A stretch of DNA of 47,084 nt from positions 1 through 47,084 of IMG/VR virus record IMGVR_UViG_3300048596_000020. One strand, written 5' to 3'. Source of the stretch: a virus. The notes beneath the pieces were generated by a model, which was given only the letters and a program-made list of their open reading frames with translations, was not told the origin of the DNA and did no database searches. The translations under genes and the position numbers were made by a program. Below are positions 1-47,084 of the stretch, piece after piece (positions within the stretch are counted from its first letter, which is position 1; each line of letters opens with the position of its first letter).

Positions 1-127
1 GCACCCGCTGCTGCTGTTCCGCCCGCGCCACCGCCACCAGCGTTGCCAGAAAGGTAGGTGCCGAAGGTCGTAGGATTGCCGTTGCCGCCAACGTTGCCGT
101 TGACATCATCAGTGCCCTTGGCAGAAC
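1..127. repeat. 127-bp direct terminal repeat, left copy
   Basis: Identical to 46958-47084. It lies inside the tail-fibre coding sequence and keeps the frame across the join. It is best read as the overlap left when a de Bruijn assembler closes a circular or circularly permuted genome (127 is a usual maximum k-mer). A true physical end inside a fibre gene is less likely. Confidence 0.95.
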
Positions 128-1049
128 CGCCGACGCCACCCGCGCCGATTGTGATTGCTACAGGCGTGGCCAGGTCAGCGATATGAAAATCTGCAGCACT
201 GCGCCCGCCTGCGCCGCCACCGCCACCACCGCAACGCACTGTGCCTGCAGCACCGCGCCGCCCGCTGCCGCCACCACCGCCGCCCGCAATCGGGATTACC
301 GTGCAACGCACGCCCTGCGCTGGTGGCGTCCATGATCCAGATACAGCAAAGGTCTGCACGTCAATCGCGCCGCCAGCAATAAGCGTGGCGCGCATCGCAG
401 CTTCATCGCCATCGTCCAGCAGCGCCAACGCTTTGTCGGTGATGGTTTTGTTTGCGGCTGCACCAGCACTGCTGCGCGCATAGAACGTATTGGCAGCGAG
501 CGAAAGCGCAGGCTGAAAATAACTCTTCAACTGCGCCCAGGTGAATTTCTTGACGATCCACGCGGCAGCAGAATCGAGGAATGAAAACTCGTCGGCATCG
601 ACAGGCGGATTCTTTGCAGCCGCCGCGTGCAACACTGCCGACACGTTCGCATCGGTGACGCTGGCAGGATCGCCGGGATCACCCTTGGGACCGGGCACGG
701 TGGAGTCTGCACCATCGTCGCCGGGATCACCCTTGGGACCGGGCACGGTGGAGTCTGCACCATCGTCACCTTTGTCACCCTTGGGGCCGGGCACGATGCT
801 GTCTGCACCAGGATCGCCGGGATCGCCCTTGTCGCCCTTGTCGCCGGGATCGCCCTTGGGACCGGGCACGGTGCTATCCGCACCAGGATCGCCGGGATCG
901 CCCTTGTCGCCTTTCGGTCCCGGCACGCCGACTGAAATCAGCAGCGGCACCAGTTCCAGCAACAACGGCTCGTTGTCGTAGTCCAGATTCATCACGCCTT
1001 GCTGCATCGTCAACGCAAGCGTGGCCGAACGTAGCGTGATGGTAAGCAT
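1..1049 (-). CDS. Collagen-like, glycine-rich tail fibre, N-terminal part (gene crosses the contig join)
   Basis: The gene starts at ATG 1049, overlapping the stop of the upstream gene as TGATG. It runs to base 1 and continues in frame in the copy at the other contig end (46957 down to 46501), giving 501 aa. A short head of about 40 residues is followed by collagen-type Gly-X-Y repeats (unit GPKGDPGDDGADSTVP and variants), then a segment of ordinary composition, then long Gly-rich runs. Collagen-like and glycine-rich modules are common in fibre proteins that reach the host surface, so a receptor-binding role is likely. Position at the distal end of the tail genes agrees. No adhesin fold is recognisable in the Gly-rich part. 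Confidence 0.85.
   Translation of the reverse strand, partial: MLTITLRSATLALTMQQGVMNLDYDNEPLLLELVPLLISVGVPGPKGDKGDPGDPGADSTVPGPKGDPGDKGDKGDPGDPGADSIVPGPKGDKGDDGADSTVPGPKGDPGDDGADSTVPGPKGDPGDPASVTDANVSAVLHAAAAKNPPVDADEFSFLDSAAAWIVKKFTWAQLKSYFQPALSLAANTFYARSSAGAAANKTITDKALALLDDGDEAAMRATLIAGGAIDVQTFAVSGSWTPPAQGVRCTVIPIAGGGGGGSGRRGAAGTVRCGGGGGGAGGRSAADFHIADLATPVAITIGAGGVGGSAKGTDDVNGNVGGNGNPTTFGTYLSGNAGGGGAGGTAAAG
668..930 (-). repeat. 48-bp coding repeats in the fibre gene (collagen-like)
   Basis: On the coding strand a 16-codon unit (GPKGDPGDDGADSTVP) recurs. Two units are nearly identical 48-bp copies (about 673-720 and 721-768), and variants insert or delete GDK triplets. Near-identical tandem units allow length change by recombination or slippage without loss of frame. 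Confidence 0.8.
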
Positions 1050-1381
1050 CAGGGCACCGTCACGCGCTTGCTGGTGTTGATGATGCCGCTCTCCGTGGTG
1101 GCGATGTTGCCTGCCGGATCGGAGATAACGACATCGAACACGACTTGGCTGTTCTCGGGCCAGGTCGCGGTAACGCTTGCATCAACGTGGATCGTCATTG
1201 CAGGCGTGGGCGTGACCAACGAACCATTCCATTCGATGTCGGCATCCGCCAGCAACGCGCCGCCTGCCTTGTTTCGCATTTGGCATTTGAGCGTGTAGTT
1301 GGTGAAGTCCACTACGCCTTCGACGCCGGAAAGCACGCCTGCAGCATCGAATGTGTCGCCAGGTTTGAAGGTCACGCCCAT
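1049..1381 (-). CDS. BppU-like immunoglobulin-fold structural protein (110 aa)
   Basis: A short all-beta-looking protein directly before the fibre gene. It has the pattern of phage domains that look like the N-terminal domain of baseplate protein BppU: an early G-x-T-F stretch, a D-F-T-N-Y-T-L-K-C-Q-M-R strand, a central TPT..ITVDASVTATWP strand and a terminal RVTVP. Such proteins often sit next to fibres and may serve as adaptors. GGGAG lies 8 nt before ATG 1381. Its stop overlaps the fibre start, so the two are translationally coupled. The assignment rests on pattern and position only. Confidence 0.55.
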   Translation of the reverse strand: MGVTFKPGDTFDAAGVLSGVEGVVDFTNYTLKCQMRNKAGGALLADADIEWNGSLVTPTPAMTIHVDASVTATWPENSQVVFDVVISDPAGNIATTESGIINTSKRVTVP

Positions 1382-1397
1382 AGCCGTTGCTCCCAGG

Positions 1398-1709
1398 TCA
1401 GATGACGGTCGCGTGGTTGGCGTTCATCACGCGCCACGAACCATTGCCAGTCGCCAGCAGGCGCACGTTGCCGCCCGGAGCGATGATCAGCCGCGTGGCG
1501 GGCTGGTTGCCGTTGACGAAGTTGCCAGTGACCGTGTGATAGCCAGCGGCGCTCTCGTTTACGATGTCCTTCTGCAGACCGTCCGTGGTCAGGCCGCTCG
1601 CGTCGGCCAGCGTGTACGCCGCGTCGATAGCAGATGTCAGTCGCGCGATGCCGGTGGCAGTGGAAAGCGCACCAGCAGCCGCGTAGTTGGTGATGGTTGT
1701 CTCGGTCAT
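1398..1709 (-). CDS. Hypothetical structural protein (103 aa)
   Basis: Ala/Thr-rich N-terminus followed by beta-prone sequence ending in a GNGSWRVMNANHATVI strand. It belongs to the fibre-side gene group and is probably virion-associated. Its ribosome site (GAGGGGG, 7 nt before ATG 1709) forms the 3' arm of the perfect 12-bp hairpin at 1716-1745, so initiation may depend on opening that hairpin. No family recognised. Confidence 0.6.
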   Translation of the reverse strand: MTETTITNYAAAGALSTATGIARLTSAIDAAYTLADASGLTTDGLQKDIVNESAAGYHTVTGNFVNGNQPATRLIIAPGGNVRLLATGNGSWRVMNANHATVI

Positions 1710-1715
1710 TGCAGT

Positions 1716-1745
1716 TCCCCCTCGGGACGGATTTCCCGAGGGGGA
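1716..1745 (-). promoter_or_regulatory. Perfect 12-bp hairpin covering a ribosome-binding site
   Basis: Arms 1716-1727 and 1734-1745 are exact reverse complements with a 6-nt loop. On the leftward transcript the 3' arm contains the GAGGGGG Shine-Dalgarno of the 103-aa gene. No U-run follows on either strand, so it is not a standard intrinsic terminator. It could lower translation of the downstream gene, mark an RNase cleavage site or protect an mRNA end. Confidence 0.7.
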
Positions 1746-1761
1746 TCATACTGCAAAATCA

Positions 1762-1926
1762 TCAGCCAAGTTCCGCCTTGGCTTCCGCGAGCGCAAGGTC
1801 CACATGCTTGCCGATTTCCGCATCGTATACCTCGGGGTTGCCGTCGCGGATCATCTTCAAGCGCGCAAGACCGTCACGCACTTGCCGCGCCAGGAACAGC
1901 GCCAGTTCGATTTCACCCCGCGTCAT
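1762..1926 (-). CDS. Small conserved-looking protein, 54 aa
   Basis: ATG at 1926 overlaps the lipoprotein stop (ATGA); the stop is at 1762-1764. The protein is hydrophilic, with helices rich in Ala, Leu, Lys and Glu and no membrane segment. It is the last gene of the lysis cassette and is followed by the strong hairpin at 1716-1745. Function unknown. Confidence 0.6.
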   Translation of the reverse strand: MTRGEIELALFLARQVRDGLARLKMIRDGNPEVYDAEIGKHVDLALAEAKAELG

Positions 1927-2237
1927 GGCTTGGCTTCCTTTTCGGTCAGTGCCAGTTGCGCCGCCGCAGCGATCAGCGCGTCATAATCGACGGCACTCAG
2001 GCTGGCAACAGGTTTCGGGCTGCACACGGGGATGACCGCAGTTTCATAGAGCGCGATGGCGCTACGAAGTTGCGAATCGGAAACACGACCAGCCTTGTGC
2101 CCCACCGTGATTACCTGCAGTGCGGAAGCTGCAGTTTCACAGGTGGCAGCGATGTTCTGCCTGGTCGTGAGGGTCTGACACGCGCCGGTAAACATCACCA
2201 ACGCGAGCGCCAGCCCGCACAACAGTCTTTGCTTCAT
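1923..2237 (-). CDS. Small lipoprotein, candidate outer-membrane spanin (104 aa)
   Basis: Start ATG 2237 overlaps the holin-like stop (ATGA). The N-terminus is a lipoprotein-type signal: Lys-Arg, a hydrophobic stretch (residues 5-16) and FTGAC with candidate lipidated Cys20. Thr at -3 is not the usual Leu, so the lipobox is imperfect. The rest is soluble and mostly helical with two further cysteines. Together with the membrane/coiled-coil protein two genes upstream it could form the spanin pair that fuses the inner and outer membranes at lysis. The two spanin candidates are not nested but separated by the holin-like gene, which leaves doubt. Confidence 0.6.
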   Translation of the reverse strand: MKQRLLCGLALALVMFTGACQTLTTRQNIAATCETAASALQVITVGHKAGRVSDSQLRSAIALYETAVIPVCSPKPVASLSAVDYDALIAAAAQLALTEKEAKP

Positions 2238-2599
2238 GGTGTATCTCCCACGGCTGTTACTTTGATTTGATCGCCTTCCTGCAGGTCCACTTGCCCCGGC
2301 GATGTAGGCAGTGGCGTTGAAGGGTTGGCCGCAGCCTTGGCCATGTTGTCGATTGTTTGATCCTTGCGCGAGTTGGCGTAGCTCGCGCCGAAGAAAAATC
2401 CGACTACCAGGCCCACGTTCGTAGACAGAATGCCGATCAGCAGCGTGAAGGAATTTGCGTTGGCGTCCGGTATCTGTTCGAACACCAGTGCCCAGGTGAC
2501 GAAGCCAAGTATGCAGACCAGCCCCGTCGCCACGAACGCGCCGGTCAGCGCCATCATCAGCGACGGCCAATCGAAGTGTGCCTTCCTGCGCTCGGTCAT
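2234..2599 (-). CDS. Holin-like membrane protein (121 aa)
   Basis: A charged N-terminus (MTERRK) is followed by two hydrophobic segments, about residues 14-40 and 51-71. The second ends in FFFGASYANSRKD, which resembles the end of the last helix in the 3-TM/GTA-type holin superfamily. The C-terminal 45 residues are polar. It lies between the two spanin candidates and downstream of the amidase, so it is the likely pore-former that releases the endolysin. ATGA overlaps on both sides show coupled translation. Confidence 0.6.
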   Translation of the reverse strand: MTERRKAHFDWPSLMMALTGAFVATGLVCILGFVTWALVFEQIPDANANSFTLLIGILSTNVGLVVGFFFGASYANSRKDQTIDNMAKAAANPSTPLPTSPGQVDLQEGDQIKVTAVGDTP

Positions 2600-2991
2600 T
2601 TCCTATCCTCCAATTGTTCCAATGCTCGCTGGTAGTCATGCACCAGCCCACGGTTAGTGCGTTCCAGTTCGAAAATCTTGTCGTGCAATTCCGCCTGCTC
2701 CCTGCGCAGCCCGGTGACGAAGGTGATCGTGGTCTGCTGATCGTCCTCTAGTTCTGCAATGCGCTTGTCGCGTGCGGCAATGATGTCATCCTTGCGATTG
2801 ATTTCCTTTTCAAGACGTTCGCGCTGCGCTTCGCCCTGCTGCATCATCGTATCGACGTTGCTCAGTGCGATCTTGCCCACACGCGCCACTGCCATTGCCG
2901 CCAGCACGAACAGGATGATCAGCAACAACCAGGGCGTGAGCGACGGATTGGTGCCAAGCAAATCGACCAGGTGATTAAGGAAATTAAGCAC
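2596..2991 (-). CDS. Inner-membrane spanin-like protein (131 aa)
   Basis: One transmembrane segment (about residues 19-37) is followed by a long charged coiled coil with heptad-like Glu/Arg/Leu pattern to the end. This is the architecture of Rz-type inner spanins. I chose GTG 2991, which overlaps the preceding stop by 8 nt; a TTG at 3027 in the same frame would add 12 residues and a longer overlap. Neither has a convincing ribosome site, so the start is uncertain. Partner is presumably the lipoprotein at 1923-2237. Confidence 0.6.
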   Translation of the reverse strand: MLNFLNHLVDLLGTNPSLTPWLLLIILFVLAAMAVARVGKIALSNVDTMMQQGEAQRERLEKEINRKDDIIAARDKRIAELEDDQQTTITFVTGLRREQAELHDKIFELERTNRGLVHDYQRALEQLEDRK

Positions 2992-3472
2992 GGTTGCGAT
3001 CCGCGTTGGGAACAACGTGTTCGTCAATGCGGATCACATGGTTTACATACGACAGGAGTTTGAGGATTGCGAACAGCGAGTAACAAGCAAACCCTGGGCT
3101 GAATATCGGGCGCACTACGATGAATGCAGTCGTGAGCATGCACCAGCAGACAAACGCAACCAAGCTGGAAGAGATACGCACGTTGGGCCAGTGCATGCGC
3201 TTGCACGCATAGCACAGGATGCCGGTAGCAAGCACGGTCCAGCTAATCAGCGTGGGATGCCCCACGGTCATGCGCGCAAGTTGATGCGTCACGGGCCAGC
3301 CGTACCAAAAATTCGGGAACGCCAGCGTCCACAGTCCCCACCAAATGCCGACGAAATCCATCAGTCCATCCAGCTTGTTAACATGCTGCAGGAACTGGAT
3401 CGTGGCCAAACTCACACGCTGCACTCGCGGCGTGTCAGCAGGCAGCGGCGGGATGTTGGCGTAGTCGATCAT
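2984..3472 (-). CDS. Four-helix membrane protein in the lysis cassette (162 aa)
   Basis: ATG 3472 overlaps the amidase stop (ATGA). About four hydrophobic segments are visible: around GLWTLAFPNFWYGW, LISWTVLATGILCYAC, SSSLVAFVCWCMLTTAF and YSLFAILKLLSYV. It sits directly downstream of the endolysin and upstream of the spanin-like gene. It may be a second holin or an antiholin, but no family-specific motif is present. Confidence 0.6.
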   Translation of the reverse strand: MIDYANIPPLPADTPRVQRVSLATIQFLQHVNKLDGLMDFVGIWWGLWTLAFPNFWYGWPVTHQLARMTVGHPTLISWTVLATGILCYACKRMHWPNVRISSSLVAFVCWCMLTTAFIVVRPIFSPGFACYSLFAILKLLSYVNHVIRIDEHVVPNADRNRA

Positions 3473-4002
3473 CGGTGCGCGATCAGGACCGCTGCGATGG
3501 CCTTGGCCAGCAACCACTTCTTCGCATCGTATTGCGCCAGGTCATACGGGCTGCTGATGAAGAACAGTTCCACGATGATGCCGCCCGCGCGCACGAACGC
3601 GAGCCGATGATGCTGGCCAGAGTCCTCGGGCTTCGCGCCGCGATTGGGAATCTGCAGCGTGGAAGCGATCACCGCGCACAGTTCGCGGCACAGCGGATAG
3701 TCCTGCGCAGCGGAAAGCGTTTCCACGCCGCTCGCGGTTCGCGGCCCCGCATTGCAATGGAATTCCAGTGCGGGCCGATTGCTGCCGACGATCTTCACGG
3801 TATCCGCCAGCGCCATGTTCTCGTCGCCCACGCCATCGGCAGCGTGCGGAACCTTGTCGCGCATCAGATAGAAGGCGATCAGGTTGCGTATCTCTTCCGC
3901 GATGTCGGCTTCGTGCCGCTGCACTTGCTTGCCGTCAACGATTTGGATGGTGCTGCTCGCACCAGGATCAACGGTGGAATGACCAGCAGACAGGAAAATC
4001 AT
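3469..4002 (-). CDS. N-acetylmuramoyl-L-alanine amidase, endolysin (Amidase_3 type)
   Basis: A 177-aa single-domain zinc amidase that cleaves the amide bond between N-acetylmuramic acid and L-alanine. Visible signature: SAGHS near the N-terminus (zinc His8), an early Glu in RHEAD (Glu31), FHCNA (His82), and GGIIVELFFIS with the catalytic Glu145. There is no signal peptide and no cell-wall-binding domain, typical of globular endolysins of Gram-negative phages that wait for a holin. GGAG lies before ATG 4002. It heads the lysis cassette, after the tail genes. Confidence 0.9.
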   Translation of the reverse strand: MIFLSAGHSTVDPGASSTIQIVDGKQVQRHEADIAEEIRNLIAFYLMRDKVPHAADGVGDENMALADTVKIVGSNRPALEFHCNAGPRTASGVETLSAAQDYPLCRELCAVIASTLQIPNRGAKPEDSGQHHRLAFVRAGGIIVELFFISSPYDLAQYDAKKWLLAKAIAAVLIAHR

Positions 4003-4034
4003 GGCGCGGCTCCGTGGCTATAAAAGGCAGTGTA

Positions 4035-5387
4035 TCAAACCGTGGGGTAAGGCGTTGTTGGCGGGGTGAAGTTAGCCGTGTAGCGCGCGGCGCGCGTGAC
4101 GCGGACCCATCCGATCCAGCCATCCAGTTCGCCGTTGTTTGGCAGCGAGGGGCTGTCCGCACCGATGGTAAGACTCGCGCTCGCGCCGACTGCGGTAGAC
4201 CAGGCAATGTCCGCGCCCATCTGCACGCCGCCCTTGAACATTTTGGCGACAGAGCCGGATCGGCTGATGGCGAAGTGATCCTTCGTGTTCGCAGCAATCG
4301 AACCTGTGCGCTGGTTGACTGGCGAATCGCCTTGACGCATGTGCAAGCCCACGCCGCCACTGTCAATGCCGAACAGGAAGCCGCCACCCGCACCTGTGTA
4401 CTGGCTTATCAGCGCCATCAATTGAACGAACGTGCGTTCCTCCGCGTAGCATTCCAACGTGAAGTCGCCTGCGGTTCCAGAAGATACACCGAAGTTCCAG
4501 TCGGCATTGTTGTCGGTGATGAACACGGAATCCGACACGCCATCCAGCATCAGTGCGCCAAGCGGGAAGTGACTGTTGCCGGTGTCGATCTGCGCCTGAT
4601 TGTTCCAGGTGAACGCAGTGTGCCGCCCCGTAAGGTCGGTGACGCTTGTGCTGGTGTCTGCACCTTCGAAGGGCAGCAACAGCACCGTCTTTTCCCAGAA
4701 CGGATCAGCGAAGGTCGGCGCGACCCATGCGGACTTCCACGGCAACGCGCCAGTGGGGATCGCCATGTTGAATGCGGAGTCACCGAAGTTGACATCATCG
4801 CTGTCCGTGATGCCAAGCAATCCAAGCGCGGCATAAATCGCAGTGCCCGGAGTCACCGACCACGAATGCGTCGGCAGGGTTTCCAGCGATGGATCGCCGC
4901 CGCGCAACCATCCGGCAACATTGCTGGTGCGCGCCCACACGCGGATCAGGCCAGTAGATACATTGATGCGCACTGCCAAGCCCGCATATCCGCCAGCACT
5001 CACGCCTGCGCCGCCAGTACCGCCCGAAATAAGCGCACCGTTCTGATAGCACTGCCGCGTTGCGTTGGTGAAGTACCAGCCGAACGCGAGCGCGCCTGTG
5101 CCGGGATAGTTGGCGAGCGTGTCGCCTGGAACCATCAGGCCGAACAGATGACCGCCACTCGCATCCTTCACGGTGGCGCGTGCTTCCATGTAGAAGAAGC
5201 CCTCGGTATGCGTGTTGTTGCTGCGCACGCTATGCCACGCGCCTGCGCCGCCGCTCTTGCCAGCAGTCAGGTTGCCACCGGACAGCGCGATGTTCGCGTG
5301 CTTGTCGCTGGGATTCCAGGTCACGGTTCCGCCGCCGCCACCCGCCGATCCCCTTCCCATCACTGTCAGCATTTGACCGGGGCGCAT
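4035..5387 (-). CDS. Tail-tip receptor-binding candidate with SPRY-like and LamG-like domains (450 aa)
   Basis: After a Gly-rich linker, residues about 20-225 look like a B30.2/SPRY fold (HTEGFFYMEARATVKD, GGHLFGLM, GALAFGWYF strands). Residues about 235-450 look like a laminin-G/concanavalin-A-like jelly roll (VLLLPFEGADTS, ALMLDGVSDSVFI, FTLECYAEER, WIGWVRVTRAARY). Both are binding folds for proteins or glycans. ATG 5387 begins one base after the preceding stop; an in-frame start 30 bp earlier overlaps the upstream gene and is less likely. Placed after gpJ, it is a good receptor-binding candidate. Confidence 0.7.
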   Translation of the reverse strand: MRPGQMLTVMGRGSAGGGGGTVTWNPSDKHANIALSGGNLTAGKSGGAGAWHSVRSNNTHTEGFFYMEARATVKDASGGHLFGLMVPGDTLANYPGTGALAFGWYFTNATRQCYQNGALISGGTGGAGVSAGGYAGLAVRINVSTGLIRVWARTSNVAGWLRGGDPSLETLPTHSWSVTPGTAIYAALGLLGITDSDDVNFGDSAFNMAIPTGALPWKSAWVAPTFADPFWEKTVLLLPFEGADTSTSVTDLTGRHTAFTWNNQAQIDTGNSHFPLGALMLDGVSDSVFITDNNADWNFGVSSGTAGDFTLECYAEERTFVQLMALISQYTGAGGGFLFGIDSGGVGLHMRQGDSPVNQRTGSIAANTKDHFAISRSGSVAKMFKGGVQMGADIAWSTAVGASASLTIGADSPSLPNNGELDGWIGWVRVTRAARYTANFTPPTTPYPTV

Positions 5388-5388
5388 A

Positions 5389-5991
5389 TCAGGATTCCTG
5401 CGAGACAGACACGACATCCCACTTCGTATCGTCGGAGTTGTAGACCATGCCGATATACAGCAGCTTGCCTGGCACCGTGGCCACGGGCAGCGTCACGCCG
5501 ATGGCGCGGTACTGCGTACCGTAAGTGATGGCGCGCGAAGTGCCATTGTCTTTGATGCGGATGGCCATTGCGAAGCCGGGAATCGCCGTGCCGGTCGGAT
5601 TGGCGAACGCCAGCGCAACAGCCTGCGCAGTGACCTTCACCATATCGTCCGAGAACGTGGGCGTCACCGTCGCTGCAGATGCCACGGCTTGAATCGACGG
5701 CGAGCGATTTTGTTTCAGCGCAAGCGCGTTGGTGACGGTAGTTGCGAACGCTGCATCGTTACCGATTGCAGTGGCCAGTTCGACCAGCGTGTTCAACCCT
5801 GTAGGCGCAGCACCGATCAGCGCAGCGATGTCCGCAGCAGTGGCAACCACATACTCTGTACCGGCGTCATCCTTGTAGCAGAAGAACGGACCTGTCTTGC
5901 CGTAGGTGACGATATGCCCTGCGGCGGGCGTTGCTGGTGCTGCAGCGACTTTCAGGAACAGCTTGCGGTATTTGCTTTCGTCGCCGTACAT
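5389..5991 (-). CDS. Tail-fibre-like protein (200 aa)
   Basis: The centre contains LNTLVELATAIGNDAAFATT followed by VTNALALKQ, the helical shaft repeat typical of T4/lambda-type side fibres. It is followed by a beta-rich C-terminal half with several Val/Thr strands. It follows gpJ closely (stop 5389, gpJ stop 6001) and precedes the SPRY/LamG gene. It is likely part of the central or side fibre; no chaperone domain seen. Confidence 0.7.
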   Translation of the reverse strand: MYGDESKYRKLFLKVAAAPATPAAGHIVTYGKTGPFFCYKDDAGTEYVVATAADIAALIGAAPTGLNTLVELATAIGNDAAFATTVTNALALKQNRSPSIQAVASAATVTPTFSDDMVKVTAQAVALAFANPTGTAIPGFAMAIRIKDNGTSRAITYGTQYRAIGVTLPVATVPGKLLYIGMVYNSDDTKWDVVSVSQES

Positions 5992-6000
5992 GATGTTTTC

Positions 6001-8250
6001 CTAGAGGCTGTTAAGGACGTTTCCGGTTTCGAAGTCAACCAGCACTTCGCCAGTCGTGAAGTCGGTAAGAACCTCGGACTGTTGCAACGCTCCGATGGTA
6101 AGCGTAGCACTCACTCGCGGTTGGGACGCAATGCCCGTGTAGCCAATCGCTTTCACGCTGGCGATCCAGTCTCCCGGCAACACGTTGGGCACTTCGTACA
6201 GCGTGCCGCGCACGCGCACCAGCGGCGTCCACTCTTCCAGGTTGCGGCGCAGGGAAATCTCGTAGCGCAGCGCAGTGGGCACCTGATCCCACGCTACCGA
6301 CAGCACGTTGCGCGCAGTGGGTCCGTCATACACCGTGCGCGTGGTCAGCGTCACGGTGGCGGGCGCGGCCTGCACACGCGAAGGTTTCTGCGCGGGGTCT
6401 TGCGGCTGGATGGTGATGCCGAAGTCGGACGCTTCGAACTTGGCCGGATCATGCACGATGGCCAGCACGCTGAACGCGATGGACTTTTCATTCGCTTCCT
6501 CGGTCACGCCCAGCACTTTCCACAGCGATGCGGGCGCTTCCTCCGATTCGATAATCCATGCGGCGTCCGTTACTGGCGCAGCGTCGAACGCGGGGCTGAC
6601 AGTGATCGTGCTTGCACCAACTGCACTGACCGGACGCGTCTGCGAAATGCCGGTCGGCAGGATCACGGTCAGGTTGAAACCGACCGCAACCGTGGGCATG
6701 ACATCGGGCGTGATTACGCTGGTAGTCGCGGCACGCACACGCCCGCCCCGGCGCGCGGCATCGCGCAACCGATCAGCGATGCGAATGATATGGCCTGGCT
6801 GCGGGATCGTGCCGTCCAGCCCCACGCCGAAGGTGACAGTGTTCGTTTCCAGCCGTTCACTCAGCAGCGCCCACACGCCGCAGCGATGCGCCTGGCCCTG
6901 CGATGACGCACCGATAGCCGTCATCGACAGTTGCTGGATGCCGTAACGCGCGATGCCATCTTCATCGGGAACGTACTCCACCTTGCCGCGCCCGAAGTCG
7001 CTGGGATCGCCCCACGACACCAGCGCAACCGTGTGCCGCGCCTGCCGCGACGAACCTTGATACGAGAACCGTCCGTTGATGACGTTGGAGTTGTTGAAGG
7101 TATAGACCGGATCGGCGGGCCTGTCCGCGATGGCCATGATTTTGCCAGCCGCCCAAAAGCTGATGCCGCGAAACACGCTGGCCAGGTCTTGCATGACCTT
7201 GTACGCATCGGCTTGCTTCTGCAGGTACAGGTCGCAAGTAAAGCGCGGCTCGCTGCCGCCAAGTCCATCGTCAACCAGTTCGTCGCAATACTGGCCGATC
7301 TGATACAGGCTCCACTTGTCAACCTGCGCGTCGGCCAGGAAGCGGCCCAGGCCATAGCGATAGTTGGTCGCCATATCGAAGTAAATCCACGCGGGATTGT
7401 TCGTCCATGCAACCTTGAACGTGCCGTCCCATGAGCCAGTGTAGATGCGCGTGATCGGATCGTAGTTCGCGGGCACGCGGATGATGCGGCCCTTCAAGCG
7501 ATAGGCGCGCGTGGGGATCGCGCGGAACTGCGATGCGTCGATGCGCAGGCCCACTACCGCGCTGTTGGGCATGCGCAGGTTGGCGCGGATCAACTCGGTG
7601 TAGCTGACCACGCTGGTCTGATCCTGAATGTATTGCGTGTTCGCTTCCGGCGTGATCCGGCGCACGCGCAACAGCCAGTTGGTAGTCGCCTCGGGCAACA
7701 CGATGACGTAGGAACGCTCGTAAGGCGATGACGCCTTGCCGTTGAACTCGTCGCGCAGTATTTCCGTGTAGCCGCCACCGTCCACGGACAAGTCGATAGC
7801 GAACTCGACAACGTAGCCGTTGGTGTCGTCAGTCTCGGGATCAACTTCGGACAGCGCAGCAACCGCCAGGCGCACACGCACGCCGGTCAGCGCAGTGTTC
7901 GTGAAGTTATGCGTCCAGGGCGTAGTTGTTTCCAGCAGCACGCCGACTGCAGTTTCGCTTTCGACTTCGGGGAAGCTGTCAAGCGGTTCCTGGTACTGAG
8001 TGCCGGAACGGATGTCAACGTACACATTCTTGAAGTTGAAGCTGCCATCGGGATTCTGCAGCGGCGTTTCATCCAGGTAAATATCCTGCAGCCCGTTCTC
8101 AAACATTTCGCACTCGCCTTCACTCAGCAAGTCGATGATGCGAGCGTAGGCAACGGAATGCAGAGTGTCCGGCGCTTCAACAGGCGTGTGCTGTTCTTCC
8201 GTGGGCGCTTTGCCCATGCCGCCCGAACCACGGATCATGCTGTCATCCAT
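6001..8250 (-). CDS. J: Central tail-tip/host-specificity protein J
   Basis: Homologue of lambda gpJ, the hub protein of the tail tip. Seen: YARIIDLLSEGE, the core FENGLQDIYLDETPLQNPDG and VDIRSGTQYQEPLDSFP stretches, and conserved receptor-side beta domains through about residue 600. A fibronectin III-like module follows at about 615-710 (LSVAWDQVPTALRYEISLRR). At 749 aa it is about 380 residues shorter than lambda gpJ and ends just after the FN3 module. Receptor recognition is therefore probably carried by the separate fibre genes downstream. It follows the I-like gene after 3 bp. Confidence 0.92.
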   Translation of the reverse strand: MDDSMIRGSGGMGKAPTEEQHTPVEAPDTLHSVAYARIIDLLSEGECEMFENGLQDIYLDETPLQNPDGSFNFKNVYVDIRSGTQYQEPLDSFPEVESETAVGVLLETTTPWTHNFTNTALTGVRVRLAVAALSEVDPETDDTNGYVVEFAIDLSVDGGGYTEILRDEFNGKASSPYERSYVIVLPEATTNWLLRVRRITPEANTQYIQDQTSVVSYTELIRANLRMPNSAVVGLRIDASQFRAIPTRAYRLKGRIIRVPANYDPITRIYTGSWDGTFKVAWTNNPAWIYFDMATNYRYGLGRFLADAQVDKWSLYQIGQYCDELVDDGLGGSEPRFTCDLYLQKQADAYKVMQDLASVFRGISFWAAGKIMAIADRPADPVYTFNNSNVINGRFSYQGSSRQARHTVALVSWGDPSDFGRGKVEYVPDEDGIARYGIQQLSMTAIGASSQGQAHRCGVWALLSERLETNTVTFGVGLDGTIPQPGHIIRIADRLRDAARRGGRVRAATTSVITPDVMPTVAVGFNLTVILPTGISQTRPVSAVGASTITVSPAFDAAPVTDAAWIIESEEAPASLWKVLGVTEEANEKSIAFSVLAIVHDPAKFEASDFGITIQPQDPAQKPSRVQAAPATVTLTTRTVYDGPTARNVLSVAWDQVPTALRYEISLRRNLEEWTPLVRVRGTLYEVPNVLPGDWIASVKAIGYTGIASQPRVSATLTIGALQQSEVLTDFTTGEVLVDFETGNVLNSL

Positions 8251-8253
8251 TTA

Positions 8254-9765
8254 TCACCGCCCGAAAAGCATAAGAGCGTAAGTAGCATAACCGGGAAGGT
8301 CCAGGTTCCAGTTGTCGCCAGCGTCGATGCTGGTGCGCACCTGGAACGCGCTGCCCGCTCCGCCTTCGGCAAACACAACGACATCGCCCATGCACTTCGC
8401 CTGGTGCGCCTGCCAACTCGTAGTGACCTGTACCAGGTTCCACGCAACGCCCATGTTGGTGCTGCGATAGATTCCGTGTGCGTTGAACTGCACATACCAG
8501 GCGTCATTGTTGTTGCCGCAGATGGCCCAGGCGTGCGTACCGACTTCTGCTGCAGGAATGCCAGCATCAAGCCAGGTCTGCCCGTCCAGCGAATACTCCA
8601 AGACATCAAAGGAACTCAGGAACACGGTGCCGGTGAAGTTCACAGCTTCGCCGCGCGCACCGTATGGACCGTGCCAAGCGTTACCGTCAACCGACCAGAA
8701 CTTGCCGCCGTCGCCGCCCGCAACATAGCGTCCGTTGCCGTGCGTAAGCGAAGTGATGCTGCTCCCCATCACAGAACCGGCGCTGATAGAGAACGTGCGG
8801 CCACCGTCATCGGACACTGCCCAATAGACAGGTGCCAGGAAAGTGTTTTCAGTCAGTGCGATGACAACCTGGCCGAAGTTGTTGGACGCTACCGCTTGCA
8901 CATGCTGACCCGGCAACGCGCCGCCCACGCCGGTCAGGTTGGCGGTCTTGATCCAGGTGCCAGTTACGCCGCGATAGGTGGAAACGTAGACATAGCCATC
9001 GGATGCGTAGCAGCAAACTTCGTCGCCGTTGGTCGCACCGTGACGCAACGTGATCGCGCCAGCCATGACATCGGACAGGTCGTACTCGTTGAACTCGACG
9101 CCATCCTCGGTCGTGCGGAACTTGCGCAGACCGCCCGCAAGTCCGATGGCGGGAATCGTGTTGTCGCCAATCGGAACATCCGTGCTGATGCCTGCGCTGA
9201 CCACTGCGCTGCCGCACCACGGATTGCCATAGGCAACCGGCACACAGTTGCCCTGCGCTTGCGTGTTCACGGGGCCATTGAATGCGTAGTTAGGTTCGTT
9301 CTCTACCTTGTCTTTGCTCTTCGGGTCTTTCGGCTGCGGCGACAGCAACTGCACCACGCCGCCCAGCGCCATCGCTACGCCCGCGTTGAACAGTGCTGCA
9401 GCGAACAGCCCGCCCGCGCCTGGCAGCAGGAAGCTGACACCGATCAGCACCACACCGATGATGATGGAAAACAGACCGCCGCTCTTCGATCCCATGATGA
9501 TCGGCGCGATGCGGATGTCGTTGTTGGCGCGGAAGTGCAACTGCTCTTCGGGGATGTTGCGCTTGCCGATGAATACTGCGAAGCCGATGCCGTGATCCTT
9601 GGCGTTCATCAGGTACGCTTCGAAGCCATCCAGCAGCACGCACAGCGCACGCACGGCTTCCGCAGCGGAGTCAACCGCCAGCCGATGCACGCGCCCGAAG
9701 CGCACGCCGAACTCGCCGTACAGGCGGATGGTGCGCAACGACTCGTAGAGGGGTTTCGTGGTCAC
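8254..9765 (-). CDS. I: Tail assembly protein I fused to an Asp-box beta-propeller
   Basis: Residues 1-195 match lambda tail assembly protein I: RTIRLYGEFGVRFGR, a Gly/hydrophobic segment at about 97-141, and the end motif FNGPVNTQAQGN...VPVAYG. Lambda gpI ends near here, but this protein continues for about 310 residues. The extension holds repeated BNR/Asp-box motifs S-x-D-x-G-x-T-W: SDDGGRTF (318), SVDGNAW (358), SLDGQTW (392), STNMGVAW (435) and SIDAGDNW (479), plus a weaker one near 262. Asp boxes mark blades of sialidase-type and photosystem-assembly-type propellers. No sialidase catalytic Arg triad or FRIP motif is evident, so binding or structure is more likely than hydrolysis. Confidence 0.85.
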   Translation of the reverse strand: MTTKPLYESLRTIRLYGEFGVRFGRVHRLAVDSAAEAVRALCVLLDGFEAYLMNAKDHGIGFAVFIGKRNIPEEQLHFRANNDIRIAPIIMGSKSGGLFSIIIGVVLIGVSFLLPGAGGLFAAALFNAGVAMALGGVVQLLSPQPKDPKSKDKVENEPNYAFNGPVNTQAQGNCVPVAYGNPWCGSAVVSAGISTDVPIGDNTIPAIGLAGGLRKFRTTEDGVEFNEYDLSDVMAGAITLRHGATNGDEVCCYASDGYVYVSTYRGVTGTWIKTANLTGVGGALPGQHVQAVASNNFGQVVIALTENTFLAPVYWAVSDDGGRTFSISAGSVMGSSITSLTHGNGRYVAGGDGGKFWSVDGNAWHGPYGARGEAVNFTGTVFLSSFDVLEYSLDGQTWLDAGIPAAEVGTHAWAICGNNNDAWYVQFNAHGIYRSTNMGVAWNLVQVTTSWQAHQAKCMGDVVVFAEGGAGSAFQVRTSIDAGDNWNLDLPGYATYALMLFGR

Positions 9766-10505
9766 GGCAGATACCTGATGATGCGGCGGGTTTTTTCCTG
9801 GTACATGGAATTGCGGTAAGGACTGATCATCGACAGGTGCCCGTACATGTGGTGGAGCATCTGATCCTCGCCAACGAACACGCCCGCATGGTTGGCGAAG
9901 GGAGCGCGAATTTGCATCAGCGCAACATCGCCCACGCGGATGATGTCATCGCGCACTTCCTTGAAGCCCGCCAATTCATACTGAGCGTACAGGTCCATTG
10001 CTGGCCCAAATTTATCGTTCCAGAAATTATCGTGCCGCTCAAAATCCAGCAGTTCGATATTCCGCTCGCGCTTGTACCAGTCCCGCAGCAGCGTGTAACA
10101 GTCTAGGACGCCGAAAAAGAACTCCCGGCCTACGAGGGGGGCTTCGTACCCGCTCGGTGCCCACATGAAGTCTCCTACGATGCGCGGCACGGCATCCTCG
10201 GGCTGTTTCCAGACGGCCACGATGAACCAGGGTTTATTGGACTTTTCGCAGGCGACCTTATCGCCCTGGGACGGACGCGCCGGGATATTCGGATGGCTAT
10301 GCACCACGCAAGTAATTTCGCCGCGCTCTTCCGCGTCGGCGTAGTCCATCGGATGAATTGCGAAATGCTCGTTGACGGTGCGCGCGATGTTGCGGCAGGG
10401 CAGATAAATTTCGCCCGCTGCCGTATCCACCACCAGGCCGCACGCCTCGCGCGGGAAGTCGCGCAGCGCATGCGCGTCGATGGCTTGGCGAGTCTCGGGA
10501 TTCAT
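9762..10505 (-). CDS. K: Tail tip protein K: JAMM plus NlpC/P60 peptidase domains
   Basis: 247 aa with the lambda gpK arrangement. The N-terminal Mov34/JAMM-type metallopeptidase domain has Glu20, the motif H69-S-H71-P, Ser79 and Asp82, so the zinc site is complete. The C-terminal NlpC/P60 domain has LDCYTLLRDWY (catalytic Cys136) and NHAGVFVG (His206). It probably acts in tail-tip assembly and in local peptidoglycan cleavage at DNA entry. ATGA-type overlaps with its neighbours keep the lambda order M-L-K-I-J. Confidence 0.92.
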   Translation of the reverse strand: MNPETRQAIDAHALRDFPREACGLVVDTAAGEIYLPCRNIARTVNEHFAIHPMDYADAEERGEITCVVHSHPNIPARPSQGDKVACEKSNKPWFIVAVWKQPEDAVPRIVGDFMWAPSGYEAPLVGREFFFGVLDCYTLLRDWYKRERNIELLDFERHDNFWNDKFGPAMDLYAQYELAGFKEVRDDIIRVGDVALMQIRAPFANHAGVFVGEDQMLHHMYGHLSMISPYRNSMYQEKTRRIIRYLP

Positions 10506-11197
10506 ACGCGGATCAACCCTGCTGCGGGGAACGCTCCCGTGGGCAGCTTACCAGCTTCGCCAAAGCGCAATTTGCAACTGGTCAGCCGACCGCCGCAGCG
10601 ATCCAGCAAAGGGTCCGCAGTGGGCGTGTCATCGCGCTTGGCAACGGGCGGGCCGCTGTAGGTGCAATTCGGTCCACGGTAGCCGCCGATGGCCAGCCAC
10701 GAACACACGTTGGCGATGATCAGCCGACCGGGAAGTTGCGCGTTGCTGAACTCCATCGCGCTCGCCAGTTCGAACTCCACCGCTTCGGGCGTTTCGTTGG
10801 TCTTGCGATCCACGAACCACAACTCGGCGGGGAACTGCTGGTCGGGATCGGCGTCTGGATTGATGCCGCCCGGAAAATTTACTGCGTCCAGATATTTCTT
10901 GAACGTGCGGCGGCGGATAAGCACCGCGCCAACCAAATCTTCATACAGCATGCACAGCGACGAGATAGAGCCGTTGATGTTGCCCACGCTCAGACGCGGA
11001 CGCGGCGGTTGCGCGCCAGTGCGCGCGAAGCCTTCCGCCTTGATCGCCCACGGTCCATAGTCCTCGCCGTTCCACACGATCAGGCCATCACTGTGACCGT
11101 GGAAGCGCATGTAGTCCGCACCGAATGCCGTACCGTCCAGTTCGAACAGTTCGATGATCGCACCCGGCTCCAATTTCTGCTGGTCGGATTCGATCAC
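10502..11197 (-). CDS. L: Minor tail protein L (Fe-S tail-tip protein)
   Basis: 231-aa homologue of lambda gpL, part of the tail-tip hub. It has the diagnostic N-terminal LEPGAIIELFELDGTAFG and the C-terminal cysteine pattern Cys165, Cys178, Cys201, Cys208, which corresponds to the four cysteines that bind an iron-sulfur cluster in lambda gpL. It lies between M and K with short overlaps on both sides. Confidence 0.92.
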   Translation of the reverse strand: MIESDQQKLEPGAIIELFELDGTAFGADYMRFHGHSDGLIVWNGEDYGPWAIKAEGFARTGAQPPRPRLSVGNINGSISSLCMLYEDLVGAVLIRRRTFKKYLDAVNFPGGINPDADPDQQFPAELWFVDRKTNETPEAVEFELASAMEFSNAQLPGRLIIANVCSWLAIGGYRGPNCTYSGPPVAKRDDTPTADPLLDRCGGRLTSCKLRFGEAGKLPTGAFPAAGLIRV

Positions 11198-11526
11198 GGC
11201 ACGAACACCTGATAGAACTCAACATTGAGCGTCCAGAAGCCGCCGCCCTGATGCACGGGCTTGAACGCATCGCACTGGTAGTAACCCTGCGCAGTGAACG
11301 GCGGCGTCCAGAAGAACGACTGCCCCTTGTGTGTGCGCAGGAAGTCGATGATGGTCTGCATTTCCTGGTAGTACGCACCGACGCGCACGCTCCACTTTTG
11401 CACTTCGGCATTGATGCCCAGCGGCGCGGTCTGCTGATAGCCGTCGCCAAACTGCACCTTGGACAGCGTGAAGTCGCCGCCGCCGTTGGAATCGGCGTGT
11501 GCTTTCCAAACGAAGGTGTCGGTCAT
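11194..11526 (-). CDS. M: Minor tail protein M
   Basis: 110 aa starting at ATG 11526, which overlaps the tape-measure stop (ATGA); an upstream in-frame start lies inside the tape measure gene and is not needed. Matches lambda gp[21 protein letters not shown], a [10 protein letters not shown] motif and a C-terminal [10 protein letters not shown] strand. It joins the tape measure to the tail-tip complex. Confidence 0.9.
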
Positions 11527-14500
11527 GCTGCGCGTACTCCTGCGCGCCACAGCGAACCGCCAGGACGCATTTGATCTTCGACTTCGCGCTTGGCCACGCG
11601 CTGCATGTGATTGCTGAATTCTGCGTACAAGGCTTTCTCGTCGCCTTCGCTGGTAGTTTTCGTATCGGAACTGCCATCGGAGTAGACGTTGGTTTCAACC
11701 TTCATGTTGACCATGTTGCCGGTGCCCGATGCGCGCACGCCCAGCTTGCCATCCGCGCCACGTTCCAGCGGCATCACAGCTTCCGCGCCAGCTTCGCCCG
11801 CCACGCCGAACTGACCGCCGCGCGCGAACTTGAACATCGTGGGCCGGGTCAGCACGGTGTTGCTCGGCAGCGTGGTACCGCTGGTGAACGGATTGCCCTT
11901 CGCATTCGGCACCAGGTTGCTCGGCACATGCCCGCTGGAACTGCCAAGGATGGACGAGCCGCCAAGGAACGCTTCAACGAACATCAGCACCGCGCGCTTG
12001 GCAAAGAACTTCACCAGTTCACTCAGGATGTCGGCCAGCAGTTTCTTGATGTTCGCGTGGCTAGTGAGCGCGAACTCGGCCAGCGCATCCGACGCAGTAT
12101 CCAGCGACTTCGTTGTGATCGCCGCGATCTGCGCAGCAACATTCTTGGTGCTGTCAATCCAGTCGGTGATGCCGCTCTTCAAGCCGTTCAACCAGTCGGC
12201 TTCGGCAATGCGCATCGCATCGTAGCCATTGGTGACGATTTCGACTTCGCGCTTGGTCGCCTCTTCGCGCAGCTTCACTTCACGGTCGTATTCCGACTGG
12301 TCAATGCGGCCCGTGCGCAACTCTGCCGCCAGCTTTTTGATTTCGTCGGAGCGATGACGGTATGCGCCAGCGATGCGCTCCTGCAGTTCCCACTCCTGTT
12401 TTCCTTGACCGATCGCACGCACCTGCGCGTCGAACTGATCAGCGAGAACATCGTTGGAATCGTTGAGTGCGTCGGCGTACTGGCGAATCGACTCTTCGCG
12501 CTGCGCGTTGTAGTCCTGCTCTTGGATCGTGAGGATCGCCAGCTTGGTTGCGCTGTCCGCACGCACCTTCGCCAACTGCGCTTCCAGTTCACCGATTTTG
12601 CGCAGCGTATCGACCGAATCCTTGCCCGCGACATTGCGCCCGCGCAGCGCGGCAATCTCGCCTTCCAGCGCCTTTTCCTGCGAAGCCAGGCTCTGCTCGG
12701 TGAAGCCGCGAATGCCGGTGTAATACTCTTCGGCGCTGATCAGGCGCGCAGCGTACTGCGCCTGCAGAATTTGCGTGCCGTTCTGGATCGCATCCTGCTC
12801 TTGCAACAGGATGTCTTTGAATTCCTGCAGGTCCGCTTTCGACTGCGCGTTGGCCAGCGAGCGCGCGGCACCCGCGCCGGATTTGTTCTTGCGCGCCTGC
12901 GCTTCCGCGAATGCCTTTTCGGACGCATCGACTGCATCCCAAACCTGAGTGACATCTATCAACCCGGCTTTCACCGCCGCATTGCCGTTGACGCGGATGC
13001 GATTCAGTTCTTCGTTCTGGCGCTGCTGATCGGTCAGGTTGCCTTTGACTTCCTGCTGGAAGCGCAGGTAAGCATCCTGTTCCTGTTTGGTAACAGGGTC
13101 TTTGGCGGCGAGCGGCGCACGCGGCGCAGCCTTTTTCTGCGGCTCGTTGCCCAGGAACTGAAAGATACTGAACTGGTCTTGGAAGCCCAGCGTGGCGCGC
13201 ATGTTCTCTTCGGACAACGCCTCGCTAAAGAACTTCAACGCGGCATCGCCAGCATCGCCAGCATTTTTCTTGATGTTCAGCCACGCCCGCGCGATAGAGG
13301 ACAAGTTCTCCGTCGCTGCAGGCGCACGCGTTTCGATGGCGTCGGCGTAGGCGTCCCACAGGATTTTGGCCGCGCCCGCAGCATCGCCAGAGCGATTCAT
13401 CGCTTCGATTTGCTTGTACTGCTCGGCGGTCAGGAAGTTGGTCACGCCGGTCAAGTCACCGACTGCGTTGTTCAACTTCTGGATCGCGGCGACCGGATCG
13501 TCACCGATGGCGGCGAAGTCCTGAATGGTCTGCTGGACGGAGCGGCCCGTCGCCTCTTCCATTTCCAGCGCAGCCTTGCTGACCTGTGCGATCTGCTCGG
13601 CAGTGAAGCGACCCGTGGCCGCGACCGACGCCACCACTGCCGACGCATGACGCTCCGATGCGTTCGTGGTGTCATCCAGCGTTTTCGCCATCGCGGCCAA
13701 CTGCTCGCTAGTCGTGTTCGCGGCGTTGCCGGTCAGCAACAGTGCGTTCTCCAACTTGCCCTGCTGGTCTTGCGCTTGCGTGATCGCGTAGGCGAACGCT
13801 GCAATCGCTGCAGCGGATACCGTGATCGGATTGACCAGGCCCAGCAGCGCGCTACCTAGCGCACGCGCGGCGGGCACCACGCCGCCGAATACATCCTTCA
13901 ACTGACCGCCCTGCTGCAGCAGCACAGTGAGCGGATTCTGGCCACCCTGCAGCGACACGAAAATATCGGTCATCTGCGCAGGCACCTGGCGCAGAGCCGC
14001 AGCAGTTTGCTTCGCGCTCAGACCGTAGGCGTTGAACGCGATGCCACCGCGAGTGAGCGCGACTTCCTGTTCTTTCAGCTTGGCGATGAACGGCGCAGCG
14101 GCGTTGGTCACGCCCAACTCCGCTGCCTTCATTTCCAGCAGTTCAGAGCGCGTCTTGCCGACAGCGGCAGCTTGCGACTGCAGCGATGCGACGAACTGCT
14201 GACCCTGCGCTGCCTGCGCCTCTGCAGCTTCAAGCGCATGGAACTGATCGGTAAGCGCGGCAACGACACGCTTCTGTTCGATCAGGTGCGCATTGCGTGC
14301 GGCTTCCTGCGCATTGATCGCGCCCGATGCGGCATGCTCGCGCTGCAGGGCAAGCAAGGCTTCCTGATCGGCCAGTCGCTTGACTGCGCGGGCTTCCGCT
14401 TCGATGGCTTCGCGCGCAGCTTCGGTGCGCAGCGAGTTTGCCGCAGCCTTCGCCTTGGCCTGCATCGCAACCCACGATGCGCCCAACTCGTCCGTGACGC

Positions 14501-14816
14501 GCGCGGTAGCAGCGATGTCCTCGCGCGTGGCGTTGATGCGCGTAGCAGCGGCCACCAGGAACTTCGCATCCACGCCCTGCATCGCAGCGCGCAGGATTTT
14601 GGTTTCGTCGGCGCTCTTGCCGATGATTTCCGTGTAGTTGGCCAGCGAGGTTGCCGCTTTCTTCTGCGCGGCAGTCATGCCCGTAAAGGCTTTCTGCGCC
14701 TCGTCGCCCAGCACGCCAACGCGGCTCTTTGCGCGCTCTACGCGTGCCTCGTAATCGGCGGTATCGACCGACAGAGTGAGGTAGGCAGTACCGAGTGATT
14801 CGCCTTGATTCGCCAC
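11523..14816 (-). CDS. H: Tail tape measure protein
   Basis: 1097 aa, long and helical, Ala/Gln/Glu/Lys-rich coiled coils. The start resembles prophage tape-measure families ([20 protein letters not shown]). There is a hydrophobic stretch near residue 330 ([19 protein letters not shown]) and a C-terminal hydrophobic/Gly-rich region ([19 protein letters not shown]). GTG 14816 is preceded by AAAGGGAG. At about 0.15 nm per residue the tail would be near 165 nm. An intrinsic terminator lies just upstream, between the chaperones and this gene. Confidence 0.95.
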
Positions 14817-14830
14817 GCCTCGACTCCCTT

Positions 14831-14856
14831 TAAGAAAACCCCGCCGTAGCGGGGTT
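14831..14856 (-). terminator. Intrinsic terminator between tail chaperone GT and tape measure
   Basis: Perfect 8-bp stem AACCCCGC/GCGGGGTT with a 4-nt loop (14837-14856), followed on the leftward transcript by TTCTTA. It overlaps the GT stop codon and lies about 20 bp before the tape-measure start. It should reduce read-through into the tape measure and tail tip genes compared with the abundant tube and capsid genes. Confidence 0.8.
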
Positions 14857-15492
14857 ATTTGCTCAGATGCAGTAGCGCCGCGCGTTCGATGGTACGAAGG
14901 TCATCAATGAAATCATCGAACTCTTCACCGACAACCCCTTTGCGATCTAGTGCATGGTGAAAAACATTCATATCCAGGGCCACCACTCCGTTCATGCCGA
15001 CTCGCCATTGCGTTGAGTACGTCACATACAGGTTGATGACATCCCAATGTTCCTCCCAAACTTCAACGCACGGTTCTGGAAAATCCGATTCGCGGTACTG
15101 CGGACTAGCCCTCAACTCTGCGGCGGTTGGCTTGCGCCAGTAAATTGCGTCAACCGCCGCTTCTAGTTTTTTGCTTTGTCCACCTTGCGCGCATCGTGGA
15201 AGCCCTTGATCACGCCCAGCAGGATGCCGGGGCGATCATCTTCCATTTCCTTGATGCCTTCGATGGTCAACGGATACTCCGAATCCCACGATTCCACCAT
15301 CGACAGAACAACGCCCGGAATGCCGTCGCCGGGATCGTCTGCGTTTTCCAGTTGCGCCAACGCCTTGTTCAACGTGGCTTCCACTTCGCTTTGGCGGCGA
15401 TTGTGGTAGGTCACTTCGAACGTGACGGTTTCCCCCTGACCAGTGATGGTCAGGAGGGTCGCAATGGTTCCCTTTCGCTGGCGAGTGAGCAT
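14855..15492 (-). CDS. GT: Tail assembly chaperone GT (product of -1 frameshift)
   Basis: Fusion of G (109 aa) with the downstream frame. After a -1 slip at 15166-15172 translation continues CTA-GAA-GCG to the stop at 14855, adding 103 residues for about 212 aa. The T part ([20 protein letters not shown]...) fits DUF1799, the usual T partner. GT binds the tape measure and recruits tube protein during tail assembly and is absent from the mature virion. No independent ribosome site is seen for the T part; the only start-like codon is a TTG inside it. Confidence 0.88.
15120..15172 (-). promoter_or_regulatory. Programmed -1 frameshift signal (slippery site plus hairpin)
   Basis: Slippery heptamer A-AAA-AAC at 15166-15172 sits in the correct phase (gcA AAA AAC), immediately followed by the zero-frame stop TAG. 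After a 5-nt spacer there is a perfect 10-bp GC-rich stem, GCGGCGGTTG (15151-15160) with CAACCGCCGC (15120-15129), and a 21-nt loop. This is the textbook layout for -1 frameshifting between G and T. Confidence 0.9.
15163..15492 (-). CDS. G: Tail assembly chaperone G
   Basis: 109 aa, between tail tube and tape measure as in lambda and HK97. It has a beta-rich N-terminus ([21 protein letters not shown]) and an acidic Asp/Glu-rich middle. It stops two codons after the slippery site (GCA AAA AAC TAG). The stop of the tail-tube gene lies 3 bp before its ATG. Confidence 0.88.
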   Translation of the reverse strand: MLTRQRKGTIATLLTITGQGETVTFEVTYHNRRQSEVEATLNKALAQLENADDPGDGIPGVVLSMVESWDSEYPLTIEGIKEMEDDRPGILLGVIKGFHDARKVDKAKN

Positions 15493-15497
15493 GGCGG

Positions 15498-16154
15498 TTA
15501 CGGCGCCGCGTAGCGGATGGGATCGGCCAGGTGCGAGAACGTCATCTTGACGGTCATGTTCTCGTCCGGGGTCTTGGTCGGCACCTTGTTGAACGACAGG
15601 TAGCCGTAGTAGTAGATGACATCGCCGTTGGGCAGTGTCTCGCGCAGGACCACCGGCTCTTTCAGGCGATCCAGTTCGATCAGCGCGTCATACCACGGCA
15701 GGCTCGGATCGTAGTCCAAGACGTAGGTGTCCGACATCGCATCCTTCGAAGTCGGGGACTGCCGCTCGCGCGAGGACTGATCCTCGACGTACTTGTACTT
15801 GAAGAACTGCTGATCGCCGCCGCTGCTGGTGATGTCGCGGACCTGGTTGATGCCGATGAAGCTGCCCGCCACCTGGAAGGTGCCGACGCCTTCGGTCGGC
15901 GGATAGCGCACGACATCCGTGGTGTCCACGCCTTCGATCTGGAACGAAGTCGCGGCAACCTGGCCCGCACTGCGCGCGACGGAACCGGACAGTTCCGGCC
16001 AGCCGGAAGTGAGTACGACAACGGAGCCGTTCGCAGGCGGAGTGGCAGTGAGCGCCACCGCAGGATCGGCATTGGAAACGGCAGTCATGGCGACCGCCGC
16101 AGCGAGGGATTGCGATACGGCGAACTTCGCGCCGTTGATGAAGCGTGCGCCCAT
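15498..16154 (-). CDS. V: Major tail tube protein
   Basis: 218 aa. It starts MGARFINGAKFAVS and carries a long beta-rich central part with PPANGSVVVLTSGWPELSGSVAR and a YYGYLSFNKVPTKTPDENMTVKMTF C-terminus, as in lambda gpV/HK97-type tail tube proteins. It has the classic position between tail terminator and chaperone G. AAGGAAA precedes ATG 16154. It forms the hexameric rings of the tube. Confidence 0.88.
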   Translation of the reverse strand: MGARFINGAKFAVSQSLAAAVAMTAVSNADPAVALTATPPANGSVVVLTSGWPELSGSVARSAGQVAATSFQIEGVDTTDVVRYPPTEGVGTFQVAGSFIGINQVRDITSSGGDQQFFKYKYVEDQSSRERQSPTSKDAMSDTYVLDYDPSLPWYDALIELDRLKEPVVLRETLPNGDVIYYYGYLSFNKVPTKTPDENMTVKMTFSHLADPIRYAAP

Positions 16155-16229
16155 GACGAGGTTTCCTTCTACTGGTTAACAGGGTTGAACAGCGGGTAAA
16201 GCATACAACGGTTTTGTCGCTTCGTGAAA

Positions 16230-16616
16230 CTACGGGTCTGGATACCATATTCCGAACTGCTGCTGGCTTCCAAACAACTTCAACTGCTCGGTGTAAATGT
16301 CGCGCGGCGCACCATAGATTTGCGTGACGAAAGCACTTTGGTAAACCGCTTTTTCGATCAGGCGCTTCAACGAGTTGCGCAGCAACTGATCATGCGTTTC
16401 CATCGTCACCATCACGCGCGCATTCTTGTGGCTGGGCATCGGCACGCCGGGGCCGCGCTCCAAATACCATGCGTCTTTTCCGCCGACTTGCTGCAGGATG
16501 ATCATTGCGCCGGTCGCCGGGATCGGCGTTCCATCGGGCATCGTGTCCCACCACACGCGATTGTCCACGCCCGGAAGCGTGGCGAACAACGCGATGACAT
16601 CAGCTTCGAAAGACAT
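16230..16616 (-). CDS. Tail terminator protein (lambda U-like, DUF3168 type)
   Basis: 128 aa. Small alpha/beta protein with the typical start FEADVIALFATLPGVDNRVWWD and a central RVMVTMETHDQLLRNSLKRL helix. In siphophages this position (between the HK97-gp10-like protein and the tube) encodes the protein that caps the tail and sets its length. Its start overlaps the previous stop as TGATG. Confidence 0.78.
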   Translation of the reverse strand: MSFEADVIALFATLPGVDNRVWWDTMPDGTPIPATGAMIILQQVGGKDAWYLERGPGVPMPSHKNARVMVTMETHDQLLRNSLKRLIEKAVYQSAFVTQIYGAPRDIYTEQLKLFGSQQQFGIWYPDP

Positions 16617-17143
16617 CAGGGTTCTCCCGCCAGTAGCTTCGGCAATTCTTCGTGCCCGGTTTTCAGCATCGCATCTTTGGCCAGGCCGATATGCGAATCA
16701 TACGCTGGTGCCAGGAACGGCTTTGCGGGAACGCGGAACGGCTTTTTCAGCGGCACGCCGACCAGCGTGTGATACATGCCCTTTTCATCCTTGAAGAACG
16801 CTTCGGTGCGGCGGTATCCGAACTCGCGCAGCCTGCCCCACCATGCGTCGGTATTGTTCCAACTGATGCGGTAGGTGAAGAGGTTTTCCGAAGAGTGCTT
16901 CTGATCGCGCGCAAGGTAGATGGCGTCGGCCAGGTTGCCAGCGACATCGCTGCTCGCGGATTTGCCATCAGGGTTGTAGACCCAATCGGTGCGTGCGTTG
17001 CTGATGCGAGCGTTGTGTTTCGCCTCTTCCTGCAGCACCTTGCCACCAGCCAGCGCCATGCGGCGGGCAAGAGATTCTTTCAGTGGCCCTGCCAGTCGAT
17101 CCAGGCCCTTGATCCAGCCTGATGCGTCCAGCTTGCTAGCCAT
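16616..17143 (-). CDS. HK97 gp10-like tail completion protein
   Basis: 175 aa. N-terminal helix with WIKGLDRLAGPLKESLARRM; the family-typical end is present: LREFGYRRTEAFF...PAKPFLAPAYD, where Phe-Gly and AKPFLxPA are landmarks of HK97 gp10-type proteins. Neighbours are the head-tail stopper and the tail terminator, so a neck or tail-completion role is expected. It is 8 bp into the upstream gene by overlap. Confidence 0.82.
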   Translation of the reverse strand: MASKLDASGWIKGLDRLAGPLKESLARRMALAGGKVLQEEAKHNARISNARTDWVYNPDGKSASSDVAGNLADAIYLARDQKHSSENLFTYRISWNNTDAWWGRLREFGYRRTEAFFKDEKGMYHTLVGVPLKKPFRVPAKPFLAPAYDSHIGLAKDAMLKTGHEELPKLLAGEP

Positions 17144-17483
17144 CGTTGCCGCCCAACTGGCAAATCAGGTCGGTGTAGTCCTGCAGTTCTTCGTCGTGCC
17201 GGATGCTGATGATGTCGTAGTGCTTGGTGCCGTAGGTCACGCGCATGCCCGTGTCGGGGATGTCAGGCGTATACCGGATGCGCCAACTGCAGGCGTTGAT
17301 CGGCACGCTCGCGCCCTCGGAGCCGCCCTTGATCACTCCCATGCCGGTCTGCGCTTTGTAATTCGCCCAGCGAGTTTTTCCCCACTGCGCCCAATCCTGT
17401 GTCGGCTGATTCAACTCGTTGAGAACGCCACCCTGGCGCTCCAAGGTGATCAGCCGGTTGAGCGCGCCTGCAGGCATGCTCAC
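17136..17483 (-). CDS. Head-tail stopper/adaptor (SPP1 gp16-type)
   Basis: 115 aa. Beta-barrel-like joiner with the usual opening ALNRLITLERQGGVLNE and RIRYTPDIPDTGMRVTYG, then a KHYDIISIRHDEEL strand. It closes the head after packaging and accepts the tail. GTG 17483 overlaps the upstream stop; ATG 17477 is an alternative. Confidence 0.8.
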   Translation of the reverse strand: MSMPAGALNRLITLERQGGVLNELNQPTQDWAQWGKTRWANYKAQTGMGVIKGGSEGASVPINACSWRIRYTPDIPDTGMRVTYGTKHYDIISIRHDEELQDYTDLICQLGGNDG

Positions 17484-17968
17484 GCCACATGCCCCAGGTG
17501 CTTCGCGTAGTCGGCCATGATGTTCGCTGCGCCCTCGGGAATTTGCACCGCAGTCGCGCCTTGGCCGGTCATCACTTCCTCGCGGTTGCGATACCAGTGC
17601 GCGGTAATCAGCAGTACGGCGGCGATGATGTCATCCGTCACCACGATGCCGTCGCGGATGAAACTTGCGGAAAGCTGCGCGGCCAGCAAATCGGATTCGG
17701 CCATTGCGATTGCGTCGGCTTTGTCCGCATCGCCTTCCAGCGCATCAGCCGCTTCGATGGCGGCGGAGTACGCAGCGTTGGCCGCGAGCATCGACGCGGA
17801 GATTGTCAACCGCGCAGTTGTGAGCGCGGCAGCATCGGGATAAATGTTGCGCTGGGCCAGTTGGGAACAGCGGCGCTCTGCCGCGTTGGCGTAGATGGTG
17901 ACGAGTGCATCGTCAGCTTCATCCGCCTTGCACTGCAGCCTTGCCTGGTCCAGCGTAACAAGTTGCAT
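17480..17968 (-). CDS. Head-tail connector (HK97 gp6-like)
   Basis: 162 aa from ATG 17968, starting MQLVTLDQARLQCKADE and ending GAANIMADYAKHLGHVA. All-helical; the LVTLDQARxQ opening and the DDIIAAVLLITAHWYRNREE helix are typical of gp6-type connector proteins that bind under the portal. Longer than the simplest family members because of an Ala-rich insertion (about residues 45-100). Confidence 0.8.
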   Translation of the reverse strand: MQLVTLDQARLQCKADEADDALVTIYANAAERRCSQLAQRNIYPDAAALTTARLTISASMLAANAAYSAAIEAADALEGDADKADAIAMAESDLLAAQLSASFIRDGIVVTDDIIAAVLLITAHWYRNREEVMTGQGATAVQIPEGAANIMADYAKHLGHVA

Positions 17969-17972
17969 CGGA

Positions 17973-18371
17973 TCAGCCCTCGCTCGACAGCGCAGCCGAA
18001 GCCTTTTCCGCAGCCGCAGCAACGCCCGTGCGCTGCTGGCCCTTGGCGCTGGCTTCCAGCTTCGCCACGCGCTTGATACCGTCCGCGTCCAGCGTGCCCA
18101 GGTAGTCGGTCACTTCACCGATGTTCCCTTCCAGCGCCTTCCAGTGCGCATCGTCGTTGGCGTCGATGCCGCTGATGCCAGCCGCCTTCTGCGCCTTGCC
18201 GTCGATGGTGTGCGTGACAGCTTCCTTGGTTTCGGCGGCGTAGTTCACGGCGACCAGCGCCTTGAACTCGGCAACGTGCGCCTCGTCAGTGGATTCGATG
18301 ACCGCACTACGCGGAAGCGGCTCCTGGCCGAAGCTGGACACGATTGCCTTTGTCAGCAGTTTGATACGCAT
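17973..18371 (-). CDS. Hypothetical protein between capsid and connector (132 aa)
   Basis: ATG 18371 is preceded by a strong GGAGGAA. It has a basic N-terminus (MRIKLLTKAIV), an acidic middle and an Ala-rich C-terminal helix (VAAAAEKASAAL). Proteins in this position are often head decoration or neck accessory proteins, but I recognise no family. It is separated from the capsid gene by a terminator. Confidence 0.7.
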   Translation of the reverse strand: MRIKLLTKAIVSSFGQEPLPRSAVIESTDEAHVAEFKALVAVNYAAETKEAVTHTIDGKAQKAAGISGIDANDDAHWKALEGNIGEVTDYLGTLDADGIKRVAKLEASAKGQQRTGVAAAAEKASAALSSEG

Positions 18372-18429
18372 GGCACATTCCTCCGTTGGTTGGATTTTGA
18401 AGGCACCTTCATCGCCCGGAAGTGACTTC

Positions 18430-18459
18430 AAAATCCAGCCCGTATCGCTACGGGCTGGA
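18430..18459 (-). terminator. Intrinsic terminator after the major capsid gene
   Basis: Perfect 11-bp stem (18434-18444 with 18449-18459) and a 4-nt loop, followed leftward by TTTT. It lies just after the capsid stop at 18471. It would let capsid mRNA be made in excess over the connector and tail genes. Confidence 0.8.
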
Positions 18460-18470
18460 CGGTGTTGCTG

Positions 18471-19787
18471 TTACGCGATCAGCGCAGCGATGGCAGTGGC
18501 GAAGTCGCCAGTGATGAACGCGCCGGGACGCTTCACAGCGATGGCGACACGCTCTTCGGCACGAACCGTGGCAAGGTTCTTTTCGAAGTCATCGACGTTC
18601 TCGGTGCTGATCAGCACTTCCACGCCCATGCGGTCATAGACCGTCGCGCCCTGCTGGAAGTTGCCCACCAGGAAGTCGCCCAGGTCCATCGCCGGGGTGT
18701 TGACCACCGGCAGACCCCACATGCTCGCGCCGCCGTTGTTGCGCGTCGGGTTGGCCCACAGGTACGCGCCGTCCGTGGTCTTGGTCAGTTCGACCATCGC
18801 CCAATCCGACTCGTTGAGGACGATGCCATCGGGCGGCAGCAGCGCGAGCGCGCCCTGCAGCATGGCCAGGCGCAGAACGTCGATACGCGTGCCCTTCGCA
18901 TCGACGTAGCCAGCGGGCTTCGCGTAGGCAGTGGCCTGCGGGATGATGCCGTGCAGGTTCTGGCCGACGCCGGTGCCGTACAGGAACTGGCGCTCTTCGA
19001 CGTAGCCCAGGCCATAGCGCATTTCGGAGTCGATTTCGCCCATCAGGCGCGGCGCATCGTCCATCGCCTGCCGGGTGATCTTCGCCAGGTGCGCCAGCGT
19101 GCGGACCACCACGGTCGCGCTCGACCAGGCGTAGTCGCTGTACGGCTTCGGCGCGGCTTCGGCAACCGGAGCCGCCGCGTTGGTGCGCGTGGTCTGGATC
19201 GCGTAATCGACCGAACTGGTGGCGATGGGCACGGTGCGCAGAAGGTCACGCACCACGCGGCGCTCGCGCAGCAGCGACACGACATCCGCCTCGCGGGCAG
19301 AGCGGATCAGGCCGCCAGCGGCAGTGCTGGTGACGGACTTCACTTCGACGCCGATGGTGCCACGGCGCGAGCCGCGATCCTGCAGCGACTTGAAGTTCTC
19401 GCTGTTGACGAACTGCTCGCCCCAGGTCTGCTCACGTTCCGGCTCGTCGCCGCGCGATGCCGCCTTCTGCTCCAACTCGACCACGTTCGCCTGCAGACCG
19501 TTGAACTTGGTCAGCATTTCATCGACGGTCGTGCGCAGCTTTTCCATCGTCGGATCGTTCGCGGCCATCTTCGCCTTGAACTCGGTCTGCAGTTCACCGA
19601 ACTGGCCGCGCAGCGCGTCGATGCCTTCCAGCTTCGTCTTGACCTCGGTGGCCAGTTCTTCCAGCGTGACTGCAGCGGCGGGCAGCAGGATCGCGCCCTC
19701 GTAGTGGCCCAGCGCCATCAGCGTTGCGGCGATGGCCACGATCAGCACCATCATGGCGACGGTGGCGAAACCTTTGTTGAACTTCAT
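18471..19787 (-). CDS. Major capsid protein, HK97 fold, with N-terminal hydrophobic segment
   Basis: 438 aa. Residues about 40-125 are charged and helical like an HK97 delta scaffold domain (TLEELATEVKTKLEGIDALR). From about 150 the HK97-fold core is clear: LLRTVPIATSSVDYAIQT, LAKITRQAMDDAPRL, EERQFLYGTGVGQNLHGI and GDFLVGNFQQGATVYDRMGVEV. Unusually, residues 7-27 form a strongly hydrophobic helix ahead of the delta domain. AAGGGG 9 nt before ATG 19787 supports this start. The prohead protease follows immediately upstream in the map. Confidence 0.95.
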   Translation of the reverse strand: MKFNKGFATVAMMVLIVAIAATLMALGHYEGAILLPAAAVTLEELATEVKTKLEGIDALRGQFGELQTEFKAKMAANDPTMEKLRTTVDEMLTKFNGLQANVVELEQKAASRGDEPEREQTWGEQFVNSENFKSLQDRGSRRGTIGVEVKSVTSTAAGGLIRSAREADVVSLLRERRVVRDLLRTVPIATSSVDYAIQTTRTNAAAPVAEAAPKPYSDYAWSSATVVVRTLAHLAKITRQAMDDAPRLMGEIDSEMRYGLGYVEERQFLYGTGVGQNLHGIIPQATAYAKPAGYVDAKGTRIDVLRLAMLQGALALLPPDGIVLNESDWAMVELTKTTDGAYLWANPTRNNGGASMWGLPVVNTPAMDLGDFLVGNFQQGATVYDRMGVEVLISTENVDDFEKNLATVRAEERVAIAVKRPGAFITGDFATAIAALIA

Positions 19788-19802
19788 TTGCGTGTACCCC
19801 TT

Positions 19803-20459
19803 TTAGCGGATTGTGGAAAGGATTTGCGAAGCACGCTTGATGCTTTCGACGCTCGGCTGATCGGGGTCGCCCCGATGTTGCATTGCCAGCGCCTTCACCC
19901 GCGAAACGAACGCGAGTGCTTCTGACTTTGAAAAGCCTGCATCGCGCAGGAGTGCTTCGCAGTCCGAAAGGTTGCCCGCCTCTTCCAGCGACTTGACGAG
20001 CGCAACGCGCCCGCCATCAGCCATCGGAAAAGTGACAGGCGAAATTTCCCACAGGTCCAGTTCGATCAGCGAGCGAACCTCCTGTTTTTCATCCCACATG
20101 GTCTTGATGGGATCGTAGCCGATGCTCAGGCCGGTAAGCGCACCCTGCTCCATCAGCGCGTGGCATTCCTGCCCTGCCTGCACCTTCATGTTGCACTGGC
20201 CTACGACTTCCAGGCCAGTCTCGGTTTCTTTCAGCGAGGTATACACGCCGATGGGCTGGCGCGTGTTGTGCTGCCACAGCATCGGCACCTTGCGCTTTTT
20301 CGCCTTGAACTGTTCCAGCGAATTCTTGAATGCTCCGCGCATCACGATGTCGCGGCCTGCGTCGATTTCCCCGAACGGTGATGCGATGCCTTCGAACGCG
20401 CCGGTCGCTGTCACGCTTTCGGCTTTCACTTCGAACGGGCGGGTCAGGTAGTTCTTCAT
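19803..20459 (-). CDS. Prohead maturation protease (HK97 gp4-like, S78 family)
   Basis: 218 aa. It matures the procapsid by cutting the scaffold domain of the capsid protein. Seen: opening FEGIASPFGEIDAGRDIVMRGAF, VPMLWQHN with catalytic His64, GALTGLSIGY with catalytic Ser112, and DLWEISPVTFP. The tail of about 60 residues is helical. AGGGAG precedes ATG 20459. It lies between portal and capsid genes, as is usual. Confidence 0.93.
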   Translation of the reverse strand: MKNYLTRPFEVKAESVTATGAFEGIASPFGEIDAGRDIVMRGAFKNSLEQFKAKKRKVPMLWQHNTRQPIGVYTSLKETETGLEVVGQCNMKVQAGQECHALMEQGALTGLSIGYDPIKTMWDEKQEVRSLIELDLWEISPVTFPMADGGRVALVKSLEEAGNLSDCEALLRDAGFSKSEALAFVSRVKALAMQHRGDPDQPSVESIKRASQILSTIR

Positions 20460-20487
20460 TCGGGCGACTCCCTAATTTGTCGGCACA

Positions 20488-21696
20488 TTACTTTTTCGCG
20501 GGGTCTTTGTCCAGTTCGCTCATTGCGCCCATGTTCAACTGGACGCGGAACTCGTCGCCTTCCGGGCCGATGCCCATGCGATCCAACAGGTCGCGCACTT
20601 CGTTGACGTTGAAGTAACCGTTCTGCAGCGCAGTGGCAAAAACCAGCGCCTGCGTTTTCATATCGGAGCGCAACAGGCCCTGGATGTTGAACTTGGCGTG
20701 CAAGCCGCGCGCACGATCCGCGTTGGTCAGCAGCGTCTTGTTGATGCGCTGTTCGAAGCGGACGATGGTGGGCATCACCGAATACATCAGGAAGTACAGG
20801 TTGATTTGTTCCAGGCTCGACGCCCAGGAACTTGCCTTGTCCACATGCCCGATCAGTTGCGGCGGGATGCACAGCAGACGGCAGATTTCTTCGATGCCGA
20901 AATAACGCGACTGCAGCAGTTCCGCTTCGGCAGGATTGATGCGGAAATCCTTGCCGCTAACCGCCTTGAAGCCTTTGAGCAACAGCATGTACTTGCCGTT
21001 GTTCTCGGGCAGACCGTACCGATCCAGTTGCGCCATGAAATCCTTGCGCTCTTCCTTGGTCGGATTCTTGTCCTGCGGTTCGAAGAAACCGCCGATCTTT
21101 AGCGATTGCTTGAAGGCACGCGCCGCCGCTGTGTTGCCTGCGATCTGCGATGCAAGGATTTCACGGCCGATCTGCAGGCGCGACAGACCCCACTTGCCGT
21201 CCATCGAAAAGCCTTTCAGATGCAAGACATCCTCGGCGGGGAATTTCTCGCCGTCGATGGTATACATCCACTTGCCGCTCTTTTTCTCCGCCGCCGACGC
21301 CTTGCACGGGTCCATCGGCTCAATGCTGATCACGGACTTGTCGTTGCGCCGTTCGACCACGCTGATCGCGTTGCCGTGAACATCGACATTGCCCGTAGCC
21401 GCAGACCAGTGTTCACCTGGCGTCTGGATGATGTTGGGGGAGTTGTGGAGAACTTCGTAGGCCGCATGGTCAGTGATGACTTTTTTGGTCGCATCGCGCA
21501 GATGGATCGGCAAGCTGCCAACGGTTTCAGAGCGAAGCGTCACGCCACTTGAAAACGCCGACAGCTTGAATGCAGTGTCGGCGTTTACGTTGTCGAAGAT
21601 GGAGTCGTTGGGCGTGGAATCGAATGCGCCTGCGCCAAGAATGGCGTTGGGGCCGTGAGTTTTCCAACCCCCTGTGATGCGCTGCCAAATGCTCAT
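20488..21696 (-). CDS. Portal protein, HK97 type
   Basis: 402 aa. Signature portal stretches: AFKLSAFSSGVTLRSETVGS, IHLRDATKKVITDHAAYEVL, the AISVVERRNDKSVISIEPMD strand, and the C-terminal helix region RYFGIEEICRLLCIPPQLIG. It forms the dodecameric DNA channel at one capsid vertex. Its start lies 3 bp after the terminase stop. Confidence 0.95.
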   Translation of the reverse strand: MSIWQRITGGWKTHGPNAILGAGAFDSTPNDSIFDNVNADTAFKLSAFSSGVTLRSETVGSLPIHLRDATKKVITDHAAYEVLHNSPNIIQTPGEHWSAATGNVDVHGNAISVVERRNDKSVISIEPMDPCKASAAEKKSGKWMYTIDGEKFPAEDVLHLKGFSMDGKWGLSRLQIGREILASQIAGNTAAARAFKQSLKIGGFFEPQDKNPTKEERKDFMAQLDRYGLPENNGKYMLLLKGFKAVSGKDFRINPAEAELLQSRYFGIEEICRLLCIPPQLIGHVDKASSWASSLEQINLYFLMYSVMPTIVRFEQRINKTLLTNADRARGLHAKFNIQGLLRSDMKTQALVFATALQNGYFNVNEVRDLLDRMGIGPEGDEFRVQLNMGAMSELDKDPAKK

Positions 21697-21698
21697 GG

Positions 21699-23468
21699 TT
21701 ATCCGCCTATTTCCATTGCACTAAAGTCGTTTTCGGTGATCTGCGATTCGGGGTTCAGGCCCATCAACGTAGCCGCATCGAAAACCGCCATAAGAGGGTC
21801 AATTTTGGCTGTACCGCTTACCTGTTTGGTCACGACTATAGCATTTCCCGAAACTTTCACCTTGGCGTTGCCCACGCACCAGTTCATCAGCCCGGTTTTG
21901 CCGGGAGTGAGTACACGCTCCGCGAGTTTGCGTTCCGTGGTCTTGATTGCTGCCGCCAGCTTGTATCCCTGCGTCACGCCGATCAGTTTTTCAGCGGGCA
22001 CGCCTGCAGCAACCAGGCCATCAAGAATGCCGCCCAGGCCACCAGGATCAAGCCCGATCTGATACAGCAGACCGGACTCTTCGATGCGCGCAAAGATGGC
22101 CGATAGCTCGTCAATGTCCTGGCCTACATTCTTGGCCAGCGTCATTTCCTTTGCTGCAGCGAAATCGCGCAGTCGCGGCGCGATGTCCATGCGCCGACGC
22201 AGCACCGATGGATGCGCCCATGCGTAGCACCAGCAAAGCCACTTCTGCACTTCGCGGCTTTCCTCTTCGACCCACTCGTTCGTTTCCTCATCAAAGTGCG
22301 ATGGAATCGTGACGATTTCCTTGTTCTTTTTTCGACCAATCGCAGCGGCACCAAGCAAGTCATCCAGGCCGCCGCCGTCGATGCCGCCCGTGATCACTTC
22401 GCACTCCGCCAGCAGGCGATCAATCGTCACCGGCTCGGGATCACACTGATCCTCCCAATACTCAGCGCCAGGCCAGCGGTCAGCGCGAAGGTTCAAACCG
22501 ATTTCGACATTCAGATGCTTGGCCAGGAACAACCGCATCGTTTCTTCGTCGCCGGTTTGCGCCTTTTTCATTTCGCGCAGCAGATAGGAATTGTTGACGC
22601 TTCCCTCGTCGCCGGAGTCCTCGGTCAAGTTGGGGTTGGTGACATAGAAGTTTTCCGTGCGCATGTACGCCTTGCCCTTCAACATCGGCTCGGGGAACTC
22701 GTACAGCACCGGCAGAAACGCGGGATCGTCAATGGTGCCGTCGCGCACGGCGCGGGCGTACTCCAATTTCTTCTTGAACACGCCTGCAGGCGGCTCGTCG
22801 CTCTGCGTGGTCAGATAGATGACGAAACCCTCTGGACGGCTTGCGAGTCCGCCTATCGCTTCTGCGAACATCGCCTCGGCGTTGGCACGCTTGCCGAAAA
22901 GCCACAGTTCATCAATCAACACGCCCACCGCTTTTTTGCCGCCGACCGCTTCTGCGTCCGCAGCGACAACTTTCAGCGTTGCGCCGGTCTGCCGATGCGT
23001 AATTGTGCGTATGTGATCCTGCACTTGCAGCAGCGCGTCCAATTCGGGATCAGCGCGCACCATATCCGCAGCGGGCTTGAAGGAATTGTTTGCGATTTCC
23101 ACGGTTGGCGACAGGATGATGAATTCCGCGCTGTCTCGCCAGTTTTTGATCAGCGCCGTGAGCATGATTCCGGCAGCAGTCGTGGATTTGCCGTTTTTCT
23201 TCGATATAAGCAAGAAAAACTCGGTTATGTGTCGGATTCCAGTCGATTCTTCGTATGCACCGAAGATATTTGACACAAATTCGCGCAACCAGGGCCGACA
23301 ATGACCCCTGAAAGTGGCTGTTTTAGAGACATCGACAAGACGCAAATCATCGAACACCGCGAGCGCATCGGCTGCAGTGTCGGGGAAAAGCGGAGGGAGT
23401 AAGGTCAGCGTCTGCCGATTGACGAGTCGATTTGCCCAATCAGGGCACGCCGTTGACCACGAAATCAT
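21699..23468 (-). CDS. terL: Terminase large subunit
   Basis: 589 aa from ATG 23468, which overlaps the DUF4031 gene stop (ATGA). ATPase domain: Walker A-like SKKNGKST (about residues 89-96) and Walker B VGVLIDELW (Asp186-Glu187). A RNase H-type nuclease domain begins near ITGGIDGGGLDDL, and a late acidic site is present in KIDPLMAVFDAATLM. HK97/Terminase_1-type packaging motor that cuts and translocates DNA into proheads. The packaging mode cannot be decided from the sequence. Confidence 0.95.
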   Translation of the reverse strand: MISWSTACPDWANRLVNRQTLTLLPPLFPDTAADALAVFDDLRLVDVSKTATFRGHCRPWLREFVSNIFGAYEESTGIRHITEFFLLISKKNGKSTTAAGIMLTALIKNWRDSAEFIILSPTVEIANNSFKPAADMVRADPELDALLQVQDHIRTITHRQTGATLKVVAADAEAVGGKKAVGVLIDELWLFGKRANAEAMFAEAIGGLASRPEGFVIYLTTQSDEPPAGVFKKKLEYARAVRDGTIDDPAFLPVLYEFPEPMLKGKAYMRTENFYVTNPNLTEDSGDEGSVNNSYLLREMKKAQTGDEETMRLFLAKHLNVEIGLNLRADRWPGAEYWEDQCDPEPVTIDRLLAECEVITGGIDGGGLDDLLGAAAIGRKKNKEIVTIPSHFDEETNEWVEEESREVQKWLCWCYAWAHPSVLRRRMDIAPRLRDFAAAKEMTLAKNVGQDIDELSAIFARIEESGLLYQIGLDPGGLGGILDGLVAAGVPAEKLIGVTQGYKLAAAIKTTERKLAERVLTPGKTGLMNWCVGNAKVKVSGNAIVVTKQVSGTAKIDPLMAVFDAATLMGLNPESQITENDFSAMEIGG

Positions 23469-23755
23469 CGCAATACCGCCACCAACGCGCGCCGCTTGCG
23501 CCAAATCGCGCAGGCTTGACGGAAGCTAACTTCGATCACGCCCATCGAAACAGCCAGTGCGCGGCGCTTCGGCGTGACATCGTAGTGCGGCGCGGATCGC
23601 GCGTCCTGAAACCACTCGCGTTTCATGCCGATGCGCGCAGCCATTGCATGCAACTCGTCCAGATTCCAAGCATCAGTGAAAAGGTGACAGTTCGCCTGCG
23701 CATGCCCGCGCAGCTTCCATCCGCGATCCGCCAATGGGTCTACATACACCGGCAT
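23465..23755 (-). CDS. DUF4031 domain protein
   Basis: 96 aa, starting MPVYVDPLADRGWKLRGHAQ with CHLFTDAWNLDELHAMAARI, REWFQDARSAPHYDVTPKRR and ALAVSMGVIEV. These are the conserved stretches of DUF4031, a small family common in phages and bacteria with no known activity; the conserved His, Asp and Arg residues hint at an enzyme. It sits between the terminase subunits with overlap into terL. Confidence 0.85.
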   Translation of the reverse strand: MPVYVDPLADRGWKLRGHAQANCHLFTDAWNLDELHAMAARIGMKREWFQDARSAPHYDVTPKRRALAVSMGVIEVSFRQACAIWRKRRALVAVLR

Positions 23756-23761
23756 CTACGA

Positions 23762-24235
23762 TCAGCCTCTGATGTTGACCACTTTGCCAGGTGCGGCACT
23801 CGGAGACAGCTTGCCGCCGCGCGCGATCTTCGCAGCATCGTCGTTCTTCTGTTCTTTCTTGCCCTTTTCACCGACACGCGCATGCATGTACGGCATCAGT
23901 TGCTCGGCGGCGCGTGCGCGTGCCGTGATGGAAAGCGACTTGTGATTGATGATGTCCTGCAGGAAGTGCATCGGGTCCGCGTAATGATCACGCTGCATTT
24001 CGACATCGCGGCGCGGCGCACCCGTTTCACCAGGCGGCGTGTCGCCCTTCGCGGCCTGCCGCTTGCCTGCGGCGACTGCCGCCTTCACATGCGCACGCGT
24101 CATCAGTTCGCCGCCTGCCTGGCGCGCACCATTCGGAGAGTAGCCCGCGTGCAACGCGGCGGCTTCGTGTGTCATGCCTGCCACTTTTGCGGCGACGAAC
24201 GCGGCTTGCTTCGGGGTCAGGGGTAGCTTTTTCAT
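23762..24235 (-). CDS. terS: Terminase small subunit
   Basis: 157 aa. N-terminal HTH: LTPKQAAFVAAKVAGMTHEA followed by ALHAGYSPNGARQAGGELM, the typical small-terminase DNA-recognition part. The central helix DHYADPMHFLQDIINHKSLS lies in the oligomerisation region. The C-terminus is basic and disordered. It recognises phage DNA and loads terL. Located between HNH and terL genes as in many HK97-like phages. Confidence 0.88.
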   Translation of the reverse strand: MKKLPLTPKQAAFVAAKVAGMTHEAAALHAGYSPNGARQAGGELMTRAHVKAAVAAGKRQAAKGDTPPGETGAPRRDVEMQRDHYADPMHFLQDIINHKSLSITARARAAEQLMPYMHARVGEKGKKEQKNDDAAKIARGGKLSPSAAPGKVVNIRG

Positions 24236-24287
24236 GGCTTATGGACGTTCTAGAGGGAATTTAATCTGCGCATGCGGGGATGGCGGT

Positions 24288-24300
24288 CTAGGTGTCAACC
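24288..24300 (-). repeat. Variant of the 13-bp motif (GGTTGACACCTAG)
   Basis: Lies in the 88-bp gap between the HNH stop and terS, pointing leftward. The TTGACAC core is intact, but there is no recognisable -10 at 16-18 bp. It may help drive or regulate the leftward late genes; no other late promoter was recognised. Confidence 0.45.
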
Positions 24301-24323
24301 CTAGCACGGAACTTTACCCCCGC

Positions 24324-24659
24324 CTATCCCCTGCGTTCGCGCGCTTGCTTCCATGCTGAGTGACAGTGAGCGCATAACGCCTGCCAGTTATTGCGATCCC
24401 AGAATATTTTAGCGTTGCCATTGTGAGGCTTCACATGGTCAACCGTATCAGCCTCTGTTATCAGCCCTAGCGCACGGCATCGAACACAGAGGGGATTAGC
24501 GCGCAGGAAGTCTGCCCGCGCCTGTTGCCACTGATAGGTATATCCGCGCGCGTTTGCGGTTGCCTTGTCTGCTCGCCATGAATCGGCCAACGGACCATGA
24601 ATAGCCGGGAGCCTGGCTTTCAGCTTTCCTAGTTTCAATTTGTCTTTACCAGTTGACAC
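24324..24659 (-). CDS. HNH endonuclease
   Basis: Core motif: NPLCVRCRALG (Cys pair), ADTVDHVKPHNGN (D-H of HNH), FWDRNNWQALCAHCHSAWKQ (N, H and second Cys pair). Such HNH proteins beside terminase genes are needed for DNA packaging cuts in HK97-like phages. Start: GTG 24659 (111 aa) has AGGGA about 9 nt upstream and places the start in the 13-bp motif. An ATG at 24719 would put the divergent promoter inside the gene and add 20 unconserved-looking residues; a TTG near 24644 is also possible. Confidence 0.88.
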   Translation of the reverse strand: MSTGKDKLKLGKLKARLPAIHGPLADSWRADKATANARGYTYQWQQARADFLRANPLCVRCRALGLITEADTVDHVKPHNGNAKIFWDRNNWQALCAHCHSAWKQARERRG

Positions 24660-24663
24660 TATT
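24651..24663 (+). repeat. 13-bp motif AGTTGACACTATT, copy 1
   Basis: Exact copy, containing a -35-like TTGACA. A good -10 follows only here. See the finding on the motif family. Confidence 0.8.
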
Positions 24664-24680
24664 TCGAATCCCTGTATATT
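24653..24680 (+). promoter_or_regulatory. Sigma70-type promoter for the rightward small-gene operon
   Basis: TTGACA (24653-24658), 16-bp spacer, TATATT (24675-24680). The -35 box is perfect and the -10 matches five of six. The predicted start, near 24687, falls on a perfect 12-bp palindrome GCGCCTAGGCGC (24687-24698). The first gene begins at 24726. The -35 box is part of the 13-bp motif AGTTGACACTATT and overlaps the preferred start of the divergent HNH gene. Confidence 0.75.
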
Positions 24681-24686
24681 GAACGT

Positions 24687-24698
24687 GCGCCTAGGCGC
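24687..24698. promoter_or_regulatory. 12-bp palindrome at the predicted transcription start
   Basis: GCGCCTAGGCGC is a perfect palindrome placed about +1 to +12 of the promoter above. It could be an operator for a dimeric regulator, or a protective 5' hairpin in the RNA. Confidence 0.5.
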
Positions 24699-24725
24699 TT
24701 CCCAACCCTTCAAAGGCAACGGACC

Positions 24726-24929
24726 ATGAACAACAAAGCCATCCTGATTGATCTAGAGCGCGACAGCATGAAACGCGCTTTCGCTTGCGCCCGCGATTGC
24801 ATGGAGCGCGGGCGCAACTTCCAAGCCATAAACCATCGCGGCATTGCTGCGCAATGGTTTGACGCTGCTGACAGCGCGCATAAAATGGCGCGTCTCTGCA
24901 TTCGCCAACTCTCCAAGTTGCAGGGCTAA
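24726..24929 (+). CDS. Hypothetical protein (67 aa), first gene of the small-gene operon
   Basis: Charged helical protein (ILIDLERDSMKRAFACARDC...) with three Cys and no membrane segment. AAGG precedes ATG 24726, about 40 nt from the predicted transcription start. As the first gene behind the strongest promoter it is likely among the earliest products. No family recognised. Confidence 0.75.
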   Translation: MNNKAILIDLERDSMKRAFACARDCMERGRNFQAINHRGIAAQWFDAADSAHKMARLCIRQLSKLQG

Positions 24930-24933
24930 GACC

Positions 24934-25029
24934 ATGACTCTCTGCCTTATAACCCTCTCTTCCCTTGCTGGCTATCCCATTGCCCGCTATATCTGCGCCA
25001 CTCTGCGCAATGCCGGGGTGTCCCTGTGA
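24934..25029 (+). CDS. Micro-ORF, 31 aa, hydrophobic
   Basis: MTLCLITLSSLAGYPIARY... from ATG 24934, four bases after the previous stop. It ends in GTGA, overlapping the next gene's GTG start. It is hydrophobic throughout and could be a one-pass membrane peptide or only a leader that couples translation. Placement supports it; there is no other evidence. Confidence 0.45.
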   Translation: MTLCLITLSSLAGYPIARYICATLRNAGVSL

Positions 25030-25391
25030 ACGCTGGCGATTATGTCGAGTACGTTTCCCCGATGCCTGATGAATCTCCGGGCCTATTCTTTCAGGTGGCG
25101 GAAATGCGCGATCCGCGCGTGCTGCTGCGCATGATGAATCAGGGAATGACACTCGCCCCCACCTGTAGCGCGCTTGTGTCTGATGTCCGTCCCGTGCTGC
25201 GCATGGTAGACCAGTCTTTCCCCAGCGCGTTCCTGCAGTTTGCATTCATGCGCGGAACTCACATGGTCGGACAAGTCTTTTCCAACGTTGCCGGCGATAC
25301 GTTCCGGGGCACGCGGGAGGATGGCAATATGCGCAAGTTCAGCACGCTGGATGCGGCTATGTGCTACGCGCTTTCACGGGGTGACGTATGA
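25026..25391 (+). CDS. Hypothetical protein (121 aa)
   Basis: GTG 25026 overlaps the micro-ORF stop. Soluble mixed alpha/beta protein, Met-rich, opening MNAGDYVEYVSPMPDESPGL. The N-terminal GDYVEYVSP strand looks like a small SH3-like or KOW-like barrel, but this is only an impression. The stop overlaps the next ATG. Confidence 0.7.
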   Translation: MNAGDYVEYVSPMPDESPGLFFQVAEMRDPRVLLRMMNQGMTLAPTCSALVSDVRPVLRMVDQSFPSAFLQFAFMRGTHMVGQVFSNVAGDTFRGTREDGNMRKFSTLDAAMCYALSRGDV

Positions 25392-25588
25392 GCGCGCGTC
25401 CAGTTTTCACGCTGGCGGATTCGGTGAGCGATCCGAAGCTGGCGCAGGCAATGCGGGACAGTGCCGCCCGCGCTTGGGTTTGGGTTAACCCGGAAGGTGC
25501 CGCATTCTGGCTTCACGGCGACAAGGCGCGCTTTGATAAGTTGCAAGCCAACAGAGGCGGCACAATCTTTCCGCCGGAAGCGCCATGA
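25388..25588 (+). CDS. Hypothetical protein (66 aa)
   Basis: ATG 25388 in an ATGA overlap. Short soluble protein with an Ala/Asp-rich helix and an aromatic patch (AWVWVNPEGAAFWLHGDK). No family recognised. Confidence 0.65.
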   Translation: MSARPVFTLADSVSDPKLAQAMRDSAARAWVWVNPEGAAFWLHGDKARFDKLQANRGGTIFPPEAP

Positions 25589-25683
25589 TCCGCGCGCTGG
25601 TAACGCTGGTGGCAATCCTGCTGGCTGCAATGCTGGCAGTTGGCATTTATGAAAACCTGCGCGCGTTTGGAGTAGTCGCATGA
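25585..25683 (+). CDS. Small single-pass membrane protein, 32 aa
   Basis: From ATG 25585 to TGA 25683, with ATGA overlaps at both ends. One clear transmembrane helix (LVTLVAILLAAMLAVGIY), short polar ends. Small membrane peptides in early phage operons often act on host membrane proteins; no direct evidence here. Confidence 0.6.
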   Translation: MIRALVTLVAILLAAMLAVGIYENLRAFGVVA

Positions 25684-25892
25684 ATAAGCGCCAGCAAAAA
25701 TTCATTGCTGCGATTGCAGCGGAAGGCATCGGCAATTGCATAGTCGCGCATTGCGCACGCTTGCAGGCTGCAAAGCAAAATCCTGGAACCGCGCGCGGAA
25801 AATTTCGGGACGTACAGGAGCAATACGAAAGTCTCGCGCGTGAAGCGGCTGACGCGCTTATCTCTATCAACTCCAATTCAAAGGACAACTAA
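25680..25892 (+). CDS. Hypothetical protein (70 aa)
   Basis: Basic helical protein, MNKRQQKFIAAIAAEGIG..., with a C-terminal charged helix (QEQYESLAREAADAL). Two Cys. Tight overlap with the 32-aa gene. No family recognised. Confidence 0.7.
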   Translation: MNKRQQKFIAAIAAEGIGNCIVAHCARLQAAKQNPGTARGKFRDVQEQYESLAREAADALISINSNSKDN

Positions 25893-25894
25893 CC

Positions 25895-26791
25895 ATGAAT
25901 AATTCACAAGTCGCGCACGTTTGGGCACAACAGCGCAAGCCGGAAGGGGAAGGATCGAACTTTTATTTTTCCGGCGACACAATCTATTCCTTCGGGGGAC
26001 ACTTCCCTATTGCGCGCTTCACGGAGCAAACCGTCAACGAGTCGCGCGTTGTCCTCTTCACTATCGAGAACGGATGGGGAGGCTATACCGGGAGACATAT
26101 CAATTTCGCGCGCAATGCGTTGTCCGGGCTTGACGTTTGCGTTATCGAATGTCTGGAGCCTGCAGCGCGCAACGGTTCCCACAATTCCCCGCGCGATCTT
26201 TCCGAAGATGACCGGCACGCGCGCAACTTGGCGGATTATGAAACGCGCTACACAAAAGCGCTCGCCAGTGCTGCAAAGGCTCGCACGCATGGGCCTTTGC
26301 ATATCGAACGCGCGGAAAAGATGCGCGTTACCTGCCTGCTGTACTGCGAAGCATTCGACATCAATCCGCCAGCCTGGACGGCGGAAGAAATTTCATTCGA
26401 TAAGGACGCCGCGCGCGAGCGTGTCGCGCAGGCAATCGAACGCAAGCGCGCGAAGATGGCAAAGTCCGTTAGCGAATGGCGCGCGGGCGAGAATCGGGTT
26501 TTCATTGATGAATACCCCGATACGCTGCTGCGCCTGTCCTCCAATGGTTTGCATGTTGAGACTTCGCGCGGCGCCAGCGTGCCGGTAAAGGATGCGCGCA
26601 ATTTGTGGCGCATGGTCAGCCGTGCGCAACGCTGGAACGATCCTGTAAACATTCCGCCGTCCAAGCCTTTCGCAGTTGGCGACTTCGAACTGCGCAACAT
26701 TCGCGCGGACGGGACTTGTGTTGTCGGCTGTCACACTCTCACGTTCGAAGAAACGCGCGCGTTTGCCACTGCGCAAGGCTGGGACGTATGA
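25895..26791 (+). CDS. Conserved phage protein of unknown function (298 aa)
   Basis: The largest gene in this operon. The N-terminal part (NSQVAHVWAQQ, EGSNFYFSGDTIYSFGGHFP, IARF) resembles a conserved protein found in many phages that I know only as unannotated. A helical, charged middle (about 110-195, DLSEDDRHARNLADYETRY) and a beta-rich end (FIDEYPDTLLRLSSNGLHVE...) follow. The name of its family is not certain to me. It starts 2 bp after the previous gene and overlaps the next one. Confidence 0.75.
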   Translation: MNNSQVAHVWAQQRKPEGEGSNFYFSGDTIYSFGGHFPIARFTEQTVNESRVVLFTIENGWGGYTGRHINFARNALSGLDVCVIECLEPAARNGSHNSPRDLSEDDRHARNLADYETRYTKALASAAKARTHGPLHIERAEKMRVTCLLYCEAFDINPPAWTAEEISFDKDAARERVAQAIERKRAKMAKSVSEWRAGENRVFIDEYPDTLLRLSSNGLHVETSRGASVPVKDARNLWRMVSRAQRWNDPVNIPPSKPFAVGDFELRNIRADGTCVVGCHTLTFEETRAFATAQGWDV

Positions 26792-27057
26792 AAACCGCCG
26801 TTGTTTTTCGTGTCTGGAATCACAAGCCGGACAAAGGCTTTAACGGTGACGTTATCGCGCTTTTCCCGTATCAAAAAGAATACGGTGGTCGCGTAATGTC
26901 ATACGAAAGAGTCGGACAGCACGGAGGCGCGGATTATTCGGGCGTCATTGAATGTTCACGCGCTGCGAAGCCAGAAGAATTCGCCAGCCTGGCGCGCGAG
27001 CTTGAATCAATCGGTTACTCGCTGCGAATTCTGCAGCGCAAGGGAGCAGAAAAATGA
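26788..27057 (+). CDS. Hypothetical protein (89 aa)
   Basis: ATG 26788 overlaps the upstream stop. Begins MKTAVVFRVWNHKPDKGFNG, with VIALFPYQKEYGGRVMSYER, GGADYSGVIECSRAAKPEEF. Phage proteins with this FRxW/IALFP/SYxHxGQH-like pattern are widespread and uncharacterised. Compact alpha/beta. The open frame extends upstream, but that part shadows the 298-aa gene. Confidence 0.7.
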   Translation: MKTAVVFRVWNHKPDKGFNGDVIALFPYQKEYGGRVMSYERVGQHGGADYSGVIECSRAAKPEEFASLARELESIGYSLRILQRKGAEK

Positions 27058-27260
27058 AAGCAATAAATATCCATCGTTTCGGGGATAAAGCGGCGCTCGC
27101 CATTCTTGGGCAGGATGGTGGCACGGTTTACATGACCGCAAAGCAAGCGCGCAAAGTCGCGCAACAGTTGTATATCTGCGCGCGTAGCATCGAGCGCGAA
27201 TCCTTCCTCAACTCGTCCGTTGTCCTTCCGTCCATCAGCATCGGCAAGGGGGAAAAATGA
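27054..27260 (+). CDS. Hypothetical protein (68 aa)
   Basis: Mixed alpha/beta: AINIHRFGDKAALAILGQDG, then helix TAKQARKVAQQLYICARSI. Overlaps both neighbours by 4 nt. No family recognised. Confidence 0.65.
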   Translation: MKAINIHRFGDKAALAILGQDGGTVYMTAKQARKVAQQLYICARSIERESFLNSSVVLPSISIGKGEK

Positions 27261-27481
27261 ACACTCTGGAATGGTCGCAGGAATGCAAGTTCATATCCGA
27301 CACGGTTAGCAGCGTTTGCAATGGCTCGCCCGTGCCGGAAAATTTCAATTCTGATAGCGCCTGCCTGGCTCGCTACTTGGAAATGCAACGCAACGCCGCA
27401 ACGCGTGAAGGCTTCCACGATAGCGCGCAATATATCCAGCATTGCGCGGATGATCTTCTGTTGCATCGGTTGAAATCGTAA
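27257..27481 (+). CDS. Hypothetical protein (74 aa)
   Basis: Acidic, Cys-containing helical protein (four Cys: CKF, VCN, ACL, HCA). ATGA overlap at its start; a 7-bp hairpin (27491-27497 with 27508-27514) follows its stop. No family recognised. Confidence 0.65.
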   Translation: MNTLEWSQECKFISDTVSSVCNGSPVPENFNSDSACLARYLEMQRNAATREGFHDSAQYIQHCADDLLLHRLKS

Positions 27482-27490
27482 CTGCTGACT

Positions 27491-27514
27491 TAGCAGGTTC
27501 TAACGAGCCTGCTA
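27491..27514 (+). other. Hairpin between small genes, no U-run
   Basis: TAGCAGG (27491-27497) pairs with CCTGCTA (27508-27514) around a 10-nt loop. No T-run follows, so it is not an intrinsic terminator. Possible mRNA processing or pause site. Confidence 0.45.
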
Positions 27515-27547
27515 TTGCGGCACTATCGCCGGAACGGACAACTCAAC

Positions 27548-28171
27548 ATGACAACTCCAAAGCAAAAATTCAAAGCGTTGAAACTGACGCCCGCAAGCCC
27601 TGATGGCAATTCGCGCGGCTGCGAAGTCGCCAGCCTTTCCGCGCATGGTTACGATTATGCCGATAGGATCATCCGGCTAGGTCATACGGGATGGTTCACA
27701 GACTCGGATGGTGGCGAAAAAATCCGGGGCGAAGTGTGGGAACTCGCTGATGACAATGACCGCAAGCCATCAATTTTCCTGGCTGGTTACACAGAGGAAA
27801 ATGGCGCATATATCTGCCTGTCTTGCACGCGCGGCACGCTCGACACTTTCGAAGAGGCAAGCGAAGCGGCACGCGCGGCTGATGGCTTGGCAGAATCCCA
27901 TGCCGAACGGGAGCGTGAATATCAGGAACGCTGGCAGGAAGCGTGCCGCTGCGCGGATGAAATCGCAAGCGCGAAGTCTGATGCTGCAATCGCTCGGAAA
28001 AATTGGCGCACGCTCCGCAATGCCGCGCGCGTTCCCGGCATGACCGGCAATGAATCAGCCGACCTTGTGATTCTGGCAGAGGAAAAGCGCGAAGAACATT
28101 CCGAACTTATCGCGCGCATTGTTGAAAAGCGCGAGCGTATCGCTGAACTTGATATGACGGGGGAATTCTGA
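27548..28171 (+). CDS. Hypothetical protein with long charged helices (207 aa)
   Basis: Starts at ATG 27548; a TTG at 27515 would add 11 residues. The N-terminal 100 residues are alpha/beta (GYDYADRIIRLGHTGWFTDS...), followed by a coiled-coil-like helix very rich in Glu, Ala and Arg (about 115-205). Its start lies 33 nt after the 27491-27514 hairpin, the only real gap inside this operon. No family recognised. Confidence 0.7.
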   Translation: MTTPKQKFKALKLTPASPDGNSRGCEVASLSAHGYDYADRIIRLGHTGWFTDSDGGEKIRGEVWELADDNDRKPSIFLAGYTEENGAYICLSCTRGTLDTFEEASEAARAADGLAESHAEREREYQERWQEACRCADEIASAKSDAAIARKNWRTLRNAARVPGMTGNESADLVILAEEKREEHSELIARIVEKRERIAELDMTGEF

Positions 28172-28386
28172 TGCTCGCACTAACTAAAAAATTGGCCGCG
28201 ATTGCGGACAACGGAAGCCGCGAATTCACGCTGGAGGAATTGCGCGTAATGTATAACGCGCTAGTCAATCCCTGCGGCGCTTTCCTGGGTTACTGCGAAG
28301 CGCGCAGGCTGCAGGCTACGAGCGCGCAGGATTCGGAATTCTGGCAACGGCTAGCGGGTTCTGTCCGCAAGGCAGGCACGCTATGA
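28171..28386 (+). CDS. Hypothetical protein (71 aa)
   Basis: Helical protein with LTKKLAAIADNGSREFTLEE; start overlaps upstream stop as TGATG, and its stop overlaps the next start. No family recognised. Confidence 0.65.
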   Translation: MLALTKKLAAIADNGSREFTLEELRVMYNALVNPCGAFLGYCEARRLQATSAQDSEFWQRLAGSVRKAGTL

Positions 28387-28703
28387 ACGCGCGCTTTAAC
28401 GTGACGTGGGAGCGTATAAACGAGCGTGAAGCCTGCGCAGGTGACACGGATAGGCGCGGCATGCTCGGGACCGGCCTAGGCTTGCGTGACGCGTTGCAAA
28501 CTGTCCGCAATGAACCGCCAAGTATGAGCGAATCTCGCGGCACCTATGCCAGCGCGTCCCGGCATGAATGCGCGCGCTGGGTTTCTGCGCAGTTCGAATG
28601 CTGGGAATCCGGCGACACCTTGACGCTATCCGTTCATTTTCCCGAATCCGTCACTAGCGCCAGCCGTGCGCGCTTGTGCCGATTCCTGGCGCGTGCGCTA
28701 TGA
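28383..28703 (+). CDS. Hypothetical protein (106 aa)
   Basis: Soluble, Arg-rich. Opening MNARFNVTWERINEREACAG and C-terminal beta strand DTLTLSVHFPESV. ATGA overlaps on both sides. No family recognised. Confidence 0.65.
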   Translation: MNARFNVTWERINEREACAGDTDRRGMLGTGLGLRDALQTVRNEPPSMSESRGTYASASRHECARWVSAQFECWESGDTLTLSVHFPESVTSASRARLCRFLARAL

Positions 28704-28819
28704 ACGGGAGCGAAAAGGTATGCAAGCGCGTCTGGTATTCGCGCGGGGGATTCTCTAACCCGCGTTGCTGGCGGCGCATGGTCGGGGGAGCGTGGCAATA
28801 CTGGTATAGACACGACTAA
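28700..28819 (+). CDS. Small basic Trp/Arg-rich protein, 39 aa
   Basis: ATG 28700 in an ATGA overlap, TAA at 28819. MNGSEKVCKRVWYSRGGFSN...; 5 Trp and many Arg in 39 residues. It is the last gene before the operon terminator. A peptide this basic and aromatic could bind nucleic acid or membranes; no evidence beyond composition. Confidence 0.5.
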   Translation: MNGSEKVCKRVWYSRGGFSNPRCWRRMVGGAWQYWYRHD

Positions 28820-28847
28820 CAACTAATCGGCAACGCCTGCAAAGGTC

Positions 28848-28882
28848 AACCCGCTATCCGAAAGGCTAGCGGGTTTATTTTT
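28848..28882 (+). terminator. Intrinsic terminator of the rightward small-gene operon
   Basis: Stem AACCCGCTA/TAGCGGGTT (28848-28856 with 28867-28875), extended by CC/GG across one mismatch to a GAAA tetraloop, then TTATTTTT. Lies 29 bp after the last gene and shields the origin candidate. Confidence 0.9.
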
Positions 28883-28946
28883 GCGCGCAATTCCGGGGGA
28901 TAGTGTCAACCCTGGCAATGCCACTAGGACCGCGCAGGACGCGCGC

Positions 28947-28959
28947 AGTTGACACTATT
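28947..28959 (+). repeat. 13-bp motif AGTTGACACTATT, copy 2, in an inverted pair
   Basis: Exact copy, facing a near copy (GGTTGACACTATC) on the minus strand at 28900-28912. Together with flanking CCGGGGG/CCGGG the pair makes an inverted repeat with arms about 35 bp apart. No clear -10 follows. Confidence 0.75.
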
Positions 28960-29028
28960 CCGGGCGTCCACTACTCCCCTAGCGGCTGACACTTTCGCAG
29001 GCGTAGCGGCCCGCGCGCTAGGTTGGCC

Positions 29029-29083
29029 GTGAAACGCACGTTTCACGCTAATCCGATTTCTAGCCGTGAAACCCCCGTTTCAC
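29029..29083. repeat. Two 18-bp palindromes GTGAAAC-N4-GTTTCAC
   Basis: GTGAAACGCACGTTTCAC (29029-29046) and GTGAAACCCCCGTTTCAC (29066-29083), both flanked by CC and GC, repeat distance 37 bp. Perfect dyads of this kind are typical binding sites for dimeric initiator, partition or regulator proteins. They stand directly before the three direct repeats. Confidence 0.85.
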
Positions 29084-29115
29084 GCGTTTCCGCCCCGATC
29101 CTGGCCGACCCCCCG

Positions 29116-29210
29116 TGTGGCGGGATTTTTGGGCTAATTATCGCTGACCCCCTGTGGCGGGATTTTTGGGCCAAATTACACGCGCCTGCCGTGTGGCGGA
29201 ATTTTTGGTT
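29116..29210 (+). repeat. Three iteron-like direct repeats TGTGGCGGGATTTTTGG
   Basis: Copies at 29116-29134 and 29153-29171 (identical over 19 bp) and 29192-29210 (two changes near the middle and end), spaced 37 and 39 bp. Each has a small CCG...CGG dyad before the T-run. They lie between the palindromes and an AT-rich stretch, next to the primase-helicase gene, which is the architecture of an iteron-type replication origin. Confidence 0.8.
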
Positions 29211-29347
29211 TGCAATTTTTCTCAGTCGCCACCCTATGAAAAGAGATATATACAACATGCCTTCAAATCAATTTCCATATTTTGCATAGCTATTGCTATC
29301 TGTTAAATTTCAAACTCCAAACCTATAAACTGTAAAGGGCAGCAGAA

Positions 29348-31909
29348 TCAATGGGTTGGTTGGGTTTGAAGTTGGGTTTGGAGTTGGTCTAGTTCAAGCC
29401 TTGCATCCCCCTTAAAGCCATTCTTGATCCAGATGGTGTGCGTGGAGTTGCGCCACTTCAACTGCTTGGGCAATTTACTGTAGCCCATCCGGGTCAGCAT
29501 GTGATTTAGTGCCATCGTCCTCGGGACTTCAAACCCATCGGTCATCGCCCGAACCTTCAAAGCGTTGGTCAGGCAACTGCTGGAAATCACGTTCCGGCTG
29601 ATCCCATGCGCCCCCTCGCTAATTATAGATTCGGCCACGGACTCGGCATCTTCCTGGCTCGACGCCATCATCTGCATCTTCTCAGGCGTCATCAGGGCGC
29701 TGCCATCCGCATCGAATCCATCCAGCGGCAACGCCAGCAGCCACGCGCGCAGTTCGCCCGCACAGTGCTTCCACGCATGGTCTACGGCATCGGTGCGCGC
29801 CTTCCAACCCGCAGCGTCCAGTCCGCAGTACGTCAACATTTCGGTCAGGCTCGACCAGGGCGTAAAGACAATGAACCAGCGACGGTCGCCCAACTCCAAT
29901 GGAATAGCGTCATTGTGGTTGGTGAAGGCAACATGGTTGGTGATGTTCCAGGTCTTGTATCCCTTGTCGCCTTTCGCATTGACGCTGATGACATCGTTCG
30001 AAATACAATCCTTCATAGCGTTGTAGATGGTGTATCGGATTTTGCCGGTCAGCATGATTTCTTCGATGAAGTTGATCGCGCTGCCAACCTTCCAGTCATC
30101 GAATTGCCCGCTGTTGGTCAGTACGGTGTTGCCGGTCACGCCGACATTGCGGTATCCCATTGCCGCACGCACTGCCGCCGCGACCAGGCTCTTGCCGTCA
30201 CCCTGCGTACCCTTGATCAGCGGCGACCATCGCACCTTCACGCCAGGCCGCTGTACGTTGTGCGCCAACCATCCCAGCAGCGCAGTGAATACGTCCTGCC
30301 TGCGACCGCACATATCCCACAACAACGCCTGCAGTGCCGCGATCCCCGCAATCCCCCGCTCCGTATAGCTCGTCGCCGTGATCGGCACGCTGTTCGCGTT
30401 GTACTTATTCGCGTAGTCGTAGCCGTCCCACGAAAACAGATTCTCTTTGTCAGGCCGATAGCCCAGGTGATGCACGGTCGCAATGTTCCAGCGAGTGAAC
30501 GCCCATTCGACCGGATCTTCCCGCGCGCCACTTTCACGCATCGGCATCAGCCGCGAATACTCCGCACGGAATGACTGATAGCTCAACTCCGAACCGTCCG
30601 CGCAGTTGTAGAAGAAATCGCCCGCCTTGACGTACACATGCTGTTGCATCCACAACGGCGGCTCCGATCCCTTGCCGCCCGCGATCACTGGCGGGAACAG
30701 CAGCGCACGCACCTTGGCAACCGGCAGTTTCGCCTTCCAGATTTCCAGCCGTTCGTTGACGCTGCGCACGATCAGTTCCTGATACGCCCCCGGCACGCCC
30801 GCGCTGCGAATGCTGGGGATGATCAGGTTGTGCATATCCTCCACCGTGCCGCACGCACTCACGGCATCCAACAACGCCTGCACCTGTGCCTTCTGCTCGG
30901 CAGTGATCAACTCGCCCCCAACGCTCTGCACCGTCACAGGCGCACCGCTGCCGTACATTTCAGTCTGCACCGCGATACTGCGCTGCGGTTCCTGGTAGAC
31001 CTGGCTGCAGCCCGCGCACGCATTCGCAATGGTCAACTCGCGCAGGTAGGTGCGATGTTCGTTCCATTTCTCCCGCGCCAGTCCGCTTTTGCGCATCAGC
31101 CGTTCGATCCGCTCTTCATCGCAGCCGGTCCAGAACGCCAGGTGCGAAGCGAGCGCCATATCATGCTCGCTGCTCAACTCCACTTCACCGCGCCACAACT
31201 GGCCGAAGGTAGCCTTGCCTCCGAACACGCTGGCCGCACCCGCACGCGCAGCGAGCGCCTTTGCAATCAGCGCATCATCATCGGCAGGGCCACGCCACTC
31301 GGCGCGCGGACCATCGCCACGCTCGCCAGCCACACGCGGCGGGAAATACTTTCCGATCAGCGTGGCCACCATCGCATCATGGCAACTGTCCGCATTGCCC
31401 TGCGCGATCCCATCCAGGCCGAACGCAATGCCGCGCCCCTCGGTGTAGAACTCCATGTGCAGCTTGTGGATGTCGCGGCTACGATGTTCGCCAATAGGCG
31501 CAGCAGTTTTGCCGATGATATGGATACCGCGCTTGCTGCTGCTCCACTCCATCAGCGCACCGGGGAAGCACGCCGCCATCCCTGCAGCGAACTCAGACAG
31601 CACGCCATCAACAGCACAACCGTCGATGTCGAAGAACCAGTAGCCGCAATCGGCGGTCATCCAGAAGCCCAGCGCATAACGCAGCGCACCTTGGCTCGAC
31701 GCAGCGCGAACATCCAGCAATGCCGCCACGCTCACGGCATCGTCGTAGCGCATCCAGTTCTTCGAATCGCCAGCGTCCAGCTTGAACACGCTGCCGTCAT
31801 TCGCGCACGGAGTTTTCTTGTACTTCGCTTCAACGCCATCCCATTCCAGCCGCCACACGAACCACTGCGGAATGTTCTTCATCCCGCCCAACGCATCATG
31901 CAAACTCAT
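29348..31909 (-). CDS. Primase with C-terminal SF3 (D5-type) helicase
   Basis: 853 aa from ATG 31909, overlapping the methyltransferase-like stop (ATGA). The N-terminal half looks like a primase-polymerase/D5 N-terminal region: IPQWFVWRLEW opening, YWFFDIDG with catalytic Asp-x-Asp (about residue 90), SSSKRGIHIIGK, and EFYTEGRGIAFGLDG. The C-terminal superfamily 3 ATPase: Walker A GTQGDGKS (about 570), Walker B AINFIEEI, sensor VAFTNHNDAIPLELGDRRWF. It would unwind and prime phage DNA. It ends beside the origin candidate. Confidence 0.9.
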   Translation of the reverse strand: MSLHDALGGMKNIPQWFVWRLEWDGVEAKYKKTPCANDGSVFKLDAGDSKNWMRYDDAVSVAALLDVRAASSQGALRYALGFWMTADCGYWFFDIDGCAVDGVLSEFAAGMAACFPGALMEWSSSKRGIHIIGKTAAPIGEHRSRDIHKLHMEFYTEGRGIAFGLDGIAQGNADSCHDAMVATLIGKYFPPRVAGERGDGPRAEWRGPADDDALIAKALAARAGAASVFGGKATFGQLWRGEVELSSEHDMALASHLAFWTGCDEERIERLMRKSGLAREKWNEHRTYLRELTIANACAGCSQVYQEPQRSIAVQTEMYGSGAPVTVQSVGGELITAEQKAQVQALLDAVSACGTVEDMHNLIIPSIRSAGVPGAYQELIVRSVNERLEIWKAKLPVAKVRALLFPPVIAGGKGSEPPLWMQQHVYVKAGDFFYNCADGSELSYQSFRAEYSRLMPMRESGAREDPVEWAFTRWNIATVHHLGYRPDKENLFSWDGYDYANKYNANSVPITATSYTERGIAGIAALQALLWDMCGRRQDVFTALLGWLAHNVQRPGVKVRWSPLIKGTQGDGKSLVAAAVRAAMGYRNVGVTGNTVLTNSGQFDDWKVGSAINFIEEIMLTGKIRYTIYNAMKDCISNDVISVNAKGDKGYKTWNITNHVAFTNHNDAIPLELGDRRWFIVFTPWSSLTEMLTYCGLDAAGWKARTDAVDHAWKHCAGELRAWLLALPLDGFDADGSALMTPEKMQMMASSQEDAESVAESIISEGAHGISRNVISSSCLTNALKVRAMTDGFEVPRTMALNHMLTRMGYSKLPKQLKWRNSTHTIWIKNGFKGDARLELDQLQTQLQTQPTH

Positions 31910-32541
31910 GCTGCCATCCCCCATTGTTCGGCATAGGCATCGGAGTGCCCTTGCAATGTTTCGCTGCGCTTCTGCCAGCGGTCAGCACCTGGAGGCATGC
32001 GATGCACGCGGCTCCATACTTTATGCTCTTGCGTGCCCACTGCAGGCGGCACAAGAATCTTCGTCGGCTGCAGCAGCGGCACGCCGCGAATCCACAGGCA
32101 GGTAGCCTTGAACTCGGGATGCCCGAACTGCCACGGCTGGATGATCTGCGATGGACCGCAACCGATGATTGCCTGCGCGTGACCGTGCATGATCGGATTC
32201 TCCGCGACCACGCGCGGAATATCGGCGTTCAACATTTCCTTGAAGAACTCCGCCGCCTCGCGCATCTTCTGCCATCGCGGCAGGTACGGGCCATTCTCTT
32301 TGCGACCGTCGATATACAGGTGCTTCACGCCGCTGTTGCACAGGAACGTACAGGTCGGATGCACGATGAACAAATCGAAGTAGCCGCGCATGCAATGCAG
32401 AACATGGCGAATGTCCTGCTGGAAATGCCACGGGCTGTTGTCGGCGCTGGGCAGCAAATCGCAACTCCATGCTTCATGCCCGCGTCGGCGGAACGCTTCG
32501 CGCGTCTTGCCGCTGCTCTCGCACCCGATCAGAACTCTCAT
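31906..32541 (-). CDS. DNA cytosine C5-methyltransferase-like protein
   Basis: 211 aa from ATG 32541 (ATGA overlap). Rossmann-type opening MRVLIGCESSGKTREAFRRR, then GHEAWSCDLLPS, FIVHPTCTFLCNSG (in the place of the PC motif with catalytic Cys) and VVAENPIMHGHA (ENP, in the place of ENV), ending in WQFGHPEFKATCLWIRGVP. This family is common in phages and usually labelled cytosine methyltransferase. It is shorter than true C5 enzymes and has no obvious target-recognition domain, so activity is uncertain. No restriction enzyme partner is present. Confidence 0.75.
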   Translation of the reverse strand: MRVLIGCESSGKTREAFRRRGHEAWSCDLLPSADNSPWHFQQDIRHVLHCMRGYFDLFIVHPTCTFLCNSGVKHLYIDGRKENGPYLPRWQKMREAAEFFKEMLNADIPRVVAENPIMHGHAQAIIGCGPSQIIQPWQFGHPEFKATCLWIRGVPLLQPTKILVPPAVGTQEHKVWSRVHRMPPGADRWQKRSETLQGHSDAYAEQWGMAA

Positions 32542-32915
32542 TCCGCCCACCCGCCACGCCACGATGACAACGTGCGGCAATTCACCTTGCGCCCATCGGG
32601 CACGCGAAACTCGCCGTCGCACCACATAAGCGGCAGAATCAACTCGCCAAAGCGAACATCGTAGTAGCCGCGCATCAGCGGCCTGGTGTACGGGAACTGC
32701 CACGGTGACAAGCGCGATGCGCAGGGACCGCACACGGAACGCAGCACTTCGAAGGTGCGCGTACAGATGGTGTCGATGGTCTTGTATGCAGGCGTCATCA
32801 CCGGACTGATCACGGTGCCGTCCGCGTGGTGTACCGCGCCGCATTTACTGCAGCGCACTGTCTCAGCAACGGGGGTAGTAAGCGATGCGCTACAGCGAGC
32901 GCAGAAGAGTGACAT
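32538..32915 (-). CDS. Zinc-ribbon protein (125 aa)
   Basis: N-terminal zinc ribbon C5-x2-C8 ... C22-x2-C25, followed by a Cys-rich middle (CGPCASRL) and a beta-rich C-terminus (RFGELILPLMWCDGEFRVP). First gene after the terminator at 32937-32960, and coupled to the methyltransferase-like gene. Probably a nucleic-acid or protein adaptor; no family recognised. Confidence 0.7.
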   Translation of the reverse strand: MSLFCARCSASLTTPVAETVRCSKCGAVHHADGTVISPVMTPAYKTIDTICTRTFEVLRSVCGPCASRLSPWQFPYTRPLMRGYYDVRFGELILPLMWCDGEFRVPDGRKVNCRTLSSWRGGWAE

Positions 32916-32936
32916 AAGTTTTTCCTTCCCAGGAGT

Positions 32937-32960
32937 AAAAACCCCCGCACTAGGCGGGGG
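32937..32960 (-). terminator. Intrinsic terminator upstream of the zinc-ribbon gene
   Basis: CCCCCGC/GCGGGGG 7-bp stem with 5-nt loop (32942-32960), followed leftward by TTTTT. An outer CCAGG/CCTGG pairing (about 32930 and 32985) may extend it. It ends the transcript of the small genes 35301-32979 and lies about 20 bp before the next gene start. Confidence 0.88.
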
Positions 32961-32978
32961 CCGGATTCACTTGGAACC

Positions 32979-33317
32979 CTACGCCTGGGAGGGCGAGGGA
33001 ACGATAGCGCAGCGGTACATGCTATGCAAGTAGGCCGTGACGCGCGCTATCTCTGCAGCAGTGCATGGGCCTTGCGACACCGGCCACATGCCTTCCTTGT
33101 AGCGTTCGACCAACTGGATCAGGCAGTTCAGCAGTTGCAATTCCGGGCAACTGTCACCGGGATGCACGCCGATAGTGGGCGGCTGCGGGATTGCGCTACC
33201 TGCACGCTCGTACAACACGCCATCAACAGTGATATGCGTTGCTTCCCGCACGCTGAAATCACAATCAACGCGAAGCGCAGGCGCATGGCTCGCACCAAAT
33301 CCAAATACGATGTTCAT
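32979..33317 (-). CDS. Hypothetical protein (112 aa)
   Basis: ATG 33317 overlaps the DUF551 gene stop. It has a beta-rich N-terminal half (MNIVFGFGASHAPALRVDCD..., HITVDGVLYERAGS), then a helical C-terminal half (ELQLLNCLIQLVERYKEG). Pattern ThxxTVDGVxY with a helical ending is common in small phage proteins of unknown role. Confidence 0.65.
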   Translation of the reverse strand: MNIVFGFGASHAPALRVDCDFSVREATHITVDGVLYERAGSAIPQPPTIGVHPGDSCPELQLLNCLIQLVERYKEGMWPVSQGPCTAAEIARVTAYLHSMYRCAIVPSPSQA

Positions 33318-33544
33318 TTCGGAATCCTCAACCAGTGAATGATCGGTGTGTAGACGAAGTAGCCAGAAGTACCTTGCCACTCGCAGCCATCAGACCGCAT
33401 GGCAATTCGCCGTGCCAGATGCACATTGCCCAATTGGGTGCGCACCAGCACCAGTTCATCAAGCGGCGGCAGGAAGCCCGCGCAACTGATCCACACGCCC
33501 GACGCAATCGTGAAATGCACGCCCTCAACATGACCCTGGCTCAT
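33314..33544 (-). CDS. DUF551-type protein (76 aa)
   Basis: SGVWISCAGFLPPLDELVLV near the N-terminus and TPIIHWLRIPK at the end: the W-I-S...LP...V-L-V and H-W-x-x-x-P landmarks of DUF551. These small proteins are common in phages of enteric and related bacteria; function unknown. One of three such genes here. Confidence 0.75.
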   Translation of the reverse strand: MSQGHVEGVHFTIASGVWISCAGFLPPLDELVLVRTQLGNVHLARRIAMRSDGCEWQGTSGYFVYTPIIHWLRIPK

Positions 33545-33702
33545 GCCTTCAATTCCTTTTCCAGTTTGGCAATCTCGCGCAGCATCGCGCGCAGCTTTTG
33601 TTTCTGCCTGCGCTCCGCTGCCTTGCCTGCGGGCGACTCGCGCAAGTATTCCGCATGCGCAGCCTTCGCGCGTTCCAGCAGTTGCACGATAGGTTCTTTC
33701 AT
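33541..33702 (-). CDS. Small coiled-coil protein, 53 aa
   Basis: ATG 33702 to TGA 33541-33543, ATGA overlaps at both ends. MKEPIVQLLERAKAAHAEYL..., almost entirely charged helix with Lys, Arg and Glu heptads (KLRAMLREIAKLEKELKA). Possibly a dimerising regulator; no family recognised. Confidence 0.65.
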   Translation of the reverse strand: MKEPIVQLLERAKAAHAEYLRESPAGKAAERRQKQKLRAMLREIAKLEKELKA

Positions 33703-33869
33703 ACCTTCATTCCTTCTGCGCGCAGACGATCACGCTGCCAGAACCAAACGATGTCAGCAACGCGACTGGCGACGGTCAGCACTTGGCGACCGTGTACGAT
33801 CCCGTCCATGATTTCCCACGCGCAACGCGCGAGCATGGCATCGTAACTTTCCAACTTCGGCTTGTTCAT
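33699..33869 (-). CDS. Small protein, 56 aa
   Basis: ATG 33869 to TGA 33699-33701, overlapping both neighbours. MNKPKLESYDAMLARCAWEI... with a Trp-rich end (ADIVWFWQRDRLR). No membrane segment. No family recognised. Confidence 0.6.
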   Translation of the reverse strand: MNKPKLESYDAMLARCAWEIMDGIVHGRQVLTVASRVADIVWFWQRDRLRAEGMKV

Positions 33870-34081
33870 GGCAGCACCGGCAGTGGCAACGGCAGCGGCG
33901 GCAACGGCAGCGGCAATGGGAGTGGCATCACTACACGATCAGCACGCGCCTCGACTTCACTCAGCGGAATGTAACCGCCGCCGCGTTCCTTGGTCAGTTG
34001 CTGCAATGCGCGCACGAACTCGGGGCGGAAGTGGACGCGCTGCGCAACGCGCATGCCTAGACGCGTATGCCAGCCGATCAT
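33866..34081 (-). CDS. Small protein with Pro-Leu repeat tail (71 aa)
   Basis: Opening MIGWHTRLGMRVAQRVHFRP with a basic helix, then a C-terminal PLPLPLPLPPLPLPLP tail (residues about 52-69). The DNA of the tail is a run of GGCAGC/GGCAAC hexamers on the plus strand. The TetR-like protein 1.5 kb away has a similar PLPLP ending. Function unknown. Confidence 0.6.
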   Translation of the reverse strand: MIGWHTRLGMRVAQRVHFRPEFVRALQQLTKERGGGYIPLSEVEARADRVVMPLPLPLPLPPLPLPLPVLP

Positions 34082-34332
34082 GGCTTCACCGGCATGTAGT
34101 GCTTGGCCAGGCGGCGCAGGGTCTGCTCGCGCACCATCATCGCGCGGATGTCGGCCAGGTGCGTGCGAGTGAAATCAATGGCCATCTGCGCTTCCTGCAT
34201 GCGTATCTTTTCGATGCGCCGTTGCAAGTTGCCGCGCGTGACTTCATCGTGCGTGTGCGGCAGTTGCGCTTCCAGGTTGCACTTCGTATCGCGCACGGCG
34301 CGCAGCGAATTGATGTCGCGTTCAAGGCTCAC
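34078..34332 (-). CDS. Hypothetical coiled-coil protein (84 aa)
   Basis: GTG 34332 in a GTGA overlap (residues SLERDINSLRAVRDTKCNLE), which excludes the longer upstream frame. Charged helical protein rich in Arg, Gln and Glu. No family recognised. Confidence 0.62.
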   Translation of the reverse strand: MSLERDINSLRAVRDTKCNLEAQLPHTHDEVTRGNLQRRIEKIRMQEAQMAIDFTRTHLADIRAMMVREQTLRRLAKHYMPVKP

Positions 34333-34556
34333 AGTGGCACGCTCCCAAGCGCGAATTCCAGCGCATACGCCCAATAGCGCGCATCGTTCTGCTGGCCGGT
34401 CGTTGCGTTGATGCGTGACAGCGCAGGCGCTACTACGCATCGCTCGCACTCGGCAGCGAAGCAACCCGTGCCGCGAAAGTTCTTATACAACTCGGCGGCG
34501 AGTGCGATTTCCGCGACGGTGAACAGTTCACCGATGCTGATGGTCTTGTTGCTCAT
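34329..34556 (-). CDS. Hypothetical protein (75 aa)
   Basis: MSNKTISIGELFTVAEIALA..., a helical N-terminus, then CFAAECERCVVAPAL with three Cys that could hold a metal. ATGA overlap with the upstream gene. No family recognised. Confidence 0.65.
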   Translation of the reverse strand: MSNKTISIGELFTVAEIALAAELYKNFRGTGCFAAECERCVVAPALSRINATTGQQNDARYWAYALEFALGSVPL

Positions 34557-34834
34557 GCGTCCACTCCCATCAGCGCATCGACATCAGCGCACGCCTTGTT
34601 GTAGCGCGCTTCAAGCTGCTGGTGTTCTTCGCAGGCTTCGCACCAGTCCTGTTTCCAACCGGCGAACTCCCACCACTGCGTATGCGGGTCGGTGTTGGCA
34701 ACGAGCGCACCGTAGTAGCGCGCACGCTGGCACTGCTCTTCAACGGCTGCGGCCAAGTCCGACGCGCGCGTGATCGCCGCCTTCAAGACATCCTTGCGCT
34801 TGGGACGCACCAGCGCCATCAGTCGGCGGATCAC
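34553..34834 (-). CDS. Hypothetical protein (93 aa)
   Basis: GTG 34834 overlaps the DUF1508 stop (GTGA); ATG 34819 is an alternative. Helical, with QWWEFAGWKQDWCEACEEHQ containing a Trp cluster and two Cys. The open frame continues upstream, but that part shadows the neighbour. No family recognised. Confidence 0.62.
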   Translation of the reverse strand: MIRRLMALVRPKRKDVLKAAITRASDLAAAVEEQCQRARYYGALVANTDPHTQWWEFAGWKQDWCEACEEHQQLEARYNKACADVDALMGVDA

Positions 34835-35019
34835 GACCGCACCTGGATCGGGCCGCTGCGATGCGCACGCTTGATAGAGTTGATGGTGTCGAAGCAATCC
34901 TGCCGGTTGCTCTGCAGTTCGCCCGCCATGATCACCTTGCCGTTCGTTGCACTGATCAGCGCGATGTACCAGCGCTGGCGCTTGAACGGGTTGATGCTCT
35001 TGCGTACTTCGTAATACAT
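34831..35019 (-). CDS. DUF1508/YegP-like protein (62 aa)
   Basis: QRWYIALISATNGKVIMAGE followed by LQSNRQDCFDTINSIKR fits the small YegP/DUF1508 fold (W-Y-F-x-L-x-A-x-N-G-x-V-I pattern, then a helix). Function of the family is unknown. GGGAG precedes ATG 35019. Confidence 0.7.
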   Translation of the reverse strand: MYYEVRKSINPFKRQRWYIALISATNGKVIMAGELQSNRQDCFDTINSIKRAHRSGPIQVRS

Positions 35020-35043
35020 GGTCTACTCCCTCGGTTGGTGTTG

Positions 35044-35301
35044 TTACTTGCCGCCCGGCATGTGATACGCCTCGGCAGCAGCGTGGAAACCGTTGTCGCG
35101 GTAGAACTGCATCCACCATTGATCGTTCGCACCGGCTTTGTAGCCATTGGCGTAATCGAAGTTGGCGAACACGTTGCTGCAGTTGTTGGCAGCGTCAACC
35201 GGATTGAAGTTGCTGTAGTCGCGCGGCATCGCCTTGGCTTGGCCTGCGCGGTATCCGTCCCGGTACTGCGTCGAAACTCTTTCCAGCGTTGCGTTGTTCA
35301 C
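35044..35301 (-). CDS. Hypothetical protein (85 aa), first gene of a leftward transcript
   Basis: GTG 35301 has AGGAG 7 nt upstream; the longer frame to 35367 would run through the promoter-like motif. Asn/Tyr/Ala-rich: YRDGYRAGQAKAMPRD, NGYKAGANDQWWMQFYRDNG, two related Y-x-x-G-Y/K-A-G segments suggesting an internal duplication. No family recognised. Confidence 0.7.
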   Translation of the reverse strand: MNNATLERVSTQYRDGYRAGQAKAMPRDYSNFNPVDAANNCSNVFANFDYANGYKAGANDQWWMQFYRDNGFHAAAEAYHMPGGK

Positions 35302-35343
35302 GGTTGGCTCCTGGTTGGTGCTGACAGATTTACACGAAAACCA

Positions 35344-35356
35344 AATAGTGTCAACT
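35344..35356 (-). repeat. 13-bp motif AGTTGACACTATT, copy 3, possible promoter
   Basis: Exact copy just after the terminator at 35362-35392 and 43 bp before a gene start. TTGACA is followed after 16 bp by TAAATC, a weak -10 at the same spacing as the 24653 promoter. It may start the 35301-32979 transcript. Confidence 0.6.
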
Positions 35357-35361
35357 CCCCC

Positions 35362-35392
35362 AAACAAAACCCCCGGCTGACCGCTCCGGGGG
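35362..35392 (-). terminator. Intrinsic terminator after the TetR-like gene
   Basis: CCCCCGG/CCGGGGG 7-bp stem with a 9-nt loop (35370-35392), then TTTTGTTT on the leftward strand. Between it and the gene stop at 35471 nothing further is seen. Confidence 0.85.
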
Positions 35393-35470
35393 CTTGCTAC
35401 CCTGCAATTTCTGCCAACCTACTACGCGGCGCGGACCAGGCGCAGCGTACCTAGGCAGGGACTAGGCGAG

Positions 35471-36055
35471 TTATTCCACCGGGGGAAGCGGAAGCGCGAG
35501 CGGCGCAAGCTGCGGAGCCGGGGCGGTCTGACCCTGCGGCAGCGGCAGCGGCTTCAACTTGTTGCTCGGCGCGGCGGGCACTGCCTTGTTGCTGGACGGT
35601 GCGGGCTTCTGCGAAGGCACGGTCGGCGCGGATGCACGTTTGGCAACCGCACTCGCCGTGCTGCCAGCGGGCTTTTTTGTTGACACCGCCTGGGAGGTTT
35701 TTTTCGCCGGGGCCGAAACGGATTTCTTGACGATGGCCTTTACCTCTTTTGCCGAACGCTTGCGCGTGTCGCGTGCATCGCGTGGGCCGTGCGCACGCAG
35801 CTTGATGCCGATGGCGTCGATCTTTGCCGGATGCGGCTCGGCCAAGCCCAGCTTCTTCGCGTGCGCCTTCATACGCTTCTGCAGCGATGCGCGATCACCG
35901 AAGTAGTTGCTGACCAGCGCCTCGCTGACCTTGCCAGCCTGCGCCACCATGCGCCGCGTGATGTTCACCGCGCCGTTCTTCGCCACCAGCTTTGCACCGA
36001 CATCCAGAAGCTGCGCTTTGCGCTCCGGGCCGGTGGGAACTTTCTTTGCCGCCAT
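35471..36055 (-). CDS. TetR-type HTH protein with histone H1-like tail (194 aa)
   Basis: Residues about 10-62 match a TetR/AcrR N-terminal DNA-binding domain: LLDVGAKLVAKNGAVNITRR, then MVAQAGKVSEALVSNYFGDR and ASLQKRM (helix-turn-helix about 32-51, followed by the family-typical Y-F-x-x-K/R). TetR proteins normally continue into a helical ligand-binding domain. Here the rest is a low-complexity Lys/Ala/Pro/Ser tail like histone H1 or AlgP, ending with Pro-Leu motifs. Likely a regulator or nucleoid-like DNA organiser. GAGGA lies 7 nt before ATG 36055, 12 bp after the VRR-NUC stop. Confidence 0.75.
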   Translation of the reverse strand: MAAKKVPTGPERKAQLLDVGAKLVAKNGAVNITRRMVAQAGKVSEALVSNYFGDRASLQKRMKAHAKKLGLAEPHPAKIDAIGIKLRAHGPRDARDTRKRSAKEVKAIVKKSVSAPAKKTSQAVSTKKPAGSTASAVAKRASAPTVPSQKPAPSSNKAVPAAPSNKLKPLPLPQGQTAPAPQLAPLALPLPPVE

Positions 36056-36067
36056 TGTCTTGTCCTC

Positions 36068-36553
36068 TTAGAGATTGAATGAACCTGGGCCTGTGCAAAA
36101 TGCAGCGTCCCCGCCTTTGCTCAACACGAAGTTCGCCCAATTCAACTGTGCTATTTCGTGCTTGTCGCCTTTGAACTTCCAGCTTTCGTGCTTGACCTCG
36201 CGCGAAACAAATTGCCCGATCATCCTCCCGATATGCTGTGGCCCGATGACGATGGACCGAATGCCGATCAGGTCTGCCGACTTGACAACCTGGTTCTGCG
36301 CCTTGTTTTCGTTAGCCAGTCCGTAGCGAACGGGGACATTGCGCTCGTCCAGTAAAGCACCTACGTTGTTTCGTGTCAACCAAATGCCATTTGTAGCAGC
36401 GTCAATCCGTACTAGGCTTTGTTGACGCGACTCGCTGCCGTCGCCACCGCTGACAGCAATCGCGGGCGCAGCGTCCAGTCCCAGGCGTGCGTATAGGTCG
36501 CGCATCGCCTCTGCAGGGATCGCCCAACGCGCCGCCCAATCACCAAGGTTCAC
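36068..36553 (-). CDS. VRR-NUC-type nuclease
   Basis: 161 aa. C-terminal PD-(D/E)xK core of the virus-type replication-repair nuclease family: SADLIGI (Asp94), GQFVSREVK (Glu119-x-Lys121), then HEIAQLNWANFVLSKGGDAAF (Gln136) and FCTGPGSF. Such nucleases act on branched or structured DNA in phage replication modules. The N-terminal 60 residues are an extra helical part. Overlaps the upstream gene by 4 nt. Confidence 0.8.
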   Translation of the reverse strand: MNLGDWAARWAIPAEAMRDLYARLGLDAAPAIAVSGGDGSESRQQSLVRIDAATNGIWLTRNNVGALLDERNVPVRYGLANENKAQNQVVKSADLIGIRSIVIGPQHIGRMIGQFVSREVKHESWKFKGDKHEIAQLNWANFVLSKGGDAAFCTGPGSFNL

Positions 36554-36801
36554 GCGACTAGCAACTTGCGCGTGTCGATGATGCGCACTTCACCGAACAG
36601 CATTTGCGTTTTGATCGTGCCCCACAACCGATTGAACAGCACGTTGCCTGCCGGATCGCGGATGTCGGTGATGACGTAGCCCATGACATCATCGGCGGCG
36701 AAGCAACCTTCCACGCGCTTGCCGTCCAGCCAGATATTGTACTGGCCCAAGTTCTCGCGCCCGATGAAGTCAGGATCAGAACTGTCTACGGTAATTCTCA
36801 C
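36550..36801 (-). CDS. Hypothetical beta-rich protein (83 aa)
   Basis: GTG 36801 (GTGA overlap). MRITVDSSDPDFIGRENLGQ, with YNIWLDGKRVEGCFAADDVM and GYVITDIRDPAGNVLFNRLW: short strands with DG turns, resembling small phage proteins that carry a modified-base or metadata-like beta fold. No named family. Confidence 0.62.
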   Translation of the reverse strand: MRITVDSSDPDFIGRENLGQYNIWLDGKRVEGCFAADDVMGYVITDIRDPAGNVLFNRLWGTIKTQMLFGEVRIIDTRKLLVA

Positions 36802-37049
36802 AGCTTGTTCTCCCCGACGCCCAGCGCCACCATCGGATGCGCGTTGTCCACGATACTCAGAATGACCGGCGCACCTTCCTGCAGGCGCTTCAATTCATCA
36901 GGCGTAGGAAACCAGGCCGACTGAATCACGATCCTGCCCGTGTCGCCCCACTGCGCAACGCGCACATGCAATGCGTGGCATTCATCGGGATCAACGCCCT
37001 GCGGCGCACCCAGCCTGTTCGTGTGTCCTTCAATCACGCCCGCTATCAT
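36798..37049 (-). CDS. Hypothetical protein (83 aa)
   Basis: ATG 37049 has GGAG 8 nt upstream and overlaps the rhomboid stop by 20 bp. Mixed alpha/beta (GVIEGHTNRLGAPQGVDPDE, ALHVRVAQWGDTGRIVIQSA, WFPTPDELKRLQEGAPVILS). The C-terminal part resembles a small family seen in phages as unannotated proteins. Translation is coupled to the protease gene. Confidence 0.65.
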   Translation of the reverse strand: MIAGVIEGHTNRLGAPQGVDPDECHALHVRVAQWGDTGRIVIQSAWFPTPDELKRLQEGAPVILSIVDNAHPMVALGVGENKL

Positions 37050-37581
37050 TGTCCAATCTCCATACCCAATAGTTGAGTGTCGCAAAGCCCGCGACCATGC
37101 CGCCCGCGTGCGCCCAATGTCCGACCTGGCCCAGCCATCCTGTAGCGGCCAGCAGCAGGCTCAATGCGAACGCCACGGTCGCTGCCATCCATGCGGTCAT
37201 CGGCATCACCAGCAGCCATACACGCCGCTTGGGATAGAAGCATGCGTAAGCGGCCAGCAGTCCGAAGATGACGCCTGACATTCCCAGCGCCGGAAGGTCT
37301 GGACCTAGCGCCATCTGCGCAGCGGCAGCACCGTAGCCACACCACAGCAGATACCACAGGTAACGCTCGCTGCCGATGTAATGCTCAATGTGCCGACCGA
37401 TGGTGTAGAACGCGATGCCATTGATCGCCAGGTGCCACCACGCGCCATGCACGAACGCATAGGTCACGACTTGCCACAGGTGGAACGCGTGACCGGGCTG
37501 CAGCATCAGTGCGTCCAGCGGCCAGAAGAAACCTGCTGCGTAGACCGCGATCATCAGACCCAGGTAGATGCGAGTGATCAC
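37030..37581 (-). CDS. Rhomboid-family intramembrane serine protease
   Basis: 183 aa, about six hydrophobic segments. The rhomboid signature is complete: WQVVTYAFVHG (the W-R-x-x-T loop-1 region, Arg replaced by Gln37), WWHLAINGIAF with H50-x3-N54, LGMSGVIFGL with G-x-Ser102-G, and GHWAHAGGMVAG with His158-x2-G161-x3-G165. Ser102 and His158 form the catalytic dyad in GlpG-type enzymes, and Asn54 lies at the oxyanion hole. The protein is the minimal six-helix form without a cytoplasmic domain. It sits in the leftward replication operon between two small soluble genes, coupled to both. Substrate unknown. Confidence 0.88.
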   Translation of the reverse strand: MITRIYLGLMIAVYAAGFFWPLDALMLQPGHAFHLWQVVTYAFVHGAWWHLAINGIAFYTIGRHIEHYIGSERYLWYLLWCGYGAAAAQMALGPDLPALGMSGVIFGLLAAYACFYPKRRVWLLVMPMTAWMAATVAFALSLLLAATGWLGQVGHWAHAGGMVAGFATLNYWVWRLDNDSGRD

Positions 37582-37829
37582 GGATGTTCACCCAGCGCAC
37601 GCAGCAAATCCCAGGACGGTTGCCAGCCGGTCGCCGCGATAGCCGCTTCGATGGCCGCTTCGTTGTCCGCTTCCGCATCGACCACCGCGACCCAATAGCG
37701 ATTGTCGTAAGCGACGGTAGCGTACATCAACGTGTCCACCGGGATCGTCGCCGGGACAGGCCGCTCCTGACAGACAATCGCGCCAGCATCGGGTCCGTTT
37801 ACTACGAGAATATCAACTGCGTTGCTCAT
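37578..37829 (-). CDS. Hypothetical protein (83 aa) upstream of the rhomboid gene
   Basis: ATG 37829 preceded by AAAGGG. Soluble: DILVVNGPDAGAIVCQERPV then TVAYDNRYWVAVVDAEADNE and an acidic/Ala helix ending WDLLRALGEHP. ATGA overlap with the protease gene, so both are made together. The opening resembles small phage proteins of unknown role. Confidence 0.65.
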   Translation of the reverse strand: MSNAVDILVVNGPDAGAIVCQERPVPATIPVDTLMYATVAYDNRYWVAVVDAEADNEAAIEAAIAATGWQPSWDLLRALGEHP

Positions 37830-37986
37830 GTTTTGTGCCCTTTATTTTGAATGACTCTTGCAACAGTCTGTGCAAATTGAAAATGCACTCCATGAAAGCG
37901 CCGCCCTCTTCGAACGCAGCGATGCGCAGCTTGGCAGCTTCTGCGATTACCTTGTCGGCAAGCTCTACGCGTGGCTTGTCACTCAT
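37813..37986 (-). CDS. Small protein, 57 aa
   Basis: ATG 37986 overlaps the helicase stop (ATGA); the stop at 37813-37815 lies 17 nt inside the next gene. MSDKPRVELADKVIAEAAKL..., then FEEGGAFMECIFNLHRLLQE. Amphipathic helical; no membrane helix. Confidence 0.6.
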   Translation of the reverse strand: MSDKPRVELADKVIAEAAKLRIAAFEEGGAFMECIFNLHRLLQESFKIKGTKHEQRS

Positions 37987-39671
37987 TTTCCTGTCACCTT
38001 TTCAAGAATGCGTTGGCGCAGTGCGTCTGCGTCGGCGCATCGTAGACCCTGCGCGGTTAAAGTGTCAACTCCGAACGTATGGAAGAACCTGCGATTGGCC
38101 ACACGCTGATCCATCGACGGCGGCAAGTAGAGGAACATCGCTGCGCGCAGTTGCCGTTGCGCTTCCACTACCTGCTGATGCTCGCGCCGCTTGCGCCCAA
38201 TGATTTCATCGCTGGCACCGTAGGGAATCGACAGCGTATCTGCCTTGCGGATCGCGCCGAACAATTCATCAAGCATCGCCTGCGTGTAGAGAATGATGTC
38301 ACCGTCTACATGCTCGGGGCGCGTTGGTTCTTTCGGTGGCGGTGGCTCCTGACCGCAGTACGGGCACGCCGGATAGATTCGCTCGTAGGGCTGCAGGCAT
38401 TCGGGATTGATGCACGCGCGCAGCGGGATGCCATCGACGGCGCGCGTACTCTTGGAGCGCGCATCCAGCGACCACGGAACTTTCCGCATATCAGGCGGGC
38501 CGTGATGCGTGATGATGTTGCCAACGTGGTCAATGATCAGCGCGTAGGGCTTGTCGCTTGCGGCAATGAACGCCAGGCGTTGCGCCACGCTGTAGCTGTC
38601 CCACGCGGCAGCAAGGATCGGAGACACCATCAGGCGCAGCGAGCGACCGAACTGCTGGGTGAACAGACTGTAGCTAGCCGTGGGCCGCGCCATGCTGATC
38701 ACTTCGATGGCGGGTACGTCCACGCCCTCGCCAAACAAATCGACGTTGACCAGTTGTAACAATTCGCCCGCTTCGAACTGGCGCATGTACCGGAAGCGGT
38801 CTGCGTCGGGAGTCTCGGCATGCACAACTTGCGCAGGCACACCCGCTGCGTTGAATGCACCGGCAATCGTAGTTGCATGCTCGACATCGACAGCGAACGT
38901 GATGCCGCGCTTTCCGCGCGCGTAGCGCAGGTAGGTCGCAACGACATCGCCAACGATAGTCTTGGATGCCTTGACGCGCGTGCGCATTTGTTCGAACTTG
39001 AAGTCGCCAGTTGCCTGCGAAATCTCCAAGCCTTCCAGGTCCAGGTCGGATGGATGCGGCGCGAGGATGCGGTAGTCGGTCAAGTAACCGTTACCGATCA
39101 ACCAGCGCATATTCGGACCTTCGATCAGCGTGTCCACCAGGCCATCGCTGTGCGATCCCAACCCGCGACCATCGGCACGGATCGGCGTAGCCGTGGGGAA
39201 CAGTCCGCGCGCATTTTCGAACAGGGAGAATGCGCGCCCCCACTTGTTGTCTTTCAGAACGTGATGCCCTTCATCCTGCATCACCAGGCCGACTGATCGC
39301 GTCCAGTTGCGATCCAAGTCGCGGCGCAGCAGCGTGTCCACGCTGGCCACCTTCCACTTCGCGCGCGTGTCGTAGAAGCTGCGGCCAACGCGTTCCATCT
39401 GCGCCTGCACAATGGAGCGCACCGTGTTCTTCGGGGCCATGATGTCGTGGCGCAGCCCTTCGCGCGCGAGCGCAATGCTGATCTGTCCGACCAGTTCGCT
39501 GCGATGCGCGATGGCGCACCCGTACCCGCTATACTCATGGGCTATGTTCGCCATGATCACTGTCTTGCCCGCGCCGGTCGGCAGCACCGTCATCACGACA
39601 CGCGCGCCTGCTGCCCATGCTGAGTAAGCGGCGCTCTTTACATCGTTCTGAAACCCGCGTAGCGCAGTCAC
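37983..39671 (-). CDS. Superfamily 2 DExH helicase with zinc-binding region
   Basis: 562 aa, GTG 39671. Motifs in order: FQxD-like Q region (RGFQNDV), Walker A PTGAGKT (31-37), DEGH (133-136), TAT (160-162), helicase C motifs (VDLFGEGVDVP, FTQQFGRSLRL). A Cys4 zinc ribbon follows: CINPEC...CPYCG (about residue 425-445). The closest kind is the type III restriction/UvsW-RecQ-like helicases used by phages for recombination-dependent replication and branch migration. It is third in the operon, after two DUF551 genes. Confidence 0.9.
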   Translation of the reverse strand: MTALRGFQNDVKSAAYSAWAAGARVVMTVLPTGAGKTVIMANIAHEYSGYGCAIAHRSELVGQISIALAREGLRHDIMAPKNTVRSIVQAQMERVGRSFYDTRAKWKVASVDTLLRRDLDRNWTRSVGLVMQDEGHHVLKDNKWGRAFSLFENARGLFPTATPIRADGRGLGSHSDGLVDTLIEGPNMRWLIGNGYLTDYRILAPHPSDLDLEGLEISQATGDFKFEQMRTRVKASKTIVGDVVATYLRYARGKRGITFAVDVEHATTIAGAFNAAGVPAQVVHAETPDADRFRYMRQFEAGELLQLVNVDLFGEGVDVPAIEVISMARPTASYSLFTQQFGRSLRLMVSPILAAAWDSYSVAQRLAFIAASDKPYALIIDHVGNIITHHGPPDMRKVPWSLDARSKSTRAVDGIPLRACINPECLQPYERIYPACPYCGQEPPPPKEPTRPEHVDGDIILYTQAMLDELFGAIRKADTLSIPYGASDEIIGRKRREHQQVVEAQRQLRAAMFLYLPPSMDQRVANRRFFHTFGVDTLTAQGLRCADADALRQRILEKVTGK

Positions 39672-39865
39672 AAAAGCACTACGCCGTTAGGGTCTTTGAC
39701 TTCCGCCCAATTGATGACGCCGGGGATCGGCATGGAGTCGATGTTCAACCAACCCTTCACTGTTTTGCGCGACACGAACATGATGCCGCAATCGTTCATC
39801 ACCAGGTATCGCGTGCCCGCTTCGGGTTGACGCGAATCCTTGACAGAAATCCATTCGATGTTCAT
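39668..39865 (-). CDS. DUF551-type protein (65 aa)
   Basis: MNIEWISVKDSRQPEAGTRY with a C-terminal VINWAEV: DUF551 landmarks W-I-S-V-K-D and a late Trp. ATG 39865 overlaps the upstream stop; the helicase GTG overlaps its stop. Function unknown. Confidence 0.75.
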   Translation of the reverse strand: MNIEWISVKDSRQPEAGTRYLVMNDCGIMFVSRKTVKGWLNIDSMPIPGVINWAEVKDPNGVVLL

Positions 39866-40056
39866 GGCAGTTCCACCAGCGCCCAATGCGTCACTTCGCC
39901 ATCCAGCAGTTCGCGCTTGCAGTGAAGGTGGAAGCCATCGCTCTTGATATACATGGCTTGGCACCACACGGTAGTCGCACCATCTGAGACAACAACTGCC
40001 ACAATACAGTCCATCAGGGGGAGTGACGTTTTTACGGGAATCCAGTCAATTGACAC
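39862..40056 (-). CDS. DUF551-type protein (64 aa), first gene of the leftward operon
   Basis: GTG 40056 with GGAG 7 nt upstream. (V)SIDWIPVKTSLPLMDCIVA, then THWALVELP at the end fits DUF551. The start codon lies within the TTGACAC motif of the divergent direction, so no leader exists between the two regulatory sequences. Confidence 0.75.
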   Translation of the reverse strand: MSIDWIPVKTSLPLMDCIVAVVVSDGATTVWCQAMYIKSDGFHLHCKRELLDGEVTHWALVELP

Positions 40057-40089
40057 TGTTTTTCTCCGGTGCTTGCAATTGTGTCAATC
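40048..40089. promoter_or_regulatory. Divergent control region with inverted TTGACAC motifs
   Basis: AATTGACACTGTT (plus, 40048-40060) and its counterpart on minus (40077-40089) face each other about 16 bp apart, between the leftward and rightward replication operons. Rightward, TTGACA is followed after 18 bp by TGCAAT (4 of 6). Leftward no clear -10 is seen. Likely shared regulatory region of both operons. Confidence 0.55.
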
Positions 40090-40145
40090 CTAGTCTATCG
40101 TCTGTTCCGTGGCAACCCCACAACCCATCAACCTACGAGGCTTAT

Positions 40146-40766
40146 ATGTCCCTCAACAAATCGCTGCTCGCACTTACCATCACCATCGCACTCGACGCGA
40201 CCGCCGTCGAAGTCGATGCCCTCTTCGATCAGGCGCGCGAAGTCCTCGGCTTCGACAGCGGCCTGTCTCCCACCGAAGCTGCTGCCATCGTCGGCGGCGA
40301 AGCGGCCACCACCAGCGCCGCGCTGCCGTGGGACGAACGCATCCACGCCAGCACCAAGGCGACGAACGCAGACGGTTCCTGGCGCTACAAGCGCGGCGTT
40401 GACAAGGGACTGATCAGCAAGGTGGAAGCCGAACTGCGCGCCGCTGTCTCCGCTGCTCCGCCCGCTGCTGCCAGCAACGCGCCGCCTGCGCCGCCTGCCG
40501 GTCTGCCCGCGATGCCGGGTCCGCCGCCGATCCCGTCTGCGCCCGCCGCAACGCCGGAACAGTTGGCCTACACCGACCTGGTGAAGTTCCTCGCGGAGAA
40601 CACGCGCAGCGCCACCAACACCAACGGTCGCCTGACCGACGAGTACATCGGCCAGATGCTGACGCATTACGGCGTGCCGGATGGTTCGCTGCAGAACTTG
40701 GCGCACGCGCCGCAACTCGTCCCCACCATCCACGCCGGTTTCAAGCAAGCCCTCGGCATCGCCTGA
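40146..40766 (+). CDS. Conserved phage protein with Pro/Ala-rich linker (206 aa)
   Basis: ATG 40146 has GAGG 6-7 nt upstream; a longer frame back to 40023 would run through the control region. The conserved part LPWDERIHASTKATNADGSW, RYKRGVDKGLISKVEAEL recurs in many proteobacterial phages, next to replication genes, with no known role. A Pro/Ala linker (about 105-140) separates it from a helical C-terminal domain (TDLVKFLAENTRSATNTNGR). First gene of the rightward operon and followed by a terminator. Confidence 0.8.
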   Translation: MSLNKSLLALTITIALDATAVEVDALFDQAREVLGFDSGLSPTEAAAIVGGEAATTSAALPWDERIHASTKATNADGSWRYKRGVDKGLISKVEAELRAAVSAAPPAAASNAPPAPPAGLPAMPGPPPIPSAPAATPEQLAYTDLVKFLAENTRSATNTNGRLTDEYIGQMLTHYGVPDGSLQNLAHAPQLVPTIHAGFKQALGIA

Positions 40767-40781
40767 TCCACTCGCAACTAC

Positions 40782-40813
40782 ACAGCGCGCAGTACATCGC
40801 GCGCTGTTTCTTT
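40782..40813 (+). terminator. Intrinsic terminator inside the rightward replication operon
   Basis: ACAGCGCGC/GCGCGCTGT perfect 9-bp stem with 8-nt loop (40782-40807), then TTCTTT. It lies between the 206-aa gene and the nuclease gene, only 10 bp before the latter's start, so it is probably partial: it lets more of the first protein be made. Confidence 0.78.
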
Positions 40814-40823
40814 CGGAGTCCCG

Positions 40824-41945
40824 ATGGCCAGCGATCTACTTCCTTTCCTGCGCCCTTCCGCAGCCGCAACATGGGTTGTGTGCAACGGCTACGCGCGCAT
40901 GCGCTCGCACTTTCCCGACGCGCCCGACGAAGCGGACGATGAAATCCGCGAGGACGGCGTTGCCTGCCACTGGCTTGCGTCCGAAGTGTGGCATGGCCGC
41001 ACTCCCAAACTCGACTCACTCAGCCCGAACCATCGCGTGCTGGATGACGATATGTTCGATGCCGTCGATCTTTACCTTGACATCCTGCGATCCTGGGAAG
41101 GCGCGGAAGTCTACGTTGAACAGAAAATTTCCGTCGCTGCGGTCATTCCCGGCCAGGAAGGCACACCCGATGCGTGGTCATACAATCCCACGATGAAGCT
41201 GCTGCGCGTTGCCGACTTGAAGTACGGCTTCCGCTTTGTCGAAGTGTGGGAGAACTGGCAGATGATCGTCTACGTTCTTTCGCTGATCGCGCTGCTGCAG
41301 TTGGATGACCGCGACTTGCTCGTTGAATTCACTATCTGCCAGCCGCGCAGCCATCACCGTGACGGACCCGTGCGCAAGTGGCGCGTGAAGGCGAGCGATC
41401 TACGCGCCTACGCAAACATCCTCGCTGGTGCGGTTGCCGATGCCAACAAGCCTGATCCGCCGTGCATCCCGAATCCCGGCTGCACCGATTGCCCTGCGCG
41501 CCATGCGTGCGTGGCGCTGCAGAACACGGCGCTGCGTGCGTTGGAACTTGCATACGCTGGCGTGCCGCTGGAACTCACGCCCGGTGCGGTAGGTGATGAA
41601 CTGCGCCGCCTGGAGGATGCCGCACGCAAACTCGACGCGCGCATCACTGGCCTGAAAACACAGGCCGAATCGCTGCTGCGTGCCGGTGCGATCGTTCCCT
41701 ATTGGGGACTGGAAACGGCGTTCGCACGCTTGCGCTGGCGCGAGGGCATGGAAGCGCAAATCGCCGCGCTCGGCGTGCTGTTCAAGGTCAATCTGTTGAA
41801 CGATCCAAAACCGATTACACCAACGCAGGCGAAGAAAACGGGACTGCCCGCTGCGATCCTCGACGCCTATTCCCACAAACCCTCTACGGGAGTCAAACTA
41901 ACCCGCCAAGACCCGAACAAAGCAAGAAAGGTGTTCGAACAATGA
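40824..41945 (+). CDS. Cas4/RecB-like Fe-S nuclease (DUF2800)
   Basis: 373 aa. Nuclease core: Glu99 (VEQK), GTPDAW (Asp116), VADLKYG (Asp131-x-Lys133), QMIVY (Gln146-x3-Tyr150). Cys20 (SAAATWVVCNGYARM) plus the C-terminal cluster PGCTDCPARHAC provide the four cysteines of an Fe-S site as in Cas4/AddB-type nucleases. A long helical C-terminus follows. Placed before an ssDNA-binding-type protein and polymerase, it likely resects DNA ends for recombination. Confidence 0.85.
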   Translation: MASDLLPFLRPSAAATWVVCNGYARMRSHFPDAPDEADDEIREDGVACHWLASEVWHGRTPKLDSLSPNHRVLDDDMFDAVDLYLDILRSWEGAEVYVEQKISVAAVIPGQEGTPDAWSYNPTMKLLRVADLKYGFRFVEVWENWQMIVYVLSLIALLQLDDRDLLVEFTICQPRSHHRDGPVRKWRVKASDLRAYANILAGAVADANKPDPPCIPNPGCTDCPARHACVALQNTALRALELAYAGVPLELTPGAVGDELRRLEDAARKLDARITGLKTQAESLLRAGAIVPYWGLETAFARLRWREGMEAQIAALGVLFKVNLLNDPKPITPTQAKKTGLPAAILDAYSHKPSTGVKLTRQDPNKARKVFEQ

Positions 41946-43021
41946 TGTCGCAACGCCAATTCGATGCGCTCGTAGAATTTGTCTACGCCGCTGCCAACGT
42001 CAAAAGCAACAGCGACTTGGAGTGGGCAGAGATTTTGAAGAGCGTTGCGGAAGATGAAATCGTGTTTCACCCCGAACCACAGCCGAAGGAACCACACATG
42101 GAACTGCTCACCTGTATTGCTCGCCTGGTTCAAGGCAGCATGACGCTCCAAACGAAGAACGATATGCAGACCGGCAAGCCGAAGCTGGACGAACACGGTC
42201 AGCCGATCAAGGAATGTTTCTTCGCCATCGCCATCGAAAAGACCAACCCGCGCGTCAACGAGTTGTTCGCTGCGATGACGGCCACGGCTCGCGCCGAATT
42301 CCCGCACCTGTTCGATGCCGCTGGCAACTGCACGCATCCGCAGTTCGCGTGGAAGTTCCAAGACGGCGACGGCAAGGACACCACGGGCAAGTCGGTCGGT
42401 GACAAGGCGGGCTTCGCGGGCCACTGGATTTTCAAGCTGGCCACGCGCTATCCGCCGAAGTGCTACCGCGCGGGCGCCTACGATCCGGCGCAGCAGTTGC
42501 AAGACCCCGACAGCATCATCAAGCGCGGCCATTTCGTGCGCGTCAACATCAACATCGCTGGCAACGGCGTGAAGGCGGATGATCGCGTCAACAAGCCGGG
42601 ACTGTATCTGTCCCCGAACCTGGTGGAGTGGGTCGCCTTCGGCCCGGAAATCACCAGCGGCCCGGATGCGTCGAAGGTGCTGGGCGCTGCCCCGGTCGCC
42701 GCCGAAGCCCTCCCGGCTGGTGCCAGTGCAACGCCTGTGGGCGCTCCTGCGGCCTCGGGCGTGCCCGGTGCGGCTCTGGCTCCCCCGCCGATGCCTGGCG
42801 CTGCCAGCGGCCCGCCCGTTGGCGCTGCGCCGCCCCTGCCGCCTGCAGCCGCCGTCGCTGGCCCGCCGATCCCCGGTGCCGTCGCTGCGCCGCCCCCGCC
42901 GCCCCCGGTCCAGCAGGGCAAGGTCATGCTCCCGGCTGCGCTCGGCGCGAGCTATGAAGCGATGATCGCGGCAGGCTGGACGGACGCCGCGCTGATCCAG
43001 CACGGGATGATGGCCCCGTAG
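41942..43021 (+). CDS. Single-stranded DNA-binding-type protein (DUF2815-like) with Pro-rich tail
   Basis: 359 aa from ATG 41942 (ATGA overlap with the nuclease stop). A short N-terminal helical part, then a conserved core about residues 53-235 (LLTCIARLVQGSMTLQTKND, ECFFAIAIEKTNPRVNELFA, GHFVRVNINIAGNGVKADDR, NLVEWVAFGPEI). Next comes a long Ala/Pro/Gly-rich disordered tail (about 245-325) and a terminal ASYEAMIAAGWTDAALIQHG segment. The nuclease-SSB-polymerase order supports an ssDNA-binding or annealing role. Named by context and pattern. Confidence 0.75.
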   Translation: MMSQRQFDALVEFVYAAANVKSNSDLEWAEILKSVAEDEIVFHPEPQPKEPHMELLTCIARLVQGSMTLQTKNDMQTGKPKLDEHGQPIKECFFAIAIEKTNPRVNELFAAMTATARAEFPHLFDAAGNCTHPQFAWKFQDGDGKDTTGKSVGDKAGFAGHWIFKLATRYPPKCYRAGAYDPAQQLQDPDSIIKRGHFVRVNINIAGNGVKADDRVNKPGLYLSPNLVEWVAFGPEITSGPDASKVLGAAPVAAEALPAGASATPVGAPAASGVPGAALAPPPMPGAASGPPVGAAPPLPPAAAVAGPPIPGAVAAPPPPPPVQQGKVMLPAALGASYEAMIAAGWTDAALIQHGMMAP

Positions 43022-43030
43022 CAGATTGCA

Positions 43031-43043
43031 AATAGTGTCAACT
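43031..43043 (-). repeat. 13-bp motif AGTTGACACTATT, copy 4
   Basis: Exact copy in the 63-bp gap after the ssDNA-binding-type gene, just before a terminator and pointing back into that gene. No -10 follows, so at this site it is unlikely to be a promoter. Confidence 0.75.
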
Positions 43044-43054
43044 GCTGTTACCTT

Positions 43055-43084
43055 GACCCCGTACTAATCCTACGGGGTCTTTTT
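43055..43084 (+). terminator. Intrinsic terminator overlapping the next gene's start region
   Basis: GACCCCGTA/TACGGGGTC perfect 9-bp stem, 7-nt loop (43055-43079), then TTTTT ending right at ATG 43085. The GGGG in the 3' arm is the only Shine-Dalgarno-like sequence for that gene, so the terminator and the ribosome site overlap. It separates the nuclease/SSB genes from the polymerase genes. Confidence 0.88.
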
Positions 43085-43264
43085 ATGGCGCTCAATGTAT
43101 TCATCGGCCTAGTGCTGTTCGCTCTCTTCCTGTGCGCCTGCGCGCTGATGCTGATTGCAGTGTTGAACAATCTGTTCGACCGCAAGCTGGTGTTGAATCA
43201 CCGCACCTTCGTATCGTCGCTAGCGATTGTCGTGTTCCTGGCGACAGTGGTGTATCGCCTGTGA
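43085..43264 (+). CDS. Small two-helix membrane protein, 59 aa
   Basis: From ATG 43085 to TGA 43264. Two hydrophobic helices: residues about 3-26 (VFIGLVLFALFLCACALMLI) and 42-57 (SSLAIVVFLATVVY), joined by a short Arg/Lys/Asn loop. Its stop overlaps the next start (GTGA). Membrane protein next to a polymerase gene; role unknown, possibly anchoring or exclusion. The start lies in the terminator's U-run. Confidence 0.6.
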   Translation: MALNVFIGLVLFALFLCACALMLIAVLNNLFDRKLVLNHRTFVSSLAIVVFLATVVYRL

Positions 43265-43497
43265 CCAAGCGAGCGATAGTAGAAATCACCTGCATTTATG
43301 ACACGGCGCGGCGCTTCGTTTCGTCCGGTTTGCTCACGCGCGATGAAGCACGAACAATGGCGATAGGCGAAGTCGGTCCCGAAACCATCACGCTGCTACG
43401 CCCGCCTGCGCGCAGCGAGTGCGCATCGTGCGGCTCTAGCGAATACAGGGAGCATCACGGGCAGATGATATGCGCGTACTGCAGGAGCATTCCGTGA
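43261..43497 (+). CDS. Zinc-finger protein (78 aa)
   Basis: GTG 43261 (GTGA overlap), which replaces a longer frame that shadows the membrane-protein gene. A Cys4 motif near the C-terminus: C54-x2-C57 ... C71-x2-C74 (CASCGSSEYREHHGQMICAYC). N-terminal helical part. It is coupled to the polymerase gene (GTGA), so it may act with it. Confidence 0.7.
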   Translation: MTKRAIVEITCIYDTARRFVSSGLLTRDEARTMAIGEVGPETITLLRPPARSECASCGSSEYREHHGQMICAYCRSIP

Positions 43498-45407
43498 TCC
43501 GTCCCGCGCTTGAACTCGACATCGAAAACCTCTTCGATTTCTTCCAGATTAAATGCAAGGATCGCGCGACCGGCGTGATCTACAACTTCCCGCTGTACCC
43601 CGGTTGCGACAAGCTGGACCTGCCGACGCTGGTTGACTTGCTCAACCGCTACACCATCTACACCTTCAACGGCATCAACTACGATCTGCCGATCCTGGTA
43701 CTGGCGCTCTACGGCGCAACGCAAGCGCAGTTGAAGGAAGCAAACGATCTGCTGATCGTCCAGCGCATGAAGTGGTGGGATATGTTGCGTCACTACGGCA
43801 TCGACATTCCGCAGTGGATTGATCACGTTGATCTGTTCGACGTTGCGCCTGGCGTGGCCATCGGCCTGAAAATGTATATGGGTCGCATCCACGCGCCGAC
43901 GATGCAGGACATCCCCGTTCCCTTCGACTCGCCCATCAGTCCCATCGAACGCGTCAACGTGTCGTTCTATTGCGACAACGATCTAGATGGCACGGGTCTG
44001 CTGCGCGAAGAGTTGGCGGGCCGACTGCAGTTGCGCGAAGCGATCAGCGCGCAGTACGGCGTCGATGTCCGCAGCAAGTCGGATGCGCAGATTGCCGAAG
44101 CCGTGATCAAGGCGCAGTTGACCTTCACGCCTGACCGCCGCTACATCCCGCATGGCTACAGCTTCAACTACGAGCCGCCCGCGTACATCCGATTCGTGAC
44201 GCCGCAACTGCAGGAACTGTTGCGCATCGCCAGTACGGCGAAGTTCGTAGTCAATGACCGCGAGGAAGCCATCGCGCTCGGATTCACTGCGGCGAAAGCG
44301 ACCTGGCTGTGCGATGTCGATGGCAACGTGCTGCAGTGGGAGCCGCCGAAGATTCGCACGGGCGTAAAGATTCCCCGCGAGTTAGCTGGACTGGACATCC
44401 GCATCGGCCAGGGCGTGTACCGCATCGGCATCGGTGGCCTGCATTCGCAAGAGTCCAGCGTCAACTACAGCACGATCCCCGGCGTTGTGACGGTGAAGGA
44501 TGTCGATGTTCGCAGCTACTATCCGTCGCTGATCCTCACGCTCGGCATGTATCCCGAACAGTTGGGTCCAGGCTTCCAGCAAATTTACCGCCGCGTGTTC
44601 GACCGTCGCCTGGCTGCGAAGGACGCAGGCGAAATGACCGAAAGCGATGGCCTGAAAATTGTTCTCAACGGAACTTTCGGCAAGCTGTTCTCCAAATACA
44701 GCATCCTCTTCGCGCCAGAGTTGGGCATCCGCGTCACGCTGACCGGCCAGTTGGATTTGCTGATGCTGATTGAAATGATGGAACTCAGCGGCATCCGCGT
44801 GGCGAGCGCGAACACCGATGGCATCGTGCTGCTGATCCCGCACGGCTACGATGAAATCGCGCAGGGCATCGTGCAATGGTGGGAGCGCACTACCGGCCTG
44901 CAGATGGAGTACACGCCCTACCGCAGCATCTACATGCGCGATGTCAACAACTACATCGCTATCGGCACCGATGGCAAGGTCAAGCGCAAAGGCGTGTTCA
45001 ACCAGGGAGGACTACTCAGTGGCCCACAGGGAAAGCATCCAGATAAAGATATTTGTGCCGATGCCGTTGTGGCTTATCTCAGGGACGGTGCTCCGATTGA
45101 ACACACCATCCGGTCCTGCACTGATATTCGAAAGTTCCTGCAGGTTCGCAACTGTAAGGCGGGCGCAGTCGATTTGCCTGCAGGTATCGCCATCTGCGAA
45201 GGACGCTATCTAGGCAAGGCACTGCGCTGGTATTACAGTGGCCGTCCCGGCTACATCGGCGTCAAGGAAACCGGCGACAAGGTAGCGGGCAGCGAGGGTG
45301 CAACTCCGATCATGCGACTGCCGACAACGCTGCCGCCCGACATCGACTACAACCGCTACATCACCGTGGCAAAAAATATGCTCACTGACCTGGGAGTTAC
45401 GCAATGA
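43494..45407 (+). CDS. DNA polymerase, family B
   Basis: 637 aa from GTG 43494 with AGGAG 6 nt upstream. 3'-5' exonuclease: LELDIEN (Asp9, Glu11), TFNGINYDLP (Asp64), FYCDNDLDGT (Exo III). Polymerase: motif A DVRSYYPSL (about 338), motif B LKIVLNGTFGKL (about 387), motif C ANTDGIVLL (about 438), then a KRKGVFNQGG thumb-region motif. Motif C is NTDG rather than DTDS: the catalytic Asp is kept, the first Asp is Asn. Replicates the genome with its own proofreading. Confidence 0.92.
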   Translation: MIRPALELDIENLFDFFQIKCKDRATGVIYNFPLYPGCDKLDLPTLVDLLNRYTIYTFNGINYDLPILVLALYGATQAQLKEANDLLIVQRMKWWDMLRHYGIDIPQWIDHVDLFDVAPGVAIGLKMYMGRIHAPTMQDIPVPFDSPISPIERVNVSFYCDNDLDGTGLLREELAGRLQLREAISAQYGVDVRSKSDAQIAEAVIKAQLTFTPDRRYIPHGYSFNYEPPAYIRFVTPQLQELLRIASTAKFVVNDREEAIALGFTAAKATWLCDVDGNVLQWEPPKIRTGVKIPRELAGLDIRIGQGVYRIGIGGLHSQESSVNYSTIPGVVTVKDVDVRSYYPSLILTLGMYPEQLGPGFQQIYRRVFDRRLAAKDAGEMTESDGLKIVLNGTFGKLFSKYSILFAPELGIRVTLTGQLDLLMLIEMMELSGIRVASANTDGIVLLIPHGYDEIAQGIVQWWERTTGLQMEYTPYRSIYMRDVNNYIAIGTDGKVKRKGVFNQGGLLSGPQGKHPDKDICADAVVAYLRDGAPIEHTIRSCTDIRKFLQVRNCKAGAVDLPAGIAICEGRYLGKALRWYYSGRPGYIGVKETGDKVAGSEGATPIMRLPTTLPPDIDYNRYITVAKNMLTDLGVTQ

Positions 45408-45766
45408 ACGAACCGACCAACATCGTCACCGTCCAGATGGAAAAGGATCAGTCGATGACTGTCACGCTTAACGGGCGCGAACTGCAGGATGTCATTTGCA
45501 TCACGCCGAAGGTGCCCGATGTTGACTGCGCGCCGACCAGCGTGTCCATCGAACTGCGCGTTGCGCAATACAACCTGCTGCAGCCCGTGGCCAGCGTCGA
45601 AGAGGAAGAGCGCGCAAAGCGCGGCAAGCTGCTGGCTGCGCACGAAGAGGGCGCGTGCATCATGGTGCGCATGAAGGACGGCGCATCGCGTTGGGAACAG
45701 GCCAACCCCTCGCGCGACGGCTGGCAGTGGGACATCGCGGACTACCGGATGCTCGCTGATGAATAA
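45404..45766 (+). CDS. Hypothetical protein (120 aa)
   Basis: ATG 45404 overlaps the polymerase stop (ATGA). Beta-rich N-terminal half (NIVTVQMEKDQSMTVTLNGR), acidic helix (ASVEEEERAKRGKLLAAHEE), then a Trp-rich end (SRDGWQWDIADYRM). It could be a polymerase accessory protein from position alone. Confidence 0.68.
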   Translation: MNEPTNIVTVQMEKDQSMTVTLNGRELQDVICITPKVPDVDCAPTSVSIELRVAQYNLLQPVASVEEEERAKRGKLLAAHEEGACIMVRMKDGASRWEQANPSRDGWQWDIADYRMLADE

Positions 45767-46055
45767 CAGCTACGCCAAGCGCATGCGGCAGCACAGGGAG
45801 CGCCAGGCGGGGGCGCGGCGCGCTCGGCTCGACGCAGCCCGCGCGGATCGCGTGATCGCCGTAGACAACGCCCTGAGTGAGTACGAGCGCGCCTACAAGG
45901 AAGCCAACGGCGTGCGCTGCTGCCTGATCTATCGTGGCGGCTGGGTCTACATGGCGGAGTGCGCTACGTTCCGCGTGCGCCTGAAAGACCTGGGCCACGC
46001 TGCGCAGGAGTTGTACGCTGCCGCGCATGATCGGGAACTTGACGCGCCGGAATAG
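45759..46055 (+). CDS. Hypothetical basic protein (98 aa)
   Basis: MNNSYAKRMRQHRERQAGAR..., an N-terminal Arg-rich helix, then a more neutral half with NGVRCCLIYRGGWVYMAECA. 8-nt overlap with the previous gene; last gene of the rightward operon before the terminator. Possible nucleic-acid binding; no family recognised. Confidence 0.65.
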   Translation: MNNSYAKRMRQHRERQAGARRARLDAARADRVIAVDNALSEYERAYKEANGVRCCLIYRGGWVYMAECATFRVRLKDLGHAAQELYAAAHDRELDAPE

Positions 46056-46112
46056 CACCGTTAAATTTGACTCGCCGCCGCTTTCGCTTCGCTGGCCATC
46101 AGCAGCGGCACT

Positions 46113-46148
46113 AGCCCTAGGGAGTTATGACCCCTGGGGCTTTTTATT
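46113..46148 (+). terminator. Intrinsic terminator between converging operons
   Basis: AGCCCTAGGG (46113-46122) pairs with CCCTGGGGCT (46132-46141) over 10 bp including one T-G wobble, 9-nt loop, then TTTTATT. It ends the rightward operon; its T-run covers the stop region of the leftward 115-aa gene. Confidence 0.85.
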
Positions 46149-46491
46149 GATCGGAAGAAAAGTCCTGCAGCATGACGCGTGCGCCGCGCTTGACGCCACG
46201 CGCAATCGCTTTCAATGCCTGCAGCGTCTGCGCAGTAGTCATGCTGGACGCAGCGAGAATCGCATCCATATCGTTCATCGTCTGCGCCAAGCCATTGCGA
46301 ATGCTCTGCGCGTTGAGTGCTTCGGTGTTTTCCGGTTTCAGCGGAACGTCCACGCCGTTGACCATCCATCCGTTCGCTGTGCGCGCTCCAATCTCGCCAA
46401 CCGAATCGTAGCCAAGCGTCTGCGCGAAGTCCACGCTTGGTGCGACGATGATGTTTTCGATGAAGCCTGCGCGGATCAATGCAACTCGCAT
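46144..46491 (-). CDS. Small tail-fibre-associated protein (115 aa)
   Basis: Last gene of the leftward late cluster, 9 bp after the fibre stop. Opening MRVALIRAGFIENIIVAPSV with DFAQTLGYDSVG and later NGWMVNGVDVPL resembles the short proteins with an N-x-I-V-A-x-x-x-F pattern that often follow phage fibre genes, some linked to fibre assembly. A helical C-terminus (SIRNGLAQTMNDMDAILAAS). Assembly factor or minor fibre part. Confidence 0.6.
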   Translation of the reverse strand: MRVALIRAGFIENIIVAPSVDFAQTLGYDSVGEIGARTANGWMVNGVDVPLKPENTEALNAQSIRNGLAQTMNDMDAILAASSMTTAQTLQALKAIARGVKRGARVMLQDFSSDQ

Positions 46492-46500
46492 GTTCAGTCC

Positions 46501-47084
46501 TCAGTATGAAACGACGATGCAGTAACCATCGGAACCGTTACCGCCTGCGCCGGAAGCAAATCCGTTGAGCGATGCGCCGCCACCGCCACCGCCAGCACCG
46601 TAGCCGCCACCGTTGCCACCAGCACCCGCTGCTGCCGTCTTGCTTGATGCGCCACCGCCACCGCCCGATCCCATGCGCAACGCAAGGTTGGGACTGCCGT
46701 TGCCGCCGTTGCCACCGGGGGCAACACCAGCCGCGCCGGTAGTCGCATAGTCCGACAGCGCGCTATTTACGTTCGTTGCGGTAGCGCGACCTACGCCACC
46801 GTTGGACACGACATCACCCGTGGTGATCCCGCCGCCGCTGCCGCCGCCAGCACTGGCATAGGTTGGTTGACCACCAGCCGCACCGACGAGTCCGGTCGTG
46901 CTGGCTGCGCCGCCACCACCGCCCGTAGACAGCAGTCCTGCGCCCGCTGCACCACCCGCACCCGCTGCTGCTGTTCCGCCCGCGCCACCGCCACCAGCGT
47001 TGCCAGAAAGGTAGGTGCCGAAGGTCGTAGGATTGCCGTTGCCGCCAACGTTGCCGTTGACATCATCAGTGCCCTTGGCAGAAC
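46501..47084 (-). CDS. Collagen-like, glycine-rich tail fibre, C-terminal part
   Basis: Continuation of the fibre gene that begins at 1049. It is open across the whole right end of the window and stops at 46501. It is built of Gly/Ala/Asn-rich runs and ends in a short hydrophobic strand, GYCIVVSY, the kind of ending seen in glycine-rich phage fibre tips. Bases 46958-47084 duplicate 1-127, so 127 bp of the gene is present twice in this linear representation. It should be annotated as one 501-aa gene on the circular map. The 115-aa gene at 46144-46491 follows after 9 bp. Confidence 0.85.
   Translation of the reverse strand, partial: SAKGTDDVNGNVGGNGNPTTFGTYLSGNAGGGGAGGTAAAGAGGAAGAGLLSTGGGGGAASTTGLVGAAGGQPTYASAGGGSGGGITTGDVVSNGGVGRATATNVNSALSDYATTGAAGVAPGGNGGNGSPNLALRMGSGGGGGASSKTAAAGAGGNGGGYGAGGGGGGASLNGFASGAGGNGSDGYCIVVSY
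46958..47084. repeat. 127-bp direct terminal repeat, right copy
   Basis: Exact copy of 1-127; see the left copy. Removing one copy gives a unique length of 46,957 bp. Confidence 0.95.

Follow-up and report, generated by a model that had tools for sequence, protein, structure and literature searches.

This locus raises the question of whether the lambda-type tail protein gpI (TAPI), which usually ends at about the tip of a conserved C-terminal segment, continues here as a single chain into an Asp-box beta-propeller, where such a propeller would sit on the particle, and what it may do there. The DNA analyzed was an IMG/VR virus record of an uncultured bacterial virus; "the window" denotes this whole stretch of 47,084 bases.

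The tail locus and the gpI half of the protein

The genes around the candidate fusion, together with one further protein of the window, were as follows.

10502 to 11197, minus strand: gene L, minor tail (hub) protein, PF05100 match at E 1.1e-65
9762 to 10505, minus strand: gene K, JAB peptidase plus NlpC/P60 (PF14464, PF00877), with HSHPNIPARPSQGD at residue 69, motif intact
8254 to 9765, minus strand: gene I-propeller fusion, GTG start, 503 aa without an internal stop, extension of 307 aa
6001 to 8250, minus strand: gene J, 749 aa, hub and FNIII-A kept, central fiber part absent (PF24801, PF13550; alignment with nine relatives)
29348 to 31924, minus strand: protein with HBD (NrS-1 polymerase-like) and DUF5906 domains

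On the minus strand, the gene order was tape measure (14816-11523), M, L, K, I, J, two fiber-like genes, and an Amidase_3 gene. Gene I thus lies between K (10505-9762) and J (8250-6001) in the tail operon, which is the place of a TAPI gene. The HSHPNIPARPSQGD of gpK is an intact JAMM motif. The initial annotation had the coordinates of gene I right, whereas its strand had to be corrected to minus, the gene being read from 9765 to 8254. The frame was uninterrupted over both borders of the propeller extension, J started 3 bases past the stop of gene I, and in GC content, GC3, and codon usage the extension stayed inside the range of the neighboring genes; thus, an assembly join is not suspected from the sequence. 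An internal start from which the propeller would be made separately was rejected, as neither Val188 nor Met234 is preceded by a ribosome site.

The first 196 residues could be divided into three parts.

9490 to 9765, minus strand: residues 1-92, the PF06805 part, beta-grasp (ubiquitin-like) by literature and modeled secondary structure, ending at Gly92
9343 to 9489, minus strand: residues 93-141, two hydrophobic helices (94-113 and 119-141) at the place of H1/H2 of lambda gpI, by AF2 secondary structure
9178 to 9342, minus strand: residues 142-196, plug and the strands that thread through gpJ in lambda, by alignments and PDB gpI chains

Judged by sequence, residues 1-196 form a standard lambda gpI. 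Residues 9-196 matched phrog_32, "tail assembly protein" (E 1.6e-66; profile positions 3-198 of 203), and residues 12-93 matched PF06805 Lambda_tail_I at 35.3 bits versus a cut-off of 23.8. The gpI chains of the PDB entries 25vf, 9l9p, 8iyk (lambda), and 9e7m aligned up to residue ~195 by phmmer, and also in the profile version of the search. When the full protein was modeled by AlphaFold with 49 gpI relatives, the N-terminal domain was good, with pLDDT mostly >94 at residues 11-90 and a secondary structure fitting the ubiquitin-like beta-grasp, and residues 146-503 had pLDDT mostly <50. Foldseek with this whole model gave no significant match. Gly92 was invariant (50/50 alignment rows), and the Kyte-Doolittle hydropathy peaked at 2.5 over residues 96-114. 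The alignments further showed the conserved pattern YxFNGPVNTxAQGNPVPxxYG...GSAVxSAGI in residues 142-196, the conserved gpI end being present at residues 156-193. The lambda gpI/TAPI family (PF06805, phrog_32), including T1 gp34, resembles the window in its L-K-I-J order, in every conserved segment up to the last strand, and in its length up to residue 196.

The Asp-box extension and its predicted fold

The rest of the chain contained the following units.

8257 to 9177, minus strand: residues 197-503, seven-unit Asp-box (BNR) beta-propeller
9091 to 9114, minus strand: unit 1, TTEDGVEF, residues 218-225, relaxed pattern
8953 to 8982, minus strand: degenerate unit 2, STYRGVTGTW, residues 262-271, from the local L-INS-i alignment, outside the pattern count and poorly modeled
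8791 to 8814, minus strand: unit 3, SDDGGRTF, residues 318-325, relaxed pattern
8674 to 8694, minus strand: unit 4, SVDGNAW, residues 358-364, relaxed pattern
8572 to 8592, minus strand: unit 5, SLDGQTW, residues 392-398, relaxed pattern
8440 to 8463, minus strand: unit 6, STNMGVAW, residues 435-442, relaxed pattern
8308 to 8331, minus strand: unit 7, SIDAGDNW, residues 479-486, relaxed pattern

The strict motif S-x-D-x-G-x-x-W occurred once, at residues 479-486. A relaxed Asp-box pattern was found at six places (218, 318, 358, 392, 435, and 478) with nine overlapping starts; shuffles of the extension (n=5,000) contained 0.53 relaxed starts on average, and none contained nine. Five or six motifs about 40 residues apart had been proposed for this region. 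The repeats themselves stood, with a spacing of 34-56 aa, but their number had to be raised to seven units. An ungapped self-comparison of the extension did not beat its shuffles (best score 36 versus a shuffle 95% level of 41), indicating that simple self-repeat scores do not suffice as proof of the repeats. A blade HMM derived from the extension itself is circular and was excluded as evidence.

A DNA pattern of three consecutive Asp-boxes was searched in IMG/VR and gave at least 119 stretches, from which 59 distinct propeller segments were cut, and a profile was built from these without the window sequence. In a local alignment, the seven units of the extension were in register with the 59 viral segments, the second being degenerate. 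The profile scored the window frame at 33.7 bits (E 1.3e-8, among 12,883 frames plus 2,000 shuffles), and the best of the 2,000 shuffles reached 9.2 bits. Besides it, only L182 and L183 came within the inclusion threshold, and these two had been retrieved because they resembled the extension. With 15-27% identity to the viral propellers, that of the window is divergent. Viral BNR/Asp-box propellers in IMG/VR (DUF6242-like and others) share with it units of ~40 aa, the S-x-D-G-x-x-W motif, and often six to seven boxes; unlike the window, none of the at least 119 listed stretches carries a gpI domain.

Matches to curated families stayed under their cut-offs. PF02012 BNR matched at E 5.9e-4 with 19.9 bits, under its cut-off of 27, which is a matter of score rather than of fold structure. 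The best NCBIfam match was NF045728 (BNR-type glycosylhydrolase; E 7.7e-6), far under its own cut-off. Searches with the propeller returned no match by phmmer against PDB sequences, nothing significant in PHROGs, and, among 50,697 phage records, no match by tblastn at either E 1 or E 10. Nine of ten weak genome matches were inspected: L182, L183, and L186 looked like Asp-box proteins, and L184, L185, L187, L188, L190, and L191 did not. As a separate observation, an Rcc01698-like (GTA-type) hub protein (L398:4254-7484, plus strand) has an Asp-box stretch ahead of its Phage-tail_3 domain.

The extension was also modeled by AlphaFold together with 48 of the 59 viral segments, which yielded successive four-stranded units with a mean pLDDT of 69.8 and a pTM of 0.68. 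The quality of this model was thus intermediate; the region of unit 2 (extension residues 38-91) was poorly modeled, and this unit seems out of register in the modeling alignment. Foldseek with the extension model returned 569 PDB matches at E <=0.001, among them sortilin, YCF48, GH74, and BNR proteins; viral matches also exist, many of them without a name. VIA-align of the model with PDB propellers gave Z up to 15.5. The propeller fold anticipated for residues 196-503 was thus borne out by structure prediction, with the qualification that the modeling alignment was made of propellers, so that the model supports the fold and is not independent of the homology claim. Taken together, the relaxed-box shuffles, the register with viral propellers, the profile score, the model, and the PDB matches indicate that the gpI-propeller fusion is real and that residues 197-503 are a divergent seven-unit Asp-box (BNR) beta-propeller.

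C-terminal extensions of gpI in other viruses

The length of gpI was first compared in 170 relatives, comprising 10 named phages, the best 80 of 582 IMG/VR loci, and the best 80 of 326 GTDB loci. In these, the gpI frame continued past residue 193 for at most 80 aa, mostly 6, versus 310 in the window. A larger count added the best 80 of 499 and the best 80 of 398 IMG/VR loci, with L182-L191 and L283-L401 left out, and gave 281 distinct gpI frames. Most of them (232) ended within 10 aa past residue 196, whereas the window adds a 307-aa propeller; tails of 11-50 aa were found in 34 frames, of 51-100 aa in seven, of 101-600 aa in seven, and of >600 aa in one, such that 266/281 had tails of <=50 aa. 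The seven frames with tails of 101-600 aa were the window (307), L176 (201), L220 (167), L251 (156), L404 (136), L403 (135), and L231 (135), and the window alone among them scored as a propeller. In L231/L403/L404, L176, and L220/L251, the extension begins at the same point as in the window, just past the conserved last strand; unlike that of the window, these extensions have 135-201 aa and no propeller score. L403 and L404 were 83% and 72% identical to the whole L231 protein, extension included, indicating that such extensions are maintained. Seven extended frames among 281 therefore mark the gpI C-terminus as a recurrent, rarely used fusion site. L176 (L176:1538-2767, minus strand) is in a bacterial genome, and its 201-aa extension had sub-threshold Pfam matches only (VWD, F5/F8 type C). 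Tandem pairs of gpI genes were observed in L251 and also in G955:C1, G890:C52, G225:C1, and G006:C1.

The frame with >600 aa past gpI was L177, a complete gpI-gpJ fusion in a single frame of 1,766 aa. This fusion and the TAPI fusions to J or K described in PMC1779556 likewise have a longer chain, but their partner is a tail-tip protein, in contrast to the surface-type domain in the window. In whole genomes, phrog_32 was found in 17/399, 27/398, 19/299, and 16/293 members of four overlapping sets. Among the frames inspected there, G236 (L176) and G386 (L177, the I-J fusion) were full-length gpI matches in frames of >340 aa, and the count above already includes the two. Several partial gpI matches fell in frames of 499-1,810 aa. 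Of these, L179 was inspected and was the C-half of gpI joined to J.

IMG/VR scans with the whole protein, J, the propeller alone, and an alignment of three propellers found no relative, and those with the whole protein or the propeller alone found no second contig with a gpI-propeller fusion. The proposed search for the same fusion in other phages thus gave no further gpI-propeller, but other C-terminal extensions of gpI were found. In the open-access literature, we found no gpI-propeller or other C-terminal gpI fusion besides the TAPI-TAPJ and TAPI-TAPK fusions covered in PMC1779556. The protein family is known, but the domain architecture of this fusion is new.

Probable position of the propeller and its putative role at the tail tip

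The initial annotation held that the lambda virion lacks gpI, an older view found in Iyer et al. 2006 (PMC1779556), and took residence in the particle as a special implication of the fusion. The former is outdated: lambda gpI was detected by mass spectrometry, with residues 135-223 built in the tip (PMC10721106), and cryo-EM resolved it from residue 101 onward, showing a trimeric plug that threads through gpJ (PMC11101478). Residence in the tip is, then, rather the expected case. As reported in PMC11101478, lambda gpI consists of an unresolved N-terminal domain, two hydrophobic helices (H1/H2), the plug, and strands through gaps between the hub domains, and the plug moves out upon receptor binding. 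T1 gp34 is described as similar to lambda gpI, though placed in the lumen, with residues 92-163 of 199 built (PMC11945409). Because lambda gpI forms a trimeric plug in the tip, a propeller at its C-terminus would most likely lie outside the tip in three copies per virion. The propeller of the window begins ~4 residues past the last conserved gpI position; from the path of gpI in lambda, the propellers would most likely be outside the cone, three per tip. The lumen position described for T1 gp34 speaks against this placement.

The neighboring J gene was also unusual. Window gpJ stops shortly past the FNIII region common to 9/9 aligned relatives, whereas J in nine annotated named relatives has 1,041-1,414 aa by coordinates (the tenth, L007, is without annotation). 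In the fetched loci, 72/80 J frames taken as complete have >=873 aa. Among the eight short ones, five were inspected, of which four continue in the next frame and so represent interruptions, and the fifth (L255) stops close to its locus end; the other three have 95-106 aa. A frame-broken J in the window was rejected, as the next ORF has no J-like match, unlike in the four interrupted frames. The length comparison and the inspection of short frames together indicate that the loss of the fiber in window J looks real and uncommon. Since gpJ ends past its first FNIII domain, the propeller may carry part of the host binding. Other candidates for host binding are encoded further along the strand.

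5389 to 5991, minus strand: 200-aa tail-fiber-like protein downstream of J, phrog tail fiber matches
4035 to 5417, minus strand: 460-aa virion/fiber-like protein, receptor-binding candidate, matches to phrog_3545 and phrog_18802, no Pfam match
3 to 1049, minus strand: collagen-like fiber with a glycine-rich end that runs off the window, receptor-binding candidate

Known tails offer partial parallels. Gp45 of the Staphylococcus aureus phage phi11 is a propeller receptor-binding protein, with phiKZ gp131C and phage endosialidases cited alongside it (PMC4901313). According to that account, the propellers of Gp45 and gp131C are displayed at the baseplate or tip and Gp45 is trimeric; in contrast to the window, where the propeller is on gpI, that of Gp45 is five-bladed and is on its own fiber protein and not on a plug protein. 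The hub of the Salmonella phage Jersey, as described in PMC13243795, has a J-like protein without a C-terminal fiber and a binding candidate elsewhere on the hub, similar to the window. Its gpJ-like protein gains an Ig-like domain, and its hub is made of two polypeptides, like gpL plus gpJ (PMC13243795).

The explanation that we prefer, with about even confidence in the reading as a whole, is that the gene product is a lambda-type tail-tip plug protein with a C-terminal seven-bladed Asp-box propeller placed outside the tip, serving as a non-catalytic host-surface binder. In this scheme, gpK would probably clip the N-terminal ubiquitin-like domain during assembly. The remainder, as known for lambda and as suggested by the conserved sequence, would trimerize within the hub, block the tube, and thread out between the gpJ hub domains. 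Because hardly any linker separates the propeller from the last conserved strand, the three propellers would then lie outside the tip cone, close to the FNIII part of gpJ. They would most likely form a host-surface binding module, with sugar or protein as a ligand, that supplements or partly replaces the central fiber absent from gpJ. Glycan binding would be plausible. Points against this reading are the other binding candidates of the phage, the single contig with the fusion in the collections searched, and the intermediate quality of the model.

Among the alternatives, the best placed, though unlikely, is a purely structural propeller that stabilizes the tip, shields the J/I interface, or aids assembly without host binding. 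It would fit the position of the propeller directly after the strands that pair with gpJ in lambda (PMC10721106), a J without a fiber, whose tip may need closure, and the other host-binding candidates downstream. However, gpI extensions vary in sequence between lineages, which is a better fit to an exposed variable module. Ranked after it, and likewise unlikely, is an extended form of the binding reading, in which receptor sensing has moved from the J fiber to the plug. As the propeller is covalently joined to gpI, sensor and plug would be one chain with no relay through a fiber, and propeller binding could pull directly on the tube-sealing plug.

Quite improbable, in our assessment, is a tip enzyme, either glycosidase or capsule-degrading, like the sialidase- or GH74-type Asp-box proteins. 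Phage endosialidases are propellers, as recounted in PMC4901313. The best NCBIfam match was to a BNR-type glycosylhydrolase, and GH74 enzymes were among the structure matches of the propeller model. GH74 enzymes contain two propellers with the active site between the two. The listed ones have ~700 aa, in contrast to the one 307-aa propeller here; moreover, all family scores were far under the curated cut-offs, and many non-enzymes, for example sortilin and YCF48, share the fold match. In our view, a binding module is the most likely function and an enzyme less so.

We consider it still less probable that the C-terminal part is cut off after translation, to become a separate protein or to be lost before the virion is completed. 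Cleavage of the fusion by gpK is possible from the sequence, and in 2006 the JAB domain of TAPK was predicted to process TAPI by freeing its ubiquitin-like domain at the terminal Gly (PMC1779556). However, the predicted site, the invariant Gly92, lies on the other side of the plug, so that a cut there would take off the N-terminal domain, and the propeller would stay attached to the plug half that resides in the virion; the internal start codons near the border, being without a ribosome site, also speak against a separate product. An assembly artefact or one-off mutant is very improbable: the fusion is in one contig with no close relative in the collections searched, but an artefact would need two in-frame borders, and the J start 3 bases past the stop and the neighbor-like composition argue against it.

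The lambda-like tip is one of the best studied among siphophages, and the placement of gpI as its plug is recent. The natural fusion shows that the C-terminal end of gpI tolerates, and probably exposes, a whole domain, and the propeller provides a natural label for the position of this end. With a J that lacks the central fiber, the coupling of receptor binding to plug release becomes testable with one protein. These results suggest, without proving it, that a propeller on the plug is a novel means by which a lambda-like tail can carry a binding domain.

Follow-up and report, generated by a model that had tools for sequence, protein, structure and literature searches.

The stretch of DNA analysed here (the window) is the whole of IMG/VR record IMGVR_UViG_3300048596_000020, 47,084 bases in length, and has the gene content of a siphophage, with terminase, tail and structural genes as well as PolA, a helicase, an exonuclease and a Gp2.5-like SSB. 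About 80 bp of its right end (47005–47084) are repeated near the left end (48–127), which reflects either terminal redundancy or an assembly overlap. The region of interest lies between a group of small rightward genes, the last of which end at 28703 or 28819, and the primase-helicase gene, which is read from the minus strand and ends at 29348 (Table 1). The two sides end toward each other, so the gap is convergent, and being at the 3′-end of the primase gene it holds no promoter for that gene. An initial annotation had described a 465-bp non-coding gap (28883–29347) bounded on the right by the primase-helicase gene. The gene does adjoin the gap, with its end, but the borders need adjustment: non-coding DNA may start earlier, at about 28820, after an ORF at 28700–28819, and on the right one cluster of the GGTTTGRAG words described below extends past the edge into the primase coding sequence. 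The ORF at 28700–28819 is a possible 39-aa gene that overlaps the end of the 28383–28703 ORF (ATGA) and has a GC3 of 0.73.

Table 1. Coordinates of the features in and around the gap.
Feature	Position	Strand	Remarks
Intrinsic terminator	28847..28882	+	stem CCCGCTATCC/GGCTAGCGGG then TTTATTTTT; -22.6 kcal/mol; closes rightward small-gene operon
Element A1	28897..28910	-	TTGACACTAT-like; promoter/operator-like, dispersed in genome
Element A2	28948..28961	+	GTTGACACTATTCC; AGTTGACACTATT-like
Element A3	28984..28996	+	GGCTGACACTTTC; 37 bp after A2
Palindrome B1	29029..29046	no strand	GTGAAAC-GCAC-GTTTCAC; private to this phage
Palindrome B2	29066..29083	no strand	GTGAAAC-CCCC-GTTTCAC; private to this phage
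Repeat C1	29116..29132	+	TGTGGCGGGATTTTTGG; private to this phage
Repeat C2	29153..29169	+	copy of TGTGGCGGGATTTTTGG repeat
Repeat C3	29192..29208	+	one mismatch; overlaps origin arm 3
Candidate origin arm 3	29207..29215	+	GGTTTGCAA, degenerate iteron; place matches relatives' third cluster
AT-rich tract	29214..29347	no strand	candidate melting region
Candidate origin arm 2	29308..29323	-	GGTTTGGAGTTTGAAA, period-7 pair; candidate iterons
Primase-helicase, 858 aa	29348..31924	-	AEP + NrS-1 HBD + SF3 + C-terminal winged helix; presumed initiator
C-terminal winged-helix coding sequence, residues 740-858	29351..29707	-	presumed iteron reader
Candidate origin arm 1	29359..29386	+	two 12-bp units with GGTTTGAAG, GGTTTGGAG; inside primase gene's last codons

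The strong terminator that had been placed to the left of the gap is indeed there, on the plus strand, as is the AT-rich stretch, of which 29236–29335 has, at 28%, the lowest GC content of any 100-bp window in the 47-kb genome (next 37%). A promoter scan of the gap gave nothing above chance. A minimum in GC skew had been put forward as a marker of the origin; near the gap the cumulative skew instead has a local maximum. As the skew follows gene orientation and is confounded by the convergent genes, we consider it uninformative on the origin. Two further intergenic regions (24236–24725 and 40003–40145), looked at as alternative origins, showed no iterons by eye and have a higher GC content.

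The primase matches the NrS-1 polymerase helix-bundle domain (PF22763, 2.2e-22), its SF3-type helicase region corresponds to DUF5906, and its nearest solved structures are the SaPI5 primase-helicase and the NrS-1 polymerase (PDB matches to N300 and CTR). Judged from its domains, the enzyme has the NrS-1-type architecture of an AEP core, an NrS-1 HBD and an NrS-1-type helicase region. In fold comparisons the C-terminal domain matched generic winged helices at Z below 8, and for this reason we claim the domain at fold level only; at that level the protein also has the PICI/SaPI trait of a Rep with an SF3/D5-type helicase and a putative C-terminal DNA-binding domain.

Repeats of three families lie in the gap to the left of the AT-rich tract, and two of these families had been noted before. 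The GTGAAAC-N4-GTTTCAC palindromes are present as described, 37 bp apart from start to start, and have no further copy in the genome at up to 2 mismatches; single palindromes of this 7+4+7 form are not rare (5 in the genome vs. 4.6 expected), whereas two identical ones are. The three direct repeats TGTGGCGG[G/A]ATTTTTGG, with spacings of 37 and 39 bp, were likewise found, and this 17-bp sequence has no other copy in the genome within 2 mismatches. A coding origin of the repeats had been doubted, and we agree, as the overlapping ORFs at 29043–29258 and 29023–29289 have a GC3 of 0.52–0.54 compared with 0.74 for the primase. The third family, which the initial annotation overlooked, consists of AGTTGACACTATT-like elements. 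Copies at 24653, 28909, 28949, 28986, 35354, 38068, 40050, 40087 and 43041, mostly intergenic, show that the element is not specific to the gap; some have a plausible -10 box, and by its sequence the element seems promoter- or operator-like, reminiscent of stoperators.

All three families have the 37-bp spacing in common. The self-similarity of 28890–29215 is highest at lag 37, which exceeds the other lags by 4.7 sd (3.0 sd for lag 39), and lag 37 is among the top lags in each of three sub-blocks. The spacing is thus real, but at about 3.5 helical turns it is by itself no indication of the single ordered complex that had been read from it. Two known kinds of site were considered for the repeats and rejected. 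For a parS site (TGTTTCACGTGAAACA-like) the order of the half-sites is reversed, the sequence closest to GTTTCACGTGAAAC differs from it at 3 positions, and ParB_N has no match in the window; for the attP of a tyrosine integrase, PF00589 has no match in the 47-kb window.

A further set of repeats, overlooked as well, consists of inverted copies of the word GGTTTGRAG in three clusters. Arms 1 and 2 and the degenerate arm 3 flank the AT-rich tract, and the words span -33 to +140 relative to the primase stop. The combination of a 12-mer in tandem and an inverted copy close by is unique in the genome and occurred in 0 of 40 shuffles, in a test devised after the arms had been seen. Arms 1 and 2 are able to pair (11 bp, with a 51-nt loop), yet they look like iterons.

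The arms were compared with the DNA of 28 phages with related primases (36–53% identity). Alignment searches yielded about two dozen full-length relatives, and Silvanus and Psp6 came from phage records. No relatives of the gap region were found at the DNA level in phage records, nor did searches with the single primase sequence return any from IMG/VR or genome contigs. Directly 3′ of the primase stop, AT- or T-rich DNA in the relatives is surrounded by short words that occur in both orientations. In 24 of the 28 the commonest 8-mer there lies above the 95% shuffle limit; among 40 homologues that are more distant, it does so in none. It is merely at the limit in Psp6 and L025, and no significant repeated word is found in L023 or in L020, one of the two closest full-length relatives. 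The words vary between phages and largely agree within one (GGTTACAAG, GGTAACAGG, GGTCCCAAG, GGTCACAAG, CATTACAGT, CCTGAGAGG, CCATACAAG). Read on the primase-sense strand, arm 1 (CTCCAAACCCAACTTCAAACCCAACC) parallels the relatives' CCTGTAACCCAACCTGTAACCC with a period of 12 and an identical linker, arm 2 (ATAGGTTTGGAGTTTGAAA) parallels AAAGGTTACAAGTTACAAG with a period of 7, and arm 3 (TTGCAAACC) lies 111 bp past arm 2, inside the relatives' range. Compared with most relatives, the words of the window (GGTTTGAAG, GGTTTGGAG, GGTTTGCAA) are few and less uniform. From this comparison we conclude that 29207–29386, which is partly in the primase coding sequence, is the putative conserved core.

The arrangement extends to NrS-1 itself (L175, AB746912), where all 11 genomic copies of GTTACACTT are found at 17062–17377, immediately past the 3′-end of the polymerase gene, which stops at 17051. 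The NrS-1 polymerase primes at 5′-TTTGGTTA and 5′-GTG(G/A) (PMC8718748), and TTTGGTTA lies inside this array; it is absent from the window, which has TTTGGTT at 29204. The NrS-1 array overlaps an annotated hypothetical gene (17055–17456), which may be spurious. Inverted iteron arrays of other words are also present 3′ of a related primase gene in five bacterial contigs (L176, L182, L189, L193 and L196), which are probable prophages.

The palindromes and the TGTGGCGGGATTTTTGG repeats, of which the origin had been said to be built, are found 3′ of the primase in none of the 28 relatives, an absence that the initial annotation had itself named as refuting them. The palindrome pair is absent from IMG/VR, where the TGTGGCGG repeat has 12 single matches, about the estimated chance level, and none with two copies. 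As they are missing from the relatives, and the palindrome pair from IMG/VR, we regard both as additions to the conserved core. It could nevertheless be argued that the private repeats do the work of the origin, in which case the primase or another phage protein would bind TGTGGCGGGATTTTTGG, the palindromes or both, and the GGTTTG arms would be decayed remnants. The B and C repeats are more exact and more regular than the arms, they share the lag-37 regularity, and the C repeats hold GTGG and TTTTTGG, which resemble the priming motifs of the NrS-1 polymerase and by this analogy could be priming sites, although only as a lead. GTGG is, however, common in the genome (145 and 262 copies by strand), and it is the GGTTTG arms that keep the layout of the relatives; together with the restriction of the repeats to this phage, this makes such an origin improbable in our view.

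The repeats on the left side of the core (palindromes, TGTGGCGG repeats and TTGACAC elements) may instead be accessory or regulatory. One form of this idea, which can coexist with an origin, is that 28890–29215 is a separate regulatory region whose operators or promoters control transcripts that run through the origin and the end of the primase gene or are antisense to them. The TTGACAC element recurs between genes, sometimes with a plausible -10 box, the palindromes resemble two-fold dimer sites, and neither is common to the relatives' origins. On the other hand, no gene starts in the convergent gap, no regulator was identified and the promoter scan argues against it, so that we hold this reading as a tentative possibility, somewhat short of an even chance.

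The convergent arrangement, with its one strong terminator and weak terminator-like matches at the C repeats, also raises the question of whether the conserved region is a mere transcription terminator between convergent operons in which the repeats are incidental. We give this hardly any credence, because in most relatives the gene after the primase is co-directional, the words are present in many copies and both orientations and change in concert, and the weak stems are followed by just five T's.

The words change together with one part of the primase. Ten close relatives were assigned, from repeat counts, words of the GTTAC-, GTAAC-, GTCCC- or GTCAC-type. The identity of the C-terminal domain is 90.6% in pairs with the same word and 80.2% in pairs with different words (0 of 5000 label shuffles, which ignore relatedness), and the AEP, HBD, middle and SF3 parts showed no association with the word among these ten. 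The association starts near residue 680 and peaks at 801–840, and residue 821 is a different amino acid for each of the four words. L033 and L041, which have the same word, are identical in the C-terminal domain (1.00) with an N-terminal identity of 0.78, whereas L030 and L041, with different words, have identities of 0.95 in the N-terminal part, 0.99 in the helicase and 0.79 in the C-terminal domain. Masked spacers also associate with the word, more weakly (0.77 vs. 0.67), and since the iterons adjoin the C-terminal codons, physical linkage alone could yield correlated change. We take the association as evidence for a putative cassette and as no proof of binding. In L032, L033 and L035, a few iterons of another word remain 3′ of the primase (e.g. 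GGTAACAAG among GGTCCCAAG), as if word replacement were incomplete.

This association bears on whether the conserved iteron region could instead serve in packaging, as a cos/pac site that the small terminase recognizes. In L030–L041 the next gene looks like terS, from its sequence read by eye, which keeps the idea alive for these phages, and terS follows at 17459 in NrS-1. In the window, however, terS is about 5 kb away (23762–24235), and in Silvanus the primase and terS lie at opposite ends of the record, some 4.9 kb from each other should these ends be joined. Because the region remains next to the primase and its word varies with the primase C-terminal domain, we find a packaging site very unlikely.

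We favor the reading that 29207–29386, i.e., the right half of the gap together with the final ~40 bp of primase coding sequence, is the replication origin of the phage and part of a rep-ori cassette, and we consider this likely. The initial annotation had already proposed an origin in the gap, and with iterons around AT-rich DNA at the same place in those 24 relatives and in NrS-1 this is the best-supported reading; the palindromes and repeats that it named are not the conserved elements. From the architecture, the conserved position and the linked change of word and C-terminal domain observed above, we infer origin activity and, by analogy with SaPI/PICI replicons and pRN1, steps of binding, opening and priming by the primase-helicase. 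Its C-terminal winged helix would bind the GGTTTGRAG iterons, in both orientations around the AT-rich DNA, an SF3 ring would assemble and melt the AT tract, and the AEP/HBD part would lay primers, which the phage PolA, SSB and helicase would then extend.

Origins of SaPIs and PICIs lie immediately 3′ of rep, with iteron sets around AT-rich DNA that are recognized by the C-terminal domain of Rep (PMC6092414, PMC7581432). The window resembles these systems (e.g., SaPI5 PriRep1 and the E. coli PICIs) in its primase-helicase with a putative C-terminal DNA-binding domain, the SaPI5 enzyme being among its sequence and fold matches, in the candidate iterons on both sides of AT-rich DNA, and in the position of the candidate origin, as the gap begins at the primase stop. 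It differs from them in belonging to a full-size siphophage that encodes PolA, an exonuclease and a Gp2.5-like SSB of its own, in having one iteron arm inside the rep coding sequence, and in its extra private repeats. That the window is a PICI itself can be dismissed, as the 47-kb record has structural and terminase genes and lacks a PF00589 tyrosine integrase. With NrS-1 it shares the AEP, NrS-1 HBD and SF3-type architecture and iterons directly 3′ of the gene, but the array of NrS-1 consists of 11 near-identical GTTACACTT words and the phage lacks a conventional polymerase, whereas the window has 3–5 imperfect GGTTTGRAG words and encodes PolA. Plasmid pRN1 has an essential region 3′ of its AEP, SF3 and winged-helix replication gene (PMC4234260); in this pRN1/phage BIP-1 type, however, the corresponding region is described as a stem-loop of ~100 nt without iterons, and the inverted repeats of the window look like short iterons. 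In Vibrio PLE the DNA-binding domain of the initiator varies together with the origin (PMC8263062), as the C-terminal domain and the iteron word change together here, but that initiator, a RepA_N protein, is unrelated and the origin is organized otherwise. The locus is thus likely of a known rep-ori design with lineage-specific additions.

In the literature that we searched, we found no description of the rep-ori design for full-size phages, nor of the replication start of phages with NrS-1-type primase-polymerases or of primase-downstream origins. For these phages, NrS-1 included, we propose, with confidence evenly balanced for and against, that the winged-helix end and a matching iteron word just past or partly inside the gene form exchangeable specificity cassettes, each moved by recombination as a single block near residue 680 with the remainder of the enzyme left in place, that related phages would fire only their own origins, and that the private 37-bp-spaced array was gained here. 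The conserved candidate origin beside the gene specifies exactly which DNA to use when assaying binding and replication, and the published template motif of NrS-1, TTTGGTTA, can now be placed within an iteron array. Since iteron word and C-terminal domain change in a linked way, they provide a natural specificity code, and our findings suggest that full phages share an origin design described from satellites.

Follow-up and report, generated by a model that had tools for sequence, protein, structure and literature searches.

A TetR-type helix-turn-helix domain joined to a histone H1-like tail in a phage replication operon

What would a phage do with a TetR-type helix-turn-helix (HTH) domain that lacks the ligand-binding domain of its family and carries instead a long basic tail? 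The question is raised by one gene of IMG/VR virus record IMGVR_UViG_3300048596_000020, analysed over its 47,084 nucleotides (hereafter, the window; Table 1). The open reading frame is a real gene: a Shine-Dalgarno-like AGAGGA is located 8 nt upstream of the ATG, and a self-trained codon caller returned a strong score for it (52.7). A frameshift or compositional artefact was ruled out by codon statistics together with the two relatives described below. The gene lies 12 bases after the end of a nuclease gene, whose counterpart in phage 7-7-1 carries the VRR_NUC annotation, and belongs to a minus-strand run that, according to the same caller, extends from 39954 to 29348 and includes helicase, nuclease, methyltransferase and primase genes. 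The preliminary description had considered it the only clear transcription-factor-like gene of the genome, and a scan of some 35 window proteins, a part of the gene set, revealed no second clear one. The replication operon also contains a gene for a rhomboid-family membrane protease (37030-37581, minus strand; Pfam E 1.5e-27) and one for a large primase (29348-31924, minus strand) that combines the NrS-1 polymerase HBD domain with DUF5906 and has its closest relatives in phages Silvanus and Psp6. The right-hand 17 kb of the window gave no DNA-level match to known phages. Short repeated sequences, among them AGGATCGCCGGGATC and CCCTTGGGACCGGGCACG, are present in three copies at positions 665-905, towards the other end of the window, and may encode a collagen-like repeat.

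The first 70 or so residues can be assigned with confidence to a TetR-type HTH. The PHROG profile phrog_8723 matches residues 10-63 (E 5.8e-8) and NCBIfam BetI models match with E values of 1.4e-6 and 7e-6, whereas Pfam TetR_N alone gives 17.5 bits (E 0.0036), under its 24-bit gathering cut-off, which the untailed relatives pass; the TetR-like N-terminus proposed earlier is recognized by the former models, and the latter is suggestive of it. The phrog_8723 match is limited to positions 24-77 of the 251 of the profile, leaving its C-terminal helices unmatched. Since the same profile was also positive in 12 of 14 control genomes, which are cellular, it acts as a TetR-type HTH model made from phage members. 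AlphaFold folds residues 9-69 into four helices, mostly with pLDDT near 90, and the closest structural neighbours are solved TetR-type regulators (Z about 10, rmsd 1.2-1.5 over some 60 residues; VIA-align, top rows). The TetR ligand-binding and dimerisation domain is absent, residues 91-194 having neither a domain match nor such a fold in the AlphaFold model. Those residues are rich in Ala (19%), Pro (17%), Lys (13%) and Ser (12%), contain no aromatics and have a pI of 11.2; their pLDDT, mostly about 45-70, predicts disorder. Profiles, model and tail composition together bear out the fusion of a TetR-type HTH with an H1-like tail. Of the 120 or so residues of repeat sequence announced for that tail, the Lys/Ala/Pro/Ser character stands, but its length is nearer 104 residues and the sequence is of low complexity with no strict repeat; no KPAA array was found in the protein.

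It had been supposed that the tail replaced the ligand-binding domain. Relatives of the nuclease are present in 256-257 phage records, and in many phages the gene next to it, or one a few genes further on and ahead of the primase, encodes an untailed TetR-type HTH. These proteins have 92 aa in Klebsiella phages (95 records match that form), 104 aa in VchM-138, 78-86 aa in Agrobacterium phages, 108 aa in Psp6 and 93 aa in contigs L008 and L009. Other phages encode two HTHs in a single chain of 166 aa, one of which was modelled as two helical HTH units; such tandem proteins (L006:3870-4370, L004:4540-5040 and L017-L026) lack the ligand-binding domain and might constitute a built-in pseudo-dimer. 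Single or tandem, all the untailed relatives are too short for a TetR ligand-binding domain, and many of those in the replication module are annotated 'TetR regulator'. Because relatives at this locus consist of the HTH alone and have no tail, the tail was probably added, and "replaced" is not quite right; the simplest history would be that an HTH without a ligand-binding domain gained a tail once. The untailed regulators of phrog_8723 (from Klebsiella phage JD001-like, Vibrio phage CP-T1/VchM-138-like and other related phages) resemble the present protein in the TetR-type HTH, the missing ligand-binding domain and the helicase/nuclease/primase module, and differ from it in their single (78-108 aa) or tandem (166 aa) HTH, their short helical C-terminus and the absence of a Lys-rich tail.

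Two tailed relatives were found. A tblastn search of 50,697 phage records returned one close relative, gp44 of Stenotrophomonas phage Silvanus (QYW02518.1, annotated hypothetical; 47% over residues 10-88), which the genome paper does not mention (PMC8928760), and a scan of IMG/VR added a second one, on contig L007. No relatives were found in plasmids, nor in bacterial genomes by a scan for short peptide patterns, which distant relatives can escape. In the window, Silvanus and L007 the HTH-tail gene directly follows the nuclease gene, and the three proteins have in common the HTH, a KKLGLxEP linker, the basic tail and an APxNK..PLP patch (APSNK/APTNK..PPLP near the tail end in Silvanus and L007). 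In contrast, the HTHs of Silvanus gp44 and L007 are about 45% identical to that of the window, their recognition helix reads VSDPLVGKHVG versus VSEALVSNYFG, and the tails have diverged in sequence and length. In the tree, the tailed proteins group together with support of 96/95; the neighbours of this clade are the Agrobacterium-phage HTHs, a placement that is unsure because of long branches.

Table 1. Features of the HTH-plus-tail gene and candidate control sites in the window
Feature	Position	Strand	Remarks
HTH-plus-tail gene	35471..36055	-	194 aa, ATG start; relatives in Silvanus and L007
TetR-type HTH domain	35849..36031	-	residues 9-69, four helices; profiles, AlphaFold, structural neighbours
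Putative recognition helix	35900..35923	-	residues 45-52, from VSEALVSNYFG; AlphaFold helix; role by TetR HTH analogy
Lys/Ala/Pro/Ser tail, predicted disordered	35474..35785	-	residues 91-194, net +15
Short conserved tail patch APSNK..PLP	35537..35572	-	residues 162-173; common to all three tailed proteins (alignment)
Upstream neighbour, VRR-NUC-like nuclease	36068..36553	-	161 aa; phrog_93; syntenic anchor
13-bp motif AGTTGACACTATT	35344..35356	-	directly after HTH-plus-tail gene, before next gene (35044-35301)
13-bp motif AGTTGACACTATT	24651..24663	+	good sigma70-like promoter TTGACA-16-TATATT of + operon from 24726
13-bp motif AGTTGACACTATT	28947..28959	+	28.4-29.3 kb intergenic region; two-mismatch inverted copy 28899-28911(-)
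13-bp motif AGTTGACACTATT	43031..43043	-	63-bp intergenic gap, orientation opposite to adjoining genes
Inverted pair of diverged AGTTGACACTATT copies (2 and 3 mismatches)	40048..40089	.	divergent control region, helicase operon vs recombination/polymerase operon
Two palindromes, CGTGAAACGCACGTTTCACG and CGTGAAACCCCCGTTTCACG	29028..29084	.	contain GTGAAAC, core of Silvanus intergenic motif

Which sites could such a protein read? All four exact copies of AGTTGACACTATT are intergenic, a recurrence that beats any 10-12-mer in shuffled intergenic DNA (0/200). Six of its bases are the -35 hexamer, and the motif in part reflects a plain -35 box. Since a good -10 box is missing at 28899 (the two-mismatch copy) and at 43031, the motif is more than a promoter. 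A further palindrome, the 12-bp GCGCCTAGGCGC at 24687, lies downstream of the 24651 promoter and ahead of the ATG at 24726. In Silvanus, the intergenic motif AGTGAAACCCC is repeated in several intergenic segments beyond shuffles (0/200), with some copies, in both orientations, between -35 and -10-like boxes, a placement that would fit an operator. In L007, copies of AGTGAAACCCC are retained downstream of the HTH gene and in the corresponding divergent region, and both genomes have a promoter-like site after the HTH gene, at the place matching that of the window. On the other hand, the untailed phage Psp6, whose primase is the most similar after that of Silvanus, has neither AGTTGACACTATT nor AGTGAAACCCC in its intergenic DNA, though its recognition helix resembles that of the window; this is a negative outcome for the operator idea. 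No intergenic motif stands out in untailed phages SppYZU01 and RCIP0093, and untailed Scuro and Psp6 have A+T-rich ones. The presence of a motif may be suggestive as a marker of the tailed protein; as the motifs of the window, Silvanus and Psp6 all differ, none of them follows the protein from genus to genus. The repeated intergenic motifs fit operators and are leads to candidate sites of the HTH-plus-tail protein. Two other repeat regions were observed. Between the convergent operons of the window, beside the 3' end of the primase gene, positions 29028-29330 contain two 20-bp palindromes (at 29028 and 29065, the latter containing GTGAAACCCCC), a repeat of 27 nt in three copies and A+T-rich DNA, which could be an origin or a set of tandem terminators. 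At the primase 3' end of Silvanus (L003:27382-27505) and L007 (L007:14837-14939), AACCTGTAACC repeats in both orientations, candidate iterons, flank A+T-rich DNA.

We propose, with a probability of about 45%, that the protein is a regulator of the phage's own operons, with the tail raising its affinity or coating the DNA. In the model, the single TetR-type HTH, free of an effector-binding domain, would read short sites in the control regions of the phage, while the Lys-rich tail would add a strong non-specific electrostatic contact to the flanking DNA. By providing higher affinity, DNA coating or bridging, the tail would take the place of the absent TetR dimerisation/ligand domain. As a product of the helicase-nuclease-primase operon, the protein would most likely dampen the early and replication operons or set the time of their transcription, and it would do so with no need of a small-molecule inducer. 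We infer repression at the putative DNA sites and a direct contact of the tail with DNA. A lone TetR HTH deprived of a dimer partner normally binds weakly, which counts against a regulator. A more defined version, in which an inducer-free monomer uses its one HTH on asymmetric sites of 11-13 bp, the H1-like tail replaces the affinity of dimerisation, and the operators are AGTTGACACTATT here and AGTGAAACCCC in Silvanus and L007, is doubtful.

The place of the gene among replication genes suits a replication role equally well, and this is the main rival to regulation. The protein would be a replication or genome-organising factor, whose HTH marks the origin or the replicating phage DNA and whose tail coats or compacts that DNA or else brings in the helicase, nuclease and primase; its main target would lie outside transcription. 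Such a role, tentative and on the unlikely side, is consistent with the constant location of the gene within a helicase/VRR-NUC/primase block, although synteny shows operon membership and not function. It is also consistent with the palindromes at 29028-29084 and the three 27-nt repeats at 29111-29213, which adjoin the primase 3' end and the A+T-rich stretch, and with the same relative place of the AACCTGTAACC repeats, beside A+T-rich DNA, in Silvanus and L007. However, the repeat units of the window differ from those of Silvanus, and the 27-nt repeats also resemble weak tandem terminators.

The remaining alternatives concern the tail, on which charge statistics and the comparison of relatives bear. 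No other called gene has a 90-residue stretch as basic as that of the HTH-plus-tail gene (+19, against +8 for the runner-up), and the charge of the tail was matched in none of 2000 position-wise codon shuffles. Its length varies among the three proteins (79, 94 and 104 residues). The comparison of Silvanus with L007 shows purifying selection and strong constraint on the HTH (dN 0.06, dS 0.41) and a looser tail (dN 0.40, dS 0.84, dN/dS about 0.48). The net charge per residue of the tail is nevertheless 0.266 in both; in neutral simulations of equal divergence, which were simple and had assumed mutation rates, it averaged 0.094 and reached 0.266 in 0 of 1000 runs. Hydrophobic residues are also rarer in the tail than under neutral simulation. 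Because the charge density is equal in the two proteins and far lower in the simulation, selection seems to keep the physics of the tail rather than its letters.

These data make it improbable that the tail is a flexible linker presenting its proline-rich patch APSNK..PLP to a partner, as SSB tails do, with the charge being secondary: conservation of the tail across the three proteins is indeed highest at its end (KAPSNK..PLP in Silvanus), but a pure linker would not need a charge density kept well beyond the neutral expectation. A host-directed silencer or nucleoid disruptor, which coats or condenses host DNA and stops host transcription, would draw on the strongly basic, H1-like tail and on the precedent for DNA binding by such tails (PMC9239181). 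This role is less probable again: nothing ties the protein to host DNA, the gene is outside any obvious host-takeover cluster, and untailed relatives hold the same locus, so that the core role would be independent of condensation. That the tail is a functionless neutral low-complexity expansion or frameshift junk, as its variable length and fast sequence change might suggest, is very unlikely given that three divergent genomes have kept it open, basic, disordered and with the same end patch, and that its charge is lost under neutral simulation and unreached by codon shuffles. Since the tailed combination is kept at one locus in two distant phages and selection seems to maintain the charge of the tail, the product is probably a working DNA-binding protein.

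Both halves of the protein have known counterparts. KPAA-type tails of Pseudomonas AlgP and PhaF, proteins with net charges of +55 and +35, have been reported as DNA-binding (PMC9239181). By analogy, the phage tail may work alike in DNA contact, being likewise a disordered Lys/Ala/Pro tail on an unrelated N-terminal domain; AlgP and PhaF differ in having KPAA repeats, a more basic character and N-terminal domains that are not TetR HTHs. Classical TetR/AcrR regulators (BetI, HapR/SmcR, EilR) share the HTH fold and the DNA-reading helix, and have their own helical ligand-binding/dimerisation domain, which the phage protein lacks. HTH-only phage TetR proteins and H1-like tails are thus each known, whereas no description of their union, kept here in three divergent phages, was found in the open-access literature searched, nor a paper testing a ligand-free phage TetR HTH. 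TetR HTHs of the ligand-free kind, annotated 'TetR regulator', are common across phage replication modules, and the tailed branch offers a natural comparison, with and without tail, on one HTH scaffold. Such a comparison would test whether a disordered basic tail substitutes for dimerisation in sequence-specific DNA binding.

Follow-up and report, generated by a model that had tools for sequence, protein, structure and literature searches.

A rhomboid intramembrane protease gene with intact catalytic residues in a 47-kb siphophage and its relatives

Within a 47,084-nt virus record (IMG/VR IMGVR_UViG_3300048596_000020, positions 1 to 47,084; this whole stretch of DNA is hereafter called the window), we identified a gene for a 183-aa rhomboid protein. 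Comparison across phages suggests that this is an accessory, moron-like gene, carried repeatedly by phages and kept as an apparently active protease. With moderate confidence, we read its product as an active GlpG-class rhomboid whose most likely targets are one or several inner-membrane proteins of the host, cut to the benefit of the phage. Few membrane proteins are as widespread as rhomboids, and phage members are already known as annotations (DLP3, DLP5, Summit; PHROG 16931). What our sequence comparisons appear to add is a further phage group with a rhomboid, differing positions of the gene within that group, and retention of the catalytic residues across phages.

Results and discussion

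A rhomboid-family protein encoded by a siphophage

The rhomboid open reading frame reads from 37581 to 37030 on the minus strand, which the original prediction had left unstated, and the same frame on the plus strand contains stops (Table 1). The Pfam rhomboid family PF01694 matched the 183-aa protein at 97 bits (E 1.5e-27, profile positions 3-139 of 143), which, set against a curated cut-off of 22.6 bits for this family, excludes a chance match. The original prediction, made from the DNA letters, had read a whole rhomboid signature and suggested a search with the family profile: the strong PF01694 match bears out the assignment, and the signature was confirmed at H50-x3-N54, G100-M-S102-G, and H158-x2-G161-x3-G165. 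As a single query, the window protein gave no matches in viral or genome collections, and alignments were needed to find homologues. Designed repeat proteins that topped a phmmer search of the PDB were rejected as an artefact, consisting of short pieces whose single stretches had i-Evalues of 15 or worse. The 183-aa protein is a rhomboid-family member by every test run.

The virus is a 47-kb siphophage, with the rhomboid gene in a translationally coupled early/replication operon; the record also encodes a tail-length tape measure protein, a J-like tail protein, portal, terminase, capsid, primase, helicase, and DNA polymerase. Codon usage of the rhomboid gene scored 0.236 log-odds per codon, compared with 0.235 for the helicase and −0.13 to −0.66 for the other five frames, and its GC3 of 0.73 is the same as that of the helicase.

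Table 1 Locations of the rhomboid gene and of other features discussed in the text (window coordinates unless a genome is named)
Feature	Location	Strand	Remarks
Rhomboid intramembrane serine protease	37030..37581	minus	183 aa, GTG start; H45, H50, N54, S102, H158
83-aa soluble gene directly upstream of rhomboid	37578..37829	minus	4-base overlap (GTGA) with rhomboid start
83-aa soluble gene directly downstream	36798..37049	minus	phrog_34105; start within rhomboid 3' end
83-aa gene, next in operon	36550..36801	minus	phrog_24619, unknown function
Endonuclease-like protein	36068..36553	minus	Partial phrog_93 match, E 5e-11; kept in all compared relatives
Superfamily 2 DNA helicase	37983..39671	minus	phrog_16, 8e-78; upstream in same leftward gene run
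Variable slot, helicase to nuclease-like gene	36068-39671
Major capsid protein with hydrophobic N-terminus	18471-19787	minus
Same capsid group	G017:C1:980-2320; G001:C1:10912-12306; Silvanus 4322-5767; L214; L222
Lysis-region membrane proteins, window	2234-3517		Small membrane proteins
Lysis-region membrane proteins, G017	G017:C1:35693-37005
Other small membrane proteins	25585-25683; 43085-43264
Endolysin	3469-4002		Common to window and G017
Primase	29348-31924	minus	PF22763 domain
DNA polymerase	43470-45407

Active site and predicted fold

In an alignment of 25 homologues, both cellular and viral, seven columns were invariant (H45, H50, N54, G100, S102, H158, and G161), and these include the whole catalytic set: the catalytic serine in the GxSx motif (S102), the histidine in helix 6 (H158), and the H-x3-N of the oxyanion hole in helix 2 (H50 and N54). 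Among 47 viral rhomboid rows, H50, N54, S102, and H158 were kept in every row covering the position, so that the relatives retain the catalytic residues whose loss had been proposed as evidence against the assignment.

The AlphaFold2 model built from the homologue alignment (pLDDT 88.2, pTM 0.84) has six main helices, in agreement with the six-helix layout first read from the sequence. In this model helix 102-115 begins with S102 and helix 155-179 contains H158, as in GlpG, a predicted helix placement consistent with a Ser102-His158 contact. In a Foldseek search of the PDB, GlpG took all of the first 30 places (TM-score 0.57-0.66) and was thus the best solved fold. The window protein shares the six-helix core of E. 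coli GlpG (PDB 2xow and 8ab5; PF01694; best TM-scores 0.64-0.66), which a sequence-profile search also reaches at E 4e-18, and in both proteins the GxSG serine stands at the start of helix 4, the histidine in helix 6, and H-x3-N in helix 2. The two nevertheless differ in that the window protein is only ~17-20% identical to GlpG, lacks an N-terminal cytoplasmic domain, and is phage-encoded, within an operon of replication genes.

Inactive rhomboid-fold proteins do exist, and some appeared as weaker fold matches, which leaves room for a pseudoprotease that would bind membrane proteins without cutting them, like iRhom or Derlin. We consider this extremely improbable: the serine, the histidine, and both oxyanion residues are intact in the window protein and in all covered viral relatives, and the loss of catalytic serine or histidine that marks inactive rhomboids was seen in none of the covered viral rows. 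This retention across the 25 aligned homologues and 47 viral rows argues against an iRhom-like or Derlin-like inactive form. The catalytic residues of phage rhomboids thus appear to have been kept under selection, a pattern that suggests activity.

Operon context and neighbouring genes

The gene had been described as lying between genes for small soluble proteins, with coupled starts, downstream of a helicase and upstream of a nuclease. Most of this description stood. Start and stop codons overlap with both 83-aa neighbours; on the upstream side, the stop TGA of the neighbour lies inside a GTGA whose GTG starts the rhomboid. Neither flanking gene appeared in a hydrophobic-segment scan, and the upstream helicase was confirmed by its phrog_16 match, with 52-62% identity to its relatives. 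The downstream nuclease was recovered as a match to an endonuclease PHROG, although this match is only partial.

The two flanking 83-aa genes had also been put forward as a substrate, inhibitor, or partner of the rhomboid, a role that we reject since their homologues occur away from any rhomboid. Homologues of the upstream gene (G017:26193 and G001:36297, 35-37% identity) lie near the helicase with no rhomboid adjacent, and the downstream gene is found in Pseudomonas, Burkholderia, Azospirillum, and other phages, none of which had a rhomboid match in a scan of 50,697 phage records. As a separate observation, the interval from the helicase to the nuclease-like gene is a variable slot, occupied by different small genes in the window, in the related IMG/VR records G001, G002, and G017, and in Stenotrophomonas phage Silvanus.

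Patchy presence and shifting position among relatives

By DNA, Silvanus is the closest cultured phage (52% identity for the helicase, 49% for the nuclease-like protein, and 39% for the next gene). No rhomboid was found in its complete genome, which has other small genes between the helicase and the nuclease-like gene. G001, G002, and G017 are closer to the window than Silvanus is (helicase 59-62%) and are co-linear with it over the genome. Three of these four related phages carry a rhomboid (the window, G002, and G017), at three non-equivalent positions. The G002 gene lies between nuclease/HTH-like genes and the primase. The G017 gene diverges from an HTH-like gene; encoded on the opposite strand, it occupies the interval from the tail genes to the DNA polymerase operon. 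This G017 copy is solitary: terminator-like sites lie behind the tail genes and ahead of it, and a promoter scan found no site just before it. The window copy, in contrast, is part of an operon with coupled genes. No rhomboid was found in 42 kb of G001, an incomplete contig without the primase stretch, so that absence from this phage is uncertain, and the gene is absent from most relatives found through the helicase.

The lack of a rhomboid in the complete Silvanus genome, and in the 42 kb of G001 with its primase stretch missing, suggests that the gene is dispensable. Patchy presence and a shifting position among close relatives are the pattern that characterizes morons, and the G017 context, with its HTH-like gene and terminator-like sites, is a moron-like setting. 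Linkage to replication genes, which the original prediction had taken as a guide to when the gene is expressed, does hold in the window phage; it is not conserved in G017 or G002, and is therefore a trait of this phage rather than of the gene. A reading of the rhomboid as lysogeny cargo was set aside, since no tyrosine integrase was found in the window or its relatives and a temperate life is not supported.

Absence from Silvanus and from most helicase-found relatives is also what might be expected of a passenger gene useless to the phage, or of a host fragment joined by mis-assembly. This interpretation is very improbable and largely refuted. The phage-like codon usage and the start/stop overlaps with phage genes on both sides make mis-assembled host DNA unlikely, and the gene recurs in two co-linear relatives, with catalytic residues kept over deep divergence.

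Other viral rhomboids and the origin of the phage genes

Homologues in other phages, which had been proposed as a further check, were infrequent, and the phages that have them are very diverse. Querying 50,697 phage records with the window protein retrieved two huge phages, of 634 and 642 kb, together with a handful of short records that carry no annotation; the matches labelled as Listeria and Enterococcus phages are of the latter kind (3-15 kb) and may be host fragments. With the DLP3 protein as query, the matches were DLP3 itself, DLP5, Summit, and a further phage of 636 kb. Scanning IMG/VR with a profile yielded 36 rhomboid loci on contigs of up to 597 kb. Three of the large contigs also carry a terminase; most others had no match to the one terminase family tried, and some may be host DNA. 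The BFVD has rhomboids from further phages as well as from giant viruses infecting eukaryotes, and the best viral fold match, a 175-aa protein, is, judging by protein length, probably the DLP3 rhomboid. One rhomboid on a viral contig (L049, G037:C1:45570-45992) contains a single in-frame TGA, and represents either a broken gene or a recoded genome.

The rhomboids of DLP3, DLP5, and Summit are phage-encoded like the window gene, 175 aa long, and have the catalytic residues. They are 23% identical to the window protein and, unlike it, belong to larger (96-kb) phages and lie near lipid- and sugar-modifying genes. In the huge phages LR745206 and LR756502 and the IMG/VR loci L042, L044, and L045, short single-domain rhomboids with a full active site (~28-32% identity) cluster together in the tree, with LR756502 and the IMG/VR contigs grouped at 95; the two huge genomes, at 634-642 kb, are far above the 47 kb of the window. 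PHROG 16931, labelled "unknown function", matches the window protein (E 3e-8) and 9 of the 10 other rhomboids tested, the best match of all being to the one cellular rhomboid tested. On these matches, its label should probably read rhomboid protease.

The original prediction knew of no characterised phage rhomboid. As to annotation this novelty falls away, because rhomboid genes had already been annotated in the publications on Stenotrophomonas phages DLP5 and DLP3, where they appear either as a moron, which is how the DLP5 authors list the gene (PMC5834331), or under the domain name alone (PMC5834331, PMC7326821). It stands as to function: our search of open-licence papers found no functional study of a phage or viral rhomboid, and phages and viruses go unmentioned in a 2025 review of the rhomboid superfamily (PMC12615303).

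The best cellular matches to the window protein are short rhomboids of Betaproteobacteria and others of their class, at 41-43% identity and mostly in open frames of 190-330 aa. These short (~200 aa) proteobacterial proteins share its length class and motif set; one of them, L062, lies on a Betaproteobacteria contig beside SmpB-like and secretin-like genes with no phage genes adjacent. The rhomboids of the window group differ from them in having much longer branches. Many of the same cellular genes were retrieved with the G002 and G017 rhomboids, and these similarities suggest that the window gene ultimately derives from a short proteobacterial rhomboid. Depending on the alignment, the window, G002, and G017 rhomboids are mutually 26-37% identical, compared with mostly 35-67% for core phage proteins. 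A tree with the three as one clade had a log-likelihood 9.3 above that of the free tree (p-AU 0.71). Each of the three is a long branch, however, and the trees are compatible with a single capture after which the genes moved and changed fast, as well as with separate captures.

Candidate substrates and roles

If active, the 183-aa protein would sit in the host inner membrane as a six-helix protein, presumably made together with the early genes. S102 would cleave with H158, with H50 and N54 forming the oxyanion hole, and, by analogy with the established chemistry of the family, the cut would fall in helices that lack stability close to the periplasmic side. GlpG and Rhom7 cut metastable orphan subunits of respiratory complexes (PMC7232013), and targets of the phage enzyme would, as for cellular rhomboids, be metastable or incompletely assembled host inner-membrane proteins. 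The benefit to the phage may be the blocking of a second phage, the disarming of a membrane-anchored defence, or a reshaping of the membrane.

Processing of a phage membrane protein had been suggested as another role. Its target might be a lysis protein, or else the major capsid protein with its hydrophobic N-terminus: the window does encode several small membrane proteins (Table 1), and capsid proteins of its phage group begin with a hydrophobic segment. However, a simple hydropathy scan of the three carriers (window, G002, and G017), which could miss short or fast-changing genes, found no shared phage membrane protein other than structural ones, nor any single-pass protein whose presence follows that of the rhomboid. 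In its lysis region the window encodes membrane proteins unlike the set common to G001, G002, and G017, and Silvanus has the hydrophobic capsid N-terminus but no rhomboid. The suggestion is weakened to the point that we consider it unlikely. The lack of a common non-structural phage membrane protein, together with the placement of the rhomboid in different positions, independent of other phage genes, favours a host target.

Two observations on these proteins were made alongside. The major capsid protein of the window group starts with a membrane-anchor-like hydrophobic segment of ~20-25 residues before the delta domain (MKFNKGFATVAMMVLIVAIAATLMALGHYEGAILLP in the window), which is absent from most other related D3-type capsid proteins inspected; given the Silvanus genome, the idea that the rhomboid travels with this segment was rejected. 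The lysis-region membrane proteins have been exchanged, with different sets in the window and G017, and G001, G002, and G017 share a lysis module with Rz/Rz1-like nested genes.

A host target could also be unspecific, with the phage enzyme supplementing the host rhomboid in general quality control, by removing membrane proteins that are orphaned or misfolded. Such a role is known for the bacterial rhomboids GlpG and Rhom7 (PMC7232013) and for YqgP with FtsH (PMC7231995), and the window protein resembles cellular short rhomboids. Yet nearly all hosts already have rhomboids (PF01694 was present in 14 of 14 control genomes), so that a second copy needs a reason, and we regard this role as rather doubtful. 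Returning to the cutting of host proteins for the benefit of the phage, a bolder version, which we hold only tentatively, is that phages use rhomboids as early-made weapons or shields, with receptors, DNA-entry proteins, or membrane-anchored defence effectors of the host as the proteins cut. If true, this would represent a class of counter-defence or superinfection control that has not yet been described.

The recurrence of catalytically intact rhomboids in unrelated phages, including genomes of >300 kb, suggests that some phages profit from the cutting of membrane proteins. Should a target be found, the phage rhomboids would become an important finding, and the target could also reveal roles of bacterial rhomboids and of phage defence in the inner membrane. 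Elsewhere in the window, the primase includes an NrS-1 polymerase-like helix-bundle domain (PF22763), and is encoded alongside a DNA polymerase (Table 1).
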